A stretch of DNA of 54,922 nt from Acidobacteriota bacterium (GCA_028874215.1 JAPPLF010000086.1:1-54922); one strand, 5' to 3'; shown: positions 1-54,922, numbered from the stretch's first letter. Made by a program: numbers and translations. Notes: generated by a model not told the origin, from the letters alone.

Positions 1-442
1 TGGAAAGAGTCTACATGAATGAAGCGGGGGTGTCAAGCATTAGATATAATTCCCCTTGTATTTGGACGGCCTTATCGAAGGTCAATGGCAATTCGGCGAT
101 CAGGTCTCACTTAAGCTCATATTCCGAGCTGCGCCTGCCAGTGGAATTGTCTGTCAGCCTTCTGCATTGGGAGCAGAACTGTTCCTATGGGCTTTTGGCT
201 ATGGAGAGTCGCCGCTTGAAAGTTTGTTTTCTACCGATCTCCATACGATAGTCGGCGATCTACCGAGCATCGTGTCAGGTGCGGTCGCGACGAAAAGGAC
301 CTAAACTGACTACACGCGAGAAGAGGACTGTTCCCTTCTGCCACTGTAGGTCGGGGGCAGAATGACCCGCCGATTATTGACCGTTCTTCAATAGTACATC
401 CTGTGCGTAGCAAGGCCATGGCCAATATCATCTCATTCTCTC
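1..442. other. Gene-free left edge
   Basis: No convincing gene was seen here on either strand. The short open frames are not supported by any recognisable protein, and the one nearest the nuclease gene runs through a dispersed repeat (R1, 318-340). The stretch lies downstream of the leftward nuclease gene. Confidence 0.5.
318..340 (+). repeat. R repeat copy 1
   Basis: Copy of the dispersed R repeat: GAGAA at the start, GGACTGTTCCC in the middle and TTCTG at the end. It lies about 100 bases beyond the stop of the leftward nuclease gene. Confidence 0.7.
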
Positions 443-1321
443 TCAGCATGACACCACACGAACCTTGAAGAGCTTCGCGATGTCCTGGAGCTCCTCTGGA
501 AGTACACCGCCGAGTGCCAGTCGACAGTCCGCAGTCGGGATCTCACGATCATAAACCTGCTGAGCCCGCAAGACAGCCCTATACTTGATGCACTGAAAAA
601 TGCCACGATGGATCTCGCTGAATCCGGCATCAGCGGTCTTTACCTCGACAGCCACAGCTGTCTTTGCGAAGTAAACGTCAACCTTGTCACCGGACCACAA
701 GACGTGCTCCTCTACGCCATTCTCATCCGTCTTCACACCAACTATTGCAGGAGTAACGGCGATTTGTTGTTTCAGAGTCTTGTGTGCTTCGCTTTCCGGA
801 CCGGTGTGCCATCCGCCAGACCGGGGATGTGGACGCTTCGGCGAGTGGGGCTTCTTCGGTTCGTCCAGACCACATGTTCTCAGTACGTCCCCCCAATGCG
901 GAAAGTCGAAGATCTCCTCCAGGGCATGCTCGATAATTGCCCGCTTCTCCCGAACGCTGCAGCGCTCTGGATTGAAGCTGATACCCCGGACATCACAAAA
1001 GTGCTTCAGGTACTCGGTTGCACCGGCGCCGGGCACTCGTGATTTCTCGTTCACAACCATGAGGTTGATCAGTGGTACTGGCTTGGTCACCTTTTTCCGG
1101 GCCGCGTACTCTTTGCACACGTCACCAATCCTTCCAGCTGGATGGCCATAACGTACCGCTGGAACCGTCGAATTTCCCAATTCGCGTCGGACGATCTTGT
1201 CCTGCCACTCGCCATAGGTGATCTCGCGGCGATACTGTTGAGCATATTCGACAAGAATAGGAAAACCGATTCGGGCGGTACGTTCCGCCCACTTATCCCC
1301 TTCCAATCTTGAGATCTGCAT
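443..1321 (-). CDS. PD-(D/E)XK-like nuclease with N-terminal winged-helix-like domain
   Basis: A 292-residue protein with two parts. Residues about 25-105 carry ITYGEW and later RIGD...PLINLMVV...PGAG, a layout reminiscent of the winged-helix DNA-binding domain of alkyltransferase-like (MGMT/ATL) proteins; this comparison is inference. The C-terminal part shows a PD-(D/E)XK signature: D215 in GDKVDVYF, E226-x-K228 in VAVEVKTA, and a following helix with Q243 and Y247, as in many restriction-type nucleases. It is therefore probably a DNA-cleaving enzyme. It lies downstream of and on the same strand as a UvrD-type helicase, with a 119-base gap holding an R repeat, and is bounded on its other side by R1. 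The pair may be a two-gene nucleic-acid defence or repair module. The family name is not known to me. Confidence 0.6.
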   Translation of the reverse strand: MQISRLEGDKWAERTARIGFPILVEYAQQYRREITYGEWQDKIVRRELGNSTVPAVRYGHPAGRIGDVCKEYAARKKVTKPVPLINLMVVNEKSRVPGAGATEYLKHFCDVRGISFNPERCSVREKRAIIEHALEEIFDFPHWGDVLRTCGLDEPKKPHSPKRPHPRSGGWHTGPESEAHKTLKQQIAVTPAIVGVKTDENGVEEHVLWSGDKVDVYFAKTAVAVEVKTADAGFSEIHRGIFQCIKYRAVLRAQQVYDREIPTADCRLALGGVLPEELQDIAKLFKVRVVSC

Positions 1322-1395
1322 AAATCCTCCATCCCTTCTTGACTGTTCTACAGTTAAGGGGGGCCAATGTATTTAAATTCCCTCTGACTGTAGTA

Positions 1396-1420
1396 AAGAA
1401 CAGGTGACTGTTCCTATCTC
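1396..1420 (+). repeat. R repeat copy 2
   Basis: Divergent R copy (AGAACAGGTGACTGTTCC followed by TATCTC) in the gap between the helicase stop and the nuclease start. Confidence 0.65.
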
Positions 1421-1440
1421 CTCCTATCATATGTCCTCGC

Positions 1441-3366
1441 TCATCCTTGAACGCGCCATTGGTTTGCGGAGAGCCATTGATTCCCGGCAATTACGCCAGT
1501 GAGTCCCTGCGGCAACAAAGAACTTCGGGAAGTCCTAGCCCATCTCACGCCGTTGATCGTAACTATCCCGTCAGTGGTTCTGCCCATGTTCTTCATCAAG
1601 TCGTCGAAACGAACTCGTCTAGACCATGAAACAATCAACGAATCTTTCGCACGTGTGACCGCCACATAGAGTAGCCGGCGTTGTTCCGCAACAACCTTGC
1701 TCTTGTTCTCCCGGCCCGGCATGAGTTGGTCAGCAACCCCTGCAACTATGACGTTGTCAGCCTCGAGTCCTTTGGCGGAGTGAAGCGTCATGATCCTAAC
1801 GCGTGGCTCCTCGCGATCTGACGTCAAGGGAGCCCTCGTAGCTATCTTGTACCTCATTGAATTAAGAATTTTGCCTAAGTCTGGGGTGTCCTGGGCAGCA
1901 AGCAGCTTACGTGCTGCTGTACGCAACTCTCGGAGATCTTTATCCAACCACCTTTGTTTCTCAGGGTCGGACTCTAATTCGGCCGATGCCGGACAAAATA
2001 TAAGGTCGATGACCTCGCTTGGATCCAAGCCTTGCTCAATCAGTTTAATTGCTTTTTGGGCTCTCCTTTTAACATGAGTTTGGCCAGCGTGGGATACACT
2101 GATGTCGCCACTAGCAATTCCGCGAATCAGTTCGTGGCCTCCAACATCTGGCGATAGACCAGAGTATGCCAACGCGTTTCTACGAACAGCTTGCTTTGGC
2201 TCCGTTCCGTGAAAACCCAGCCATACACGAGTAGCTACCCAGTCTTCGGAATCCGCCAATAGGGAAGCCGCGGTGAAGGCCTCCTGCGCGATTGGATGTT
2301 CCACAATCTCCTCAGTAAATGCAGTCCTAGCGTCTTCGCCAACACTCTCTGCAATGCGGTATCCGATGAAACGTCGGGGAACGAGAACTAGAAAGGACTC
2401 GCCAGAGTGGGAACCTATGTAATTCGCCAAACCCTGGATTTCATCATCAAGTGTGTCCCATTGAACAAGAGTTAGTCGGCCTCGACGTCCACTCTGCGGA
2501 AGCATACGCGGCTTAGTGCTGCCCGCCTCGGCCATCATGAGGTTCGCGGCCCATAGAATCTGGCTACCACAGCGGCGGTTCTTGGAGAAAGTCAAATCGA
2601 TGCACTCATACTCTGGCCAGGCTTTGTGGAAGTCGGAGATACCCTTTGGGTGATTAAATCGAAACCCGTATATCGATTGGTCATTGTCACCCATGACTGT
2701 CAGCGAACCCTTGCGCGACCACACCAGACCCACAAGTTCCTGTTCCGCTGCCGTTAGGTCTTGGTATTCGTCAATTACAACATGGTGGAATTCACCGGAA
2801 GGAATATCCTCGCTTTCGAGACCTAATACGCACAGGAATACGACCTCACCAATCAACATTGAGCGATGTTGTTGCAACCAACGCGTCACGGCGCCCGCGA
2901 AAGCTGCGTTCACGTAGTTTGCCCGTTGCGATCTACTTGCCTGCAAAAGACGTAGTTCCTCTCGGCGCGCGTAAATGTTTCCGATTGAACGCGCAGCTTT
3001 TTCGATGTCGTAGAGCAAAGCATCCTGTTCGAAATTCAGAAGGAAGCGAAGCCTCATACCCCGCAAGGCAGCTGGATTCTTTCGGAGTAGATCGTAAGCT
3101 AGCGAGTGCAAAGTCGAGACTCTGACGTCTCGTCCAAGCGCCTCCTTCAGCTCGCTAGCGATTGCCCTTGTGAATGTCCCGACGAACATTGTTGTCGGGT
3201 TGATTCCGTCCCCCTCAATAAGCCTTCTGGTACGTCGTTTTAGACAGGTGGTCTTCCCGGAACCGGGCCCCGCAACTACTCGAATCACCGGGGAGTTCGA
3301 CTCTATCAACTCCCGAGCTTCCTCACCTTCGATTCCCTCCAGCCAAGGGGCTTCTTTTTTTCTCAT
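1441..3366 (-). CDS. UvrD/Rep-family SF1 DNA helicase
   Basis: 641 residues with all the core SF1A motifs. Walker A GPGSGKTT is at 33-40, DEYQDL (Walker B) at 199-204, and GDNDQSIYGFR at about 226-236. TLHSAKGLEAD and LLYVAVTRAKDSL lie near the C-terminal end. It is shorter than housekeeping UvrD or PcrA (about 720 residues) and lacks an obvious RecB-type nuclease domain. ATP-driven 3'-to-5' unwinding is expected from the family. The nuclease gene downstream is a plausible partner, since helicase plus separate nuclease is a layout seen in anti-phage systems such as Gabija, although the Gabija GajA protein is not present here. The start is the ATG at 3366, which begins MRKKEAPW a short distance before the Q-like motif region. 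Confidence 0.85.
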   Translation of the reverse strand: MRKKEAPWLEGIEGEEARELIESNSPVIRVVAGPGSGKTTCLKRRTRRLIEGDGINPTTMFVGTFTRAIASELKEALGRDVRVSTLHSLAYDLLRKNPAALRGMRLRFLLNFEQDALLYDIEKAARSIGNIYARREELRLLQASRSQRANYVNAAFAGAVTRWLQQHRSMLIGEVVFLCVLGLESEDIPSGEFHHVVIDEYQDLTAAEQELVGLVWSRKGSLTVMGDNDQSIYGFRFNHPKGISDFHKAWPEYECIDLTFSKNRRCGSQILWAANLMMAEAGSTKPRMLPQSGRRGRLTLVQWDTLDDEIQGLANYIGSHSGESFLVLVPRRFIGYRIAESVGEDARTAFTEEIVEHPIAQEAFTAASLLADSEDWVATRVWLGFHGTEPKQAVRRNALAYSGLSPDVGGHELIRGIASGDISVSHAGQTHVKRRAQKAIKLIEQGLDPSEVIDLIFCPASAELESDPEKQRWLDKDLRELRTAARKLLAAQDTPDLGKILNSMRYKIATRAPLTSDREEPRVRIMTLHSAKGLEADNVIVAGVADQLMPGRENKSKVVAEQRRLLYVAVTRAKDSLIVSWSRRVRFDDLMKNMGRTTDGIVTINGVRWARTSRSSLLPQGLTGVIAGNQWLSANQWRVQG

Positions 3367-3680
3367 CGTTCATCCCTCAACGAATATTCGTCAAACAACC
3401 TTCCCGAACTAGTATCTCGTCGAATCTAATGCAAACTGATCGGCGAACACGGCCTCAGTCTGACATCGTAGAGCCAGATGTTCCTGGCAGTGCGTCGCCC
3501 GGCACCTCGTAAAAAATCAAAAATGGACCTCAATTGGACTTCTATAGACCGCATTGAGAAGCAACTAATCGCGTATCCCACGCTGTCGATTTCCGAAACA
3601 CCTGAGTTTTCAGAAGAGGACGAGCTAGAATTAATGCTGGCTCAGCATCGTCGGATCAGCCTCCACTTACCAGTACCCGA
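3367..3680. other. Spacer between helicase and DUF1501 copy 1
   Basis: About 310 bases with no convincing gene. A rightward frame of 78 codons (3478-3714) runs into the opposite-strand end of the DUF1501 gene and has no recognisable features. The helicase promoter should lie here, but no clear promoter motif was seen. Confidence 0.4.
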
Positions 3681-5153
3681 TCAGGCAATCAGCTCGTGCA
3701 CGACGTTGCCGTAGACGTCGGTCAGGCGGAAGTCGCGGCTGTTGTGGCGGAAGGTGAGCCGCTCGTGATCCAGGCCCAGCAAGTGGAGGATGGTGGCGTG
3801 GAGATCGTGGTGGGAGACGCGGTCCTTGATGGCGTGCATGCCGAGATCGTCGGTGGCGCCGTGGGTGATCCCTGCCTTGACGCCGCCGCCCGCCATCCAC
3901 ATGGAGAAGCCGTAGTGGTGATGGCCGCGGCCGAGGGACTCCTCCGTACGCGCCTCCTCCATCGGGGTACGGCCGAACTCGGTGGCCCAGACGACGAGAG
4001 TCTCGTCCAGCATACCGCGTGACTTCAGGTCCATGATGAGGGCCGTGATGCCTTGATCGGTGCGGGCCGCGTTTTTGCGGTGGTTGTTGATGAGTCCGCC
4101 GCGGTTGCCGTGCGCGTCCCACCATCGCCTTTGGGCGCCGTCGAGAATCTCCACGAAACGGACGCCGCTCTCCACCATCCGCCTCGCCGTGAGGCATTTC
4201 CTCCCGAAGTCGGTGTCGCCGTAGAGCGCCTTCACCGACTCCGGTTCGTTCCGGATATCGAAGAGCTGCGGCGCTTCCATCTGCATGCGGAATGCCGTCT
4301 CGAATGCCGCGATGCGCGCGTCGAGCTCGGGCTGAGTGGCGTGCATGCCGCGGTGGAGGCGATTCAACTTCCGCACCAGATCCAATTGCTTGCTCTGCTG
4401 GCCTCGGCTCAAGAATTCCGGCGCCGTGATGTGCGGCACGGGCGGCTTTCCAAGCTCGACGTCCGCCAGCGTGGCCTGGTGGATCCCCGGAAGGAATCCA
4501 GCATCGTAAAGCGCGCGCCCGCCGGACGGAAGGCCGTCCTTCATCACCACGAATCCCGGCATGTTCCGGTTCTCCGACCCCAGCCCGTAGGTCACCCAAG
4601 AGCCGAGACTGGGGTGGCCCTGTACGGAATAGCCCGTGTGCATGAGGATCTGGCCGGTGGAATGGATCGCCGAATCGGTGTGCATCGAGTTGATGAACGC
4701 GATGTCGTCGACCACCTTCGTCAGGTTCGGGAAGATCTCGCTGACCCAAGCTCCGCTCTGGCCATAGCGCTTGAACGAGAACACCGGCGGAACGATGCGG
4801 GTGTTGGTGTAGTCCTTCTCCGGGTTCAGGCCCTCCAGGTCTTCCTTGGAGAAGATTTCCCGGGCCAGTTTTCCGGCGTACTTTTTCAGAAGCGGCTTGT
4901 GATCGAAGGTCTCAAGCTGGCTCGCGCCGCCGACCATGAACAGGAGGATGACGTTCTTCGCCCTGGGGGCGAAGTGTGGTTGCTTGGGCGCGAGCGGCTC
5001 GCTGAGGTCACCTGGGGGTATGGCCGGCGCACCGCTCGCCGTCTGGTCCGTGAGCAGGCTGGCCAGGGCGATGCCGCCCAAGCCGAGTTCCTTGAGGAAT
5101 CCGCGGCGGTCCCAACCAACCGGTCGAGTTCCAAAGCTTGCGTCAGTCAACAT
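3681..5153 (-). CDS. DUF1501 protein, complete copy 1
   Basis: 490 residues, a secreted DUF1501 protein (alkaline-phosphatase/sulfatase-like fold by family knowledge). It begins with a twin-arginine-type leader (R16 R17 in DRRGFLKELG, then a hydrophobic segment to about residue 35), so export by Tat is likely. The family signature FMVGGASQLETFDHKP is at about 73-88, and histidine-rich RGHHHYGF with MAGGGVKAG lies near the C terminus. In environmental phyla such genes normally follow a DUF1549/DUF1553 cytochrome gene. Here only the last 17 codons of that partner remain upstream (5143-5196), overlapping the start exactly as in copy 4. Very similar by eye to copy 4 (8343-9824). Molecular function is unproven. 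Confidence 0.9.
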   Translation of the reverse strand: MLTDASFGTRPVGWDRRGFLKELGLGGIALASLLTDQTASGAPAIPPGDLSEPLAPKQPHFAPRAKNVILLFMVGGASQLETFDHKPLLKKYAGKLAREIFSKEDLEGLNPEKDYTNTRIVPPVFSFKRYGQSGAWVSEIFPNLTKVVDDIAFINSMHTDSAIHSTGQILMHTGYSVQGHPSLGSWVTYGLGSENRNMPGFVVMKDGLPSGGRALYDAGFLPGIHQATLADVELGKPPVPHITAPEFLSRGQQSKQLDLVRKLNRLHRGMHATQPELDARIAAFETAFRMQMEAPQLFDIRNEPESVKALYGDTDFGRKCLTARRMVESGVRFVEILDGAQRRWWDAHGNRGGLINNHRKNAARTDQGITALIMDLKSRGMLDETLVVWATEFGRTPMEEARTEESLGRGHHHYGFSMWMAGGGVKAGITHGATDDLGMHAIKDRVSHHDLHATILHLLGLDHERLTFRHNSRDFRLTDVYGNVVHELIA

Positions 5154-5196
5154 GGATGAACCTGCTCAGGCTCGTGAAGGTGTGACGGTATTGTAC
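5143..5196 (-). pseudogene. Stub of a DUF1549/DUF1553 gene (last 17 codons)
   Basis: The reading frame upstream of DUF1501 copy 1 gives VQYRHTFTSLSRFIHVD and a stop. This aligns with the end of the complete partner gene at 9814-12033 (LVQYCHSLMNLNEFIYVH). The overlap with the DUF1501 start codon is the same in both places. Similarity stops at the first bases of R repeat copy 3, so the rest of the gene was lost precisely at the repeat. Confidence 0.75.
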
Positions 5197-5227
5197 AGGA
5201 GAGAGGAGATGACTGTCCCCTTAAGAG
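5194..5227 (+). repeat. R repeat copy 3
   Basis: TACAGGAGAGAGG followed by AGATGACTGTCCCCTTAAGAG. It forms the broken end of the DUF1553 stub and lies 22 bases past the vapC stop. Confidence 0.8.
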
Positions 5228-5248
5228 TAAGAGAGAGTGCGCCTTGTT

Positions 5249-5683
5249 TCACGGAATAGCTCTTCTGCCCACCCAGGGGTCGATGACATCGATCCCTGTC
5301 CCCTCGAAATCCCGAACATTTCTTGTCGCCACCGCCGCGCCCCGAGAATGGGCGATGGCAGCGACTTGGCAATCGGCCTGTGCAATCGGTCGGCCCGCCT
5401 TGCGCCGCTGCGCAGCGATCTGCGCATAGGAGCGAGCCGCCTCGCCGTCGAAAGGCAGCACGCGACCAGAGAACAACTCGCTGAAGGCGCGTTCGGCCGC
5501 AATTGCGAGACCCCGGCGCCGCTTGCCTTCGGGCAGAAAAGCGATGCCAGCGCGGATCTCCGCCTCGGTCACCGCCGTCACGAACAGATTGCGCACCAAC
5601 TGGTCGTTCACCCAATCAAAAACAGCGGGCCATGGATTATCATGCATCAACTCGGAGACGACATCGGTGTCCAGAACAATCAT
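5249..5683 (-). CDS. vapC: VapC-type PIN-domain toxin
   Basis: 144 residues from the ATG at 5683 (MIVLDTDVVSE); an upstream TTG start would add five residues but is less likely. The PIN-domain acidic residues are visible: D in VLDTDVVSE, E in TEAEIRAG, D in AQADCQVAAIA, and D in TRNVRDFEG. The spacing and the GTGIDVIDPW ending are like the FitB subgroup. These toxins are Mg-dependent ribonucleases, often cutting tRNA or rRNA. The gene follows its antitoxin on the same strand with about 11 bases between the antitoxin stop and this start. The module lies between a DUF1501 fragment and DUF1501 copy 1, with R repeat copy 3 just after the stop. Confidence 0.88.
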   Translation of the reverse strand: MIVLDTDVVSELMHDNPWPAVFDWVNDQLVRNLFVTAVTEAEIRAGIAFLPEGKRRRGLAIAAERAFSELFSGRVLPFDGEAARSYAQIAAQRRKAGRPIAQADCQVAAIAHSRGAAVATRNVRDFEGTGIDVIDPWVGRRAIP

Positions 5684-5694
5684 CAGCCGCCCCC

Positions 5695-5940
5695 TCAATC
5701 GAATCCAGGTGGCTCACGCATCGGTTCGCGCGGCGGAATATCCAGTTCCACACCGCCAAAGGGCCTGAACAGTTCCTGGAGCGCCGCGGCCAGCCCCTTC
5801 TTCGGGGTTGCCTCCATGTCAACCGCCTCACGCAGAATGGTCCGTGCTTCTTCCTCCATTGAACGCCCGTTCTCGGCCGCCCTGATGCGCAGCCGTGTTT
5901 TAACCTCGTCATCAAGTTTGCGGATCGTAATGCTCGCCAT
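5695..5940 (-). CDS. vapB: FitA/VapB-like ribbon-helix-helix antitoxin
   Basis: 81 residues, starting MASITIRKLDDEVKTRLRIRAAENGRSMEEEARTIL in two clear parts: the beta-strand ITIRKLD and the helix-turn-helix of a ribbon-helix-helix DNA-binding domain. The C-terminal tail, with PREPMREPPGF, is the expected toxin-binding segment. It is the upstream gene of the pair with vapC. Antitoxins of this family normally repress their own operon; an operator should lie in the 105 bases before the start, but none was identified by eye. Confidence 0.85.
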   Translation of the reverse strand: MASITIRKLDDEVKTRLRIRAAENGRSMEEEARTILREAVDMEATPKKGLAAALQELFRPFGGVELDIPPREPMREPPGFD

Positions 5941-6045
5941 CGCTACGCCTCCACTTCTTCAGTTTCCGTACGTAAGCTATGCCGTGATTGCATTGCAATC
6001 AAGACCAAGATTTGCGCATTTTGGCAATCGCCTCTTTTCGCCCGA

Positions 6046-6340
6046 TCAGGCGATGATGTCGTGGACGACATTGCCGTAGACGTCGGTCAGGCGGAAGTCG
6101 CGGCTGTTGTGGCGGTAGGTGAGCCGTTCGTGGTCCAGGCTCAGGAGGCGGAGGATGGTGGCGTGAAAATCGTGATGCGAGACTCGGTTTTTGATGGCGT
6201 GCATTCCGAGTTCGTCGGTGGCGCCGTAGGTGATCCCTGCCTTGACGCCGCCGCCCGCCATCCACATGGTGAAGCCATAGTGGTGATGGCCGCGGCCGAG
6301 GGATTCCTCCGTACGCGCCTCCTCCATTGCCGTGCGGCCG
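6046..6340 (-). pseudogene. DUF1501 3'-terminal fragment (fragment 2)
   Basis: Encodes about the last 98 residues of a DUF1501 protein, from [24 protein letters not shown] to VVHDIIA and the stop. The N-terminal side of the fragment ([12 protein letters not shown]) matches copy 1, while the C-terminal side ([17 protein letters not shown]) is closer to copies 3 and 4, so it looks like a mosaic or an intermediate paralogue. Similarity to the complete genes ends within about ten bases of R repeat copy 4. No upstream part of the gene is nearby, so it is not expected to yield a functional enzyme. Confidence 0.85.
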
Positions 6341-6350
6341 AGATCAGAAC

Positions 6351-6373
6351 GAGAACGTGACCGTTCCCTAAAG
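6351..6373 (+). repeat. R repeat copy 4
   Basis: GAGAACGTGACCGTTCCC followed by TAAAG. It sits at the broken 5' end of DUF1501 fragment 2. Confidence 0.75.
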
Positions 6374-6435
6374 CCGCCGCTTGCATGATGCCGCGCAGGC
6401 TCGAGAAGGTGGGGCAGTGGTGTATACGGCTCGCA

Positions 6436-6460
6436 GTGAGGGGGTGGCTGTCCCCTTCTC
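6436..6460 (+). repeat. R repeat copy 5
   Basis: GTGAGGGGGTGGCTGTCCCC followed by TTCTC, 20 bases beyond the stop of the XRE antitoxin gene. Confidence 0.7.
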
Positions 6461-6480
6461 CTGATAAATCTCCATGTGAA

Positions 6481-6852
6481 TCAGATCAGGTCGTCCACGT
6501 CGACGCCGAGCGCCTCGGCGAGCGCGGCCAAGGTTCGAGCCGAGCCGGTGCGGACGCCCCTCTCTATTTGTGACAGATAGAGGGGGTTGATACCAGCGGC
6601 ACCGGCGAGCTGCTTCTGAGTCATGCCGCGATGGTCCCGGTATACCCTGACAGCGTTCTCTCCCGCCAGAAGGCGATCCACCAACTCGATTGGAAAAGAC
6701 TCTCCCCCCACGGACTTGGCGTGATCGTAAAGCTCTTCGTCGGTTAGCCCTGCGGCGACATCCAACATCGCCAAGCGAGTGTACTCCCGCCACGGGATCA
6801 CGGCGAATGCCGGGTTCCCGCCATCGTCGAGGATAACTTGTGGTTTGGTCAT
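6481..6852 (-). CDS. XRE-family helix-turn-helix antitoxin
   Basis: 123 residues. The C-terminal half (about 70-120) is a Cro/CI-type helix-turn-helix: YRDHRGMTQKQLAGAAGINPLYLSQIERG with the usual turn and recognition helix, then a short dimerisation end. The N-terminal half (FAVIPWREYTRL) resembles the toxin-binding arm of antitoxins paired with RelE/ParE toxins. It follows the toxin gene by nine bases on the same strand, which is the toxin-first order of HigBA-like modules. It probably neutralises the neighbouring toxin and represses the operon. Confidence 0.85.
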   Translation of the reverse strand: MTKPQVILDDGGNPAFAVIPWREYTRLAMLDVAAGLTDEELYDHAKSVGGESFPIELVDRLLAGENAVRVYRDHRGMTQKQLAGAAGINPLYLSQIERGVRTGSARTLAALAEALGVDVDDLI

Positions 6853-6861
6853 GGCCCCCTC

Positions 6862-7122
6862 CTAGTTTTTGTAAATATCGCCGCGTGGGCCGATGCGCAG
6901 GATGTCTATGACTCGGGCCTCTTCGTTCTGCTCAAAAATGATCCGCCACGGGCCCACCCGCAGCCGAAAGCCAGGACGGCCCCGCAACGGTGTGACGTCC
7001 ACGTCCCGGGCACTGGGATTGTGGACTAGCTTGTCCAATTCGACCCGCACGCGGTGAGCATCCCGAGATCGCATTCTTCGCAGGGTTTTGATGGCGTGCT
7101 TCCGTATCGTCAACCGGTACAT
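6862..7122 (-). CDS. RelE/ParE-superfamily toxin
   Basis: 86 residues with the compact RelE fold pattern: an N-terminal helix rich in basic residues (IRKHAIKTLRRMRSRDAHRV), then TPLRGRPGFRLRVGPWRIIFEQ, and the closing strand VIDILRIGPRGDIYKN. RelE-family members cut mRNA on the ribosome; ParE members poison gyrase. The sequence LRVGPWRIIF is typical of the RelE-like group. It is the first gene of a two-gene module with the XRE antitoxin. The next element upstream is DUF1501 fragment 3, separated by R repeat copy 6 and a second type of repeat. Confidence 0.85.
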   Translation of the reverse strand: MYRLTIRKHAIKTLRRMRSRDAHRVRVELDKLVHNPSARDVDVTPLRGRPGFRLRVGPWRIIFEQNEEARVIDILRIGPRGDIYKN

Positions 7123-7210
7123 ATTCGCCCTGCTCGCGACCTCAATATATATAGCATATCGCTTTATTTTGGTTCAATCTGATTGCTTTAGCACAATTGA
7201 GGGACCCTAC

Positions 7211-7239
7211 GAGAGAGAGGAGGTGAGTGTTCCCTTCTT
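7211..7239 (+). repeat. R repeat copy 6
   Basis: GAGAGAGAGGAGGTGAGTGT followed by TCCCTTCTT, upstream of the RelE-like toxin gene. Confidence 0.65.
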
Positions 7240-7259
7240 GTATGGCTGACAGCGCACGG

Positions 7260-7317
7260 AAGTCGGCGACAAGAAAGTCGCCGCTCCCAGAGGGTGATTG
7301 GAAAGTCGCCCCTCCTC
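7260..7317. repeat. Second dispersed repeat family (GGCGAC...GTCGCC), left copy
   Basis: Two adjoining units: GTCGGCGACAAGAAAGTCGC followed by CGCTCC, and GGTGATTGGAAAGTCGCCCC followed by TCCTC. Both recur, rearranged, in the palindromic spacer near 52.82-52.94 kb. Confidence 0.6.
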
Positions 7318-7323
7318 GGCTGA

Positions 7324-7615
7324 TCAGGCGATGATGTCGTGGACGACGTTGCCGTAGACGTCGATGAGGCGGAAATCGCGACTGTTGTGGCGGTAGGTGA
7401 GCCGTTCGTGGTCCAAGCCCAGGAGGTGGAGGATGGTGGCGTGAAAATCGTGATGCGAGACTCGGTTCTTGACGGCGTGCATGCCCAGTTCGTCGGTGGC
7501 GCCGTAGGTGATCCCCCGTTTGACGCCTCCGCCCGCCATCCACATGGTGAAGCCGTAATGGTGATGGCTGCGGCCGATGGTGGTCTTCGTCAGCGACCTG
7601 TCCGCCTCCTCGAAC
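7324..7615 (-). pseudogene. DUF1501 3'-terminal fragment (fragment 3)
   Basis: Encodes the last 97 or so residues of a DUF1501 protein, from [22 protein letters not shown] to VVHDIIA and the stop. At the DNA level it is nearly identical to the end of the complete copy at 8343-9824, with about five differences over some 285 aligned bases by eye. Similarity stops at 7615, five bases before R repeat copy 7. The near identity points to a recent duplication from copy 4. An internal ATG at 7545 could be translated, but no function is expected. Confidence 0.88.
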
Positions 7616-7620
7616 AGCGA

Positions 7621-7654
7621 GTACAGGACAGAGAGGGTGACTGCCCCCTTCTCG
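7621..7654 (+). repeat. R repeat copy 7
   Basis: GTACAGGACAGAGAGGGTGA followed by CTGCCCCCTTCTCG. It closely resembles copy 3, including the TACAGGA lead-in. It marks the broken end of DUF1501 fragment 3. Confidence 0.8.
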
Positions 7655-7718
7655 CGCGTCCACTGAGAAGCAGCGCCTTTTCACGGCGCACAAGAAGTGG
7701 CGGCCAGGACTTGGGTCC

Positions 7719-8021
7719 CTACAAGTGCCGCGCCGGTAACATCCGATCGTGCAATATACGGATCACGGCGATTCCGTAATCGGTTATGCGGCAGTAGACC
7801 AAATGTCGTCCTACCCTGCTTCGGCTGTAACCTTTGCGGATGTGATCGCAAGCTGTGCCCAGTTGAGGACTAACGGCAAGTTGAGCAAAGGCATCCGTCA
7901 ATTCATCCGTGTAACGGTTGGCCTGTTTCAGCCCCCACTCTTCGCGTGAATAGAGCCAGATCGCTTCCAAATCGCGCTTGGCTTCCGGTGCCAATCGATA
8001 TTCAGCGACCCTTTCGGGCAT
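7719..8021 (-). CDS. parE: ParE-type toxin
   Basis: 100 residues with the RelE/ParE fold. The N terminus AEYRLAPEAKRDLEAIWLYSREEWG is the characteristic ParE helical hairpin start, and SRSRVGRHLVYCRITDYGIAVIRILHDRM is the closing sheet of the family. ParE toxins act on DNA gyrase. It overlaps the upstream ParD gene by 20 bases, indicating translational coupling. R repeat copy 7 follows the stop by about 65 bases, then DUF1501 fragment 3. Confidence 0.88.
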   Translation of the reverse strand: MPERVAEYRLAPEAKRDLEAIWLYSREEWGLKQANRYTDELTDAFAQLAVSPQLGTACDHIRKGYSRSRVGRHLVYCRITDYGIAVIRILHDRMLPARHL

Positions 8022-8259
8022 GCTTGGCAGCCATTTGGTCTTTGAAGACGTCGCCGTCGAAGGCCTGTGGTTGTCCGCTTTCCTCGCCTCGGATCAACGC
8101 GCTCCGTATCACATCAATCTCGGACTGGCGGGTTTGGTCACGCCGGATCAAATCACGGATATACTCACTGTCATTGACGAAATCACCGCCATCAATCTGC
8201 GCCTTGATCCATTTGTCCTGCTGGTCGGTAACAGTGATTGTCTTGCGGGTAGTCCCCAT
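8002..8259 (-). CDS. parD: ParD-type ribbon-helix-helix antitoxin
   Basis: 85 residues from the ATG at 8259 (MGTTRKTITVTDQQDKWI). The N-terminal strand KTITVTD, the helix to about 20, and SEYIRDLIRRDQ are the hallmark of ParD/CopG-type ribbon-helix-helix repressors. The C-terminal residues bind the toxin. The open frame continues upstream into the antisense of the DUF1501 gene, so the start was placed at the family-typical methionine. It pairs with the overlapping parE. Only 83 bases separate it from the stop of DUF1501 copy 4, and R repeat copy 8 lies in that gap. Confidence 0.87.
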   Translation of the reverse strand: MGTTRKTITVTDQQDKWIKAQIDGGDFVNDSEYIRDLIRRDQTRQSEIDVIRSALIRGEESGQPQAFDGDVFKDQMAAKHARKGR

Positions 8260-8329
8260 GTTGGCCTCCAATTCTGCACAGTCTACGTTCCCACCATAGA
8301 TCACGCAGCATCGGGAAGGCATTTCCCGG

Positions 8330-8349
8330 GAATGAGGAACGGTCACGTA
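8330..8349 (-). repeat. R repeat copy 8 (inverted)
   Basis: On the minus strand it reads CGTGACCGTTCCTCATTC. The TGA of CGTGACC is the stop codon of DUF1501 copy 4, so the repeat has replaced the native end of that gene (ending IIT instead of IIA). A small palindrome (GGGAAGGCATTTCCC) adjoins it. Confidence 0.65.
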
Positions 8350-9824
8350 ATGATGTCGTGGACGACGTTGCCGTAGACGTCGGTGAGGCGGAAATCGCGG
8401 CTGTTGTGGCGGTAGGTGAGCCGTTCGTGGTCCAGGCCCAGGAGGTGGAGGATGGTGGCGTGAAAATCGTGATGCGAGACTCGGTTCTTGACGGCGTGCA
8501 TGCCCAGTTCGTCGGTGGCGCCGTAGGTGATCCCCCGTTTGACGCCTCCGCCCGCCATCCACATGGTGAAGCCGTAATGGTGATGGCTGCGGCCGATGGT
8601 CGTCTTTGTCAGCGACCTGTCCGCCTCCTCGAACGGCGTGCGGCCGAACTCGGTGGCCCAGACGACGAGGGTCTCGTCCAGCAGGCCGCGTGATTTCAGG
8701 TCGATGATGAGGGCCGCGACGCCCTGATCGGTGCGCGCCGCGTTGGTGCGGTGGTTCTTGATGAGCCCGCCGCGGTTGCCGTGGGCGTCCCATTTCCGCC
8801 CGTGGGCGCCGTCGAGAATCTCCACGAAGCGGACGCCGCTCTCCACCATGCGTCTCGCCATCAGGCACTTTCTCCCGAAGTCGGTGTCGCCGTAGAGCGC
8901 CTTCACCGAGGCCGGCTCATTCCGGATATCGAAGAGCCCCGGCGCTTCCATCTGCATGCGAAACGCCGTCTCGAACGCGGCAATGCGCGCGTCGAGCTCG
9001 GGCTGCGTCGGATGCATCCCGCGGTGGAGGCGATTCAACTTCCGCAACAGACCCAACTGTTGGCGATGCTGCCCCGGGTTCAGAAACGCCGGCGCCTCGA
9101 TGTGCGGCACCGGCGGATTCCCGGGCGTGACGTCCGCCAGCGTGGCCTGATGGTAACCGGGGAGGAACCCGGAATCGTAAAGCGCGCGCCCGCCGTCGGA
9201 ACGTCCGTCCGTCATCACCACGAATCCCGGCATGTTCCGATTTTCCGTCCCCAGCCCGTAGGTCACCCAGGAACCGAGACTGGGATGGCCCTGCCTGGAA
9301 TAGCCCGTGTGCATGAGAATCTGGCCGGGCCCGTGAATCGGGGTATCGGCATGCATCGATTTGATGAATGTGATGTCGTCGACCACCTTCGTCAGGTGCG
9401 GGAAGATCTCGCTGACCCAGGCGCCGCTCTGGCCGTAGCGCTTGAACGAGAACACCGGAGGAACGATGCGTGTGTCGTAGAACGTCTTCGACGGATTCAG
9501 GCCGTCCAGGTCTTCCTTGGGAAAGATTTCTCGCGCCTCTTTTCCGGCGTACTTTTTCAGAAGCGGCTTGTGATCGAACGTCTCAATCTGGCTCACGCCG
9601 CCGACCATGAAGAGGAAGATGACGTTCCTTGCCTTGGGAGTGATGTGCGGCTGCCGGGGGGCAAGCGGATCGCTGAGATCAACCGCCGGCAGGGCCGGCG
9701 CGCCGCTCGCCTTCTGATCCGCGATCAGGCTGGCCAGCGCGATGCTGCCCAGGCCGAGTTCCTTGAGAAACCCGCGGCGGTCCCGGCCAGGCGGCCGAAC
9801 TCCGCAGGCTGCGTCAGTGAACAT
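8343..9824 (-). CDS. DUF1501 protein, complete copy 4
   Basis: 493 residues, very similar to copy 1 along its length. The N terminus has a twin-arginine leader (DRRGFLKELGLGSIALASL), then FLFMVGGVSQIETFDHKP. It carries the longer insert [20 protein letters not shown] that is shared with fragment 3 and not with copy 1. It overlaps the upstream DUF1549/DUF1553 gene by 11 bases, so the two are co-translated. Family knowledge places such pairs in the envelope or periplasm of Planctomycetota, Verrucomicrobiota and Acidobacteriota, possibly in polysaccharide degradation, but the reaction is unknown. Its stop codon is supplied by an R repeat. Confidence 0.9.
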   Translation of the reverse strand: MFTDAACGVRPPGRDRRGFLKELGLGSIALASLIADQKASGAPALPAVDLSDPLAPRQPHITPKARNVIFLFMVGGVSQIETFDHKPLLKKYAGKEAREIFPKEDLDGLNPSKTFYDTRIVPPVFSFKRYGQSGAWVSEIFPHLTKVVDDITFIKSMHADTPIHGPGQILMHTGYSRQGHPSLGSWVTYGLGTENRNMPGFVVMTDGRSDGGRALYDSGFLPGYHQATLADVTPGNPPVPHIEAPAFLNPGQHRQQLGLLRKLNRLHRGMHPTQPELDARIAAFETAFRMQMEAPGLFDIRNEPASVKALYGDTDFGRKCLMARRMVESGVRFVEILDGAHGRKWDAHGNRGGLIKNHRTNAARTDQGVAALIIDLKSRGLLDETLVVWATEFGRTPFEEADRSLTKTTIGRSHHHYGFTMWMAGGGVKRGITYGATDELGMHAVKNRVSHHDFHATILHLLGLDHERLTYRHNSRDFRLTDVYGNVVHDIIT

Positions 9825-12033
9825 AGATGAACTCGTTCAGGTTCATGAGCGAATGGCAGTACTGCACCAACGGGATTGGAGCATCCGGGGACCCGGTGTC
9901 CCCGCTTTCCTCCAACGCGCCGGCGCGCCGTTGACCGAGAAACGACAGGCCGATCTCGCGTTCCTCCGCGGTCGGTTGCCGGGAAAGAGCGATTCCGTAG
10001 GCCGCCTCGATCTGCCGGCCGGGGTCGTCTCCGACCCTGTCCCGCACCCGTTGCGCAAAGCGCTCCGCCTGCTCCCAGACGAACGGCGCATTCAGCATGA
10101 ACGCCGTGCTGCTCGGGGTCGTGCTGATGTCACGACGGCCGATGCTCTGCATGTTGTCCGGCGGGTCGAAGATCTTCAGCACCGGATGGAGGTTCAAGCG
10201 CGCCGCCATGAGGTAAACGGACCGACGCCAGGTGTCCGGCGTGTCCTTGAAAGGCTTCTTGCGGTTGCCGATGGGAATGCTGGGCCCGTACAGGTCGGTG
10301 CGAAGAGCTCCGGAGATGCTCAACATGTGATCGCGGATGATTTCCGCCTCCATGCGCACCGGCCTGCGGTGCCACAGGTACTCGTTGTACGCATCGTTTT
10401 GGGCCTGAGCCGAATTGGCGCCGGCCGCCTGTTTGTAGGCGGCGCTGTTCATGATCAGCCGGTGGATCGGCTTCAGTCGCCAGCCCTCTCGGATGAGTTC
10501 GGAAGCGAGCCAATCCAGCAGTTCGGGGTGCGTGGGCTCGGTGCCGAGTTTGCCGAAATCATTCGGCGTGCTGACGATGCCGCGCCCGAAGTGATGCTGC
10601 CAGAGACGATTGACGATTACCCGGGCCAGCAATCCGCCGGCGCCGTGCTCCGCGTCGGTGAGCCAGTTGGCAAGCATCCGAAGCTTCGGCGATTCAATCT
10701 TCGTCTCGGAGCCATTGGCGGCCTCGGAGCCATCGGCGGCCTCGGGACGGGGCCGCCAATCCTCCGCGCTACGGCCGTTCCGCATCAAGACCCGCAGGAA
10801 CCCCGGTTCGACCGGCTTGACGGGGCGCCCCCAACTGCCGCCGGCAAGAAGATGAGGTGAGGTCACCTCCAGGGCGACGAACTTGCCGCCTGCGTCCGGC
10901 TCCTCCTCGGCCTGGTCGAAGAATACGGCCGTCAACTGGTAATACTCTTCGGCGGTGATGGGGTCGATCTTGTGGTCATGGCAACGGGCGCACCCGACCG
11001 TCAGGGCAAGGAATGCTTGCCCGGTCGCCGACACCATGTCGTCGAGGCGGTGAAATTTGCGCTCATTGGGGTTTTCGGTCGTGCTCAGGTTGGTTCCCAT
11101 CTGAACGAACATGCCCAGGTCCCGCCGGGCGGCGGCGAGTCCTTCCGGAGCGCCGGCAACCTGGTAGCGGACGAATTCATCGTAAGGCAGGTCGTCATTG
11201 AAGGCGCGAATCACGGCGTCGCGGTATCGATACGCGTCCTCTCGAATTGCGTTGTCCCCCTCATTGGCTCCCTTGCTCTCGCCAAAACGAGCCACATCCA
11301 ACCAGTGCCGTCCCCACCGTTCCCCGAAGTGCGGGTTGGCGAGCAGCCGGTCGACGAGTTCGCGAAAGGGATCCGCAGAAGGATCTCGAACGAACGCCTC
11401 GACTTCTTCGGGCGCCGGCGCCAGACCGATCAGGTCGAAATAGGCCCGGCGAATCAGCGTGGGCCGATCGGCCTCCCGTGCGGGCTGAAACTGCATCTCG
11501 TGCAGCTTGGCGAGGAGGATACGGTCGATGGGCGAGTCGGTCCACGCGACCTCATCCGGACTGGCTGGGGAGACCTGTGGCGGATCGACTGTACGCAGGG
11601 GGTGGAAGGCCCAGTGGCGCCGACCTGACTCGAGATCCATCTTCTCCGTATCGGCGGCTTGCGCATCTCCCGGATAGGGCGCGCCGAGGTTCACCCACTT
11701 GACGAAATCAGCGATGACCGAGTCCGGCAGTTTGCCGCCGGGCGGCATTGCCAGACTGCGATCGGTGTGCCTGAGGGCCTCGATCAGAATCGACTGATCG
11801 GGTCGCCCCGGCGCGAGGGCGGGGCCGCGCGATCCGCCCTGCTCGACACCCTCCCGCGTGTCGAGCCGCAGTTTCCCAAACAGCATTCCCGCACGGGAGG
11901 CTTCCGCCGAGTGACACTGGTAGCAGCGCTCCGCCAGCACCGGACGGATCTTCTTCTCGAAGAAGTTGATACGGTCCTGACTGGGTTCCTCGGGGGCGCC
12001 GAGCAGGCTGAGAACGATTGCGAATACAAACAC
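9814..12033 (-). CDS. PSD1-type cytochrome c with DUF1549 and DUF1553 domains
   Basis: 739 residues. A hydrophobic leader at 1-12 is followed by a planctomycete-type cytochrome c domain with heme-binding CYQCH at 37-41 and a later methionine-containing AMPPGGKLP. DUF1549 occupies roughly 165-370, including the typical RCHDHKIDPIT, and DUF1553 fills the C-terminal third, with NRLWQHHFGRGIV. A covalently bound heme and an extracytoplasmic location are expected. The gene is followed by DUF1501 copy 4 in an overlapping pair. The function of these pairs is not established; an oxidative role in glycan breakdown has been proposed for relatives. Confidence 0.92.
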   Translation of the reverse strand: MFVFAIVLSLLGAPEEPSQDRINFFEKKIRPVLAERCYQCHSAEASRAGMLFGKLRLDTREGVEQGGSRGPALAPGRPDQSILIEALRHTDRSLAMPPGGKLPDSVIADFVKWVNLGAPYPGDAQAADTEKMDLESGRRHWAFHPLRTVDPPQVSPASPDEVAWTDSPIDRILLAKLHEMQFQPAREADRPTLIRRAYFDLIGLAPAPEEVEAFVRDPSADPFRELVDRLLANPHFGERWGRHWLDVARFGESKGANEGDNAIREDAYRYRDAVIRAFNDDLPYDEFVRYQVAGAPEGLAAARRDLGMFVQMGTNLSTTENPNERKFHRLDDMVSATGQAFLALTVGCARCHDHKIDPITAEEYYQLTAVFFDQAEEEPDAGGKFVALEVTSPHLLAGGSWGRPVKPVEPGFLRVLMRNGRSAEDWRPRPEAADGSEAANGSETKIESPKLRMLANWLTDAEHGAGGLLARVIVNRLWQHHFGRGIVSTPNDFGKLGTEPTHPELLDWLASELIREGWRLKPIHRLIMNSAAYKQAAGANSAQAQNDAYNEYLWHRRPVRMEAEIIRDHMLSISGALRTDLYGPSIPIGNRKKPFKDTPDTWRRSVYLMAARLNLHPVLKIFDPPDNMQSIGRRDISTTPSSTAFMLNAPFVWEQAERFAQRVRDRVGDDPGRQIEAAYGIALSRQPTAEEREIGLSFLGQRRAGALEESGDTGSPDAPIPLVQYCHSLMNLNEFIYVH

Positions 12034-12113
12034 GCGATGACCTTACGCTTGTATTTGGGATTTTATGTTGGATCGTGGGACGAATTCCACCAGGCGAACA
12101 GACGTGTGGGCGA

Positions 12114-12986
12114 TCAGTAAGTCCCGATCCCCAGCACGTCTTTTTCCCAGGGAGTCAGTCGTTTGATCTGTTCCGGGGAAAGAGCGCGAACTTCCGTGTA
12201 CTCGGGGATGGTCTCCTCGAGGCCCAGCAGCTTTCGCATTTCCGGGAGGAGGCGATCCTGCACGCTCTGCGGGATGACGCGGGCGTTGTCGATCATCCCC
12301 TTGACCCACCAGCGATGAAAGAAGGCCAGGATGGAATGCCGTTCGTGGTTGCTGCGGTTGATGCCACTGGCGTGCCAAAGCGCCGCATCCCAAACGATGG
12401 CGGTACCCGCGGGAACGACCGCTTGGTGGGATCCCGGGGTGTCGGCATCCGGGTCGGGGATCCGGCAGGAATTGTGAGTGCCGGGCCAGACCAGGGTAGC
12501 GCCGTTCTCGGCCGTGAAGTCCACAACCGGCCAGGCGACGTTGATGGCCATCGGGTAGTGCTTTCCGCCCTCGAAGGGGACGATGCTGAACGGAGACCGG
12601 TCGGCGTGAATCTGAAACCCGCGCCCGGGCTCCCTGCCCTCGCTGGGACGAATGGAACGCGCCGTCGTGTCGTACAGGACCATGTCCTCACCCAGGTACT
12701 CACGGCACACGGAGAGAACCGGCGGGTTCAGGAAAAAGGTTTCGAAGAAGGGGTGCTTGCCCACGATGCAGTGGGCGGACCAGCAGTGCTCGGACGAAGT
12801 TCCCAGGCGCAGAGCGATCTCGCTCTCCCGTTGGTAGATGTCTTCGGCCGCCTCAATGGCTGGAGCCAGGTACTCGGCGTCGACAGCGTCCGGGATGATG
12901 GTGTACCCCTGCTCCCCCAGTTCTCCAACGTGGAATTCCAGTTCCGAAGGCGTCAGCTCTCTACCGCTTGAGAAACTGCTTTTCAT
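12114..12986 (-). CDS. Phytanoyl-CoA dioxygenase (PhyH) family protein
   Basis: 290 residues with the double-stranded beta-helix of Fe(II)/2-oxoglutarate oxygenases. The metal triad is H127-x-D129 (QIHADRS) and H205 (ALWHASG), with R216 a likely 2-oxoglutarate ligand. Substrates of this family vary widely (phytanoyl-CoA, ectoine, small secondary metabolites), so none is assigned. It lies 80 bases upstream of the DUF1549/DUF1553 gene on the same strand and could be co-transcribed. Such dioxygenases are often found near DUF1501 loci in environmental genomes. Confidence 0.88.
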   Translation of the reverse strand: MKSSFSSGRELTPSELEFHVGELGEQGYTIIPDAVDAEYLAPAIEAAEDIYQRESEIALRLGTSSEHCWSAHCIVGKHPFFETFFLNPPVLSVCREYLGEDMVLYDTTARSIRPSEGREPGRGFQIHADRSPFSIVPFEGGKHYPMAINVAWPVVDFTAENGATLVWPGTHNSCRIPDPDADTPGSHQAVVPAGTAIVWDAALWHASGINRSNHERHSILAFFHRWWVKGMIDNARVIPQSVQDRLLPEMRKLLGLEETIPEYTEVRALSPEQIKRLTPWEKDVLGIGTY

Positions 12987-13111
12987 AATTCATGCCCCAA
13001 GAAAACCGTAGTGGAAGCGCCACTGCCAGGCAGCGTTTTCGTTGGTCAAACAGCCTACTACACGATCTGCTTCGCGAAAATACTCCGAGAAGGTGACCAT
13101 CGCCGCCGTCG

Positions 13112-13642
13112 TCAGGAGGCCGACGGATCCGAACCGCGCCATGGCGTCAGACGTGGCCACCATCGACCCACATTCAGCAAATAGGCCTCGTATGACCCTC
13201 CGAATCTTCGACGGAGTATCGGCTCCTCATAGAACAGCACATTCAGGTGGAACGCGACCAACACCACCCCGGCGTACGCGAACAGCACGACGTGGCCAAA
13301 GAGCAGCGCCTGGCCTGAAATGATGATCAGCACGCAGACGTACATCGGGTTTCGCACGTACCGGTAGAGGCCGGAAACCACCAGCACTTCGGTCTTAGCC
13401 ACCGGCGCCGGTGTGCCCCGCCCCTCAAGGGCGAAGCGGGCGAAGCAGTCCAGCAGGCAGGCCAGACCCGCCCCAACCGCCGCGGCACCCACGACGCGCT
13501 CGCCCGGCAGGCCGAGCAGAGGCGGCTGCATCGTCCAACCGAACAGTGCGTACGGGCCGACGCCGGCAACGACTCCGGGAGCGACCCAGAAGAAGACGAA
13601 CGACCCCAAGATCGCACGCGCACGGGCGCCCATCACAGACAC
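13112..13642 (-). CDS. Isoprenylcysteine carboxyl methyltransferase-like membrane protein
   Basis: 176 residues, with about four hydrophobic membrane segments. The S-adenosylmethionine-binding signature of the ICMT/phospholipid methyltransferase superfamily is present: GLYRYVRNPMY near 95-105, and EEPILRRRFGGSYEAYLLNVGRWWPRL at the C-terminal side. Bacterial members methylate lipids or unknown small hydrophobic substrates. It is on the same strand as the PhyH gene, 125 bases upstream. A partial R-like half site (GAGAAGGTGACC) lies near 13090 just beyond its stop. Confidence 0.82.
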   Translation of the reverse strand: MSVMGARARAILGSFVFFWVAPGVVAGVGPYALFGWTMQPPLLGLPGERVVGAAAVGAGLACLLDCFARFALEGRGTPAPVAKTEVLVVSGLYRYVRNPMYVCVLIIISGQALLFGHVVLFAYAGVVLVAFHLNVLFYEEPILRRRFGGSYEAYLLNVGRWWPRLTPWRGSDPSAS

Positions 13643-13818
13643 GTCATGAGACCCTGCGAGTCTGGCAGGTGTTGTCCTGGAGGCTTCGCGCCTGTTGTCG
13701 TGCGCTTTCTGCGTGACTTTGCATGTGGTCTCGTCCCTCGTTCAGCATACCGGAACTCGCGCTGATTCTTATGATCTATGCCTGGGCAGCAAAGGCCGGA
13801 CGGCGCTCGGGACTGACC

Positions 13819-13844
13819 AAGAAACGGGGACTGTCCCCTTTTCG
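13819..13844 (+). repeat. R repeat copy 9
   Basis: AGAAACGGGGACTGTCCCC followed by TTTTCGG; the core GGGGACTGTCCCC is a near-perfect palindrome. It forms the broken 5' end of the HigA relic. Confidence 0.8.
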
Positions 13845-13847
13845 GTC

Positions 13848-14057
13848 CGGGCCGCCGCGGGTTTGGGCGTCACGCGGCAGGCACTTTCGGAGTTGGTGAA
13901 CGGGCGAACCGGGATCTCGGTGGAAATGGCGATACGGTTATCGAAGGCTTTCGGCTCGACGCCCGAGACTTGGCTGCGGATGCAGATGGCCTACGATCTC
14001 TGGCAAGCCCGCGGCCGCGCCGAGGAGATCGCGGTGGAGCGCTTTGTGGCGGCCTGA
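13848..14057 (+). pseudogene. HigA antitoxin relic, 5' end lost
   Basis: Codons from here read AAAGLGVTRQALSELVNGRTGIS then AIRLSKAFGSTPETWLRMQMAYDLWQAR in separate stretches of the HigA-type XRE domain. The recognition helix and the WLRMQ..YDLW signature are intact. The N-terminal part of the family (HPGEIL...LGLS) is missing and is replaced directly by R repeat copy 9. The frame is open further upstream but codes repeat and unrelated sequence there. No HigB toxin gene was seen next to it. Probably non-functional. Confidence 0.75.
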
Positions 14058-14103
14058 TCGAGCCACTTGCTCTTCGGAGCATCGGCATCTCCGCAAGTCT
14101 CAC

Positions 14104-14127
14104 AAAAAAGGGACAGTCAATTTCTCG
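14104..14127 (-). repeat. R repeat copy 10 (inverted)
   Basis: On the minus strand it reads GAGAAATTGACTGTCCC followed by TTTTTT. It separates the HigA relic from the VapB gene. Confidence 0.7.
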
Positions 14128-14172
14128 CTTGACCAGTTGACAACCTCCGCGTCGTGGATTCATACCATACCG

Positions 14173-14418
14173 GTGAAACGTACAAATCTTGTCCTTGACG
14201 AGCGAATTCTGGAAGAAACCCTACGGCTCAGCGGCGAGCGTACCTACTCGAAAGCAGTGACTCGAGCGATGACGGAATTCGTTCGAAGGGCAAAGGCAGG
14301 TCGCATTTTGCAACTGGCCGGTTCGGGCCTTTGGGAGGGGGGCTTGGCCGAGATGCGCAACGACCGACCGCGCAGCCAACCCGAGCCTCAGCACGGGACC
14401 GGCCCTGCACCTTGTTGA
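14173..14418 (+). CDS. VapB-type antitoxin
   Basis: 81 residues from a GTG at 14173 (KRTNLVLDERILEETLRLSGERT). The strand NLVLDE and the helix ERTYSKAVTRAMTEFVRRAKA are typical of the DUF2191 VapB group, and LAGSGLWEGGLAEMR is its usual end. The last 15 or so residues extend beyond the family norm into the start of the vapC relic, which suggests that the original stop has been lost. The start is family-guided. The partner toxin next to it is broken, so the antitoxin is orphaned. Confidence 0.65.
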   Translation: MKRTNLVLDERILEETLRLSGERTYSKAVTRAMTEFVRRAKAGRILQLAGSGLWEGGLAEMRNDRPRSQPEPQHGTGPAPC

Positions 14419-14480
14419 CACCTCGGTCTGGATCGAGGTGTTTGCGCGCCCCGCCCGACTCCACCTCGAATCGGTCGCCA
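14405..14480 (+). pseudogene. VapC toxin relic, truncated by a repeat
   Basis: The frame starting at 14405 reads LHLVDTSVWIEVFARP then ARLHLESV, the N terminus of a PIN-domain toxin with the first catalytic D in VDTSVW. Similarity to PIN proteins ends where R repeat copy 11 begins at 14481, so roughly 100 residues are missing. No standard start codon is in frame just upstream. Confidence 0.7.
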
Positions 14481-14509
14481 CGAGAAGGGGACAGGTTCGT
14501 TCTTGCTCG
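14481..14509 (-). repeat. R repeat copy 11 (inverted)
   Basis: On the plus strand it reads CGAGAAGGGGACAGGTTCGT followed by TCTTGCTCG. It cuts the vapC relic. Confidence 0.7.
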
Positions 14510-14569
14510 TGCTCCCTTTCATTTGACCGGCGATCTCGTAGCGTGTAAGGGTACTCATCAACTTCAAGT

Positions 14570-15553
14570 ATGAGACACATCGTTGTTCTGCTGGTTTCCG
14601 CCCTGGTTGTTTTCGGCATTGGGACGGGTTGGTGCGAGGGGGCCGGGGTCGGGAAGCCTGATCAGGAAGGCATCGGGCGTTTCCTCCTGGTCGCGTCGGA
14701 AGGGCTCTATATCGTCGAATCCGATGGCCGTTGTTCCTGGTCATTCACGGTCCCTCCGCTCAACGGACAATCTCCCGGCGAGTTCGACCATCTCATCTAC
14801 GACGGCTGGGCTCTCACCAACGGGAACCTTCTCTATGGAACACACCGTTATGTGCGGGAAATAAATCGCCAAAAGCAGACGGTGTGGGAATACCGGGTCA
14901 AGGGAAAGAACAAGGTCAAGACCTGCCTGCCCTTGCCCAACGGCCGTGTGGCGGTGCTCAACAGCCAGGAGCAGGCCATTCTTGAATTGGAATCGGGGAC
15001 CGGACGGGTTCTGCACCGGATCTCCGTTCCCGCAGAAGGGACACTCCATACCCGATACAACCTGTTGCGTCGAACTCCGGAGGGAAATTACCTGGTTGCA
15101 CTGCGTGCGGAGGAGAGGTTCGTGGAAGTGGATTCCGCCGGCAAGATCCTCCGCTCCCTGCCCGTCCCGAGCCTACCTGCGCTTGCCCAGACACTCAGCG
15201 ACGGCGCCACCCTCTGCAGCGGCCGTTTCGGCCTGATCCGGTTTGATGCGAGCGGGAAGAAGACGTGGAGCTTTACTCCGGAGGATGCGGCCCCCCACTT
15301 CCCGCTGTTGATCGCAGTCGGGACTGTGGAGCTGCCGGACGATCGATTGCTGGTCGTCAACTCTGACTGGCACTATCTGAATCCGGGGGAGAATCGTGTG
15401 CAGCTCTTCATCACGGATTTCTCCAAGAACATTTCGTGGACCCTTCCGGTGAGCGCCTTCGATGGCTGGAAGCGGGGAGAGGTCGAGCCCAAAACGGGTC
15501 TGCTGGAACATCGAGGCGGGGTGGTCCAACTCCTGGGCCCGGAGATTCCTTAA
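14570..15553 (+). CDS. Secreted PQQ-like beta-propeller protein
   Basis: 327 residues with a signal peptide at about 1-24 (MRHIVVLLVSALVVFGIGTGWCEG). Repeated blade-like strands follow, such as FLLVASEGLYIVESDG, VWEYRVKG, RFVEVDSAGKIL and LIRFDASGKKTWSFTPE. This is the pattern of arylsulfotransferase or PQQ-binding-like beta-propellers. No catalytic residues were recognised, so a binding or scaffold role outside the cytoplasm is most that can be said. It is flanked by R copies 11 and 12 and stands alone as a transcription unit. Confidence 0.75.
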   Translation: MRHIVVLLVSALVVFGIGTGWCEGAGVGKPDQEGIGRFLLVASEGLYIVESDGRCSWSFTVPPLNGQSPGEFDHLIYDGWALTNGNLLYGTHRYVREINRQKQTVWEYRVKGKNKVKTCLPLPNGRVAVLNSQEQAILELESGTGRVLHRISVPAEGTLHTRYNLLRRTPEGNYLVALRAEERFVEVDSAGKILRSLPVPSLPALAQTLSDGATLCSGRFGLIRFDASGKKTWSFTPEDAAPHFPLLIAVGTVELPDDRLLVVNSDWHYLNPGENRVQLFITDFSKNISWTLPVSAFDGWKRGEVEPKTGLLEHRGGVVQLLGPEIP

Positions 15554-15597
15554 TCGTATTCGCGGATCTTCACACGCTGGAACGGACCCCGCGATCA

Positions 15598-15623
15598 CGA
15601 GAACGTGACTGCCGTCTTCTCGG
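15598..15623 (+). repeat. R repeat copy 12
   Basis: CGAGAACGTGACTGCC followed by GTCTTCTCGG, between the convergent beta-propeller gene and the doc gene. Confidence 0.75.
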
Positions 15624-15653
15624 CTGTCCCGCGCGTTGCCCTTTTTCATACTT

Positions 15654-16070
15654 CTACTCACCTTCGATCCGATCCGCCCCCAGATTCCTCTGGCGCGATC
15701 TCACCAAGCGTTTCTTGAACCACTCCACAAGTTCTTCGTAGCGCATTTCGCCAGTGGCCACACTCGTAATGACATCCGCCAGTATCAGATCGTCTTCTAT
15801 CAAGCTGTAGTCACTCCTCACAGCCAGCAATTCGACCAAGTACACGGCCGTACGTTTGTTGCCGTCTACGAAACCGTGGTTGGACACGATGCCGTGAACG
15901 AGGGCGGCGGCCTTTTGATGAATGCGTCGATGATAGCCGTGATAAGGCCGCGCAATCGCTGACTCGATTGCCTCCTGACGGAGTATCCCAGGTGCGCCCC
16001 CATCTATGAGCGCTTCCTTGTGACAGCGAATCGCGTCGGCCCAGGTGATCCGGTAGTGGCGTTTAGCGAT
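15654..16070 (-). CDS. doc: Doc-type (Fic fold) toxin
   Basis: About 138 residues. The Fic/Doc active-site motif is HGFVDGNKRTA, with the catalytic H and the phosphate-binding NK-R. The upstream IAKRHYRITWADAIRCHKEAL and GAPGILRQEAIESAIARP are typical for death-on-curing proteins, which phosphorylate and inactivate EF-Tu in the P1 case. The reading frame overlaps the end of the antitoxin gene, but no ATG, GTG or TTG lies between the upstream in-frame stop and this conserved region. The placed start is an ATC at 16070, which is a guess; an unusual initiator, coupling, or a small frameshift would all explain it. The first standard in-frame start, GTG at 15887, would remove half the domain. Confidence 0.7.
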   Translation of the reverse strand: MAKRHYRITWADAIRCHKEALIDGGAPGILRQEAIESAIARPYHGYHRRIHQKAAALVHGIVSNHGFVDGNKRTAVYLVELLAVRSDYSLIEDDLILADVITSVATGEMRYEELVEWFKKRLVRSRQRNLGADRIEGE

Positions 16071-16251
16071 TGGCCAGCACCTTCATAGCCCTACGGCGTC
16101 TGGAGGAGATTTCTTTGATGATTCGCTCGGATGTCCTGCTAACACGTCGCATGCGGTGGCGCGACGCCCGGTCCGTTCCTGCAGGCCGGTCGGCAATCCG
16201 TTTCGTCCGTGTGACTCTGGTTACCGCCTCTCCTTGTTTCTTCGCCACCAC
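16063..16251 (-). CDS. Small Doc-associated antitoxin
   Basis: 62 basic residues ending SERIIKEISSRRRRAMKVLANR. This resembles the C-terminal end of the short antitoxins found directly upstream of doc-type toxins. It overlaps the doc reading frame by about eight bases. The N-terminal half is rich in R, T and K and has no recognised fold. Function is inferred mainly from position. Confidence 0.55.
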   Translation of the reverse strand: MVAKKQGEAVTRVTRTKRIADRPAGTDRASRHRMRRVSRTSERIIKEISSRRRRAMKVLANR

Positions 16252-16378
16252 CCCAACCTCCTAGTTTGCAGGACCACCTAAAGGCTATCACAGGGTGAGG
16301 GTCACCCTTTTCCTCATCTCCAAAGCGAACTGCCGAAACTGGGCAGCTTGGACCGCCGGCCCAGAGCCTATACACACC

Positions 16379-16403
16379 CGAGAAGGAGACTGTCGCGTTC
16401 TTG
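16379..16403 (-). repeat. R repeat copy 13 (inverted)
   Basis: On the minus strand it reads CAAGAACGCGACAGTCTCCT followed by TCTCG. It lies downstream of the leftward sialidase-like gene. Confidence 0.65.
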
Positions 16404-16485
16404 ACTGCCGTCCGCTATTCGACCGCCCGGATGGAGAGGCCTGCGACTTGTGCCTTTTCGACCCTTGAAGTCTCAGCTCACTGGA

Positions 16486-17607
16486 TCACCGCGGCGGCAC
16501 CTCCACCCGCCACAACTCGAGACACTCACCCGACTGGTAGAGAATCACGTTGGGCTCGACTTCGAAGATCGTGGGATAGGCCATTCTCCGCGAATAGTCG
16601 GCAACCGTGGTGGCGAGCCAGCCCTTTCCTGTACCGTCGGAATTGATCGCCAGTTGGCACTTCCTTCTCTGATCTTCGTGTTTCCAGTCCGCCTTTTTCC
16701 CTTCGCTGCGCTGCACCAACTGGCCGTAGGCCAACGCCAATCGCCCATCCTTCAGTCTCAGCAGATAGGGGTCCACCCCGGGGCCCAGGCCCATGTCTTC
16801 GGGTGGGCTCCAGGTTCTTCCACCGTCGCCGCTCCAGCTCGCCGCCATGGGTGAGTAGTGGCCGGTCCGCATCACGGCCAGCATCCGGCCATCGTCCAGC
16901 GGAAGCAACGCCCACTCGTTGAACCCTTCAGTATCATCCATCACTCCGGCACGCGGTGCGGCTACGGTGGAGAAGTACCGCCAGGTGTCTCCCTGATCGT
17001 CGGAGCTGATCAGGAAAGACCTCATCTTGAAGGGGGTCTCCATCTTGCTTCGAGGGTCCGTTGTCGGCATGTTGTCTTCCTCGAAGCTGCCGATCATGCA
17101 CGCCAGCAGGGTCCCGTCCGGCGTCTCCCGAATGCCCCGATGAAAGAAGATAGTCGAGCTCTGCTGGTCCTGGACTTCCGAGAAATCGTCGACGGGAACC
17201 GATCCCGCCTCCGGAATGATGAGAACCGTGTCCTTTTTCTCCACCGTCTTGAAACCGTCGCGGGAACGCCACATTCTCCCCACGCAACGGCCCGCCTCGC
17301 GGCAGGTCACGTTCCAATAGAAGCCGAGGAACAACCCCTTTCTCCAGTACAGCGTGGTCAGCTTCTCGGCGAACAGGACGGAGCCGAAGGGCGGATCGGA
17401 CTCGTCCACCGGCCAGAAATTCCTGCCACCGTCGTTGCTCTTGAGCGCCCCGTAGACATAGATGGTTCCATCCGGAGCCTCGACCGCCCTGGGATGACGG
17501 CATCTCGCTGCCGTCACCTGCACCTCCAACTCTGCCGCAGCCTGGGTCATGACCGAGGTCGCGGTGATGAACACCAGAAGGTGGAGTCCTCTCCGAACGT
17601 GCGGCAT
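16486..17607 (-). CDS. Secreted sialidase-fold (BNR) protein
   Basis: 373 residues with a signal peptide at about 1-25 (LLVFITATSVMTQAAA). Asp-box type repeats mark a six-bladed sialidase propeller: SDDQGDTWRYF, SGDGGRTWSPP, and the degenerate SNDGGRNFW near the N terminus. The FRIP arginine motif of true sialidases is not clear (HPRAVEAPDGTIYV takes its place), so sialic acid cleavage is doubtful. It may act on another glycan. Two further sialidase-family genes lie at 48.7-52.4 kb. Confidence 0.78.
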   Translation of the reverse strand: MPHVRRGLHLLVFITATSVMTQAAAELEVQVTAARCRHPRAVEAPDGTIYVYGALKSNDGGRNFWPVDESDPPFGSVLFAEKLTTLYWRKGLFLGFYWNVTCREAGRCVGRMWRSRDGFKTVEKKDTVLIIPEAGSVPVDDFSEVQDQQSSTIFFHRGIRETPDGTLLACMIGSFEEDNMPTTDPRSKMETPFKMRSFLISSDDQGDTWRYFSTVAAPRAGVMDDTEGFNEWALLPLDDGRMLAVMRTGHYSPMAASWSGDGGRTWSPPEDMGLGPGVDPYLLRLKDGRLALAYGQLVQRSEGKKADWKHEDQRRKCQLAINSDGTGKGWLATTVADYSRRMAYPTIFEVEPNVILYQSGECLELWRVEVPPR

Positions 17608-17737
17608 TGGCGGTACCTTCCCAACTTTGAGGCTACCCCGTCTTGTTGGACAGTTGAAAGTGATTCATTGATTTATTGAGGTCCAGTGGGATGAGGACCT
17701 GACAGATGAAAAGGTATCCGTCCCGGACGGTGCTCAT

Positions 17738-18598
17738 TTAGCGCTCGCCTTCCTGGTGGGGATTTTCGTTGATGGGCGACTGCTCCGGATGCGAGCGGTT
17801 CCTCGACTCGGATCCGGTCCGGTCCCCGTTGCGACGATGAAAGACCAGAGTCTTGACCCCCCTCGCCGAGTGCAGGCGCTCGACCTGGACGGAGAACACG
17901 GCTTCAACCAACTCTTCTCGCAGGACCTCATGCACGGGACCGAAGGCCTGCAGGCCGCCCTCGTTCAGCAGGCCCGCGTGGTCGGCCCAGCGGACGACAG
18001 CATTGAGATCGTGCAGCGCCAGGGCGACCGCTTTGCCTTCGCCGGTCAACTCCCGGAGCAGCGCAAGGGTATCGAGCGTGTGATCCACGTCCAGACTCGA
18101 GGTTGGCTCGTCGAGCAGGATCACGTCGGCTTGTGTTGCCAGGCTGCGGGCGATCAGCACGCGCTGCTGCTCGCCGCCGGACAGCTCGTTGACCAAGCGA
18201 TCGGCCAGATGGCCGACGTCGGCTCGCTCGATTGCCGCCTCGATCGCCGCCGTGTCCACGGGCGTCGGGGATTCGAAGCGGCCGAGGTGCGGATGCCGCC
18301 CCATCGCGACGATATCTCGCACTGTGAAAGCGAAGTCGACGCGGGTGTCCTGCGGCACAAAGGTGATGCGGCGCGCCAGCTTCCGGCGGGTCAGCCCGTC
18401 GAACCCCTGACCGCCGATGGTCGCACGGCCTTCGGTCGGACGCCACAGGCCGGCAAGGAGCCGCAAGACGGTCGACTTGCCCGAGCCGTTCGGGCCGACC
18501 AATGCGGTGACGCGCCCAGGCGGGATTTCGAGCGACACGTCCCGGACGAGCCAGCGCCCGTCGATCCGGATTCCGGCGCCGTCCAATCGCAAACTCAC
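17738..18598 (-). CDS. btuD: Cobalamin ABC transporter ATP-binding protein
   Basis: 286 residues from a GTG at 18598, which overlaps the permease stop (GTGA); longer upstream frames are antisense of the permease. Walker A GPNGSGKST, the Q loop FVPQDT, the ABC signature LSGGEQQRV, Walker B VILLDEPTSSLD and the switch histidine in ALALHDLN are all present. This is the class of iron-siderophore, heme and B12 importer ATPases. The operon with a riboswitch and btuF/btuC makes cobalamin or cobinamide the likely cargo. The C-terminal tail of about 35 residues (after VFHRR) is hydrophilic and unlike typical family ends. Confidence 0.88.
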   Translation of the reverse strand: MSLRLDGAGIRIDGRWLVRDVSLEIPPGRVTALVGPNGSGKSTVLRLLAGLWRPTEGRATIGGQGFDGLTRRKLARRITFVPQDTRVDFAFTVRDIVAMGRHPHLGRFESPTPVDTAAIEAAIERADVGHLADRLVNELSGGEQQRVLIARSLATQADVILLDEPTSSLDVDHTLDTLALLRELTGEGKAVALALHDLNAVVRWADHAGLLNEGGLQAFGPVHEVLREELVEAVFSVQVERLHSARGVKTLVFHRRNGDRTGSESRNRSHPEQSPINENPHQEGER

Positions 18599-19710
18599 AG
18601 GTAGCCGATCTCCTTCCGTCGCCGGCGGAGCAGGTAGAGGAAGAATGGCGCCCCGAACGCCGCGGTGACGATACCCAGCCGGATCTCGGTCGGCGGATGG
18701 ACGGTGCGGGCAAGCAGGTCGCACACGATCAGGAACAGCGCGCCGGTGAGCACGCTGGCCGGGAGCAAGGTCCGATGTGACGGGCCCAGCAACAGCCGAA
18801 TCATGTGCGGCACCACCAAGCCCACGAACCCGATCACGCCGCTCACGGCCACCGCGGCTCCGGTCAACAGCGCCGCCGTCGTCAGCAACGTGCGTTTCAC
18901 GGTCTCGACCTCGACGCCGAGCGACGCCGAGGTTTCCTCTCCCAGCAGCAGCAGGTCCAGGTCGCGGGTATGCGACAACGAGACGAGCAGACCCAGCGTG
19001 AGAAACGGCAGGCTGATCCAGACGTGCGTCCAGGTACGGCTGTCGAGGCCGCCCATCATCCAGAAGACAATCTCAGCCGCCACCTGCCAGTTGACAAAAC
19101 TGAGGGAGATCAGCAGGGACGAAACGGCGCTGATCAAGGCGCCAAGAGCGATTCCCGCGAGCAGCAGCGTCGCGATGGGCGTGCGCCCGCCCAGGCTGGC
19201 GATCAAGTAGACGGTGAACAGCGCCACGAAGGCCCCGACAAAGGAGCAAAGCGGCAGCCACAAGGCCGACCGCATCGCCAAGTCGGTGACGAAAGAGATG
19301 ACCGCGCCCAACGCCGCGCCCTGGCTGACGCCGATCACGCTCGGTTCGGCCAGCGGGTTGCGGAAGATGCCCTGGAGCTGCGTCCCGGCCATAGCCAGCG
19401 CGCCGCCGGCCAGTGCGGCGACGATGACGCGCGGCATGCGAATCAGCCAAACGATGACCCGTTCCGTTTCAGAGACACCGGTCACGTCGACCCAGCCCTC
19501 CGGCAGGATCGACGCGGCGATAACCCGCACAACCGTACTCCAGGCGATGTCCGTGCTGCCGATCGAAACCGCCGCCACCGCCACCACAGCCAGCAACGTC
19601 GAGACGACGGGAAAGTAGACCAGCGCCGGGCCGATTCGCACGTGGGCGGGGTGCTCCGGCTCGGCAACCGCCGCGGCGGGGCGTTGCTTCGTCAAGGCTT
19701 CGCTCCTCAC
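18595..19710 (-). CDS. btuC: Cobalamin ABC transporter permease
   Basis: 371 residues starting at a GTG (19708-19710) that overlaps the btuF stop. About nine to ten membrane spans of the FecCD/BtuC family are visible, with family signatures MPRVIVAALAGGALAMAGTQLQGIFRNPLAEPSVIGVSQGAALGA (in pieces), GRTPIATLLLAGIALGA, and GFVGLVVPHMIR. It forms the inner-membrane channel of the vitamin B12 importer with btuD and btuF. A much longer open frame upstream is only the antisense-shifted reading of btuF and was not used. Confidence 0.9.
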   Translation of the reverse strand: MRSEALTKQRPAAAVAEPEHPAHVRIGPALVYFPVVSTLLAVVAVAAVSIGSTDIAWSTVVRVIAASILPEGWVDVTGVSETERVIVWLIRMPRVIVAALAGGALAMAGTQLQGIFRNPLAEPSVIGVSQGAALGAVISFVTDLAMRSALWLPLCSFVGAFVALFTVYLIASLGGRTPIATLLLAGIALGALISAVSSLLISLSFVNWQVAAEIVFWMMGGLDSRTWTHVWISLPFLTLGLLVSLSHTRDLDLLLLGEETSASLGVEVETVKRTLLTTAALLTGAAVAVSGVIGFVGLVVPHMIRLLLGPSHRTLLPASVLTGALFLIVCDLLARTVHPPTEIRLGIVTAAFGAPFFLYLLRRRRKEIGYL

Positions 19711-20687
19711 TTCGCCTCCGGGTAGAGCACGACGGCGAGGGCTTCCATCAGCCCCACGGCGTGCTGGGACATGGACAAGTAGCGGCGGTTCTCGACCACC
19801 AGGATTTGGCGCTCCCGGCCGGCCGCGGTCACGGTGACGCCGGGGTCCGCCAGCAGGCGTTCGCGGACGCTTTCGATGGAATCCGGCTCCCCGGCGCAAA
19901 CGATCCAGTCCGGATTCCAGGAGGCGACGTGTTCGCTGCTGATGGAGCCGTAGGGGCCGATCCCCTGCTCCGCGCCCACGTTGACGGCGCCGAGAGCGGT
20001 GACGATGTGGTCGAACAGCGATCCCTCGCCGTAGGTGTAGGAGAAGCTGGAGAAGGCGAGTACGCGGGGCGGGGGGGCGTCCGCCGGGCGGCGCGCCCGG
20101 GCGGCGCGAACTCGCTCGCGCAGCCGGCCGATCTCGCGGTCGGCGGCGGCGTCCTCGCCCGTCAAATAGCCTGTCGTTTCCAGGCCCTTGGCGATCTGGC
20201 CGAAGTTTTCTGCAACCGTTCGCATGCGGAAGACCGGTACGCCGGACGCGCGCGTCATCTCCACGTAGTCGGCCCGGGCGGACTCGGCCACCAGCATCAG
20301 CTCCGGCTTTCGGCGCAGAACCGCTTCGGGGTCGGACGTGACGACGACGTCCATCCGGCTCACGATGTCCGCCACAAAACTGTAGCGCGGGTCGTGCGCC
20401 GCGGCGCTGACCCCAACGATGCGCTCGTGCGGCACAACTGCAAACAGAAAGTGGTCGGTCACGAGCGCTTGCGAGGCCAGCGATTCCGGCGGGCCGGCGA
20501 GCGTCAACTCGAAACCGTGGATGTCGCGGGCGGTCCGCGGGAACGGATCGCTTGCCGACGCGCCTTCCCAGGTCTTCCGCGTTCCCGACAACGGCGCCAG
20601 ATCGCCGCCGAAACGCCAGGCTGCGACGAAGAGAGCTGCGCAAAGCAGCCCGCCCGCAATCAGCGCCGCCTGGGTCGGCCGCGTCAT
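19707..20687 (-). CDS. btuF: Cobalamin ABC transporter substrate-binding protein
   Basis: 326 residues with an N-terminal hydrophobic segment (AALIAGGLLCAALFVAAW) that anchors or exports it. The class III binding-protein fold is indicated by RIVGVSAAAHDPRYS, VVVTSDPEAVLRRKPELMLVAES and WNPDWIVCAG. It should deliver cobalamin-type corrinoids to BtuCD. Its ATG overlaps the stop of a 41-codon upstream frame whose protein looks like a copy of its own C-terminal end. It is the fourth or fifth gene of the riboswitch-controlled operon. Confidence 0.87.
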   Translation of the reverse strand: MTRPTQAALIAGGLLCAALFVAAWRFGGDLAPLSGTRKTWEGASASDPFPRTARDIHGFELTLAGPPESLASQALVTDHFLFAVVPHERIVGVSAAAHDPRYSFVADIVSRMDVVVTSDPEAVLRRKPELMLVAESARADYVEMTRASGVPVFRMRTVAENFGQIAKGLETTGYLTGEDAAADREIGRLRERVRAARARRPADAPPPRVLAFSSFSYTYGEGSLFDHIVTALGAVNVGAEQGIGPYGSISSEHVASWNPDWIVCAGEPDSIESVRERLLADPGVTVTAAGRERQILVVENRRYLSMSQHAVGLMEALAVVLYPEAK

Positions 20688-20809
20688 GCCGCCTCCAGGT
20701 AGAGCGCCGCGGCCATGCCCTCGACGAGGGCGATCACGTGGTGCGACAGGGTCAGAATCACGTTGTTCGGCAGAATCAGGATCTGACCCGTGCGGGCGGC
20801 GGTGGTCAT
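20684..20809 (-). CDS. 41-residue ORF resembling the C terminus of BtuF
   Basis: Starts at an ATG (20809) and stops in a 4-base overlap with btuF (ATGA). The protein MTTAARTGQILILPNN then VILTLSHHVIALVEGMAAALYLEAA aligns with the last 36 residues of the adjacent BtuF (RQILVVENRRYLSMSQHAVGLMEALAVVLYPEAK, in part). It is too short for a binding protein. It is either the remnant of a second substrate-binding gene or a retained micro-protein; the intact start, stop and coupling argue that it is still translated. Confidence 0.6.
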   Translation of the reverse strand: MTTAARTGQILILPNNVILTLSHHVIALVEGMAAALYLEAA

Positions 20810-20830
20810 GTATCGTCTCTCAGGTCGTGT

Positions 20831-23263
20831 CTAGAACTTGAAGCAAATCCCGCCGATCGCCCAAGCGCCGGGCGCTCCGAATCCGTCCTCGTAGATGTCG
20901 TTGTCGAAGACGTTTTCGACTTTGACGTACAGTTCGAGGGTTCTCTGATCGGCGACCGGGAGGTCATACCGGAAGACAACGTCGGCCTTTACGGGGCCGT
21001 CGAAGAGCATGCGTCGCCCCCGCGCGCCGAACGGCGAGAGGATGTAGCCGCTGGCGGCGAACAGGTCGAAGGTGACGTTGAACCGCTTCGCAATCCACTG
21101 GGTTGCGGTCAACGTGTAGACGTGTTTGGAAAGCCCCGGGATCTGGAAGTAGTCGGCGCCGATCGTCGGGGTGCGCGAATCCGAGTTTGTGTACGTGTAC
21201 GCCGCCTGAATGCCGGTGCGGGACGTCGGCGAGACCTGGGTGCTGAACTCGACGCCGCGCGCGATGCCGCCGCCGGCGTTCCGGTAACCGCCGAAGCGGC
21301 CGAAGATGTCGTTCGCGGGGAAATTGGCGAAATCGAACATCACGGTCTCTTGCAAGTTGGTGTAGAACAACGTACCGCTCATCCGCCATTTCGAGCCGAA
21401 CAACCACTGGTCGATGCCGCCGTCGACCGAGATCGCACGCTCAGGATTCAGACGCGGGTCGCCCCAGTAGTTGAACCCCCCGGAGAACGACGAGAACGTG
21501 CCCCCAAAGCGCTCGTACAGCGACGGCGCCCGGAAGCTGTTGCCGGCATGGGCGCGCAGCTTGGTCTGACTGCCCCGTACGAAGTAGGCCACGGAGGCGT
21601 CCCCGGTGTAAGCGCTGGCCGGGGTGCCGACCTCCGTGTCGTCATACGGGTTCTGCGTCCCGGAGAACCGCGGCGAGCCGAGATCGAAGAACTGAACTCG
21701 GCCCGAGAGCGAGACGTTCAGCGCGCCCTGCAACAGGCGAATCTGGTTCTGCGCGAACAGTGCGTGGCTCGCCTGGTCGATGTCGATCGTGCTTTCGGCC
21801 GGTGATGGGCTCTCGTCGGTATTGAAGTTGAAGTACTTCTCGTCCTCGTACTCGTAGCCGAGAGTGACCTGGTTGTAGACGCCCAAACGGTGGTCGGTGC
21901 GCGCCTGGAAGGTGTGCGTCTGCCCGTCGAATCGGCTGTCGTTGTTGAACACCGGATCGAACCGTCCGGGACCGGCCGGACCGTCTTGGAGGGAGCGTTT
22001 GGAGTCGACGTTCTGGTAGGAAAACCGATACGAGCCGTCCGGCGTGAGCTGGTGCTGAAAGATCAATGCCGTCGCGCGGAAAGACGAGACGCTGCGGTTG
22101 TCCGGGTCGATTTGAGCGGGAACGAAGGTCGCCGAGCCGGCGTCGAAGGGCATTCCCTGCTCGAAGCGGCTGAGCTCGGAATCGGGTAGCGGGCGCGCCG
22201 GCACGTTGCCTGCCGCAGGGAAGTTGGCGACGACGGAATCGGTGAAAACGGGGCTCTCGGTCAGCCCGAGAACGGCGTCCGAGCCCCACACTCGCCCGCT
22301 CAATGAAACCTTCGGATTGAACGAAACCTTGGCGAAACCTTGCGCGCTGTTGTTCCGATACGGGCTTCCACCGCGATAGCCGTCGACGACGTTCAAGTGG
22401 GAGAAGCCGCCACTGTAGACGAAGCGGTCCTCCGCGAGGCCCCCGCCGATGCGGCCGACTCCGCGCATCATGCCGAGCCCGCCGCCTTCGGCGCGCACCT
22501 CGCCGTGCGGACGCCCGCCGCCCTGGCTCGAGCTGATATTCATCACGCCGCCGATCGCGTGTGAGCCGTAGAGCGACGAGCCGGAGCCGCGCAAGAACTC
22601 GACACGTTCGGTGTCGACGATATTCATGTTTTGGAAAAAGGACGTCGCGTCGCCGTGCGTCCCTGCCGCGTCGCGGAAGCGCAGCCCGTCGATGAGGACG
22701 GCCGTGTCGTGGTTGCGCAAGCCTCGGGTCTGCACTGTGGTGAAGCTTCCGGGGCCCCGGAGCTGCTGCACCCGCACACCCGGTACGTTCCGGATGGCTT
22801 CCGAGAGGGCGAACTCATTGCGAAGCGCGATCTGCTCGGAGTCGACGACGTCGAGCGCCTTGGCGACTTCTTGCAACGTCAGCGGAGTGCTCGACGCCGT
22901 CACGACAACCGCCACCTCGGCGCCGGAGACCTCCAGCTCCAGGTCAACCGTCTGTGCGCCCTCGACCCGGACCAGTTGCTGACCGCTCAACACGGCATCC
23001 TCGGTGCCCGCCTCGATCAGGTATCGGCCGTCCGGCACGCCTTGAATCGAATAGGAGCCGTCGCCCCGGCTGATCGTTTTACGCAGCTCGCCGCTGTTGC
23101 GGTCGAAGAGCCGGATGCGGGCATTGGGGACCGCCAGACCGTCGGGGTCGAGCACGCGGCCTGTGATGCTGTCGGCCGACAGCGCGGCTGGCGTCAGCAC
23201 GGCGACCAGCAGGCCAGCAAGTAGCGCGGAAGTGGAGCAAGCGAAATGGAATCGGAATTTCAT
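20831..23263 (-). CDS. btuB: TonB-dependent outer-membrane receptor, BtuB-like
   Basis: 810 residues: signal peptide to about 29 (LLAGLLVAVLTPAALSA), a carboxypeptidase-like regulatory domain at about 30-110 (GRVLDPDGLAVPNARIRLFD), a TonB box-like VVVTASSTPL, a plug domain to about 240 (IRNVPGVRVQQLRGPG, SSLYGSHAIGGVMNI), and a 22-strand barrel ending in the terminal aromatic (GGICFKF). Substrate is inferred as cobalamin from the riboswitch and the BtuFCD genes. The regulatory domain at the N terminus is common in Acidobacteriota and Bacteroidota receptors and absent from the enterobacterial BtuB. It overlaps the upstream small gene by four bases. Confidence 0.9.
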   Translation of the reverse strand: MKFRFHFACSTSALLAGLLVAVLTPAALSADSITGRVLDPDGLAVPNARIRLFDRNSGELRKTISRGDGSYSIQGVPDGRYLIEAGTEDAVLSGQQLVRVEGAQTVDLELEVSGAEVAVVVTASSTPLTLQEVAKALDVVDSEQIALRNEFALSEAIRNVPGVRVQQLRGPGSFTTVQTRGLRNHDTAVLIDGLRFRDAAGTHGDATSFFQNMNIVDTERVEFLRGSGSSLYGSHAIGGVMNISSSQGGGRPHGEVRAEGGGLGMMRGVGRIGGGLAEDRFVYSGGFSHLNVVDGYRGGSPYRNNSAQGFAKVSFNPKVSLSGRVWGSDAVLGLTESPVFTDSVVANFPAAGNVPARPLPDSELSRFEQGMPFDAGSATFVPAQIDPDNRSVSSFRATALIFQHQLTPDGSYRFSYQNVDSKRSLQDGPAGPGRFDPVFNNDSRFDGQTHTFQARTDHRLGVYNQVTLGYEYEDEKYFNFNTDESPSPAESTIDIDQASHALFAQNQIRLLQGALNVSLSGRVQFFDLGSPRFSGTQNPYDDTEVGTPASAYTGDASVAYFVRGSQTKLRAHAGNSFRAPSLYERFGGTFSSFSGGFNYWGDPRLNPERAISVDGGIDQWLFGSKWRMSGTLFYTNLQETVMFDFANFPANDIFGRFGGYRNAGGGIARGVEFSTQVSPTSRTGIQAAYTYTNSDSRTPTIGADYFQIPGLSKHVYTLTATQWIAKRFNVTFDLFAASGYILSPFGARGRRMLFDGPVKADVVFRYDLPVADQRTLELYVKVENVFDNDIYEDGFGAPGAWAIGGICFKF

Positions 23264-23505
23264 GGGTGTTCATTCGTGCGAGGTTGAGGCAGCGCCTCGA
23301 CGGCGTCAACGCGCGCCGGGACGGCTTCCGCCAGATGTTGGGAGACCGAGAGCGGCCGCTTGGCGGGCATCTCGGCGGGTTGCTCATCGGTTTGGAGCCG
23401 CCGGCTGGCGAACGTCCGGAGACCCGGGAAGTCGTCCGGCATGCGTGCGAAAGCCTGGTCGAGCGTGAGCCGCTCGGTCTCGGCCGCCGTAATGTAGGCG
23501 ATCAT
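23260..23505 (-). pseudogene. Short ORF resembling the N terminus of CobN
   Basis: 81 codons from the ATG at 23505. The first 38 residues (MIAYITAAETERLTLDQAF then ARMPDDFPGLRTFASRRL) recall the N terminus of the cobaltochelatase subunit CobN, in which a strand ending in a TAADTE-like motif precedes a helix and an FP-x-LR turn. CobN is normally about 1,200 residues, and the rest of this protein (PAEMPAKRPLSVSQHLAEAV and on) matches nothing I know. The stop overlaps the receptor start by four bases and pduO ends five bases before it, so it sits in the operon as a regular gene. It is probably the relic of a deleted cobN; a small novel protein is the alternative. Confidence 0.4.
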
Positions 23506-23509
23506 CGGA

Positions 23510-24085
23510 TCACCACGCCCGGGACCAGCGCGGGCCGGCGTTCTCCGACGTTCGCAACCTCGCATCCAAGCCCTGCTCCTTCTCGATCAGGCGGCCGAGA
23601 ATCCAGAGCAGGTCGGAGAGGCGATTCAAGTAGGCGAGGATTACCGGACGCACGTGTTCGCCCGATTCAGCGAGCCGGACGGCGCAGCGCTCCGCTCGGC
23701 GGCATACGGTTCGAGCCACATCCAGAGCGGCCGACACCGTGTGCTCGCCGGGGATCGACCAGTCGTCGAGAACGCCCTCCATCGCCTCGATGCGGTGGAT
23801 CTCCGCCGTCAGCCGGTCGACCATGTCCGCCGTGATGACCGGCTGCTTCCTGGGGCTCTCCGGGGGCGTCGCCAAGGCGGACCCGACCAGGAACAGCTCG
23901 CGCTGAATCTCTTTGAGTAGCGCTTTCGTCGGCTCGTCCGGGCAGATCGAGCGTGCAAACCCAACGTTCGAGCTGAGCTCGTCGACCGTCCCGTAGGCCT
24001 CGACCCGAATGAAAGATTTCGAAACCCGGATCCCGCCGGCCAAGCCGGTCTCGCCAGCATCGCCGCGCATTGTAGCTATGCTCAT
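23510..24085 (-). CDS. pduO: PduO-type cob(I)alamin adenosyltransferase
   Basis: 191 residues from the ATG at 24085, which has a good ribosome site (GGAGGTGGCGAA before it). The N-terminal GDAGETGLAGGIRVSKSF and AYGTVDELSSNVGFAR are the ATP-binding P-loop-like and helix signatures of PduO, and RAERCAVRLAE and YLNRLSDLLWILGR complete the five-helix bundle. It transfers the adenosyl group from ATP to cob(I)alamin to make coenzyme B12. It is the first gene after the cobalamin riboswitch. Confidence 0.92.
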   Translation of the reverse strand: MSIATMRGDAGETGLAGGIRVSKSFIRVEAYGTVDELSSNVGFARSICPDEPTKALLKEIQRELFLVGSALATPPESPRKQPVITADMVDRLTAEIHRIEAMEGVLDDWSIPGEHTVSAALDVARTVCRRAERCAVRLAESGEHVRPVILAYLNRLSDLLWILGRLIEKEQGLDARLRTSENAGPRWSRAW

Positions 24086-24332
24086 TTCGCCACCTCCTCG
24101 CCCATTGGTTTGTGGGCTCAAGAATTGCGGCGTACAAATCCGCGGACCAACCGGAGTCGGCCCGATCGCTAATCAGGAATGGGTCGAGAGTGTCTGGTAG
24201 AACCTGTCCAGGGTCCAGGACGGATCGGTCAACTTGAGCAAGAACGCAAGTCTGATCCCGACGGTCGCCGTCGGCCCAAGAGGAGGGGTTGCCAGGTCGT
24301 TCATCCGGTTCCTCGCGGATTCAATACGCCTT

Positions 24333-24514
24333 ATCGCCCCAGGAAGGTCTCCTGACTCGCGGCTTCAGACGAATTGGATCGCCCACGCTGCTCCCGCCTT
24401 CCTAAGGCTCTCGCCTCAGTGGCTTGTTGGAAGCAGCTTGCCGCTCACAGTGGCGGGACCGCGCCGGATTCGCACCGGCTTCCCTGTTACGCCCGTAAGG
24501 GCTCCTGAGAGCGG
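24333..24514 (-). ncRNA. Cobalamin riboswitch
   Basis: Read on the minus strand the region holds the conserved adenosylcobalamin riboswitch parts in order: AACAGGGAAGCCGGTGCGAA, then TCCGGCGCGGTCCCGCCACT and GTGA, the later AGCCACTG, a GAAGGCGGGAGCAG segment, and the closing GAGTCAGGAGACC. It lies about 250 bases before pduO, so coenzyme B12 should switch off the pduO-btuB-btuFCD operon. Confidence 0.93.
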
Positions 24515-24518
24515 CTCG

Positions 24519-24548
24519 ACTATATCGGCATTCCGAGAGGGAAGTCAA
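24519..24548 (-). promoter_or_regulatory. Promoter of the cobalamin operon
   Basis: On the minus strand a TTGACT -35 box (24543-24548) and a TATAGT -10 box (24519-24524) are 18 bases apart. Initiation around 24512 would place the first bases of the transcript at the start of the riboswitch. Confidence 0.65.
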
Positions 24549-24576
24549 ACGAAGGCTTCCCTCACGTCGGACGGTG

Positions 24577-24582
24577 TATAAT
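24577..24582 (+). promoter_or_regulatory. -10 box for cbiZ-cbiB
   Basis: A perfect TATAAT is found here. It overlaps an upstream GTG that would extend the cbiZ frame, so it supports the ATG at 24598 as the true start, on a nearly leaderless message. No strong -35 box was seen. Confidence 0.5.
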
Positions 24583-24597
24583 CGAAGGCTCCAAGAG

Positions 24598-25752
24598 ATG
24601 GTAGCTTCACCGCACCAGCTTCCCGCGGAGACTTTGCACGCCTCCGGCCTTTTCGTCGCTCGCCGCTTCGGCCGCCACCTCGTCGTCGAGTTGCTGACGG
24701 TTCACCGCGTTCTGAGCACTTCCGCGCGCGGGGGCGGGCAGCAGGAGGAATTGCGCTATCTGGTGAACCACCAGAGCTGCGAAGCCCGCGGCGACGTGGC
24801 GCGAATGGAGCTGATCCATCGCCTCGGGCTCGCCGGCTATCACGACCACGTGTGTTCGGAGATAGGAGTCGATCCGGAAAACGCAGCGCTGATGGGCACG
24901 GCGGCCAACATGGCCTACGCCGTGCATCGCTGGGCCGAGTTCGAGGACATCCGGGCCGATGCATTCGTCACCGCCGGCGTCTCCGGCAACGCGGCGCGGG
25001 CAAGCGACCCCGCGCAGTGGACGGAGACCGGTGACGGCTGGAGGAAGCTGGCGAACCAGGGCACGATCAACACCATCCTGCTGCTCAATTGCCCGGTCAC
25101 CGCCCCGGCCCAGGCGCGCGCCGTGGTGACGATGACGGAGGCGAAGTCCGCCGCGTTGGCCGAGCTCGCGGTCCCGAGCCTGTACTCGCCGACGATCGCG
25201 ACCGGCACCGGCACGGACCAGTTCTGTCTGGCAGCGCCGCTCGATCCCGGCCGGAAGGCCCACGCTTCGACCAGTCCGCACGTCAAGCTCGGCGAAATCA
25301 TCGGCGTCGCCGTCAAGGACGCGACGAAGGAGGCGTTGCGCTGGCAAAACGGTCTTGAGCCGTCCTACATCCGCGGGCTCTTCCACGCTTTGGGACGCTT
25401 CGGGCTCACCGAGGAGCGGGCGCTCAGCGGCCTTGCCGAGCTACTCCCCGAGGCGCAACATACGTTGCTCCGGAAGAACCGGAAGGCCGTGTTCTTCGAG
25501 CCTGGCGTAGCCGCCGCGGCCTACGCCTTCGCCGCTGTCCTGGACCGCATCGCCTTCGGAACGCTGCCTGCCGGGATGGCGAAGGAATCGCTTCGGCAGC
25601 AGGCGGCGTGTCTGGCCTGCTCGCTCGCCGCGCGTCCCCAGGACTGGCCGTTGTTCCGGCGCGAGCTCGCCGAGTCAGGTGAAGAACCCGACGACACGAT
25701 GGATCTGGTCGTTCGAGCGTTGGCGCTGGGCTGGAAATCGAAGTGGACCTGA
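24598..25752 (+). CDS. cbiZ: Adenosylcobinamide amidohydrolase CbiZ
   Basis: 384 residues from the ATG at 24598. CbiZ hallmarks are HRVLSTSARGGGQQEELRYLVNHQ in pieces near 40-65, FVTAGVSGNAARASDP, and the strong MTEAKSAALAELAVPSLYSP and ATGTGTDQF segments. The enzyme removes the aminopropanol side chain of adenosylcobinamide to give adenosylcobyric acid, so that alien cobinamides can be salvaged and rebuilt. The C-terminal 130 residues are longer than the minimal CbiZ domain. It overlaps cbiB by ten bases and is divergent from the riboswitch operon. Confidence 0.9.
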   Translation: MVASPHQLPAETLHASGLFVARRFGRHLVVELLTVHRVLSTSARGGGQQEELRYLVNHQSCEARGDVARMELIHRLGLAGYHDHVCSEIGVDPENAALMGTAANMAYAVHRWAEFEDIRADAFVTAGVSGNAARASDPAQWTETGDGWRKLANQGTINTILLLNCPVTAPAQARAVVTMTEAKSAALAELAVPSLYSPTIATGTGTDQFCLAAPLDPGRKAHASTSPHVKLGEIIGVAVKDATKEALRWQNGLEPSYIRGLFHALGRFGLTEERALSGLAELLPEAQHTLLRKNRKAVFFEPGVAAAAYAFAAVLDRIAFGTLPAGMAKESLRQQAACLACSLAARPQDWPLFRRELAESGEEPDDTMDLVVRALALGWKSKWT

Positions 25753-26720
25753 TTCTCTTGGCCCCGCGCGCGGAATTGCTGGCGGCGGCCGTGGCCCTGG
25801 ACTTCGTATTCGGCGATCCGGTCTACCGCTGGCATCCGATTCGTTTGATCGGTGCAACGCTCGCCTGGTGGGATGTTCGACTTCGCGGCGCCGGCGCCGA
25901 CGGCCGCATCGGCGGCTGCCTGTTGTTCCTCGCCCTGGCGGTTCCTTGGGCGGGCGGCTTGTCGGTTCTGGTTCTGAGTCTTCAGCGGACACACCCTTGG
26001 GCGTCGACGGCGCTTCACCTGTTCGCACTCTACAGCCTGATCGCGCTCGGCGACCTGCTCAAACACGGCCGGGAGGTGGATCGGGCGGCGACGAAGGGCG
26101 ATCTCCCCGCCGCCCGCGCCGGGATCGTCAAACTCGTCGGCCGCGACGCCGACCGTATGGATGCCGCCGCCTGTCGGCGCGCCGCCATCGAAAGCATGAG
26201 CGAGAACCTCGTCGACGGATTCGTCTCGCCGATTTTCTGGTACGTCCTGCTGGGCCTTCCGGGGATCGTGCTGTTCAAAGTCGTCAGCACGATGGACTCC
26301 ATGGTCGGGTACAAGACACCCAAATACCTGAAGTTCGGTTGGTGTGGAGCGCGCCTGGACGACTTGATGAACCTTGTCCCGGCGCGGCTGACATGGCTGC
26401 TGATCGCGCTCGTCGCGGCGTTCGTCCCCAGCGCCTCGGCGCGAAAGGCGTTGGCTGTCGGCTGGCGTCAACATGCGGTGGTCCCCGGACCGAACGCGGG
26501 ATGGAGCGAAGCTGCGATCGCCGGCGCTCTCCAGCGCCGCCTCGTCGGGCCGATCTGGTGGCGCGGGCGCCTGGTCACCGACGTGTGGCTGGGAGACGCC
26601 GGAGACTCCCCCGCAAACTCGGCGGGTGACTTCCGCCGTGCGGAGATCGTCATCTGTTGGACGGCCGCGGCCGTCGCGGGCGCTTCCACTGCACTTCTCC
26701 TTCTCGTGACTTTCCGGTAG
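25743..26720 (+). CDS. cbiB: Adenosylcobinamide-phosphate synthase CbiB/CobD
   Basis: 325 residues from a GTG within the end of cbiZ. It is an integral membrane protein with the family signatures LDFVFGDPVYRWHPIRLIG at the N terminus, AIESMSENLVDGFVSPIFWY near 155-175, KVVSTMDSMVGYKTPKYLKFGW, and PGPNAGWSEAAIAGAL. It attaches (R)-1-aminopropanol phosphate to adenosylcobyric acid. Paired with CbiZ it completes the salvage route; cobU, cobS and cobC are not in this window. Confidence 0.92.
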   Translation: MDLILLAPRAELLAAAVALDFVFGDPVYRWHPIRLIGATLAWWDVRLRGAGADGRIGGCLLFLALAVPWAGGLSVLVLSLQRTHPWASTALHLFALYSLIALGDLLKHGREVDRAATKGDLPAARAGIVKLVGRDADRMDAAACRRAAIESMSENLVDGFVSPIFWYVLLGLPGIVLFKVVSTMDSMVGYKTPKYLKFGWCGARLDDLMNLVPARLTWLLIALVAAFVPSASARKALAVGWRQHAVVPGPNAGWSEAAIAGALQRRLVGPIWWRGRLVTDVWLGDAGDSPANSAGDFRRAEIVICWTAAAVAGASTALLLLVTFR

Positions 26721-26817
26721 GGATCGGCAATTTCCTGGTCAGATCCGCGCTATGCGTTGATCTCCCCCCTGAATCAGGTCCACTCTCTGAGTGAAGGTTT
26801 GTCGTCGCCGGGCCTGT

Positions 26818-26847
26818 GGGAAAGTGACTGTCCCCTGTACCCTTCTC
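26818..26847 (+). repeat. R repeat copy 14
   Basis: GGGAAAGTGACTGTCCCC followed by TGTACCCTTCTC. It ends 18 bases before the DUF4177 start codon. Confidence 0.75.
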
Positions 26848-26864
26848 TTTTAAGGGAGGATGGG

Positions 26865-27065
26865 ATGAAAAAGTGGGAGTACAAAGTTCTTGATTCGAAG
26901 GATATCCCTCGTGCGGGAATCCTCAAGGGCAGGGACCGACCAGGCGTCGAAAAGTATTTCAACAGCCTTGGCAGAGAAGGATGGGAACTGGTCAATATTG
27001 ACTTCCGGGAATTCGAGGGGCGTTTCGAGTTCACAGGGGTGGCCAAGAGAGAGCGTAGCTGGTAG
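26865..27065 (+). CDS. DUF4177 small protein
   Basis: 66 residues from the ATG at 26865, preceded by a GGGAGG ribosome site. MKKWEYKVL at the start and LGREGWELVNIDF in the middle are the DUF4177 signature, a small beta-rich domain of unknown function. The upstream frame to 26757 is only the read-through of an R repeat and was left out. It stands alone between two R copies. Confidence 0.8.
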   Translation: MKKWEYKVLDSKDIPRAGILKGRDRPGVEKYFNSLGREGWELVNIDFREFEGRFEFTGVAKRERSW

Positions 27066-27099
27066 CCATGGACTGATCCTGAATGAGCCCGCTCGGGTG

Positions 27100-27123
27100 A
27101 GAACGTGACTGTCCCCTTCTCGA
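27100..27123 (+). repeat. R repeat copy 15 (consensus-like)
   Basis: GAGAACGTGACTGTCCCC followed by TTCTCG. GAGAA and TTCTC form the arms of an inverted repeat. This copy is the best match to the family consensus. Confidence 0.85.
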
Positions 27124-27167
27124 TGCGGCATATGCCTGCGGCGCAATGTGGCACCGGAGGATGATCC

Positions 27168-29528
27168 TTGTTGCGACCGAAGTGCCTGGTGGCGGGATCG
27201 GTTCTTCTGCTGTCGAGCCTTGTGCAGCAGGCGCCGGCCGGCCAGACAGACTCCACCGGCGTGGTCGATCCGGCTCTCATCGACGGTCCGCCGGCTCCGT
27301 TTCCTCCGGCGGTGATAACCCGCAACGATCAGGGTCAGGCGACGGTTCGGGCGGTGAGGCTGGATGAGAGCATCGACTTCGACGGAGTGCTGGACGAAGC
27401 CGTCTACGGGACCGTTCCCGCCATCAGCGGCTTCATTCAACTGACGCCGGATGTGGGAGCGGCGGCGACCGAGCGGACCGAGGCGTGGATCCTGTTCGAC
27501 GAGACGAATATCTACGTCTCGGCGCGGGTCTGGGACTCGGCGCCCGAGAGCCGGTGGGTGGCCAACGAGATGCGCCGCGACACCAGCCAGCTCCGTCAGA
27601 ACGACACGTTCGCCGTGCTGTTCGATACGTTTTACGACCGCCGCAACGCAGTCCACTTCTACACCAATCCACTCGGCGCCCGCGCAGACCAGCAGTTCAC
27701 GAACGAGGGCAATCCGAACGCGGACTGGAACCCGGTCTGGGACGTGCGTACCGGCCGCTTCGACGGCGGCTGGACGGTGGAGATGCAGATCCCGTTCAAG
27801 ACCCTGCGCTACCGCTCGGATCCGCCTCATATCTGGGGCGTTCAGCTCCGCCGCGCCATCCGGCGCAAGAACGAGTGGGTCTATCTGACGCGGTTGCCCG
27901 TCGCGTCCGGAGCCGGCGGCGGGGCTCGCGGGATGTTCCGCGTCTCGCAGGCCGGTTCGCTGGTTGGCCTCGAGCCTCCAGCGGCGGGCCGCAACATCGA
28001 GCTCAAACCCTATGCCATCGGCGGCGTGACCACGGACAGGGCCGCGACCCCGATGAAGATCAACGAGGTCAGCGCCGACGGCGGCATCGACGTCAAGTAC
28101 GGCATCACGCAGAACCTGACCGCGGACTTCACCTGGAACACCGACTTCGCACAGGTCGAGGTGGACGAGCGGCAGGTGAACCTGACCCGCTTCCCGCTGT
28201 TCTTTCCGGAGAAGCGGGAGTTCTTCCTCGAAGGACGGGGCATCTTCGGCTTCGCCACCGGCGGCTTCACGCGCGGCACCAGTGTGGCCCGCCGGCAGGT
28301 CCCCGGGTTCTTCGGCGACGTGAACGTGCCGCAGCTCTTCTATAGCCGGAAGATCGGGCTGGAGGAGGGCCGCGTGGTGCCGATCGTGGGCGGAGCGCGG
28401 GTCACCGGCAAGGTTGGAAGGTTCGATGTCGGGCTGCTGAACATCCACGCCGGCGAGGAGTCGGTCTCGGACTCCAAGCCGACGAATTTCTCGGTCGTCC
28501 GTCTCCGGCGCGACATTCTGCGGCGCAGCTCCGTGGGCGCGATGTTCACCAACCGCTCGGTCTCCCGGGTGGCCCCGGGTTCAAGCCAGGCCTACGGCGT
28601 CGACGGCACCTTCGCCTTCTTCGAAAACGTCAACCTGATTACCTACATTGCCCGGACCCAGCTTCCCGGTCCCGAATACCAGGGCAAGGACCTGAGCTAC
28701 CAGGGCAAGTTCGAGTACGCGGCGGACCGCTACGGATTCCAGGTGGATCACCTCGTGGTGGAGGACAACTTCCTGCCGGAGGTTGGCTTCCTGCGGCGCG
28801 ACAACTTCCGGCGCACCTTCACGTCGGCGCGATTCAGCCCCCGGCCCGAGTCGATCAGGAGCGTCCGGCAGTTCACCCTGGAGGGCGGCATCGACACCAT
28901 CCTGACGGCCGACGAGAACCACCTGGAGACGCGCCAGAACATCGTGGCGTTCGAGACCGAGTTCGAGTCCAGCGACCGGGTGACTCTGACGGTGACCGAC
29001 AGCTACGAGCTGCTGGTCGAGCCGTTCGTTCCTGCCGGCGCCGGATTCTCGATCCCGGCGGGAGGCTACAGGTTCGCCGACGTCCACATGGCGTACTCCA
29101 TGGCACAGCAACGCCGCTTCAACGGGACGGTGGCGGTGAGACGGGGCGCCTACTTCGGCGGGGACCTGACGACGTTGGAGCTCACGCAGGGCCGCATCGC
29201 GGTGCTGCCGCAGATGTCGGTGGAGCCGACCGTGTCCTTCAACTGGATCGAAACGCCGTACGGGGCGTTCCAGACGAACCTGGCGGTGACGCGGGTCAAC
29301 TACGCGTTCAACCCCCGCATGTTCTTCAGCGGGCTCATCCAGTACAACTCGGCCAGCAACTCCTTCAGCAGCAACCTGCGCCTGCGGTGGGAGTACAGCC
29401 CGGGCAGCGAGCTCTTCATCGTCTACACCGACGACCGCGACGTCACCGGCGGCTTGCGTCCCGACCGGGGCTGGGACCTGCGGAACCGCGGCCTGGTCAT
29501 CAAGATCAACAAGTTGTTGCGGTTCTGA
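27168..29528 (+). CDS. DUF5916 outer-membrane-type protein with CBM9-like N-terminal domain
   Basis: 786 residues from a TTG start (MLRPKCLVAGSVLLLSS) with a signal peptide to about 25. Residues about 55-240 form a carbohydrate-binding family 9-like domain (IDFDGVLDEAVYGTV, DTFAVLFDTFYDRRNAVHFYTNPLGARAD in parts, GGWTVEMQIPFKTLRY). The rest is the DUF5916 region, with ADFTWNTDFAQVEVDERQVNLTRFPLFFPEKREFFLEG in parts, and a beta-barrel-like C terminus. The family is common in Acidobacteriota and Bacteroidota and has no proven function; outer-membrane location is inferred. It is flanked by R copies 15 and 16. Confidence 0.88.
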   Translation: MLRPKCLVAGSVLLLSSLVQQAPAGQTDSTGVVDPALIDGPPAPFPPAVITRNDQGQATVRAVRLDESIDFDGVLDEAVYGTVPAISGFIQLTPDVGAAATERTEAWILFDETNIYVSARVWDSAPESRWVANEMRRDTSQLRQNDTFAVLFDTFYDRRNAVHFYTNPLGARADQQFTNEGNPNADWNPVWDVRTGRFDGGWTVEMQIPFKTLRYRSDPPHIWGVQLRRAIRRKNEWVYLTRLPVASGAGGGARGMFRVSQAGSLVGLEPPAAGRNIELKPYAIGGVTTDRAATPMKINEVSADGGIDVKYGITQNLTADFTWNTDFAQVEVDERQVNLTRFPLFFPEKREFFLEGRGIFGFATGGFTRGTSVARRQVPGFFGDVNVPQLFYSRKIGLEEGRVVPIVGGARVTGKVGRFDVGLLNIHAGEESVSDSKPTNFSVVRLRRDILRRSSVGAMFTNRSVSRVAPGSSQAYGVDGTFAFFENVNLITYIARTQLPGPEYQGKDLSYQGKFEYAADRYGFQVDHLVVEDNFLPEVGFLRRDNFRRTFTSARFSPRPESIRSVRQFTLEGGIDTILTADENHLETRQNIVAFETEFESSDRVTLTVTDSYELLVEPFVPAGAGFSIPAGGYRFADVHMAYSMAQQRRFNGTVAVRRGAYFGGDLTTLELTQGRIAVLPQMSVEPTVSFNWIETPYGAFQTNLAVTRVNYAFNPRMFFSGLIQYNSASNSFSSNLRLRWEYSPGSELFIVYTDDRDVTGGLRPDRGWDLRNRGLVIKINKLLRF

Positions 29529-29561
29529 CGGCGACCTGACCCGAGTCGTGCCCGAAGAAAG

Positions 29562-29588
29562 GAAGAAAAGGTGACTGTCCCCTTCTCA
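29562..29588 (+). repeat. R repeat copy 16
   Basis: GAAGAAAAGGTGACTGTCCC followed by CTTCTCA, between the DUF5916 and Nramp-like genes. Confidence 0.8.
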
Positions 29589-29730
29589 CATCCAAGGTCA
29601 TTGAAGAGTGCTGAATCTTCCACGCGCCGGGAATGTAAACTGCGGGTGCCATCGTGAGGATCACCCGAATTCGCGCAACTGGTGTCATGCAGCAAAGAAT
29701 GGCCGGCTCGTTCCATCAACCGAGTCCGTC

Positions 29731-31398
29731 ATGAACGCCAAACCATCGTCGCGCAAACAGCACGAAACGAATGACCCGGCCGATCTGTACGCGCGCGATG
29801 CGCATACGTTTCGTGAACCACCGCAAGGCATCGGGACGACACTGCGGTACTTGGGACCCGGACTGATCCTGGTCGGCTCGATCGTCGGTTCCGGCGAGTT
29901 GATCATGACGACCAAGCTCGGCGCACAAGCTGGTTTTGCACTCTTGTGGTTTGTGCTGCTCTCATGCGTCATCAAGACCGTTGTCCAAGCCGAACTGGGA
30001 CGCCATGTGATTTCCAGCGGCGAGACGATCTTGGTGATGTTCAACAAGCTGCCCGGACCACGCGGACGGCGGCCGGGTTGGCTTTGCCTGGAGTGGTTGT
30101 TGATTGTCGTGGTCAGCACATACCTCGGCCTGGGCCTCTGGTCGTGGGATCAGGCTGCCGGGATCGGTGCGGGCGGATTGGCCGCCGGCGTGCTGTCCAT
30201 TTGGATTGCGGCTGCGTTGTTGCTCGCGATGCGAAGCCGGCAACGCGAGATGGCGCAAACGCCGGATGCCCAAAGCCGGCCGATGTTGGGGTGGTTCCTG
30301 TGGCTGTACCTTGCTTGTCAATTGGTCATGTTCATCAACGTCGGCGCGGTGATGGGCGGGGCAGGCCAGGCGCTGGCGCTGGGTTTTGAAAACGTCCTGG
30401 GAACCACCGACGCCAAGCTGTGGACTGCCGGCGTCGCCGTGGTTTGCGGGGCGCTGTTGCTGGTGGGCCGTTACAAGATGCTGGAACGAGTATCGCTGGC
30501 ATTGGTTCTGGTTTTCACACTGATCACGTTTCTCTGCACGGCGCTGCTCTACTGGACGGACAACGCCATCACGTTCGAGCAAATTCGCCACGGATTCCAG
30601 TTTTCGTTTCCCGAGTTTCTGGGAATGGACGTGACGCTGACGATGATCGTGTTGACCGCACTGGGCATGTACGCGGGGACGGGGATCGGCACTTGGGAGA
30701 TGATGCACTACACCTACTGGTGCGTCGAGAAAGGCTACGCGCGACACACCGGCGCGAATCAACCCGGAGACCAGTGGACGCAGCGGGCGCGCGGGTGGAT
30801 ACGCGTCATGTATACCGACGTGCTGCTCACCATGGCCGTGTTCACCATCAGCACCGTCTGTTTCTACTTGCTCGGTGCGGCGATTTTGTATCCGGAGCTC
30901 GATCCGGCGGGTAAAGAGACGCTCGGTGTGCTGCAACACATTTTCACGGAGTCGTTGGGCCCGTGGGCGGCCACGCTCTTCGTGGTCGGCGGGTTCGTGG
31001 TGCTGTTCTCGACGACCTATTCCGGCACGGCTGGGAGTTCACGATTGGTGTCGGATGCTCTTTGCGTGATGGGAGTGATTGACGCGCGCGACTACGGGGC
31101 GCGCCTGCGCTTCACGCGCTTCTACATCGTTTTCGGCCTCACGATGGGAACGGTGACGTATTGCCTGCTGCAAAACCCTCCGCTGATGTTGATCATTTCG
31201 GGATTTGTGGCAGTCGTGCTCTATCCCGTGTTTGGTCTGGGAACGCTCTATTTGAGGTACCGTGCCGTGGACGAGCGAATCCGTCCCGGACCATTCACCA
31301 CCTCGTGGCTGTGGATTTGCGGATTGGCCCTGGCCGTCATCTCACCGGCAGCGGGGTTGCTTGTGCTGGCGTTGAATCAAGGCTGGCTTGAGTTTTGA
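29731..31398 (+). CDS. Nramp-related transporter lacking the DPGN metal motif
   Basis: 555 residues from the ATG at 29731; the longer frame upstream has no family similarity. About 11 to 12 membrane segments are visible. The first one, YLGPGLILVGSIVGSGELIMTT, aligns with the Nramp helix 1, but the metal-binding DPGN is replaced by GSGE. In the region of helix 6, GMYAGTGIGTWEMMHYTYWC replaces the usual MPHN-type motif. The protein therefore belongs to the divergent Nramp-related group and may not carry Mn or Fe. It lies just before the left edge of the island. Confidence 0.8.
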   Translation: MNAKPSSRKQHETNDPADLYARDAHTFREPPQGIGTTLRYLGPGLILVGSIVGSGELIMTTKLGAQAGFALLWFVLLSCVIKTVVQAELGRHVISSGETILVMFNKLPGPRGRRPGWLCLEWLLIVVVSTYLGLGLWSWDQAAGIGAGGLAAGVLSIWIAAALLLAMRSRQREMAQTPDAQSRPMLGWFLWLYLACQLVMFINVGAVMGGAGQALALGFENVLGTTDAKLWTAGVAVVCGALLLVGRYKMLERVSLALVLVFTLITFLCTALLYWTDNAITFEQIRHGFQFSFPEFLGMDVTLTMIVLTALGMYAGTGIGTWEMMHYTYWCVEKGYARHTGANQPGDQWTQRARGWIRVMYTDVLLTMAVFTISTVCFYLLGAAILYPELDPAGKETLGVLQHIFTESLGPWAATLFVVGGFVVLFSTTYSGTAGSSRLVSDALCVMGVIDARDYGARLRFTRFYIVFGLTMGTVTYCLLQNPPLMLIISGFVAVVLYPVFGLGTLYLRYRAVDERIRPGPFTTSWLWICGLALAVISPAAGLLVLALNQGWLEF

Positions 31399-31412
31399 TC
31401 GGCTTCCCGCCC

Positions 31413-31446
31413 GGGAGAAAGAAATGGTGACTGTCCCCTCCGCGAG
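31413..31446 (+). repeat. R repeat copy 17
   Basis: GGGAGAAAGAAATGGTGACT followed by GTCCCCTCCGCGAG. It is the last R copy seen, 45 bases before the island edge. Confidence 0.75.
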
Positions 31447-31491
31447 AGAGATGGGACGCCTTCCCGGAGAGGCGAGCTGGGTCTCGAAAAA

Positions 31492-31519
31492 TGGTGGAGG
31501 CGGTGGAAACCAAACGCAC
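31492..31519 (+). repeat. Left attachment site (attL-like)
   Basis: TGGTGGAGGCGGTGG at 31492-31506 is identical to the last 15 bases of ssrA on the plus strand (47419-47433). Nine of the next 13 bases also match the ssrA T-arm. It is in direct orientation relative to the right copy. Confidence 0.72.
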
Positions 31520-31568
31520 ACCATAAGTGACTGATTTTATGGGAATAGGTATCTCTGACCCATTCAGG

Positions 31569-31591
31569 TTGCCCCCACAGATGCCCCCAGG
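31569..31591 (+). promoter_or_regulatory. Putative integrase arm-type sites, left end
   Basis: TTGCCCCCACAGATGCCCCC followed by AGG, two ATGCCCCC-like direct units. A similar cluster lies just before the integrase gene at the other end of the island. Confidence 0.45.
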
Positions 31592-32321
31592 TATTGAAAT
31601 GTCACTGCTGGCCTCAACCTGTCAGGCATCCTACCCAGCCGACAGCATTTTCCGCCACCCGGGGCAAATTGGACTACACCTGCCAAGGGAAATCAGCTAA
31701 AAAGCAGCGGCTCGGAAATCCCTGACTGCCGCTTCGATCATACCGGCCTCCTCGTCCAACTACAGATCATACCAGAGGCCATTTTCAAACTAGGACACCA
31801 CCTGCTTTCTCATGGAGATTTGTCTGGGAAGTGCGGTAAGATCCGTCTGGGCGGTACAGATTCCGGGAGGGTGGCGGCCAAGGAGGCCTTCTTCCTAACG
31901 ATTTGGCTCGTCCACTTGAGCACGAGGAGGAGGTGATCTTTTATTCGGTACTGGACTTTTGCGGCACCTCCAACCCAAGTACCTAGACCTTGGCGCATTG
32001 TCAAGGGCGAGCGTCCGAAGTTACCGGACGCAACTCAATTGATACTCGGGACATTCTTACCTTCGTCGCACCCATGTTCGTCCGGCTTGCATCGGCAAAG
32101 TTGCATTGGCAACGCACCGAGGACTGTGTCTCCGTGGGATCCACCCAAATCGTTCATTGACCTCGTAGGGCGTTGCCCGTGGATGCCGAATTCGGAGCTG
32201 AACAATCGGGACACGGACATAACGAGTGCCACGCATCCTTCACGGGAAGTATTTTTTCCTTTGTTGACAGCTAAGGTTTATAGATAGCCTTTGTTCGAAA
32301 ATCAGAAAGCAGGCGAAACGC

Positions 32322-33248
32322 ATGATCACCTATGTTAGAGGGAGTCTGTTTAGGTCACCAGCGCATGTCTTAGTGAATACGGTCAATACTGTGGGGGTGA
32401 TGGGCAAAGGCGTCGCTAAGGAGTTTAAGCGACTCTTTCCCGACATGTATCGACAATATCGTGACCTCTGCGAACAAAAGAAGTTCGATATTGGCAATCT
32501 GTTTCTGTACAAAACTGACAATAAATGGGTACTTAACTTCCCTACCAAGAAACACTGGAGGAGTCCATCCCGTCCTGAATATATTGAGCATGGATTACAG
32601 AAACTCGTGTCGAACTACCTTGATTTGGGGATCTACGACTTAGCCATGCCCTTGCTCGGATGCGGGAACGGGGAACTAGATTGGCCCACTCAAGTGGAGC
32701 CAATCTTCAAGAGATACCTGAAGAACCTCCCAATTAACGTTTTTGTGTACTTGTACGCGCCTAGCAAGGAGCCAATTCCTGAACATCGCAATGTTGCATC
32801 AATGGAGAGATGGCTCCGTTCAGAACCTGAACATCTTCCATTTTCTGAAGTGTGGCTAGATCTCCTACATTTGCTTGAAAAGAAGACGGAGTTTCAGACC
32901 CTTGCTGGAAAGAACAACAAGTTCCAAGCCTCAGCTTCCGAGGAACCGAAAGGAATCTTGATAAGATCCCGTGGTAGGGCAGCATTTGTTGATGCCGCGG
33001 ATCTCTCCGATTTTTGGCAACAGCTGAGGTCCTACGGTTTTACATCTCGACAGATTGCCCCATCCGGACTGTCCCGCAAAGCTTACTACCTGATGCCAAT
33101 TTTTGCCGATCTTAACTATGTAAAGGCAGCGAACATCTCAGAATCGTACAGGCGTCTGCGGAACGGCACCGAGACTATCGGCTTGCAGTACATTCCACAG
33201 ATCAGGCCGGTGGGTTTGTTCAATAATCGCATCAGCGTGAATCTTTAG
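32322..33248 (+). CDS. darG: DarG-type macrodomain antitoxin
   Basis: 308 residues. Residues 1-150 form a macrodomain with ADP-ribose-binding loops VNTVNTVGVMGKGVAKEFK and MPLLGCGNGELDW, the arrangement of the DNA ADP-ribosylglycohydrolase DarG, which removes ADP-ribose from thymidine in DNA. The remaining 150 residues should bind and block the toxin. It is followed ten bases later by a DarT-like gene, so antitoxin precedes toxin, opposite to the usual darT-darG order. The gene is AT-richer than the flanking chromosome and lies inside the ssrA island. Confidence 0.85.
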   Translation: MITYVRGSLFRSPAHVLVNTVNTVGVMGKGVAKEFKRLFPDMYRQYRDLCEQKKFDIGNLFLYKTDNKWVLNFPTKKHWRSPSRPEYIEHGLQKLVSNYLDLGIYDLAMPLLGCGNGELDWPTQVEPIFKRYLKNLPINVFVYLYAPSKEPIPEHRNVASMERWLRSEPEHLPFSEVWLDLLHLLEKKTEFQTLAGKNNKFQASASEEPKGILIRSRGRAAFVDAADLSDFWQQLRSYGFTSRQIAPSGLSRKAYYLMPIFADLNYVKAANISESYRRLRNGTETIGLQYIPQIRPVGLFNNRISVNL

Positions 33249-33258
33249 GGCGCTAGCT

Positions 33259-34248
33259 GTGCCTCACACGCGCAAGCACAATCGTCGAAGGATAGTCGCT
33301 AAGTTAGATGATCTCGTTAGTAGATATAAGTACGATGCGCGTTCATGGTGGCCGAATTTTGTGTTTCATTATACAACACTGGAGAATGCGATCTCGATCC
33401 TGGAAAGTGGAATTCTTTATAGCCGAAATAAGGTGATAGATCGTGGACTACTCACGTCAGATAGTGCCAGCTCAAGCGTATTAGCCAATACTTCAACTGT
33501 TTATCAAAAATACGCTCGACTGTATTTTCGTCCCAAGACGCCTACTCAGTACTCAAACGAGGGAATTCGACCTCGGGACGCTGTCGTTTATGAGGCTCAT
33601 TGCCCTGTTCCGGTGTTTCTACTCTTCGACTCAAGAGACATCCTAACCCGCGAAAGCACCCGATTCTCGCGTGGATCCTTGGCAGGATTTAAACCCGGAC
33701 GTGTTGGAAAGAGAGCATCCTTTTTCGAGAAATTGCCCTTCAACAAGATCTATCATAACTCGTGGCTAGGAGAAGGCGAGAAGCGGGAGATTATAGCCCT
33801 CAGGCACGCTGAAGTGATTGTACCTGGACAGCTAGACTTGGAATCACTTCGGTATATTTGGTGCCGGTCCGAGGCGGAGAAAGAAACCTTGATTGCACTT
33901 CTCAGCAACACTCAGCGAGATAAATGGGCCAACCGGATATTTCATGGAAAAAAGTATGACCTGTTCTTCTCCAAGTGGACATATGTAGATCAGGTCACAC
34001 TTGATAAGACCCAGTTCCGATTCAACTTTAACCGTAATACAACCACTCCGGGGCCGTTCGATCTAACAGTCGTTGTAAAAGACCGCGGTACTGGAAAAGT
34101 ATTACGAGGCCGGGAGAAACAATTCGAGGCGGATGGCAGCATATCATACCAATTGCCGAAACCTATACTGAACTATACAGTTGAATTGCGTCTCGACAAC
34201 TGGCTCGCATACCGTTGCGAGTGGAAAGAACCTCTAAACCTATTTTAG
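33259..34248 (+). CDS. darT: DarT-type DNA ADP-ribosyltransferase toxin
   Basis: 329 residues from a GTG. NAD-binding and catalytic features of the DarT (DUF4433) family are present: H37 in FHYTTLENAISILESGIL, the RLYFRPKTPTQYSNEG segment at about 87-102, and the catalytic glutamate E185 in RHAEVIVPGQL. DarT modifies thymidine in single-stranded DNA and blocks replication, acting in phage defence by abortive infection. Residues about 240-329 form an additional beta-rich tail (FDLTVVVKDRGTGKVL, LNYTVELRLDNW) that the core family lacks; it may recognise DNA or an activator. Paired with the macrodomain gene just upstream. Confidence 0.83.
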   Translation: MPHTRKHNRRRIVAKLDDLVSRYKYDARSWWPNFVFHYTTLENAISILESGILYSRNKVIDRGLLTSDSASSSVLANTSTVYQKYARLYFRPKTPTQYSNEGIRPRDAVVYEAHCPVPVFLLFDSRDILTRESTRFSRGSLAGFKPGRVGKRASFFEKLPFNKIYHNSWLGEGEKREIIALRHAEVIVPGQLDLESLRYIWCRSEAEKETLIALLSNTQRDKWANRIFHGKKYDLFFSKWTYVDQVTLDKTQFRFNFNRNTTTPGPFDLTVVVKDRGTGKVLRGREKQFEADGSISYQLPKPILNYTVELRLDNWLAYRCEWKEPLNLF

Positions 34249-34280
34249 CGGAACCGTAGAATCACCGTCCGTCGCCAGCC

Positions 34281-34556
34281 TACGAGTCCATGCCGAACCA
34301 CGCCGCGTTGAACGATTCAGCCGGGCAGTACGTTGATGGAGACGTGACGACGAATGGAATTGAGTCGCTCTGGACTCTGTTCAAGCGGGCCTACTGGGGA
34401 ACGTGGCATTGGGTGTACCACACGCACTTGCAGGCTTATCTGAACGAGTTCACAGGTCGGCTGAACCAGCGGCGACTCTCCACCCTCGAGGCAATGGGCG
34501 AGATCGTCCGAGGCATGGACGGAAAGCGATTGACCTACCGGGATCTGGCAGGATAG
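34281..34556 (+). pseudogene. IS1595-type transposase remnant
   Basis: The frame gives YESMPNHAALNDSAGQYVDG then NGIESLWTLFKRAYWGTWH and LNEFTGRLNQRR, the C-terminal third of an IS1595-family DDE transposase, including the E of the catalytic triad in GIESLW. The N-terminal two thirds are absent. It is evidence of past transposition within the island. Confidence 0.82.
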
Positions 34557-34690
34557 TTTTACACCAATTCGCTGAAGGGAAACTGGTTAAGCTCTCACCC
34601 CCAACCAATCCCTCCTGACAGGACAATTGTTCCTGAAAGGAGAGTCACATGTAAAATCAGATCGGTGAAGACAGGCCGGACACATTCGCC

Positions 34691-34969
34691 TTACGGCTGA
34701 TGCCAAATGGAATTTATCTCGTCGATGGGAGGACGATCCCAATTGGAGACGACCCCCCCATAAGCGTTGATCACGCAGAGTCGATCATTGGAGTCCATGA
34801 CCGACCCAACAATTGCAAAGGCTTGCTGGGGAGTCTTTTGGGTGTGAACGTAGAATAGAGACATCTGAAACTGATACCATCTTCCCAAGTCTTTGATCGC
34901 TGTCCTGACCGCCTCGTAGTTTTGTCCAGGTTGATACAGATCGTATGCGATGAAAAGGTTGTACGCCAT
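34691..34969 (-). CDS. Cas2-like fold protein (SinR-type)
   Basis: 92 residues. MAYNLFIAYDLYQPGQNYEAV is a first strand and turn as in Cas2/SinR/VapD ferredoxin-like proteins, IKDLGRWYQFQMSLFYVHT follows with the usual W/Y and S, and SNDRLCVINAYGG is the later strand. Cas2-fold members include CRISPR integration factors and VapD-type ribonucleases. No Cas1 gene and no CRISPR repeats are nearby, so a stand-alone nuclease or binding role is likely. A coupled small gene lies 37 bases upstream. Confidence 0.55.
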   Translation of the reverse strand: MAYNLFIAYDLYQPGQNYEAVRTAIKDLGRWYQFQMSLFYVHTQKTPQQAFAIVGSVMDSNDRLCVINAYGGVVSNWDRPPIDEINSIWHQP

Positions 34970-35006
34970 ATCATCCTCCTATATGCAGGGTTGATGTGGT
35001 TCCGTT

Positions 35007-35234
35007 TTAAGTAGTCATATCCCTTTTAGAGGTTGTTTCAGAAAGCCTATTAGCAGCATCCGTAAGTGTTTTTGCCCAATCAATTGCTTCCTCCAGAGTC
35101 AGGAATATATCGAGGAACAACGGATGTTTTAGTTCATCTTCTCCGTAAGTAATACCTATATTGACTCCCACCAATCGCATTTTCTCATCACTAACAAAAC
35201 TTTCTACCTTCAATTCGGGTTGGAAACCCTGCAT
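35007..35234 (-). CDS. Hypothetical protein, 75 residues
   Basis: Not recognised. The protein (MQGFQPELKVESFVSDEKMRLVGVNI in parts) is acidic, with an apparent strand-strand-helix pattern and LTLEEAIDWAKTLTDAANRL near the end. It is on the same strand as the Cas2-like gene, with 37 bases between them. Codon use is AT-rich like its island neighbours. Confidence 0.5.
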   Translation of the reverse strand: MQGFQPELKVESFVSDEKMRLVGVNIGITYGEDELKHPLFLDIFLTLEEAIDWAKTLTDAANRLSETTSKRDMTT

Positions 35235-35438
35235 ATTTAACCTGCCTTTCTTTTTCTGTCTTGCGGTCCACAGTCCGGTGGTGTAGATTCTTGGAAAGGA
35301 GGGGCCGGTAGCGTGGAGTGACGAGTGAAATGTTCTTCAGTCGCCACTCAGCCCAGACCGGGAAGCAGGTGACATTTACTTCTCGCCTGGCCCCTCCCGA
35401 GCCCTCCTCCAACAATATATATCTTCGTGGTGTTTCCG

Positions 35439-35648
35439 TCAATTGATCAGCTGGTCCCTGCTGGAGTTGAGAAGGATTCCGAAAAATGATCCGTTCATGA
35501 GTACTAGGACGAGGAACGAGAGCGGTATCGGGATGCCGAAATGCCGGAACAGACCGTGAGCGATGCAGCCGGATCCCCACGCAAAGCTGAGCATGAACAC
35601 CACCATCATGAACTTCAGGACGAACGGCGGTAGCCGATTCATGGTCAT
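35439..35648 (-). CDS. Small membrane protein
   Basis: 69 residues from the ATG at 35648 (MTMNRLPPFVLKFMMVVFML), overlapping the stop of the upstream frame by four bases (ATGA). Two hydrophobic segments, at about 9-30 and 37-58, predict an inner-membrane hairpin. No family recognised. Confidence 0.5.
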   Translation of the reverse strand: MTMNRLPPFVLKFMMVVFMLSFAWGSGCIAHGLFRHFGIPIPLSFLVLVLMNGSFFGILLNSSRDQLIN

Positions 35649-35929
35649 TCCCGATCGATCGCTTTCCAAGACGGATCCCGGACGTAGGCACCGTGGGTGC
35701 CGGCATCATTATCCCAGCCGTTGTCGAACAGCCAGCTGTCCCCGGTGCACTCATCGAGCAGCACCCGCTTCCTGTCCACCGACAGGTCCGGAATGACGAA
35801 CACACAGTCAACGGTGGGGAGAACTTCGGTTTCCGTGGGAGTTATGAGGCGTGTAGGTGAGGGTTGCCGTCCCCCCGTTATCGTTGGTCGATTGCCCGTT
35901 GCAGATCTGCGATCGCGTTGAGCTTCCAC
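35645..35929 (-). CDS. Hypothetical protein upstream of the small membrane protein
   Basis: 94 codons; the coherent part is the last 60 residues (VDCVFVIPDLSVDRKRVLLD, then CTGDSWLFDNGWDNDAGTHG). The start is uncertain because the N-terminal third is low in character. It is translationally coupled to the small membrane protein gene. No function assigned. Confidence 0.4.
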   Translation of the reverse strand: MEAQRDRRSATGNRPTITGGRQPSPTRLITPTETEVLPTVDCVFVIPDLSVDRKRVLLDECTGDSWLFDNGWDNDAGTHGAYVRDPSWKAIDRE

Positions 35930-35980
35930 GGGCTGCTCCCAGCTTCACGCGAGCCAGCCGGCGAGAAGGCACCCCGCGGC

Positions 35981-36145
35981 ATGAGCAACCGAAAACCGAG
36001 CCGCAAGTCTCGAACCTCCAAGTACGACGAGCTCATCAGCATTCCCAACGCCACGGCAGAGGAGATTGCCCAGACCATGTTCATGGGCAAGCCGAAGCCG
36101 AAGGACGAGTGGCGCTATCTGAAACGTCGCAAGGCGAACACCTGA
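35981..36145 (+). CDS. Small basic protein, 54 residues
   Basis: Starts at ATG 35981. KYDELISIPNATAEEIAQTM and GKPKPKDEWRYLKRRK are reminiscent of short conserved proteins of unknown function found next to toxin-like genes. Highly basic N terminus. Nothing further can be said. Confidence 0.45.
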   Translation: MSNRKPSRKSRTSKYDELISIPNATAEEIAQTMFMGKPKPKDEWRYLKRRKANT

Positions 36146-36369
36146 TTCTCAGATGGCTGATCAGGTGAGCAGATCCCGAAAAAATCGTTAGAAGTATTAA
36201 CAGCCAACGTAAATTTGTTGGCATGAGTGTTTGTTCCATAAGTATCGTTAGCCCACCACCAAATACGGCAGTTAACAACACGATAATAAAACGTTTCATG
36301 TGTTGAGTATATACTGCTTGTCTGGCACTGTCACGTCTAGTCTATAAGCACTCCTTAAGCGGACGCACC

Positions 36370-37572
36370 TTATTCGCATCCAGTCGTCCTAACGACCAAG
36401 GACGCTGCATTGGCGTCATATCTGTAGAGGGTGATAGTTCCGTCCCTGATCTTCTCCACGGCATCGTCGATTGCGGCGAGAGGAACAAGGAACCATTCTC
36501 GTGGGCGCACGGGGTTGCCGAAGCGATCCTTGATCTCGATGTCAAGCCGCGCAGGGTCGAAGAAGCGATGGACGAGGCGTTCCAGCTTGCTGCGGTCGAT
36601 GTTGAATAGTTGGTAGGCGGCAACGATTTCGACATCCGCCATGAGGAAGGTCGGTTGGAGCCGCGCGCCTGCGATGCGCTCCTGAACCTCGCCGCTGGTG
36701 ACGCCGATCTTGTGGATCAGTTGTCGATGTTCTGCGATTCGAGGAAGATCGGACTTGCTCCGCAGCACATAGATCGTGCCGCTCGCTTGGTCGCCCTCCT
36801 CGGCGTGACGGTCGAAAAGCGGTCCTGCCGTCGGCTCGGTGATCCGCCGACCCGCCGGGTCCTTGTGGAGCGCCCGCTGGAGGGAGCGGCGGAGCAGGTT
36901 GCTCTCGGTCCCGTTGTCGAATATCACGCGGAGGCGAGCGTCCTTGTCACCGTACTTCTGGGTGAAGACTCGCCCCATCGATGCGACGTACGCCTTCTGT
37001 CCCCCCACTACGAAGAACCTACCGGGTTCGATCTCGGCCTTCCGCTCGAAGGGTCGTGTTATTCGAATACCCTCCTCGATCTCCCTTTGGGCTTGCTCAA
37101 AGAGCGGCCGGAACTGTTCGTAATCCCGGCACTTCGTGCGACTTGCGATTTCCTCAGCCACCCGCTTTTCGGCGCTCGACCGAACATGGCGCAGCTCGGT
37201 TATACCGGTCGCTGCCGCTTCGATTCCGAGTTCGCTGAGCAGTGCATCGTCATCCAAAGTGTCCGGAGCCTTGTCCCCGCTTCCGGCACCTTCCCTCAGC
37301 AAGCCATGCCGATCTAGCCGTGTGAGGACCTTCCGGCACTCCTCCGACTCGACGATGCGATCCAGCCGCACTGCGTAGAGTCGTTCGAAGGTATCGCGGC
37401 TCGCGGCCCGGTCGGGAGCCCGGCCATTTAGATCCATAAACCGCTGGATTTCCTCGAAACCCGCGATTATCCGACCTTCGCGGACCGTGCGGCGGAACAC
37501 CTTCTTGGGTGCGACCTCAACTCCGAGTTCGTCAAGAAGGGCAGCGTCCTGTTCGGTGAAACCCTTAGGCAC
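36370..37572 (-). CDS. GIY-YIG nuclease of the restriction-like operon
   Basis: 400 residues. A GIY-YIG nuclease domain begins near residue 260: TIYVLRSKSDLP (GIY part), HKIGVTSGEVQERIAGARL (YIG part and conserved R), and a later E in RSKLERLVHRFF. This arrangement fits the T5orf172/MUG113 branch. The N-terminal 250 residues have helix-rich segments with AELGIEAAATGITELRHVRSS-like content, possibly DNA binding. It overlaps the helicase gene by eight bases and is the last gene of the operon, so it is the likely cutting subunit of a system in which the methyltransferase and helicase are separate. Confidence 0.78.
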   Translation of the reverse strand: MPKGFTEQDAALLDELGVEVAPKKVFRRTVREGRIIAGFEEIQRFMDLNGRAPDRAASRDTFERLYAVRLDRIVESEECRKVLTRLDRHGLLREGAGSGDKAPDTLDDDALLSELGIEAAATGITELRHVRSSAEKRVAEEIASRTKCRDYEQFRPLFEQAQREIEEGIRITRPFERKAEIEPGRFFVVGGQKAYVASMGRVFTQKYGDKDARLRVIFDNGTESNLLRRSLQRALHKDPAGRRITEPTAGPLFDRHAEEGDQASGTIYVLRSKSDLPRIAEHRQLIHKIGVTSGEVQERIAGARLQPTFLMADVEIVAAYQLFNIDRSKLERLVHRFFDPARLDIEIKDRFGNPVRPREWFLVPLAAIDDAVEKIRDGTITLYRYDANAASLVVRTTGCE

Positions 37573-39628
37573 GGTCGGCCTCCGCGCTCATGCGGACCAA
37601 TACGGCGATGCCCTCGGCCATGCGTTTCTCCCAAGGATCTGCCGCGGTGATGGACGGCAGTCGACCGCGTTCCTGCTTGAATCGCCGGGCACGCCTCGCA
37701 AGATCGCGAGCCTCGTCGGGTGTGATCTGGACCTTCTTTGCCGTGATCACAGCATGCACCTGCTTGAGGCTGCTTTCGTTCATCGCCTTCGCGAGGATCG
37801 CATAGGCCGCACCGAACGGATTGATTCGGTCGATCAGGTCGATATCGAGGTCGCGCACGTCCATGAATCTCCGCACTCCGTCGATCAGGGCCGTGTTACG
37901 GACACTCGTTTCGTTATCCTCGCTGTCTTCCTGCTCTACCGAGACGGCCTGCTTGGCCACTTGGTGCAGGTTCAGCGCAGCGACCGCATGCTCGCGAACC
38001 GCTTCCTGGTCTCCTTCGTCGAGTTCCGGGAACTTCTCCTTGACGATTTTTCCCATTCGCACCTGGGTCAATTCCTCGGGCACCAATTCCCTGTCGAACA
38101 GGCCGCGCTCAACAGCGACCTTGTCTTGCATGAACGCGGCGATCACTTCGTCGAGGTCCTCCCGGCAAATGCGAGCGGCCTCATCTGTCTTTGGCTCCAC
38201 TATCCCCTTGATCTCGATCGTGATCTCACCGGTCTCGTCGTTGACCCCCGCATTGCTTCGATTCGGGTCGTAGCCCTCCTCCCCGTAGTCGAGCCCGTCG
38301 ACCGGCCCGCTTGCCTCCGTCTTCGCCGTGAAATTGAAGCGCGGAGCGAGCACCTGCTCCATAAGAAGGCTCGCCGCTATGGCCTTGAGGGTGTCGTTGA
38401 CGGCTTCTGTCACGGCCTCCTCGGAAGCGTCCGGCTCCGCGATCAGATTCGTGAAACGGGTCTGGGCCTTCCCCGGCGCATCGCGCGTCGCGCGACCGAT
38501 GATCTGTACGATCTCGGTCAGGCTTGACCTGTATCCGATGGTCAGTGCGTGGTCACACCAGATCCAGTCGAAGCCTTCCTTCGCCATCCCGAGGGCGATG
38601 ATGATGTCCACGTGGTCTCGGTCATTGTTCGATCTGGCATCCCTGAGGGCGGCGGCGACCCGGTCCCGCCGGGCGGGGTTGTCGTCTACCAAGTCGGCGA
38701 TCCGCAGCTCCCGCCCATCGGCGGCCTTGACCAGCTGGAATCCCGTCTCAGGATCCGCCCCTGTCCACTCGCCAAGCTCCTCGAGGATATGCTCCACCTC
38801 CCGAATCTTGTCCTTGGTGCTCTCGCGCGCGTTGACGCTTGGGATGTGGATGATCGTCTTCTCGGCAGGGTCGAGCACCTTCAGGATGTCGTCCGCGTAG
38901 CTACCGGTATAGAAGAAATAGCCTATGTCGAGGCGCTTCAGATGCTCGTAGCCGCTCAGCTGCTCGTAATAGGTGTAGGTGACGGTCTGGAACCGCTCCT
39001 CGTCCTCGGGCATCAGCACGGGCTCGGCATCGCCCCGGAAGTAGGAGCCCGTCATCGCTACGATATGGACCTTGTCCCGCGCCATGAGTTGGCCAACGTG
39101 GGCGCCGAGCTTATTGTCCGGGTTGGCGGAAGCGTGATGGAACTCGTCCACCGCAATCAGCCGATTGTCAAAGGCTTCCGCCCCGAATCGGTCCATGGCG
39201 AACCGGAAAGTCGCGTGCGTGCACACGAGCACTTGGTCGTCGCTCCCCAGGAACACCTTCAATGACTTGACCTTCCCACCGTCCGTGCCGGGTGCAGAAC
39301 AGAGATTCCATCTTGGCCGCACGGTCCAGTCGGCCCAGAAACCGAAATCACTGAGCGGCACGTCCGCGAAGCTCGCACCGATGGTCTTCTCTGGAACTAC
39401 GATGATCGCCTGACTGAGCCCCTGGTTCGCTAGCTTGTCGAGCGCGATGAACATGAGCGCCCGGCTCTTCCCCGAGGCTGGCGGCGATTTGACTAAAAGA
39501 TACTGCTCGCCCCGCTTTTCCCACGCCCTCTCCTGCATTGGTCGCATCCCGAACTCGTTGGACCGTGTAGTGCGTCCCGTCTGTGCGTAGTGAACGGATA
39601 ACGAGGGGATTCCCTTGGCGGAGGTCAT
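37565..39628 (-). CDS. SF2 DEAD/DEAH-type helicase of the restriction-like operon
   Basis: 687 residues. Superfamily 2 motifs: SPPASGKSRA (Walker A) near 47-57, AVDEFHHAS (Walker B/DEFH), VAMTGSYFRGD (motif III), GMAKEGFDWIWCDHALT and QIIGRATRDAPGK (motif VI). This is the translocase class of Type I and III restriction enzymes. A long helical C-terminal half follows. It overlaps its neighbours by four and eight bases, so the four genes form one unit. It probably couples ATP use to movement along DNA before cleavage by the GIY-YIG protein. Confidence 0.88.
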   Translation of the reverse strand: MTSAKGIPSLSVHYAQTGRTTRSNEFGMRPMQERAWEKRGEQYLLVKSPPASGKSRALMFIALDKLANQGLSQAIIVVPEKTIGASFADVPLSDFGFWADWTVRPRWNLCSAPGTDGGKVKSLKVFLGSDDQVLVCTHATFRFAMDRFGAEAFDNRLIAVDEFHHASANPDNKLGAHVGQLMARDKVHIVAMTGSYFRGDAEPVLMPEDEERFQTVTYTYYEQLSGYEHLKRLDIGYFFYTGSYADDILKVLDPAEKTIIHIPSVNARESTKDKIREVEHILEELGEWTGADPETGFQLVKAADGRELRIADLVDDNPARRDRVAAALRDARSNNDRDHVDIIIALGMAKEGFDWIWCDHALTIGYRSSLTEIVQIIGRATRDAPGKAQTRFTNLIAEPDASEEAVTEAVNDTLKAIAASLLMEQVLAPRFNFTAKTEASGPVDGLDYGEEGYDPNRSNAGVNDETGEITIEIKGIVEPKTDEAARICREDLDEVIAAFMQDKVAVERGLFDRELVPEELTQVRMGKIVKEKFPELDEGDQEAVREHAVAALNLHQVAKQAVSVEQEDSEDNETSVRNTALIDGVRRFMDVRDLDIDLIDRINPFGAAYAILAKAMNESSLKQVHAVITAKKVQITPDEARDLARRARRFKQERGRLPSITAADPWEKRMAEGIAVLVRMSAEADRA

Positions 39629-39918
39629 CCGAATAACTCCACGTGAGTGCCAACACGGACGAAGTTGATCGAAACCCCCGGGTTCGGCGCATCACCAACT
39701 TGATAGAAAAGATCGAAGCCCCCGCCGATATGGCAATCGCGGTGATTCGCCCGTGCGCCTCTCAGGGCATGGTCCCTCCGTTCGGGACCGAGCGGAGCCT
39801 TGGTGGCTATTAGTTGGAGCATGGAACTATGCGTCATCATCCGAACACCTCCTGTGTCGCAATCGCGATATAAGCTGTCATTCAGGTGTGCCTTGGTCAA
39901 CCCGACCCAGTCAAGCAA
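39625..39918 (-). CDS. YafQ/RelE-like toxin protein within the restriction-like operon
   Basis: 97 codons, overlapping the methyltransferase stop by eight bases and the helicase start by four. RRDHALRGARANHRDCHIGG then FDLFYQV and INFVRVGTHVELFG match the C-terminal half of YafQ-type mRNA interferases (the H and the closing GTH-ELF). The N-terminal helix of typical toxins is shortened or replaced, and the beginning of the frame has no family similarity, so the start could be the internal ATG region near residue 27. No antitoxin gene is adjacent. Its position suggests that it is a regular component of the system. Confidence 0.68.
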   Translation of the reverse strand: MLDWVGLTKAHLNDSLYRDCDTGGVRMMTHSSMLQLIATKAPLGPERRDHALRGARANHRDCHIGGGFDLFYQVGDAPNPGVSINFVRVGTHVELFG

Positions 39919-42664
39919 CCGTCTCTGAGGCTGTCATCTTGGTGTACAGATCGAAGAGCTTCTCCAAACGCTCCGTGTCGTTCCGGAAACGCCGACCGAT
40001 GTAGATACGCTCCAACACTTCGTCGTTTCGGTCGTGAGCGGCGCGGAGATTCTCCGGCATCCGACCAGGAGCGTAGAGATCGGAGATCGTCTCGGGAAAG
40101 TACGCTTCCCGCGCCAGAAGAATGTTCTCAGCGCAAGCTGTCAGATCCGCCCGGTTCTTCGTGGTGAGAATCGGCACCGGGAAGGTGTTCCAGCCGAGCG
40201 TGTTGGAGTAACGGAAGTCGGTCTTCAGTTTCCCGCACACTGTGCCGATCCAGACTAGGTGCAGTCGAGACGCGATCAGAGCCAAATGCCAAAGAGGGGC
40301 ATCGTAGACGGCAGACGCGGAGTCGGCCACGATGGTACCCGGCGCCAGATATCCCACGGGGAGATGGCTCCGGTTCTCCGACGAGTGTCGTGGAACGATG
40401 ATGGAGGACTCCGATCCGGACTGGCGGACCTCTCCGAACCTGTGCGCCCGCTCCGCAGCCACACGCGTGGGCCTCTTCTTGCTCTCAAGCCGCATCTGAC
40501 GGACGGCCTCGATTCGATTTCGGATGGACGGAATCGCCCGCGCTTCCTCCAGAACGGTGTCCTCGATCCACAGGCAGTAACGCGATTCACCGCGTATGAA
40601 CTCTCTCGACCCATAGATACGTCGGACGAATCGGGCTTGTTGTTCCTTGGTGAGCCCGAGTTCCGTTACCTCGTCGCGGGTGAGGAAGAGGTGTCCACCA
40701 TCGACAGGTTTGTTCCCATAGCTCATCTTGGCCAAGCCGTTCAGAGATTTCCGAGCCGCCCTCACCACCACATTCGGACCGGCGACCAGGTAGGCATTGA
40801 TCGAGGCAGCCTCTCGCCGGACTGTCCCGCCGTCTCGGCCTGTAGAAAAGAGTCTCCGGTTCTGACCCGGATGGTTAGACAGCCCGACGATGGCCACGGT
40901 CACGCCCGCATTGTGTTTCGCCAAGTTGGCCCACTTGAAGCTGGTGTGGGCGAAGGCGATCTCCTGCCCGGCGGCGAAGATTGCCGGCCAGAGGATTGCT
41001 GCCTGCTGTCCCTGATTTAGCGAATTCGTCGTCACGAACGCCGATACGCCTGGCGTCGTCTGCATGTAGTCAGCCGCCTTGATGAACCAACCGGCAACGT
41101 AGTCGAGCGACTTCCATTGCTTCACCCGGTGCATGAAGACGTGCTTCAAGTCCCCCTTCTGGGCCGTGGACTGCCATGTGCTCCCCAAATAGGGCGGGTT
41201 CCCGCAGATGTATGTCTCCCCGCCTTCGTTCTCAAAGTCGAATTCGAATTGATCCAGCGGCGTGCGGAATAGATCGTCGGAGACGAGTTTGACCCCAGTT
41301 CCGGAGGGCGGGCAGACCCGCCTCCAGTCGACGCGCAGGGCGTTGGCACAGGTGATCCAGTTGTCCTTGTCGAGCGGCAGGACCTCGGCCACCGCCTCCC
41401 GTTGTCCGAGGTAGTTGACGTTGCACTGATACTCGGCGATGACAAGAGCGAGACGGGCGATCTCGGCAGGGAAGTCGGCTATCTCGATCCCGCGAAAGTT
41501 GCTGATCGGGATATTGGATTTGCGCTCACGCTCTCCTCGTCGGCGGTTGATCTCCGCCTCGATAGCCCGCATCTGCTTGTAGGCGATCACGAGGAAGTTT
41601 CCGGAACCACAGGCCGGGTCGAAAACCCGAATCCGCGCCATGCGGTTTCTGAGATTGAGGAGCTTGCGCCCGTTGTCCCCCGCCTCCTCCAGTCTGGCGC
41701 GTAGATCGTCGAGGAAGAGCGGATTTAGCACCTTCAAGATGTTCGGCACACTCGTGTAGTGCATGCCCAGGTTGCCGCGTTCTTCCTTGACGGCGACCGC
41801 TTGGACCATCGATCCGAAGATGTCCGGATTGATCTTCTTCCAGTCGAGACTCCCGATGTGAAGGAGATAGGAGCGTGCGATCCGGCTGAAGCGCGGAGCC
41901 TCCGCCGCGTCCGCGAAGAGCCCGCCGTTCACAAGGGGAAACACCGCTGCCCAGCGGGGGAGGCCGGACCCTGCCCGATCCTCAACGGGGGTATTCATCG
42001 CACGGAAAAGTTGATCGATCATCTCAGCGGTGTCGGATCCATCGGCCATGGTCATCTGGTCGATTGTGCGTGTAAACCTCGCTTGGCTGAGAAAGATGTC
42101 GGTGTCCTCGGCGAAGAAGCAGAAGATGAGCCGCGCCATGAAGTGATTCATTTCATGGCGGCGGTCCGGTGCCTCCCACTCGGGGTTCTCCTTCAGAAGC
42201 TCGACATAGAGTCGATTCAGCCGACCCGTCGCCCTGATGTCGAACGCGCTCTCTCGGATCTGCTTGACGGTCGTAATTCCCGCAAGCGGGAGGAAGAAGC
42301 CGAAGTGATCAGGCAAGTCCGAGTGATCGCAGACCAGGATGTCGCCGCTTCCCAGCTCCTCGGCGTGCACCTCTCGCACGTCGGTCGCCAACACGAATTT
42401 CGCCTTGGCTCGGGCGGTCTCCGGACTTGCCTTCAGGGCGGCCAGCACGGCCGCAGCATCGCCCTCGGAGGCGACTTGGATGTGGATGTTGTTGCGTTGG
42501 AGAACCCCGCCGATGTCGGACCGATTCGTCGTGCCGGCGCGGAGCCGCTTGATGGTCGTCTTCTTGTTTCCGAACGCCTCCAAGAAGGCGAAGGGAAACT
42601 CCTCTGGGTCGAAAGGCTTCTCCGCGAGGCGGGAGACTGCCTCTTCAATCTCTACGGCGTTCAT
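39911..42664 (-). CDS. MmeI-like adenine-specific DNA methyltransferase
   Basis: 917 residues. Motif I FDPACGSGNFLVIAY lies near 353-367 and motif IV CGNPPYLGS near 482-490, marking an N6-adenine methyltransferase. The N-terminal 165 residues and the helical spacer (RHEMNHFMARLIFCFFAED) match the MmeI-type architecture (MmeI_N, helical, methyltransferase, target recognition). In true MmeI the N-terminal domain holds the nuclease; here no clear D-(E/D)xK site was seen, which fits a separate nuclease. It is the first gene of the operon with the YafQ-like, helicase and GIY-YIG genes. Confidence 0.88.
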   Translation of the reverse strand: MNAVEIEEAVSRLAEKPFDPEEFPFAFLEAFGNKKTTIKRLRAGTTNRSDIGGVLQRNNIHIQVASEGDAAAVLAALKASPETARAKAKFVLATDVREVHAEELGSGDILVCDHSDLPDHFGFFLPLAGITTVKQIRESAFDIRATGRLNRLYVELLKENPEWEAPDRRHEMNHFMARLIFCFFAEDTDIFLSQARFTRTIDQMTMADGSDTAEMIDQLFRAMNTPVEDRAGSGLPRWAAVFPLVNGGLFADAAEAPRFSRIARSYLLHIGSLDWKKINPDIFGSMVQAVAVKEERGNLGMHYTSVPNILKVLNPLFLDDLRARLEEAGDNGRKLLNLRNRMARIRVFDPACGSGNFLVIAYKQMRAIEAEINRRRGERERKSNIPISNFRGIEIADFPAEIARLALVIAEYQCNVNYLGQREAVAEVLPLDKDNWITCANALRVDWRRVCPPSGTGVKLVSDDLFRTPLDQFEFDFENEGGETYICGNPPYLGSTWQSTAQKGDLKHVFMHRVKQWKSLDYVAGWFIKAADYMQTTPGVSAFVTTNSLNQGQQAAILWPAIFAAGQEIAFAHTSFKWANLAKHNAGVTVAIVGLSNHPGQNRRLFSTGRDGGTVRREAASINAYLVAGPNVVVRAARKSLNGLAKMSYGNKPVDGGHLFLTRDEVTELGLTKEQQARFVRRIYGSREFIRGESRYCLWIEDTVLEEARAIPSIRNRIEAVRQMRLESKKRPTRVAAERAHRFGEVRQSGSESSIIVPRHSSENRSHLPVGYLAPGTIVADSASAVYDAPLWHLALIASRLHLVWIGTVCGKLKTDFRYSNTLGWNTFPVPILTTKNRADLTACAENILLAREAYFPETISDLYAPGRMPENLRAAHDRNDEVLERIYIGRRFRNDTERLEKLFDLYTKMTASETVA

Positions 42665-43662
42665 CGGTCACTCTGGAGTCCGCTGGACATCTGCAACACT
42701 CATTACGAAAATCGCAAGATAACACTGGAGCAGGCAGTTTGGATCACCGCACCGACTCCGACCGCCCTACAAAGGGCGGTGCCCATCGCCTGGTCACGGT
42801 CTGGATCAGGGGTGGGAGCATTGCCGTGCTCAGCCGAGTGATGTGGGATGCTGCGAGGACTTGGGAGTGAGTCGCCGTCATCACGCTGACTGTTCGCGAT
42901 GGAGGTGTTGCTCGTGATTCTGCGCGTCGCGAGAGTGTGCTATCGATTGACAGCACCAAGTGCCGCGCGATCTCCGTTCGAAGCTGGTCCGGCTGTCTGG
43001 AGGGTTTCGGAACTTCCACCGCACTCCCCTTCGATGCACTGTTTTCCCGTTCACAATTGTATATCTGAAGTTATACGCGAACCACTGTGATGAACGATAA
43101 CCCAGACCTACTGTAGGTTCCCAAGACGGAGCGGCATTAACGATCAACTCAGCCGTAGTGATCTCCCGGCCACGAACCGGCCACCTGGAATTCCGACTGC
43201 ATTCGGCCATTTCATTGGGTGGTCAGTTTGCCTTCCCGCAGGGATCAATGAAGAAGTGAGCGACCCCCCCCGCGCATGCCGCGCCGGTGTCCAACGGAGT
43301 GGAACACTGGCAGCGCTTGCGTGACGTGCGAGGCACGAAAACAGGGGGGTCGCTCACTTCTCCTCCCCGGACTCCCCGTCCGGGCGCGCCTCCTCCGGGA
43401 GGACGGGGACAAACCGAAGGAGTTCAACAGGTTGGCAGAAAGGGGGCTTGTAACAATCGCCGCTCCGAGAGTGGAACACACCCCCCCATGTGCGTTTCAC
43501 ATCCCGGGACTTCGCCGGACAGGCCCGGCGGAGGTGGAACACGGCCCGGGAGCGGTCCGCCACATTGCCGTCAATGGGACTTTCCGTGCTCCTTGCAGCC
43601 CGTGGATCCACGACGTCCACAGGTTCCACCCGGGACCGGGCGCGCGCGGCCCCTCAGACGCT
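42665..43662. other. Gene-free stretch with two hairpins
   Basis: About 1 kb upstream of the methyltransferase gene and downstream of the ArdC-like gene, without a convincing gene. It holds a 7-bp perfect stem at 42761-42780 (ACCGCCC, loop TACAAA) and a 17-bp inverted repeat at 43253-43360. The promoter of the leftward restriction-like operon should lie near its left end. Confidence 0.5.
43253..43360. repeat. Long inverted repeat, MITE- or hairpin-like
   Basis: Arms GAAGTGAGCGACCCCCC at 43253-43269 and its exact reverse complement at 43344-43360 enclose 74 bases that are themselves partly self-complementary (GTGTCC...GGAACAC). It could fold into a hairpin of about 108 nt. No transposase is associated. 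Confidence 0.7.
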
Positions 43663-45618
43663 CTACAACCCTCCCCCCGGTTCCGCTGGAATCCGGACCG
43701 AGAGCCAGGTCCGGCCCCGGTCGATGCGGATGCGGTTTTTGGGGATGGGGGCGGTGGCTCGCTCCAGCAACGCCTGGCGGTGGTCCATGGCGTTCACAAA
43801 GCCGCCGTAGCGGGCGAGGTATTCCTGGTCGTTGGCGAGAGCGGCTTGCTCGATGCGGCGGATGATTTGCTCCTCCTCGGGGAACAGGGGCTGGAACTCG
43901 GCCTCGGGCCCCGGGCGGGACCAGCGCCGCAGGACCTTTTCGGCCCGCTCCCGCCGGAGGTCGTCGCGGGCCACCGCGACCACGTGCACCGGATGGTCTT
44001 GTGCGCGCAGCGCGGCCCAGAGCCGGGCGTGCTCCGCCCCCCACGAGAGCAGCTCCGAGTCGGTGTCCCGGCCGGGATCGACGTAGACGAAGGTCGCCCG
44101 GTCCTCCTTCAGGGCCAGGGGGAGCATGCGGGGGAAGTACCGGCTCCGTCCCTGGGCATGGCCGGCATAGTGGCGGCACGGGAACAGCCGCCTGGAAAGG
44201 CCTAGCGCCTCCAGCGCCGAAGCCTTCTCCCGCCCGGTGGGAAGCCACCGCCGCTGGGGGTGATCGAGGACGTAATCGAGCGAGAGCAGGCGGCGGAACC
44301 GGACCCAGGCGGAAGACCGGGGGTGGGGGACGCGCTCCAGTCCCAGCGCCCGGTACAGGGCCTTGGCGGCGATGCGGACGAGTCGCGTGGTGGTGGGCAG
44401 TCCGTCGAGGTCCTCCTCGACACCGTGGCGGCGTCTGAGGAGGAGGCGGACGAAGCGCAGGGCGCGGTTTCTCCGGCAGCGGAAATGGGCGCAGAACTGG
44501 GCGCGGGTGAACCAGCCGCCGTGGCGGCAGACCAGGGCGATCCATTCGGCCTCGGGTCCGTGCCAGCCGAAGCGCTCCAGCACGTCGGAGCCCGGCGCCG
44601 GACGGGGCGGTTCCAGAGCGGGGAGCGGAGGGGAGGCGAGCACCGGGGCAATCTGGCGGAGACGGATCCGTGGCGCCTCCCGGACGTCGGAACGGACCGA
44701 GGACGGCTCGGTGGTCCGCTCCTTGATCTCGCGGGCGCCGGAGAGCAGGGCCTCGCTCATGCGCCAGGCGTCGGCAGCGGCCCGGACCAGTTCCCGGGGA
44801 TCGGACTCCAGGAGTTGGATCCAGTGCTTGGTGTAGAACTCCCCATTGCGGGGCCGGTGGCCGAGGCCGATCCGGACGCCGGTCATCAGGGCCGCGATCT
44901 CGGCCCGGAGCTCTTCGCGGGCGGCAGCAGTCGAGCCGGTCCCGTCCCGAAGCGCGGCGGCGAGGACCGGTCGGTTCAACCGGTCCGGATGGCCGGTCCC
45001 GTGGCCGAGTTCGTGAAGAAGGGTCTGGTAATAGCGCTGGGAGCCGACGAACTGGGAGGGCGGCGGCAGGACGATCCGGTCCTCTCCCAGGTGGTAGTAG
45101 GCCCGGTCGCCGGGTTCGTGGCGGCGGCCGACGCCGCTGGCTTCGAACAGGCGCTCGACCCGTTCGTAGACCTCCCAGGAAGGCGGGGGCCGGTTGTCGC
45201 GCGGCGGGAGGAACAGGCCCCCGGTCTGCTCGACGTTGAAAAGAGCGGCCGAGCCCTCTTCGGAGCCGTCCTGGTCCGGGGGACTCTCCGACGGCTGGAA
45301 ATCAAGATCCCGGGCCGGGAGGGGGAGGACACCAGTCTGATCCTTGGAAATCCGGCCACCGGCGGCTTCGATCCGGTCCCGGGTGCCCCAGCGGGGGTCC
45401 GAATATCCCCGCTCGGCGGCCCGGCAGAGAAGGTGCAATCCCTGGACTCCGTCGTAGGGCTGGCGGGAAGGGAATCGCTCGGGCCAGATCCGGTCCTCGG
45501 AGGGCTGGTGTTGTTGCCAGGGGGACCGGCGGTTGCGGAGCTGCCCGAGGACCCGCCGGACGAAGGTCTCCAGGACCGGCCGGGGTTCGGGGGGTGGGAC
45601 TCGGCGGCGCCAGAGCAT
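43663..45618 (-). CDS. ArdC-type zincin fused to a long C-terminal region
   Basis: 651 residues from the ATG at 45618 (MLWRRRVPPPEP), which has an AGAGG ribosome site; an upstream ATG at 45681 is possible. Residues about 10-260 are of the ArdC antirestriction type: an N-terminal DNA-binding-like region, then the metallopeptidase motif HELGHGTGH at about 202-210 with a following glutamate-rich helix EELRAEIAALMTG. Residues about 350-400 (EAEWIALVCRHGGWFTRAQF) look like a winged helix, and the last 200 residues (FVYVDPGRD, HVVAVARDDLRRERAE) form another alpha/beta domain. ArdC proteins protect incoming DNA from restriction. The fusion with a long wHTH-containing region is unusual and could link replication or transfer control. 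Confidence 0.72.
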   Translation of the reverse strand: MLWRRRVPPPEPRPVLETFVRRVLGQLRNRRSPWQQHQPSEDRIWPERFPSRQPYDGVQGLHLLCRAAERGYSDPRWGTRDRIEAAGGRISKDQTGVLPLPARDLDFQPSESPPDQDGSEEGSAALFNVEQTGGLFLPPRDNRPPPSWEVYERVERLFEASGVGRRHEPGDRAYYHLGEDRIVLPPPSQFVGSQRYYQTLLHELGHGTGHPDRLNRPVLAAALRDGTGSTAAAREELRAEIAALMTGVRIGLGHRPRNGEFYTKHWIQLLESDPRELVRAAADAWRMSEALLSGAREIKERTTEPSSVRSDVREAPRIRLRQIAPVLASPPLPALEPPRPAPGSDVLERFGWHGPEAEWIALVCRHGGWFTRAQFCAHFRCRRNRALRFVRLLLRRRHGVEEDLDGLPTTTRLVRIAAKALYRALGLERVPHPRSSAWVRFRRLLSLDYVLDHPQRRWLPTGREKASALEALGLSRRLFPCRHYAGHAQGRSRYFPRMLPLALKEDRATFVYVDPGRDTDSELLSWGAEHARLWAALRAQDHPVHVVAVARDDLRRERAEKVLRRWSRPGPEAEFQPLFPEEEQIIRRIEQAALANDQEYLARYGGFVNAMDHRQALLERATAPIPKNRIRIDRGRTWLSVRIPAEPGGGL

Positions 45619-45804
45619 GAGGATCGCACCTCTTCCGGGAGTGCGGGTCCGGAACCAGGATCTCGTGGATTGAGAATACACTCCGGAGAAAACCCTTGCC
45701 GGGATCTTCCCTGGCGGCTGGAGACGGATTCGTCGGCCGTGGCTTCCGGGCGCGCTTCCTGGATATGATCGGTCCGCCGGTCCCCGTTGGAGGGGTGGAT
45801 AGAT

Positions 45805-45891
45805 GCCCGGGTGGCGAAACCGGCAGACGCGCGGGACTTAAAATCCTGTGGAGGTTCTCCCTCCATGTGGGTTCGACTCCCACCCCGGGCA
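45805..45891 (+). tRNA. tRNA-Leu (TAA)
   Basis: The 7-bp acceptor stem GCCCGGG/CCCGGGC, a D arm, an anticodon stem CGGGA/TCCTG with loop CTTAAAA giving anticodon TAA (45839-45841), a long variable arm (GTGGAGGTTCTCCCTCCAT) and a T arm with GGTTCGACTCC are visible. The long variable arm fits leucine. CCA is not encoded. It lies within the island between the ArdC-like gene and the integrase gene. Confidence 0.95.
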
Positions 45892-46035
45892 CTCTTTGAA
45901 AGCCGCTCGCCACAGACCGCACAGGAGATTGAACGCCGGTTCCCTTCCCTTGCAGGCGATCTCTGGATGTCTTGGGTTTTTTCGACGGGAAACCAGCCGG
46001 CACTAGAGACCACCGCTCAGGTGAATTTCTCAGTT

Positions 46036-47253
46036 TTAAACCAGTCGCTTTGGCTGCATCGGAACGACATCGGCCTTCAGTTGATCGAGGTAGTCGGCCC
46101 ACTCCTGCATCATCTGTCTCCGTTCCGGCAGATAGGCCGTGCGGTTGTAGGCTCGTCCGTTGGGATCCCGCACCGCGTGGGCCAACTGGTGCTCGATGAA
46201 GTCGGGACGAAAGCTCAGCACCTCATCCAGGATCGTTCTCGCCATCGCCCGAAACCCATGGCCCGTCATCTCCTCCTTGCCAATTCCCATCCGCCGCAGG
46301 GCGGCCAAAACGGCATTGTTGCTCATAGGCCGGCCACCGTTGGGAGTGCGGACACTGGGGAAAACATAGCGTCCCTGCCCGGTCAGGGGATGCAGTTCGC
46401 GCAGGATCTCGACCGCTTGACGGGAAAGCGGAACAACATGCGGGAGTTCGGTCTTGCTGACAGTGTAACGCCACTCGGCGGCCTCAAAGTCGATGTCCGA
46501 CCATTGGGCGTGACGCAACTCCCCAGGCCGCACGAAGACGAGAGGCGCAAAGCGCAGGGCGCAGCGCACGATCAGCGTTCCTTGGTAGCCGTCCAAGACC
46601 CGCAGCAAGGGTCCAACCTGCCGGGGTTCGGTCAGAGCGGCGAAGTGGGTTCTCTTGACCGGCGGCAATGCGCCTCGCAAATCACCCGCAGGGTCACGCT
46701 GGGCTCTTCCCGTGGCCACCGCATAGCGAAACACCTGTCCGCAGATCCGAAGGGTTCGGTGGGCACTCTCCAGAGCCCCCCGGTTTTCGATCCGGCGCAC
46801 CACCGCCAGCAATTCTGGGGCGGTGATGCCGGCAATCGGCTGGCCGCCCATCCATGGAAAGATGTCCCGCTCCAGTCGGCTGAGGACACGGTTGGCATGA
46901 CTCGTGGCCCAGTTTGGAGCATGTTTGGTGAACCACTCCAGAGCCACGGCTTCGAAACTGTTGGCGGACCGTTGCGCCTTCGCGGCCTTCTGTGCTTTGC
47001 GGTGCTCGCTGGGATCGATGTCTCGGGCCAACAACTGGCGGGCTTGATGGCGCCGAGTCCGAGCTTCTTTCAGCGACACGTCGGGATAGACCCCCAAGGA
47101 GATCCTCTTCTCCTTGCCGCCGAAGCGGTATTTCAGCCGCCACCATTTGCCGCCACGGGGAGTTAATTCCAAGTACAGACCGCCTCCGTCGAACATTTTT
47201 CGGGTCTTCGCGGAGGGTTTCGCATGACGAATGGCCGTGGCGGTGAGGGGCAT
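46036..47253 (-). CDS. Tyrosine recombinase (phage-type integrase)
   Basis: 405 residues. The N-terminal arm-binding (DUF4102-type) domain is at about 1-90 (LTATAIRHAKPSAKTRKMFDGGGLYLEL in parts), a core-binding domain at about 95-190, and the catalytic domain after 200 with R in FVRPGELR, K in TVSKTELPH, HGFR, H in QLAHAVRD and the nucleophile Y in NRTAYLP. It is a site-specific recombinase of P4-like and island elements. Its 5' end points to the 3' end of ssrA 166 bases away, the layout expected of an element inserted in tmRNA. The upstream region holds GCCCCC-rich direct units that could be arm sites. Confidence 0.92.
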   Translation of the reverse strand: MPLTATAIRHAKPSAKTRKMFDGGGLYLELTPRGGKWWRLKYRFGGKEKRISLGVYPDVSLKEARTRRHQARQLLARDIDPSEHRKAQKAAKAQRSANSFEAVALEWFTKHAPNWATSHANRVLSRLERDIFPWMGGQPIAGITAPELLAVVRRIENRGALESAHRTLRICGQVFRYAVATGRAQRDPAGDLRGALPPVKRTHFAALTEPRQVGPLLRVLDGYQGTLIVRCALRFAPLVFVRPGELRHAQWSDIDFEAAEWRYTVSKTELPHVVPLSRQAVEILRELHPLTGQGRYVFPSVRTPNGGRPMSNNAVLAALRRMGIGKEEMTGHGFRAMARTILDEVLSFRPDFIEHQLAHAVRDPNGRAYNRTAYLPERRQMMQEWADYLDQLKADVVPMQPKRLV

Positions 47254-47283
47254 CTGGGGGCAACTCCTTCAGAAGATTTCTGA

Positions 47284-47316
47284 TCTGCCCCCAATATTGC
47301 CCCTAGATGCCCCCGG
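47284..47316 (+). promoter_or_regulatory. Putative integrase arm-type sites, right end
   Basis: Three units TGCCCCC, TTGCCCC and ATGCCCCC spaced by about 10 bases lie between the integrase start and ssrA. Related units are at 31569-31591 at the other end. Confidence 0.45.
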
Positions 47317-47418
47317 CTGTCAAGGGAACTTACTGGATCGGTCTAGGCAGAAAAGTTCCCTAAATATCGGGTAAATAAGACTTAAATGGAATTATTTGGA
47401 CGGCATTGGATGTGGAAT

Positions 47419-47775
47419 TGGTGGAGGCGGTGGGAATCGAACCCACGTCCGGAAGCCTTCGGCGGCAGAGTCTACATGCTTATCCAGTTTCCCGATCCGA
47501 CCCAGTTGGCATGGAAACTGGAAAAGCCGCCAGCCGGATCGTCCCTCATTGAGGTCTCGGTTCCCCGCCGAGGGAGGGGCAAGGAACCGGCAAGCCCGCT
47601 GAAATGACGCCCCGAACCTCCCTGCGGGCCTGAAGGCCGGAACGACCGCGTCAATTACGCGGCGAGTGCGAACTCATCGTTGGCACTTGTTGTTTTTTGC
47701 CACGGTTTTACGAGGTGGTGGCACCTCGACATGCATCCACGACCTCAACTACTCCCGTCGAATCCAGTCGCCCCC
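47419..47775 (-). ncRNA. ssrA: tmRNA (transfer-messenger RNA)
   Basis: On the minus strand it begins GGGGGCGACTGGATTCGACG and ends in a T arm GTGGGTTCGATTCCCACC, CGCCTCCA and an encoded CCA. A tag reading frame ends ANDEFALAA with a TAA stop, as usual for tmRNA proteolysis tags. The exact resume codon was not settled. Its 3' end is identical to the left attachment repeat of the island. Confidence 0.95.
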
Positions 47776-47865
47776 CTTTCCTTGTCCGTAGTGTACTAGA
47801 CGGCATCTTGGTCTGTCCGGTTGCAAAAAAAAGAGTGGCGTCCTCCAGGCTGCTATCATCTTCCC

Positions 47866-48477
47866 GTGCTCAAGATCGGACTCACGGGCGGGATCGCCTG
47901 CGGCAAGAGCTTTGCCCTGAACGAGTTCCGCCGGTTGGGAGTCCGCTGCATCGATGCCGACGACGTGGCCCACCAGGTCATCCTTCCCGGCGAGCCGGCC
48001 TACCGGAACATCGTGGAACACTTCGGGACCGGGATCCTGGGAGACGACTCCGCCATCGATCGCACGAAGCTGGGCGCCGCCGTCTTCGGGGACGAACAGC
48101 AGCGGCAGCGGTTGAACGGTATCGTGCACCCGCGAATACACCAGGAACTCGACCGCCGGTTGGCCCGGTTGCAACGGGAGGCTGCATCGGAGCCGGTCCT
48201 CGCCATGGTGGACGCCGCGCTCATGGTGGAGACGGGCTCCTATCGGAAATACGACTGCGTCGTGGTGGTCTCCTGCCGTCCCGAGCAGCAGTTGGAGCGC
48301 CTCCTGGGCCGGGGAGGACTGACGAGAGAAGAAGCCCAGGCGAGAATCGACTCCCAGATGCCCGTCGGGGAGAAGGTCCGGTTCGCCGATTTCGTCATCG
48401 ACAGCAGCAGGGATCGGGCGCGGACCCGGAAACGGGTCCGGGAGGTGCACCGGAAGCTGTTGCAACTTGCCGAATGA
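47866..48477 (+). CDS. coaE: Dephospho-CoA kinase
   Basis: 203 residues from a GTG at 47866, the usual length; the longer upstream frame lacks similarity. The P-loop LTGGIACGKS, the CoA-site D in IDADDVAHQV, and LIDSQMPVGEKVRFADFVID-like features in ARIDSQMP and FADFVIDSS are all present. It catalyses the last step of coenzyme A synthesis in the cytoplasm. It is a housekeeping gene and, with ssrA, marks the chromosome to the right of the island. Confidence 0.93.
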   Translation: MLKIGLTGGIACGKSFALNEFRRLGVRCIDADDVAHQVILPGEPAYRNIVEHFGTGILGDDSAIDRTKLGAAVFGDEQQRQRLNGIVHPRIHQELDRRLARLQREAASEPVLAMVDAALMVETGSYRKYDCVVVVSCRPEQQLERLLGRGGLTREEAQARIDSQMPVGEKVRFADFVIDSSRDRARTRKRVREVHRKLLQLAE

Positions 48478-48674
48478 GGGCAACCACATTGGCACAACTT
48501 GTAAACTATGTCCTGGCACTTTACACCTCAGGCCGCGAATCCGATCCGGCAGAGCGACCAATGGTCTTTCGGCTACGCTGTCTGCTATACAGATACCCAT
48601 AAAGCGGGATAGCCTTCTACTCGTCTTTTCCTACTTCTGATGCTTTTCCAAGGAAGGAGAACGGAGGTTCGGCA

Positions 48675-51089
48675 GTGAAGCGATTCAGGGGTGCCTGGAT
48701 CCGCAATCTGGGACTGGCCACGGCGCTGGCGAGCGGCTGGTTGGGGATCCAGGCTCAGGAGTCTGCCAGGAAAACGTCCGAGCAGACCGGCTCCCACTCG
48801 TTCCGGTACCGCCACGGGAAGTCGCTGGAACACGCTCTGGACGTCCGAACGCACCGGGTGGACGTCGAAGGGGTTCGAGGTGAAGCCTATGTCTACGCGA
48901 CTTTCATGATGACGCCTGCCAATCCCGTTCCCCACCAGGACGGCCATCCGCAGGCCGCTCAGATCGTCACGGTGGGAGAGAGGAGGGCCAGCGTATTCTA
49001 CCCTGCGGTACGTTTCGGAATTCGCGACGGTAGCGGTTTGCCGGGAGAACAGTCGCAGCTGGTTCCCTGGGCCTCCGACGGGCGCCTCGATTATTTCGGG
49101 GGCTATGCCCGTCCGCAAACACCTTACGATTTCAAACTCAAGCTCGACCTTCGGGCCGGACAAGTGAATGTGTCCAGCAGCGGGCGCGGGGACGATGATT
49201 GGTTTCTGCTGGTCGAAAACGCGCCTCTGATCAGCCCGGTTTCCGAGATCAATGAGGCGCGTGTCGAGCAGTTTCCGCAGGCGACCGACATCGAGAGTTT
49301 GCTGATCCGTGGAGAGCCATGGGCGACGGGAGAGAGCGTGAGGCCTCACCCTCAGGCGAAAAAAAACCGGGTCGTCAAGCCGGATTCCGGTTTCAGGCTT
49401 CAAAGCATGCGATCGCTTTGGCGACGTCCCGGCCGCCACGTGACAATCTCGCGAGACCAGAATCGCTGGCAAGGTTTTGCCGACGTCGTTGCGACTTCTT
49501 CCGGCAGGCTCCTCGCAACCTATTGCGACGGATTCCGACACGGCGGTCTCGGCAAGTCGGTCATCAGGATCAGCGACGACTTGGGCAAGACCTGGGGACC
49601 GGAAAGACTGATGGTGGCTTCCTATGGAACCAATGAGCGTCTTCAGCGCCTTCGTGACGGATCCCTTCTCTTCATCAGTGGTGAGAAAGTCCCGACCATC
49701 GAGATCAAAAGGAGTCGTGACGAGGGCGAGACCTGGACCGTCGTCGGGAGCTTCGACGTGCGAACACTGGGACTCGAGACTCACTACGCTGTGAGCCATC
49801 TCCTGGAAGCCTCCGACGGGACCTGGTTCCTGGCCAGCTCCGATCTCGTGCCCCGCTCAGAGACGGATTCGGAAGATCGTCCCCGGGAGAGGCTCCAGGT
49901 GTTCCGATCCAGCGACCTGGGCCAAAGCTGGGAGCTTCGTGCCTTACTGGACACCTACTCCGCAAGCGGCCACTCCGGGAGCGAAGTCAGCATCCTTGAG
50001 ATACCGGACGGGCGACTGGTTATCTACGCCCGAGAGAGCAGAGAGGATGGCTATCCCGCGTTTCGCATATTCTCCCAGGACGGGGGCAAGACCTGGTCTC
50101 AGCCCGAGGATTTGCCAATTCCAATATCAGGACGCGTGAAAGCAGACTTTCTCCCCGACGGGCGGATCATGCTGACAACCCGAAGCTACATGGGCCGTCC
50201 AGCACTGCGGGCCTGGGTGGAGGATCCCATGGAAAGGGTCGGCTTTCAGATCGGCGGGATCCACTTCAACGATCGCTCCAGCAAGGGCCTCAAGGATGGA
50301 GCTCTTTACATCGACAGCGATGGGCGCAGCGGGCAGTTCACGAGGTACTTGTTGCGACCACCACACGGTCCGAAAGGCCGAATCGAGCTGACGGCCGAAG
50401 TCCTGGTTAAAGAGAATCGGGGTCAGGCGGCCACCATCGCAATTCCCTTTGCTGGACAATTGCGGATTTTTCCGGATCGCGTCGATTTCGTGGGGGACGA
50501 GACGATTTCGGCAGCGATTACTCCTGGCCAGTACCACACCTATCGTGTGACGAGTGACCGGGGACAGGTGGAAATTCTCATAGACGACAAACTCCAGCTC
50601 GAAACCTCCAAGCTCGACAGTCGTCGCCTCAAGCACAGCTGGTCTCCACCTCCCGCCAGCCCCCTTCTTCTCTCCTTTGGCAACTATCCGCAGCCCGATG
50701 TCTACCTGCCGACGTCGGAGTGGGTGCGGATGCAGATGTTTGCCCCGCAAATCGTGCCCGAGGTGACGGGTCTTAGCCTGTGGAAGCGGGTGGAGGCGAC
50801 CGTTACGGATCTCAACGGCAAGCTGCACCGAACGTCCTGGGTGGCGGAAAGAGATGGATTCCCGGACCAGTATCAGCTCGATCATGTGATCGAGATCGAG
50901 GCCAGTGTGTTCGGTATCGACCAGGGATACTCCGGATGGACCACTTTGCCGGACGGACGGATCTTCGTGGTGAACTACACGGACGATACCGCAGTCGCCT
51001 GGCCGGCCACCGGTCCCTATCTATATCGCTGTTCCTGGATTCGGGGGACGTACGTGCTGCCGTCGGATCTACCTCCGGTGGGCAACTAA
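48675..51089 (+). CDS. Large secreted sialidase-family protein
   Basis: 804 residues with a signal peptide at about 1-27 (LGLATALASGWLGIQAQ). An N-terminal beta domain of about 220 residues is followed by a sialidase propeller with Asp-box repeats SDDLGKTWGPE, SRDEGETWTVV, SSDLGQSWELR and SQDGGKTWSQP at about 300-480, and a C-terminal concanavalin-like domain (YRVTSDRGQVEILIDDKLQLE in parts). A true FRIP motif was not found. It likely acts on or binds extracellular glycans. It lies 12 bases before the next sialidase gene and is probably co-transcribed with it. Confidence 0.8.
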   Translation: MKRFRGAWIRNLGLATALASGWLGIQAQESARKTSEQTGSHSFRYRHGKSLEHALDVRTHRVDVEGVRGEAYVYATFMMTPANPVPHQDGHPQAAQIVTVGERRASVFYPAVRFGIRDGSGLPGEQSQLVPWASDGRLDYFGGYARPQTPYDFKLKLDLRAGQVNVSSSGRGDDDWFLLVENAPLISPVSEINEARVEQFPQATDIESLLIRGEPWATGESVRPHPQAKKNRVVKPDSGFRLQSMRSLWRRPGRHVTISRDQNRWQGFADVVATSSGRLLATYCDGFRHGGLGKSVIRISDDLGKTWGPERLMVASYGTNERLQRLRDGSLLFISGEKVPTIEIKRSRDEGETWTVVGSFDVRTLGLETHYAVSHLLEASDGTWFLASSDLVPRSETDSEDRPRERLQVFRSSDLGQSWELRALLDTYSASGHSGSEVSILEIPDGRLVIYARESREDGYPAFRIFSQDGGKTWSQPEDLPIPISGRVKADFLPDGRIMLTTRSYMGRPALRAWVEDPMERVGFQIGGIHFNDRSSKGLKDGALYIDSDGRSGQFTRYLLRPPHGPKGRIELTAEVLVKENRGQAATIAIPFAGQLRIFPDRVDFVGDETISAAITPGQYHTYRVTSDRGQVEILIDDKLQLETSKLDSRRLKHSWSPPPASPLLLSFGNYPQPDVYLPTSEWVRMQMFAPQIVPEVTGLSLWKRVEATVTDLNGKLHRTSWVAERDGFPDQYQLDHVIEIEASVFGIDQGYSGWTTLPDGRIFVVNYTDDTAVAWPATGPYLYRCSWIRGTYVLPSDLPPVGN

Positions 51090-51101
51090 GGAAGGCAACG
51101 T

Positions 51102-52385
51102 TTGATGAAAAAGAAAAATCCAGAGGTGCACGGGGCCCGCAGGCTGAAGCTTGCGGCTCTGAAGGAGTCGCCGCTATCCCACAGAACCGTGGGCTTCAGC
51201 CCACGGACCAAAACAAAGGCAAGTCGAACACCGCGTCTGGCCACGATCGCGTTCCTCGTGCTTGCAGCAAGGGCCTCAGCACCACTGACCGCTCAGGACC
51301 AACTCTTCGAACAGACGGATGTCTTTGTCGCGGGTGAAGATGGGGTGACCGAATACCGAATTCCCGTGCTGGTCACAGCCAACGACGGAAGCCTGCTGGC
51401 GATCTGCGATGCTCGAGTCAATCGTACGGGTGATGCTCCCAACAACATCGATATAGTCATGAAGCGCAGCATGGATGGCGGCCGGTCCTGGGGTGCGCTC
51501 AAGGTGCTGGCGGACGTGGGAGAGGGAGCCGCTGCGGATTCCTGTGCCGTGGTCGACCGGCACACGGGAACCATCCGGGTCTTCTTCGGATACTATCCGG
51601 TGGGTATCGGAAGTCGGAACGCCCGGCCCGGCCTCTACGGTCCCACCGTGATGTTGTGGTCTGTCAAGAGCGAAGACAACGGCCAGACGTGGTCGAAGCC
51701 CATCGATGTCACCGCCATGGTCAAGAAGTCCGAATGGCAGGCCGGTTCCCCCGGGCCGGGGGTAGGGATACAGACGCGGAGCGGCAGATTGATCATCCCG
51801 CGCTACTATCTTGTCGGACTCGACTATTACGGATCGCACGTGATGTACAGCGATGACCACGGAGAGACGTGGAGGATTGGCGGCGAGGTGCAGGCGGAAG
51901 GGAAGACAAATGAAAGTCAGCTAGTCGAGTTGGCCGACGGTTCGCTGCTGATCAACATGCGTGGTCAATTTGAAAATCACCGAAAGACCGCCAGAAGCAT
52001 TGACGGGGGCATGAGTTGGCGTGAGGTCAGCATGGACCCGACCCTTATCGAGCCCCGTTGCCAGGCCAGCCTGCTCGGATTCACGGACCGACTCCTTTAC
52101 GCCAAAGATCGAATCTTGTTCTCCAATCCTGCTGACCGGGAAAGGCGAAACATGACCGTTCGTCTCAGCTACGACGAGGGAAAAAGTTGGCCGGTTGCCA
52201 AACAACTTCATGGGGGTCCCTCAGCCTATTCGTGCCTGACCGTTTTGTCGGACATGACGATCGGCTGCCTTTATGAGCGCGGTGATGAGACGCCATACGA
52301 AAAAATCACTTTCGCCCATTTCGATATCGAGTGGTTGACCAACGGCGAAGACAGCCTGTCCCCCAACTCTCCACCCGGGCGTTAA
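51102..52385 (+). CDS. GH33-type exo-sialidase, secreted
   Basis: 427 residues. The FRIP-equivalent arginine motif EYRIPVLV is near 84-91, and five Asp boxes (SMDGGRSWG, SEDNGQTWS, SDDHGETWR, SIDGGMSWR, SYDEGKSWP) mark the six-bladed fold. NESQLVEL and EPRCQASL hold typical catalytic glutamate and arginine positions. It should release terminal sialic acids or related sugars. Residues about 10-37 are coded by two palindromic REP-like units inserted between the start codon and the signal peptide (RLATIAFLVLAARASA), an odd extension that may mean the true start differs. Confidence 0.85.
   Translation: MMKKKNPEVHGARRLKLAALKESPLSHRTVGFSPRTKTKASRTPRLATIAFLVLAARASAPLTAQDQLFEQTDVFVAGEDGVTEYRIPVLVTANDGSLLAICDARVNRTGDAPNNIDIVMKRSMDGGRSWGALKVLADVGEGAAADSCAVVDRHTGTIRVFFGYYPVGIGSRNARPGLYGPTVMLWSVKSEDNGQTWSKPIDVTAMVKKSEWQAGSPGPGVGIQTRSGRLIIPRYYLVGLDYYGSHVMYSDDHGETWRIGGEVQAEGKTNESQLVELADGSLLINMRGQFENHRKTARSIDGGMSWREVSMDPTLIEPRCQASLLGFTDRLLYAKDRILFSNPADRERRNMTVRLSYDEGKSWPVAKQLHGGPSAYSCLTVLSDMTIGCLYERGDETPYEKITFAHFDIEWLTNGEDSLSPNSPPGR
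51137..51206. repeat. Two REP-like palindromes inside the sialidase 5' end
   Basis: CCGCAGGCT-GA-AGCTTGCGG at 51137-51156 (one mismatch) and CCGTGGGCT-TC-AGCCCACGG at 51187-51206 (perfect). They keep the reading frame open through the N terminus of the GH33 gene. Confidence 0.75.
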
Positions 52386-52396
52386 GTTGCGCTTGC

Positions 52397-52702
52397 CTAC
52401 CGGGTCCAGTCACTCCTGTTGGATGGCGGCGCACCAGCCGGATCCTCGTCGTCAAACAGCGACATCTGCACGGCTCCGGACTCCACCAATTGACGGATGG
52501 CCGGCCCCCTCAGAGCGGTGATCCATTCCAGTCCCGAGGGCTGGACCTGCTCGCGGATCCGCGCCTGAGTCAGCATCCCCCGGTCCCCCAACAGGACCAC
52601 CCGGGAGAGCCCGAAGCGGTGGCGCAGCTTCTCGACCACCGATCCCGCGGTGGCCGGGTCGGAGGTGTTGCCCTTGAAGACCTGGACGGCCAAAGGAAAC
52701 AA
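52397..52702 (-). pseudogene. IS1634-type transposase fragment
   Basis: 101 codons with PLAVQVFKGNTSDPATAGSV and LSRVVLLGDRGMLTQARIRE, the middle of an IS1634/IS4-superfamily transposase including the D of GDRGM. Both ends of the gene are missing. It lies directly after the convergent sialidase gene. Confidence 0.8.
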
Positions 52703-52819
52703 CAGTCAAGTACTTACAGGGGTACACCCTACGGAATACAATTCGAGACAAGACGCCTGAAATCAATGACTTAGGAGAAAAAACCGGTCAGACTGGCTGG
52801 AAGTTCAGCCTAACCGCCG

Positions 52820-52941
52820 AACTGGAGCGGCGACTTTCCAATCGCCGAATTCCTGACTGAAAAACTTGGCGACGAAGAATGGGCGATTGGAATTCGCCCC
52901 TCCTCTTTCTCAAGCGGCGACTTTGCTGTCGCCGACCTGGG
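52820..52941. repeat. Second dispersed repeat family, right cluster
   Basis: Three related units with arms GGCGA...TCGCC. Two correspond, in rearranged order, to the units at 7260-7317. Confidence 0.6.
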
Positions 52942-53012
52942 GGGATTGGCGGACGATAGTCTTCCCTCTACACCGCCGGTTCACCGAATCCCGTAGCGAC
53001 AAAGAAGAAGAC

Positions 53013-53034
53013 GGGGGGACAGGAAAGTCCCCCC
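53013..53034. terminator. Possible terminator hairpin
   Basis: Perfect 8-bp stem GGGGGGAC with loop AGGAAA and GTCCCCCC. On the minus strand it is followed by a T-rich run (GTCTTCTTCTTTG), about 40 bases past the stop of the Cache-domain gene. The T tract is imperfect. Confidence 0.4.
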
Positions 53035-53073
53035 TCCTACCGTGGCGAAGATGTCGACGGCGACCGCCCTTGC

Positions 53074-54768
53074 CTACTCGGAAGGCATATCGGCGTCCAG
53101 AGGAATCATCGGCAGCGTGGTGAAGATACCGTTCATGGAATCCAATTCCACCGCGACCCCCGTAAACCTCTGCGTGATTCCCGGCGCCACGCAACGCACC
53201 GATCCCGTGAAGTTGGACGTATCGTATTCGAACATCTCACTGATGAACATGGCGTCCTGACCGTTGCCCGGCAGCGGGACTTCCTTCTCCTCCACCACCT
53301 CGCCCCCCATCATCAGATGACAGGTCAAGGTCAACTCGGACTCGCTCAGGTTTCGGAGCGCCACCCCGGTGTCGATGCCTCCGTCTTGGCGGCGCGCCGG
53401 GAAGAGGGCGTCCCGGACCGGCCGACCGGCTCCGACCCCGGCCACGCCGGCGCCGGGAATGTCAAAGCGCAAGACCCCGCCGATGGGACTGTCGGGACCT
53501 TCGGAGATCACTTTCACCGAGCCGGTCACCGTCTCTCCCCGGCCGTTGGTCGAAATCGTGACTTCTCCCAAGGACTCCAATTCGGACTGGAGCGTGATTG
53601 CCCCGTACTCCGTGGCGTCCAGATTTCCGCCCACGTCCACCACCGATCCCGGATCGATGAGGTCTCCCGTCTTGTCGTAGAAGTAGACCAAAGGCCGGAT
53701 TGGCGTGGCGGCCAGGTTCACCAACACGACATCGGAACTGATGGCGGACCCGTTGCCGAAATGGGCGAAGTCCAGCGCGACCTGATTTCCCAGATAGATG
53801 CCGGAGCCGATGACGGCCTTCTGCTGCGAGTTGGGCACCGGGAAGCTCACCGCGTAACCCAGCTTCGAAGAACCGGTGTCCTCGTCTCCCTCGATGGTGG
53901 GGTCGTCGTAATAGTACTCCAGGAACTTCCGACCCTCGCCCCGCGCTCCTCCGATCAGTTCCTCGGCGAACCTCACCCCGTTGATGTCCGTCCTCGTCAG
54001 GTCCGTGCGCCTGCCTTCGCGAAACGGCTCGGTTGCGTGAAACAGGATGAAGCCCCCGCCACTCACAACCCACAGGTAGATGGAGCCTGACTTCCAGTCC
54101 CCTCCTTCCAACCGGAAGGCGTTTCTGATCCCGGTAAGAGTGGCGTAGCCTTCGGACAGGACGGCTTCGCGGTACACCCTGGCCGCTTCCTCGACGAAGG
54201 TGATGAGTGTCTCGCGGTCCACGACCTGCGATGCGGTGACGGCCGGCTCAGGCAGATCCGGGATCAGGATGGGGACATGGGAGACATCCTGGGAGTAGCC
54301 GCCGACCAGCACGAATCCTCTTCCGGTGATCCCCGAGGTGTATGCGACAGCGTATGCCGTCTTCGGCTCCCCGTCGTGGTACCTGACGAAACCGCCGCCT
54401 CCGGCAGCGGCCGCGAGGAGTTCCTGGACGACCTTGAGACCGTTGTCGTCCTCGACCTCCAGTAGATTCTTCCTCTCAGCCGTCACATCGTCCCCATGGA
54501 TGAACGGCTCTCCGGTCGGGAGAAAGATGATGAGGAACATCGATCCGGACTTCCAGTCGCCCTCCGTTCTCAGCCTCTCCCTGAGCTTTGCTCCTTCGTT
54601 GACGTCCGTGATCGCCTCGATTTCCGCCTTCGCCCCCAAGACGAAGGCCTCGAGGGTTGCATCGTCCTTGACCTCGCCGGCAGTTGTCTTGGCCTCGGCA
54701 AACCCGCCCGCCAACATGACCAATGCCGGAACGGCGAGAGACAGCGCTCCCTTGCAGTTCAATCTCAT
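53074..54768 (-). CDS. Secreted protein with two Cache-like domains
   Basis: 564 residues from the ATG at 54768, preceded by GAGGAGA; the upstream frame is not family-like. Signal peptide at about 1-26 (LSLAVPALVMLAGGFAEA). Two tandem domains each show the single-Cache pattern: EGDWKSGSMFLIIFLPTG with FIHGDD and GGGFVRYHDGEPKTAYAVAY, then EGGDWKSGSIYLWVVSGGGF with LFHATEP and KFLEYYYDD. Cache domains are extracytoplasmic small-molecule sensors, normally joined to membrane helices and a kinase or chemotaxis domain. Here no such part follows; the C-terminal 200 residues are beta-rich (VLVNLAATPIRPLVYFYDKTG). A soluble binding protein is inferred. Confidence 0.78.
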   Translation of the reverse strand: MRLNCKGALSLAVPALVMLAGGFAEAKTTAGEVKDDATLEAFVLGAKAEIEAITDVNEGAKLRERLRTEGDWKSGSMFLIIFLPTGEPFIHGDDVTAERKNLLEVEDDNGLKVVQELLAAAAGGGGFVRYHDGEPKTAYAVAYTSGITGRGFVLVGGYSQDVSHVPILIPDLPEPAVTASQVVDRETLITFVEEAARVYREAVLSEGYATLTGIRNAFRLEGGDWKSGSIYLWVVSGGGFILFHATEPFREGRRTDLTRTDINGVRFAEELIGGARGEGRKFLEYYYDDPTIEGDEDTGSSKLGYAVSFPVPNSQQKAVIGSGIYLGNQVALDFAHFGNGSAISSDVVLVNLAATPIRPLVYFYDKTGDLIDPGSVVDVGGNLDATEYGAITLQSELESLGEVTISTNGRGETVTGSVKVISEGPDSPIGGVLRFDIPGAGVAGVGAGRPVRDALFPARRQDGGIDTGVALRNLSESELTLTCHLMMGGEVVEEKEVPLPGNGQDAMFISEMFEYDTSNFTGSVRCVAPGITQRFTGVAVELDSMNGIFTTLPMIPLDADMPSE

Positions 54769-54922
54769 CCCATTCTCCTCATTTAAGGGACGCAGCCGGC
54801 ACCCTGCGTCCTGACCCAAACGGTATGCGTCTATGAGTTGTATGCTACACGCAATCTCACTTGCTCGCCTAGCCTGAACTTCCAGAATGGAATCGACGTA
54901 ATTCACTGATTATAAATCAGAT

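Follow-up and report, generated by a model that had tools for sequence, protein, structure and literature searches.

A probable DnmA-YeeB-YeeC-type restriction operon in an Acidobacteriota bacterium, with an apparent DinJ-YafQ remnant in a variable cargo slot

A three-gene operon with a known counterpart

Positions 36370-42664 of a 54,922-nucleotide stretch of DNA from an Acidobacteriota bacterium (GCA_028874215.1 JAPPLF010000086.1:1-54922; hereafter the window) probably hold a restriction-modification (RM) operon of the DnmA-YeeB-YeeC type ('Type I-like'), carried on a genomic island in ssrA, in which a toxin-like open reading frame (ORF) is what remains of a DinJ-YafQ pair in a cargo slot. 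Four consecutive ORFs lie here on the minus strand:

39911..42664, minus strand: MmeI-type N6-adenine DNA methyltransferase, DnmA/YeeA-like, with fused target recognition domain, 917 aa (Pfam, PADLOC, alignment)
39625..39840, minus strand: 71-aa chimera, ~6 opening codons of DinJ/RelB antitoxin origin joined in frame to the last ~65 of a YafQ toxin
37565..39628, minus strand: SF2 helicase/translocase, YeeB-like, 687 aa, with Walker A PPASGKS, DEFHH and QIIGRATR (Pfam, motifs, model)
36370..37572, minus strand: GIY-YIG (T5orf172/MUG113) nuclease, YeeC-like, 400 aa, GTG start (Pfam)

A preliminary description of this region had seen four overlapping genes. Its domain calls (MmeI-type, YafQ-like, SF2 helicase and GIY-YIG) proved right by Pfam and PADLOC, the YafQ-like match being partial, and so did its view that the usual roles are redistributed, with a methyltransferase lacking a nuclease site and the motor and nuclease as separate proteins. 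The overlaps hold for the toxin-like ORF and the helicase gene (4 nt, the stop of the former lying over the helicase ATG) and for the helicase and nuclease genes (8 nt), but not for the toxin-like ORF and the methyltransferase gene, as the former starts at ATG 39840.

We retrieved 80 genome loci with relatives of the window helicase. In nearly all of these, spread over several phyla, the order methyltransferase, helicase, nuclease recurs, which is more than chance; viral contigs gave only 4 matches. The toxin gene does not share in this co-occurrence. Its slot is empty or otherwise filled, with unrelated genes, in most relatives, which rules out a novel four-gene system.

Nor does the remaining core lack a name, as had been supposed; it corresponds to the published dnmA-yeeB-yeeC cluster of B. 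subtilis (PMC7261158, PMC9973331), essentially the kind of match to a described defence system that the preliminary description had itself named as evidence against novelty. DnmA methylates GACGAG (PMC7261158, PMC9973331). According to the same two papers, Morgan et al. 2009 reported MmeI homologues that lack the endonuclease motif and have yeeB/yeeC-like flanking genes, and proposed that they form a Type I-like RM system. The window has an MmeI-homologous methyltransferase without the N-terminal endonuclease motif, followed downstream on the same strand by an SF2 helicase and then a T5orf172/GIY-YIG protein, and by this gene set belongs to this kind. The B. subtilis cluster is alike in these three proteins, their order and strand, and also in having toxin-antitoxin genes nearby and lying in a mobile region. 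It differs in that only the window has a disarmed DinJ-YafQ remnant between methyltransferase and helicase, and in that the B. subtilis cluster appears inactive as an RM system. The window operon adds a further case of a described, mechanistically unsolved restriction-like system.

In B. subtilis, deletion of yeeB or yeeC leaves phage sensitivity unchanged, and deletion of dnmA leaves plasmid uptake unchanged (PMC7261158, PMC9973331), so members of the cluster can be relics. These data also lend some weight to reading the window operon as a methylation relic, in which the methyltransferase works on as an orphan enzyme with a regulatory role and the other two proteins have ceased to restrict anything, as was concluded for B. 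subtilis. We think this unlikely. All three window genes are full length and the catalytic motifs of all three proteins are conserved. Across distant phyla the helicase is better conserved than the other two proteins, which suggests selection on the helicase. The Vibrio counterpart, moreover, is reported to be active: V. crassostreae has the same three-gene set, as described in PMC9973331, which cites its dnmA and yeeB mutants as more sensitive to some phages.

The methyltransferase and its missing nuclease motif

All five MmeI domains (MmeI_N, hel, Mtase, TRD and C) score above the Pfam cut-off in the 917-aa protein. The nearest solved structure is Type IIL MmeI (PDB 5hr4, PMC4833311), with which the spacer, methyltransferase, target recognition domain (TRD) and C-terminal bundle align. 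The N-terminal domain is present too, but its D-x9-ExK motif is absent; the MmeI nuclease requires D70, E80 and K82 (PMC4833311), none of which is conserved in the window. An ungapped pairing of MmeI D70 with window D50 was dropped, as the alignment with nuclease-positive homologues sets a gap opposite D and shows different residues where E and K would stand. The window further differs from MmeI in having its motor and nuclease as separate genes.

This is not peculiar to the window. While 0/72 helicase-partnered methyltransferases carry D-x9-ExK, all eight stand-alone homologues that we read do (e.g. DLFWRGVLLAEHK), these having been taken from distant MmeI-likes (about 34-38% identity). Among 297 related genomes, every full-length methyltransferase with at least 57% identity (four besides the window) has a helicase match directly downstream, whereas the distant MmeI-likes (again about 34-38%) do not. 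Within our sample, the MmeI family therefore falls into two clean groups: stand-alone enzymes with the nuclease motif, and helicase partners that lack it. The earlier claim of a methyltransferase without its own nuclease site is borne out; a canonical site in the N terminus, named beforehand as counterevidence, was looked for and is absent. The loss extends to the whole branch sampled, with the PD-(D/E)XK domain kept but apparently dead.

PADLOC matches the protein to REase_MTase_IIG at 954 bits, as one would expect of a Type IIL/IIG restriction enzyme that works as a single chain beside unrelated genes. Such an explanation has next to no plausibility here, since the nuclease motif is absent from this branch yet present in the stand-alone homologues, and the helicase and nuclease genes co-occur almost without exception. 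As a class, Type IIL single-chain RM was rejected on the absence of the motif from the window and all 72 partnered relatives. PADLOC gives only weak matches for the helicase and nuclease, and because these match no model well, the 2023 version would probably label the operon as Type IIG only.

The operon resembles Type I RM (HsdRMS) in that recognition/methylation and motor are separate; in contrast to Type I, target recognition is fused to the methyltransferase, so that there is no separate HsdS, no nuclease domain was found in the motor by Pfam, and the GIY-YIG nuclease has a gene of its own. DISARM and BREX were also rejected: the methyltransferase gives only weak DrmMI/PglX matches, and a scan of the operon's own proteins found no DrmA/B/C or BrxC/PglZ among them.

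The genome that holds locus L017 has, at L105 (G136:C1:2554400-2558000), a further MmeI-like gene that stands alone, carries the nuclease motif and is split into two ORFs.

Helicase, nuclease and a proposed mechanism

The helicase assignment combines a Pfam DEAD match just above cut-off (28.1 bits), a weak Helicase_C match and the motifs listed above. Its best Foldseek matches are SF2 enzymes including HsdR, although confidence in the model is low (mean pLDDT 68). For the GIY-YIG protein, fold searches mainly returned an SH3-like middle domain at low Z; a single Slx1 (GIY-YIG) row, covering the C-terminal part at Z 4.8, was no better than background. The SH3-like (EF-P/CarD/Tudor-like) domain is predicted ahead of the GIY-YIG domain, at residues ~172-245 of the 400-aa protein, from a low-Z match only. 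The two genes are tightly linked, overlapping or at most 60 nt apart in 89/92 loci, and one of the three exceptions (L012) is a parsing artefact in which the helicase was mis-parsed.

The three proteins most likely divide the work, with methylation and recognition falling to the MmeI-like protein, movement along DNA to the SF2 protein and cutting to the GIY-YIG protein. The MmeI-like protein would recognise an asymmetric site and methylate an adenine there, an activity that its sequence makes likely. On unmethylated DNA, the same protein may provide recognition and load the SF2 motor; the motor would then move along the DNA and bring in or activate the separate GIY-YIG nuclease to cut it. Translocation, cleavage and phage defence by the operon are steps that we infer.

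The YafQ-like ORF is probably a deletion remnant

Two further short features bear on the ORF between methyltransferase and helicase:

39848..39852, minus strand: Shine-Dalgarno GGAGG ahead of the chimera ATG, retained from the lost antitoxin gene; the same element is found in relatives
39816..39822, minus strand: deletion junction ATGCTCC, a repeat in the pair at locus L112

What had been described as a YafQ-like toxin gene is instead a truncated antitoxin-toxin chimera. Its Pfam YafQ match is partial, beginning at profile position 14. In four relatives (L016, L017, L018 and L026), the slot is occupied by a complete gene pair, encoding a RelB/DinJ antitoxin of 93 aa and a YafQ toxin of 108-111 aa. 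The first residues of the chimera (MMTHSSML) match the start of this antitoxin (MTTQSSML in L017), and the remainder matches the toxin from about residue 44 (window IATKAPLGPERRDHAL, L026 IANDAPLGPERKDHPL); of the 111 residues of the intact L017 toxin, only 44-110 find a match in the window. The ~43 N-terminal toxin residues of the intact relatives are therefore missing, and the full toxin domain with them. Beside the chimera we found no adjacent DinJ/RelB antitoxin gene; all that is left of one is its opening codons, joined to toxin sequence. The best start is ATG 39840, which lies behind GGAGG at the position of the antitoxin's own start. TTG 39918 was considered as a toxin start and ruled out by this GGAGG and by the match to the antitoxin start of the relatives.

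A free-standing DinJ-YafQ pair with 82% identity, from a congeneric genome (L112), suggests how the chimera arose. ATGCTCC occurs in this pair at both matching positions, near the antitoxin start and in mid-toxin, which makes a deletion between short direct repeats the simplest account. A DinJ-YafQ pair would once have docked in the slot, and about 370 bp (in L026 coordinates) would have been deleted between the ATGCTCC repeats. This would have removed most of the antitoxin and the toxin N-terminus, but kept the ribosome-binding site, the open frame and the coupling to the helicase start. The chimera documents a toxin-antitoxin cargo cut down by repeat-mediated deletion with the operon frames intact.

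An open frame, a good ribosome-binding site and a partly kept toxin domain could also be expected of a working toxin that backs up the restriction system by abortive infection, and slot cargo in relatives often resembles toxins or defence genes. We nevertheless consider a working toxin very unlikely, as the ORF lacks the first ~43 toxin residues and starts with antitoxin sequence instead, with no antitoxin gene left beside it. The remnant is presumably inactive ('disarmed'), and the ORF is a leftover of deletion in a variable cargo slot rather than a fourth functional component.

A cargo slot between methyltransferase and helicase

We surveyed this junction in the 70 loci with intact methyltransferase and helicase. 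The two genes overlap or lie at most 60 nt apart in 18 of the 70, while in the other 52 the gap exceeds 150 nt and the slot is filled. Slot ORFs mostly lie on the operon strand (73/79), and the first of them overlaps or abuts the methyltransferase stop in 41 of the 52 filled loci. Same-strand slot ORFs of at least 80 aa fall into about 35 sequence clusters. Cargo with recognisable matches is as follows (L numbers denote loci):

L020: Septu PtuA-PtuB
L036: PDDEXK_4/PDC-S26
L048: RhuM/PDC-S05
L082: PDC-S42
L079: Mrr
L008: YhcG nuclease
L037: HEPN
L058: AlbA_2-HATPase
L065: KilA-N
L083: Fic
L063: nucleotidyltransferase and GNAT
L016, L017, L018, L026: DinJ-YafQ

The junction is thus a cargo slot in which many different extra genes dock, several of them known defence genes. 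On a quickly built helicase tree with 71 rows, cargo type must have changed at least 45 times and occupancy at least 15 times, though these figures are rough, as many branches of the tree are weak. Several slot families have no Pfam or NCBIfam match, including a 260-aa family found in 8 loci and families of 286, 337 and 137 aa.

Extra genes embedded in defence operons are a known phenomenon (PMC12988326, PMC12629846), the basis of 'guilt by embedding' (Payne et al. 2024, as cited in PMC12988326, PMC12629846). The slot resembles such cases in holding extra defence genes inside a host defence operon, and its cargo matches the PDC-S05, S26 and S42 models. We found no description of embedding for the DnmA-YeeB-YeeC operon or its slot in the literature; the Payne et al. 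2024 preprint was outside our reach, and priority is not established. More broadly, the junction could be a general, rapidly exchanging dock for accessory defence modules, the uncharacterised families being unrecognised anti-phage effectors and the window a case in which the cargo was disarmed and the coupling kept. We consider this a plausible reading, if slightly less likely than not. In any case, a defined cargo slot points to specific candidate defence genes.

Recurrent slot families without a Pfam or NCBIfam match, at L003:6772-7554, L021:7129-7989, L007:6730-7743 and L004:6738-7151, are such candidate new defence genes; the L007 family has only a weak ZacB match in PADLOC. Relatives also show coupling of toxin-antitoxin genes at the 5' end of the operon: in L004, L005, L006 and L009, the methyltransferase start shares 4 nt with a gene for a HigA antitoxin or a VapC toxin. 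A small HTH-like protein, perhaps a controller, is encoded upstream of the methyltransferase in L058, L069, L074, L080, L085 and L091.

The surrounding genomic island

The operon is carried by an island of ~16 kb in ssrA (31492-47433), outlined by repeats and a P4-type integrase:

47419..47433: att repeat, the 15-nt 3' end of the tmRNA gene ssrA, TGGTGGAGGCGGTGG on the plus strand
31492..31506: second att repeat, the identical 15 nt at the other island end
46036..47253, minus strand: P4-type tyrosine integrase, adjoining ssrA (Pfam)

Over a longer stretch, the repeats are identical at 25 of 33 positions, compared with 23 for the best of 200 block shuffles.

The island also encodes, on the plus strand at 32322-34248, a DarG-like macrodomain protein and, behind it, a DarT-like protein, so that the antitoxin gene leads; known models match both over part of their length, leaving C-terminal extensions unmatched. 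An IS1595/ISXO2 transposase fragment adjoins this pair (34290-34556, plus strand). A region with about 70% G+C, immediately upstream of the restriction operon, encodes a 672-aa ArdC-like protein (ArdcN and MPTase-PolyVal; 43663-45681, minus strand), a potential anti-restriction factor. A tRNA-Leu (TAA) gene is located within the island beside the integrase (45805-45892, plus strand).
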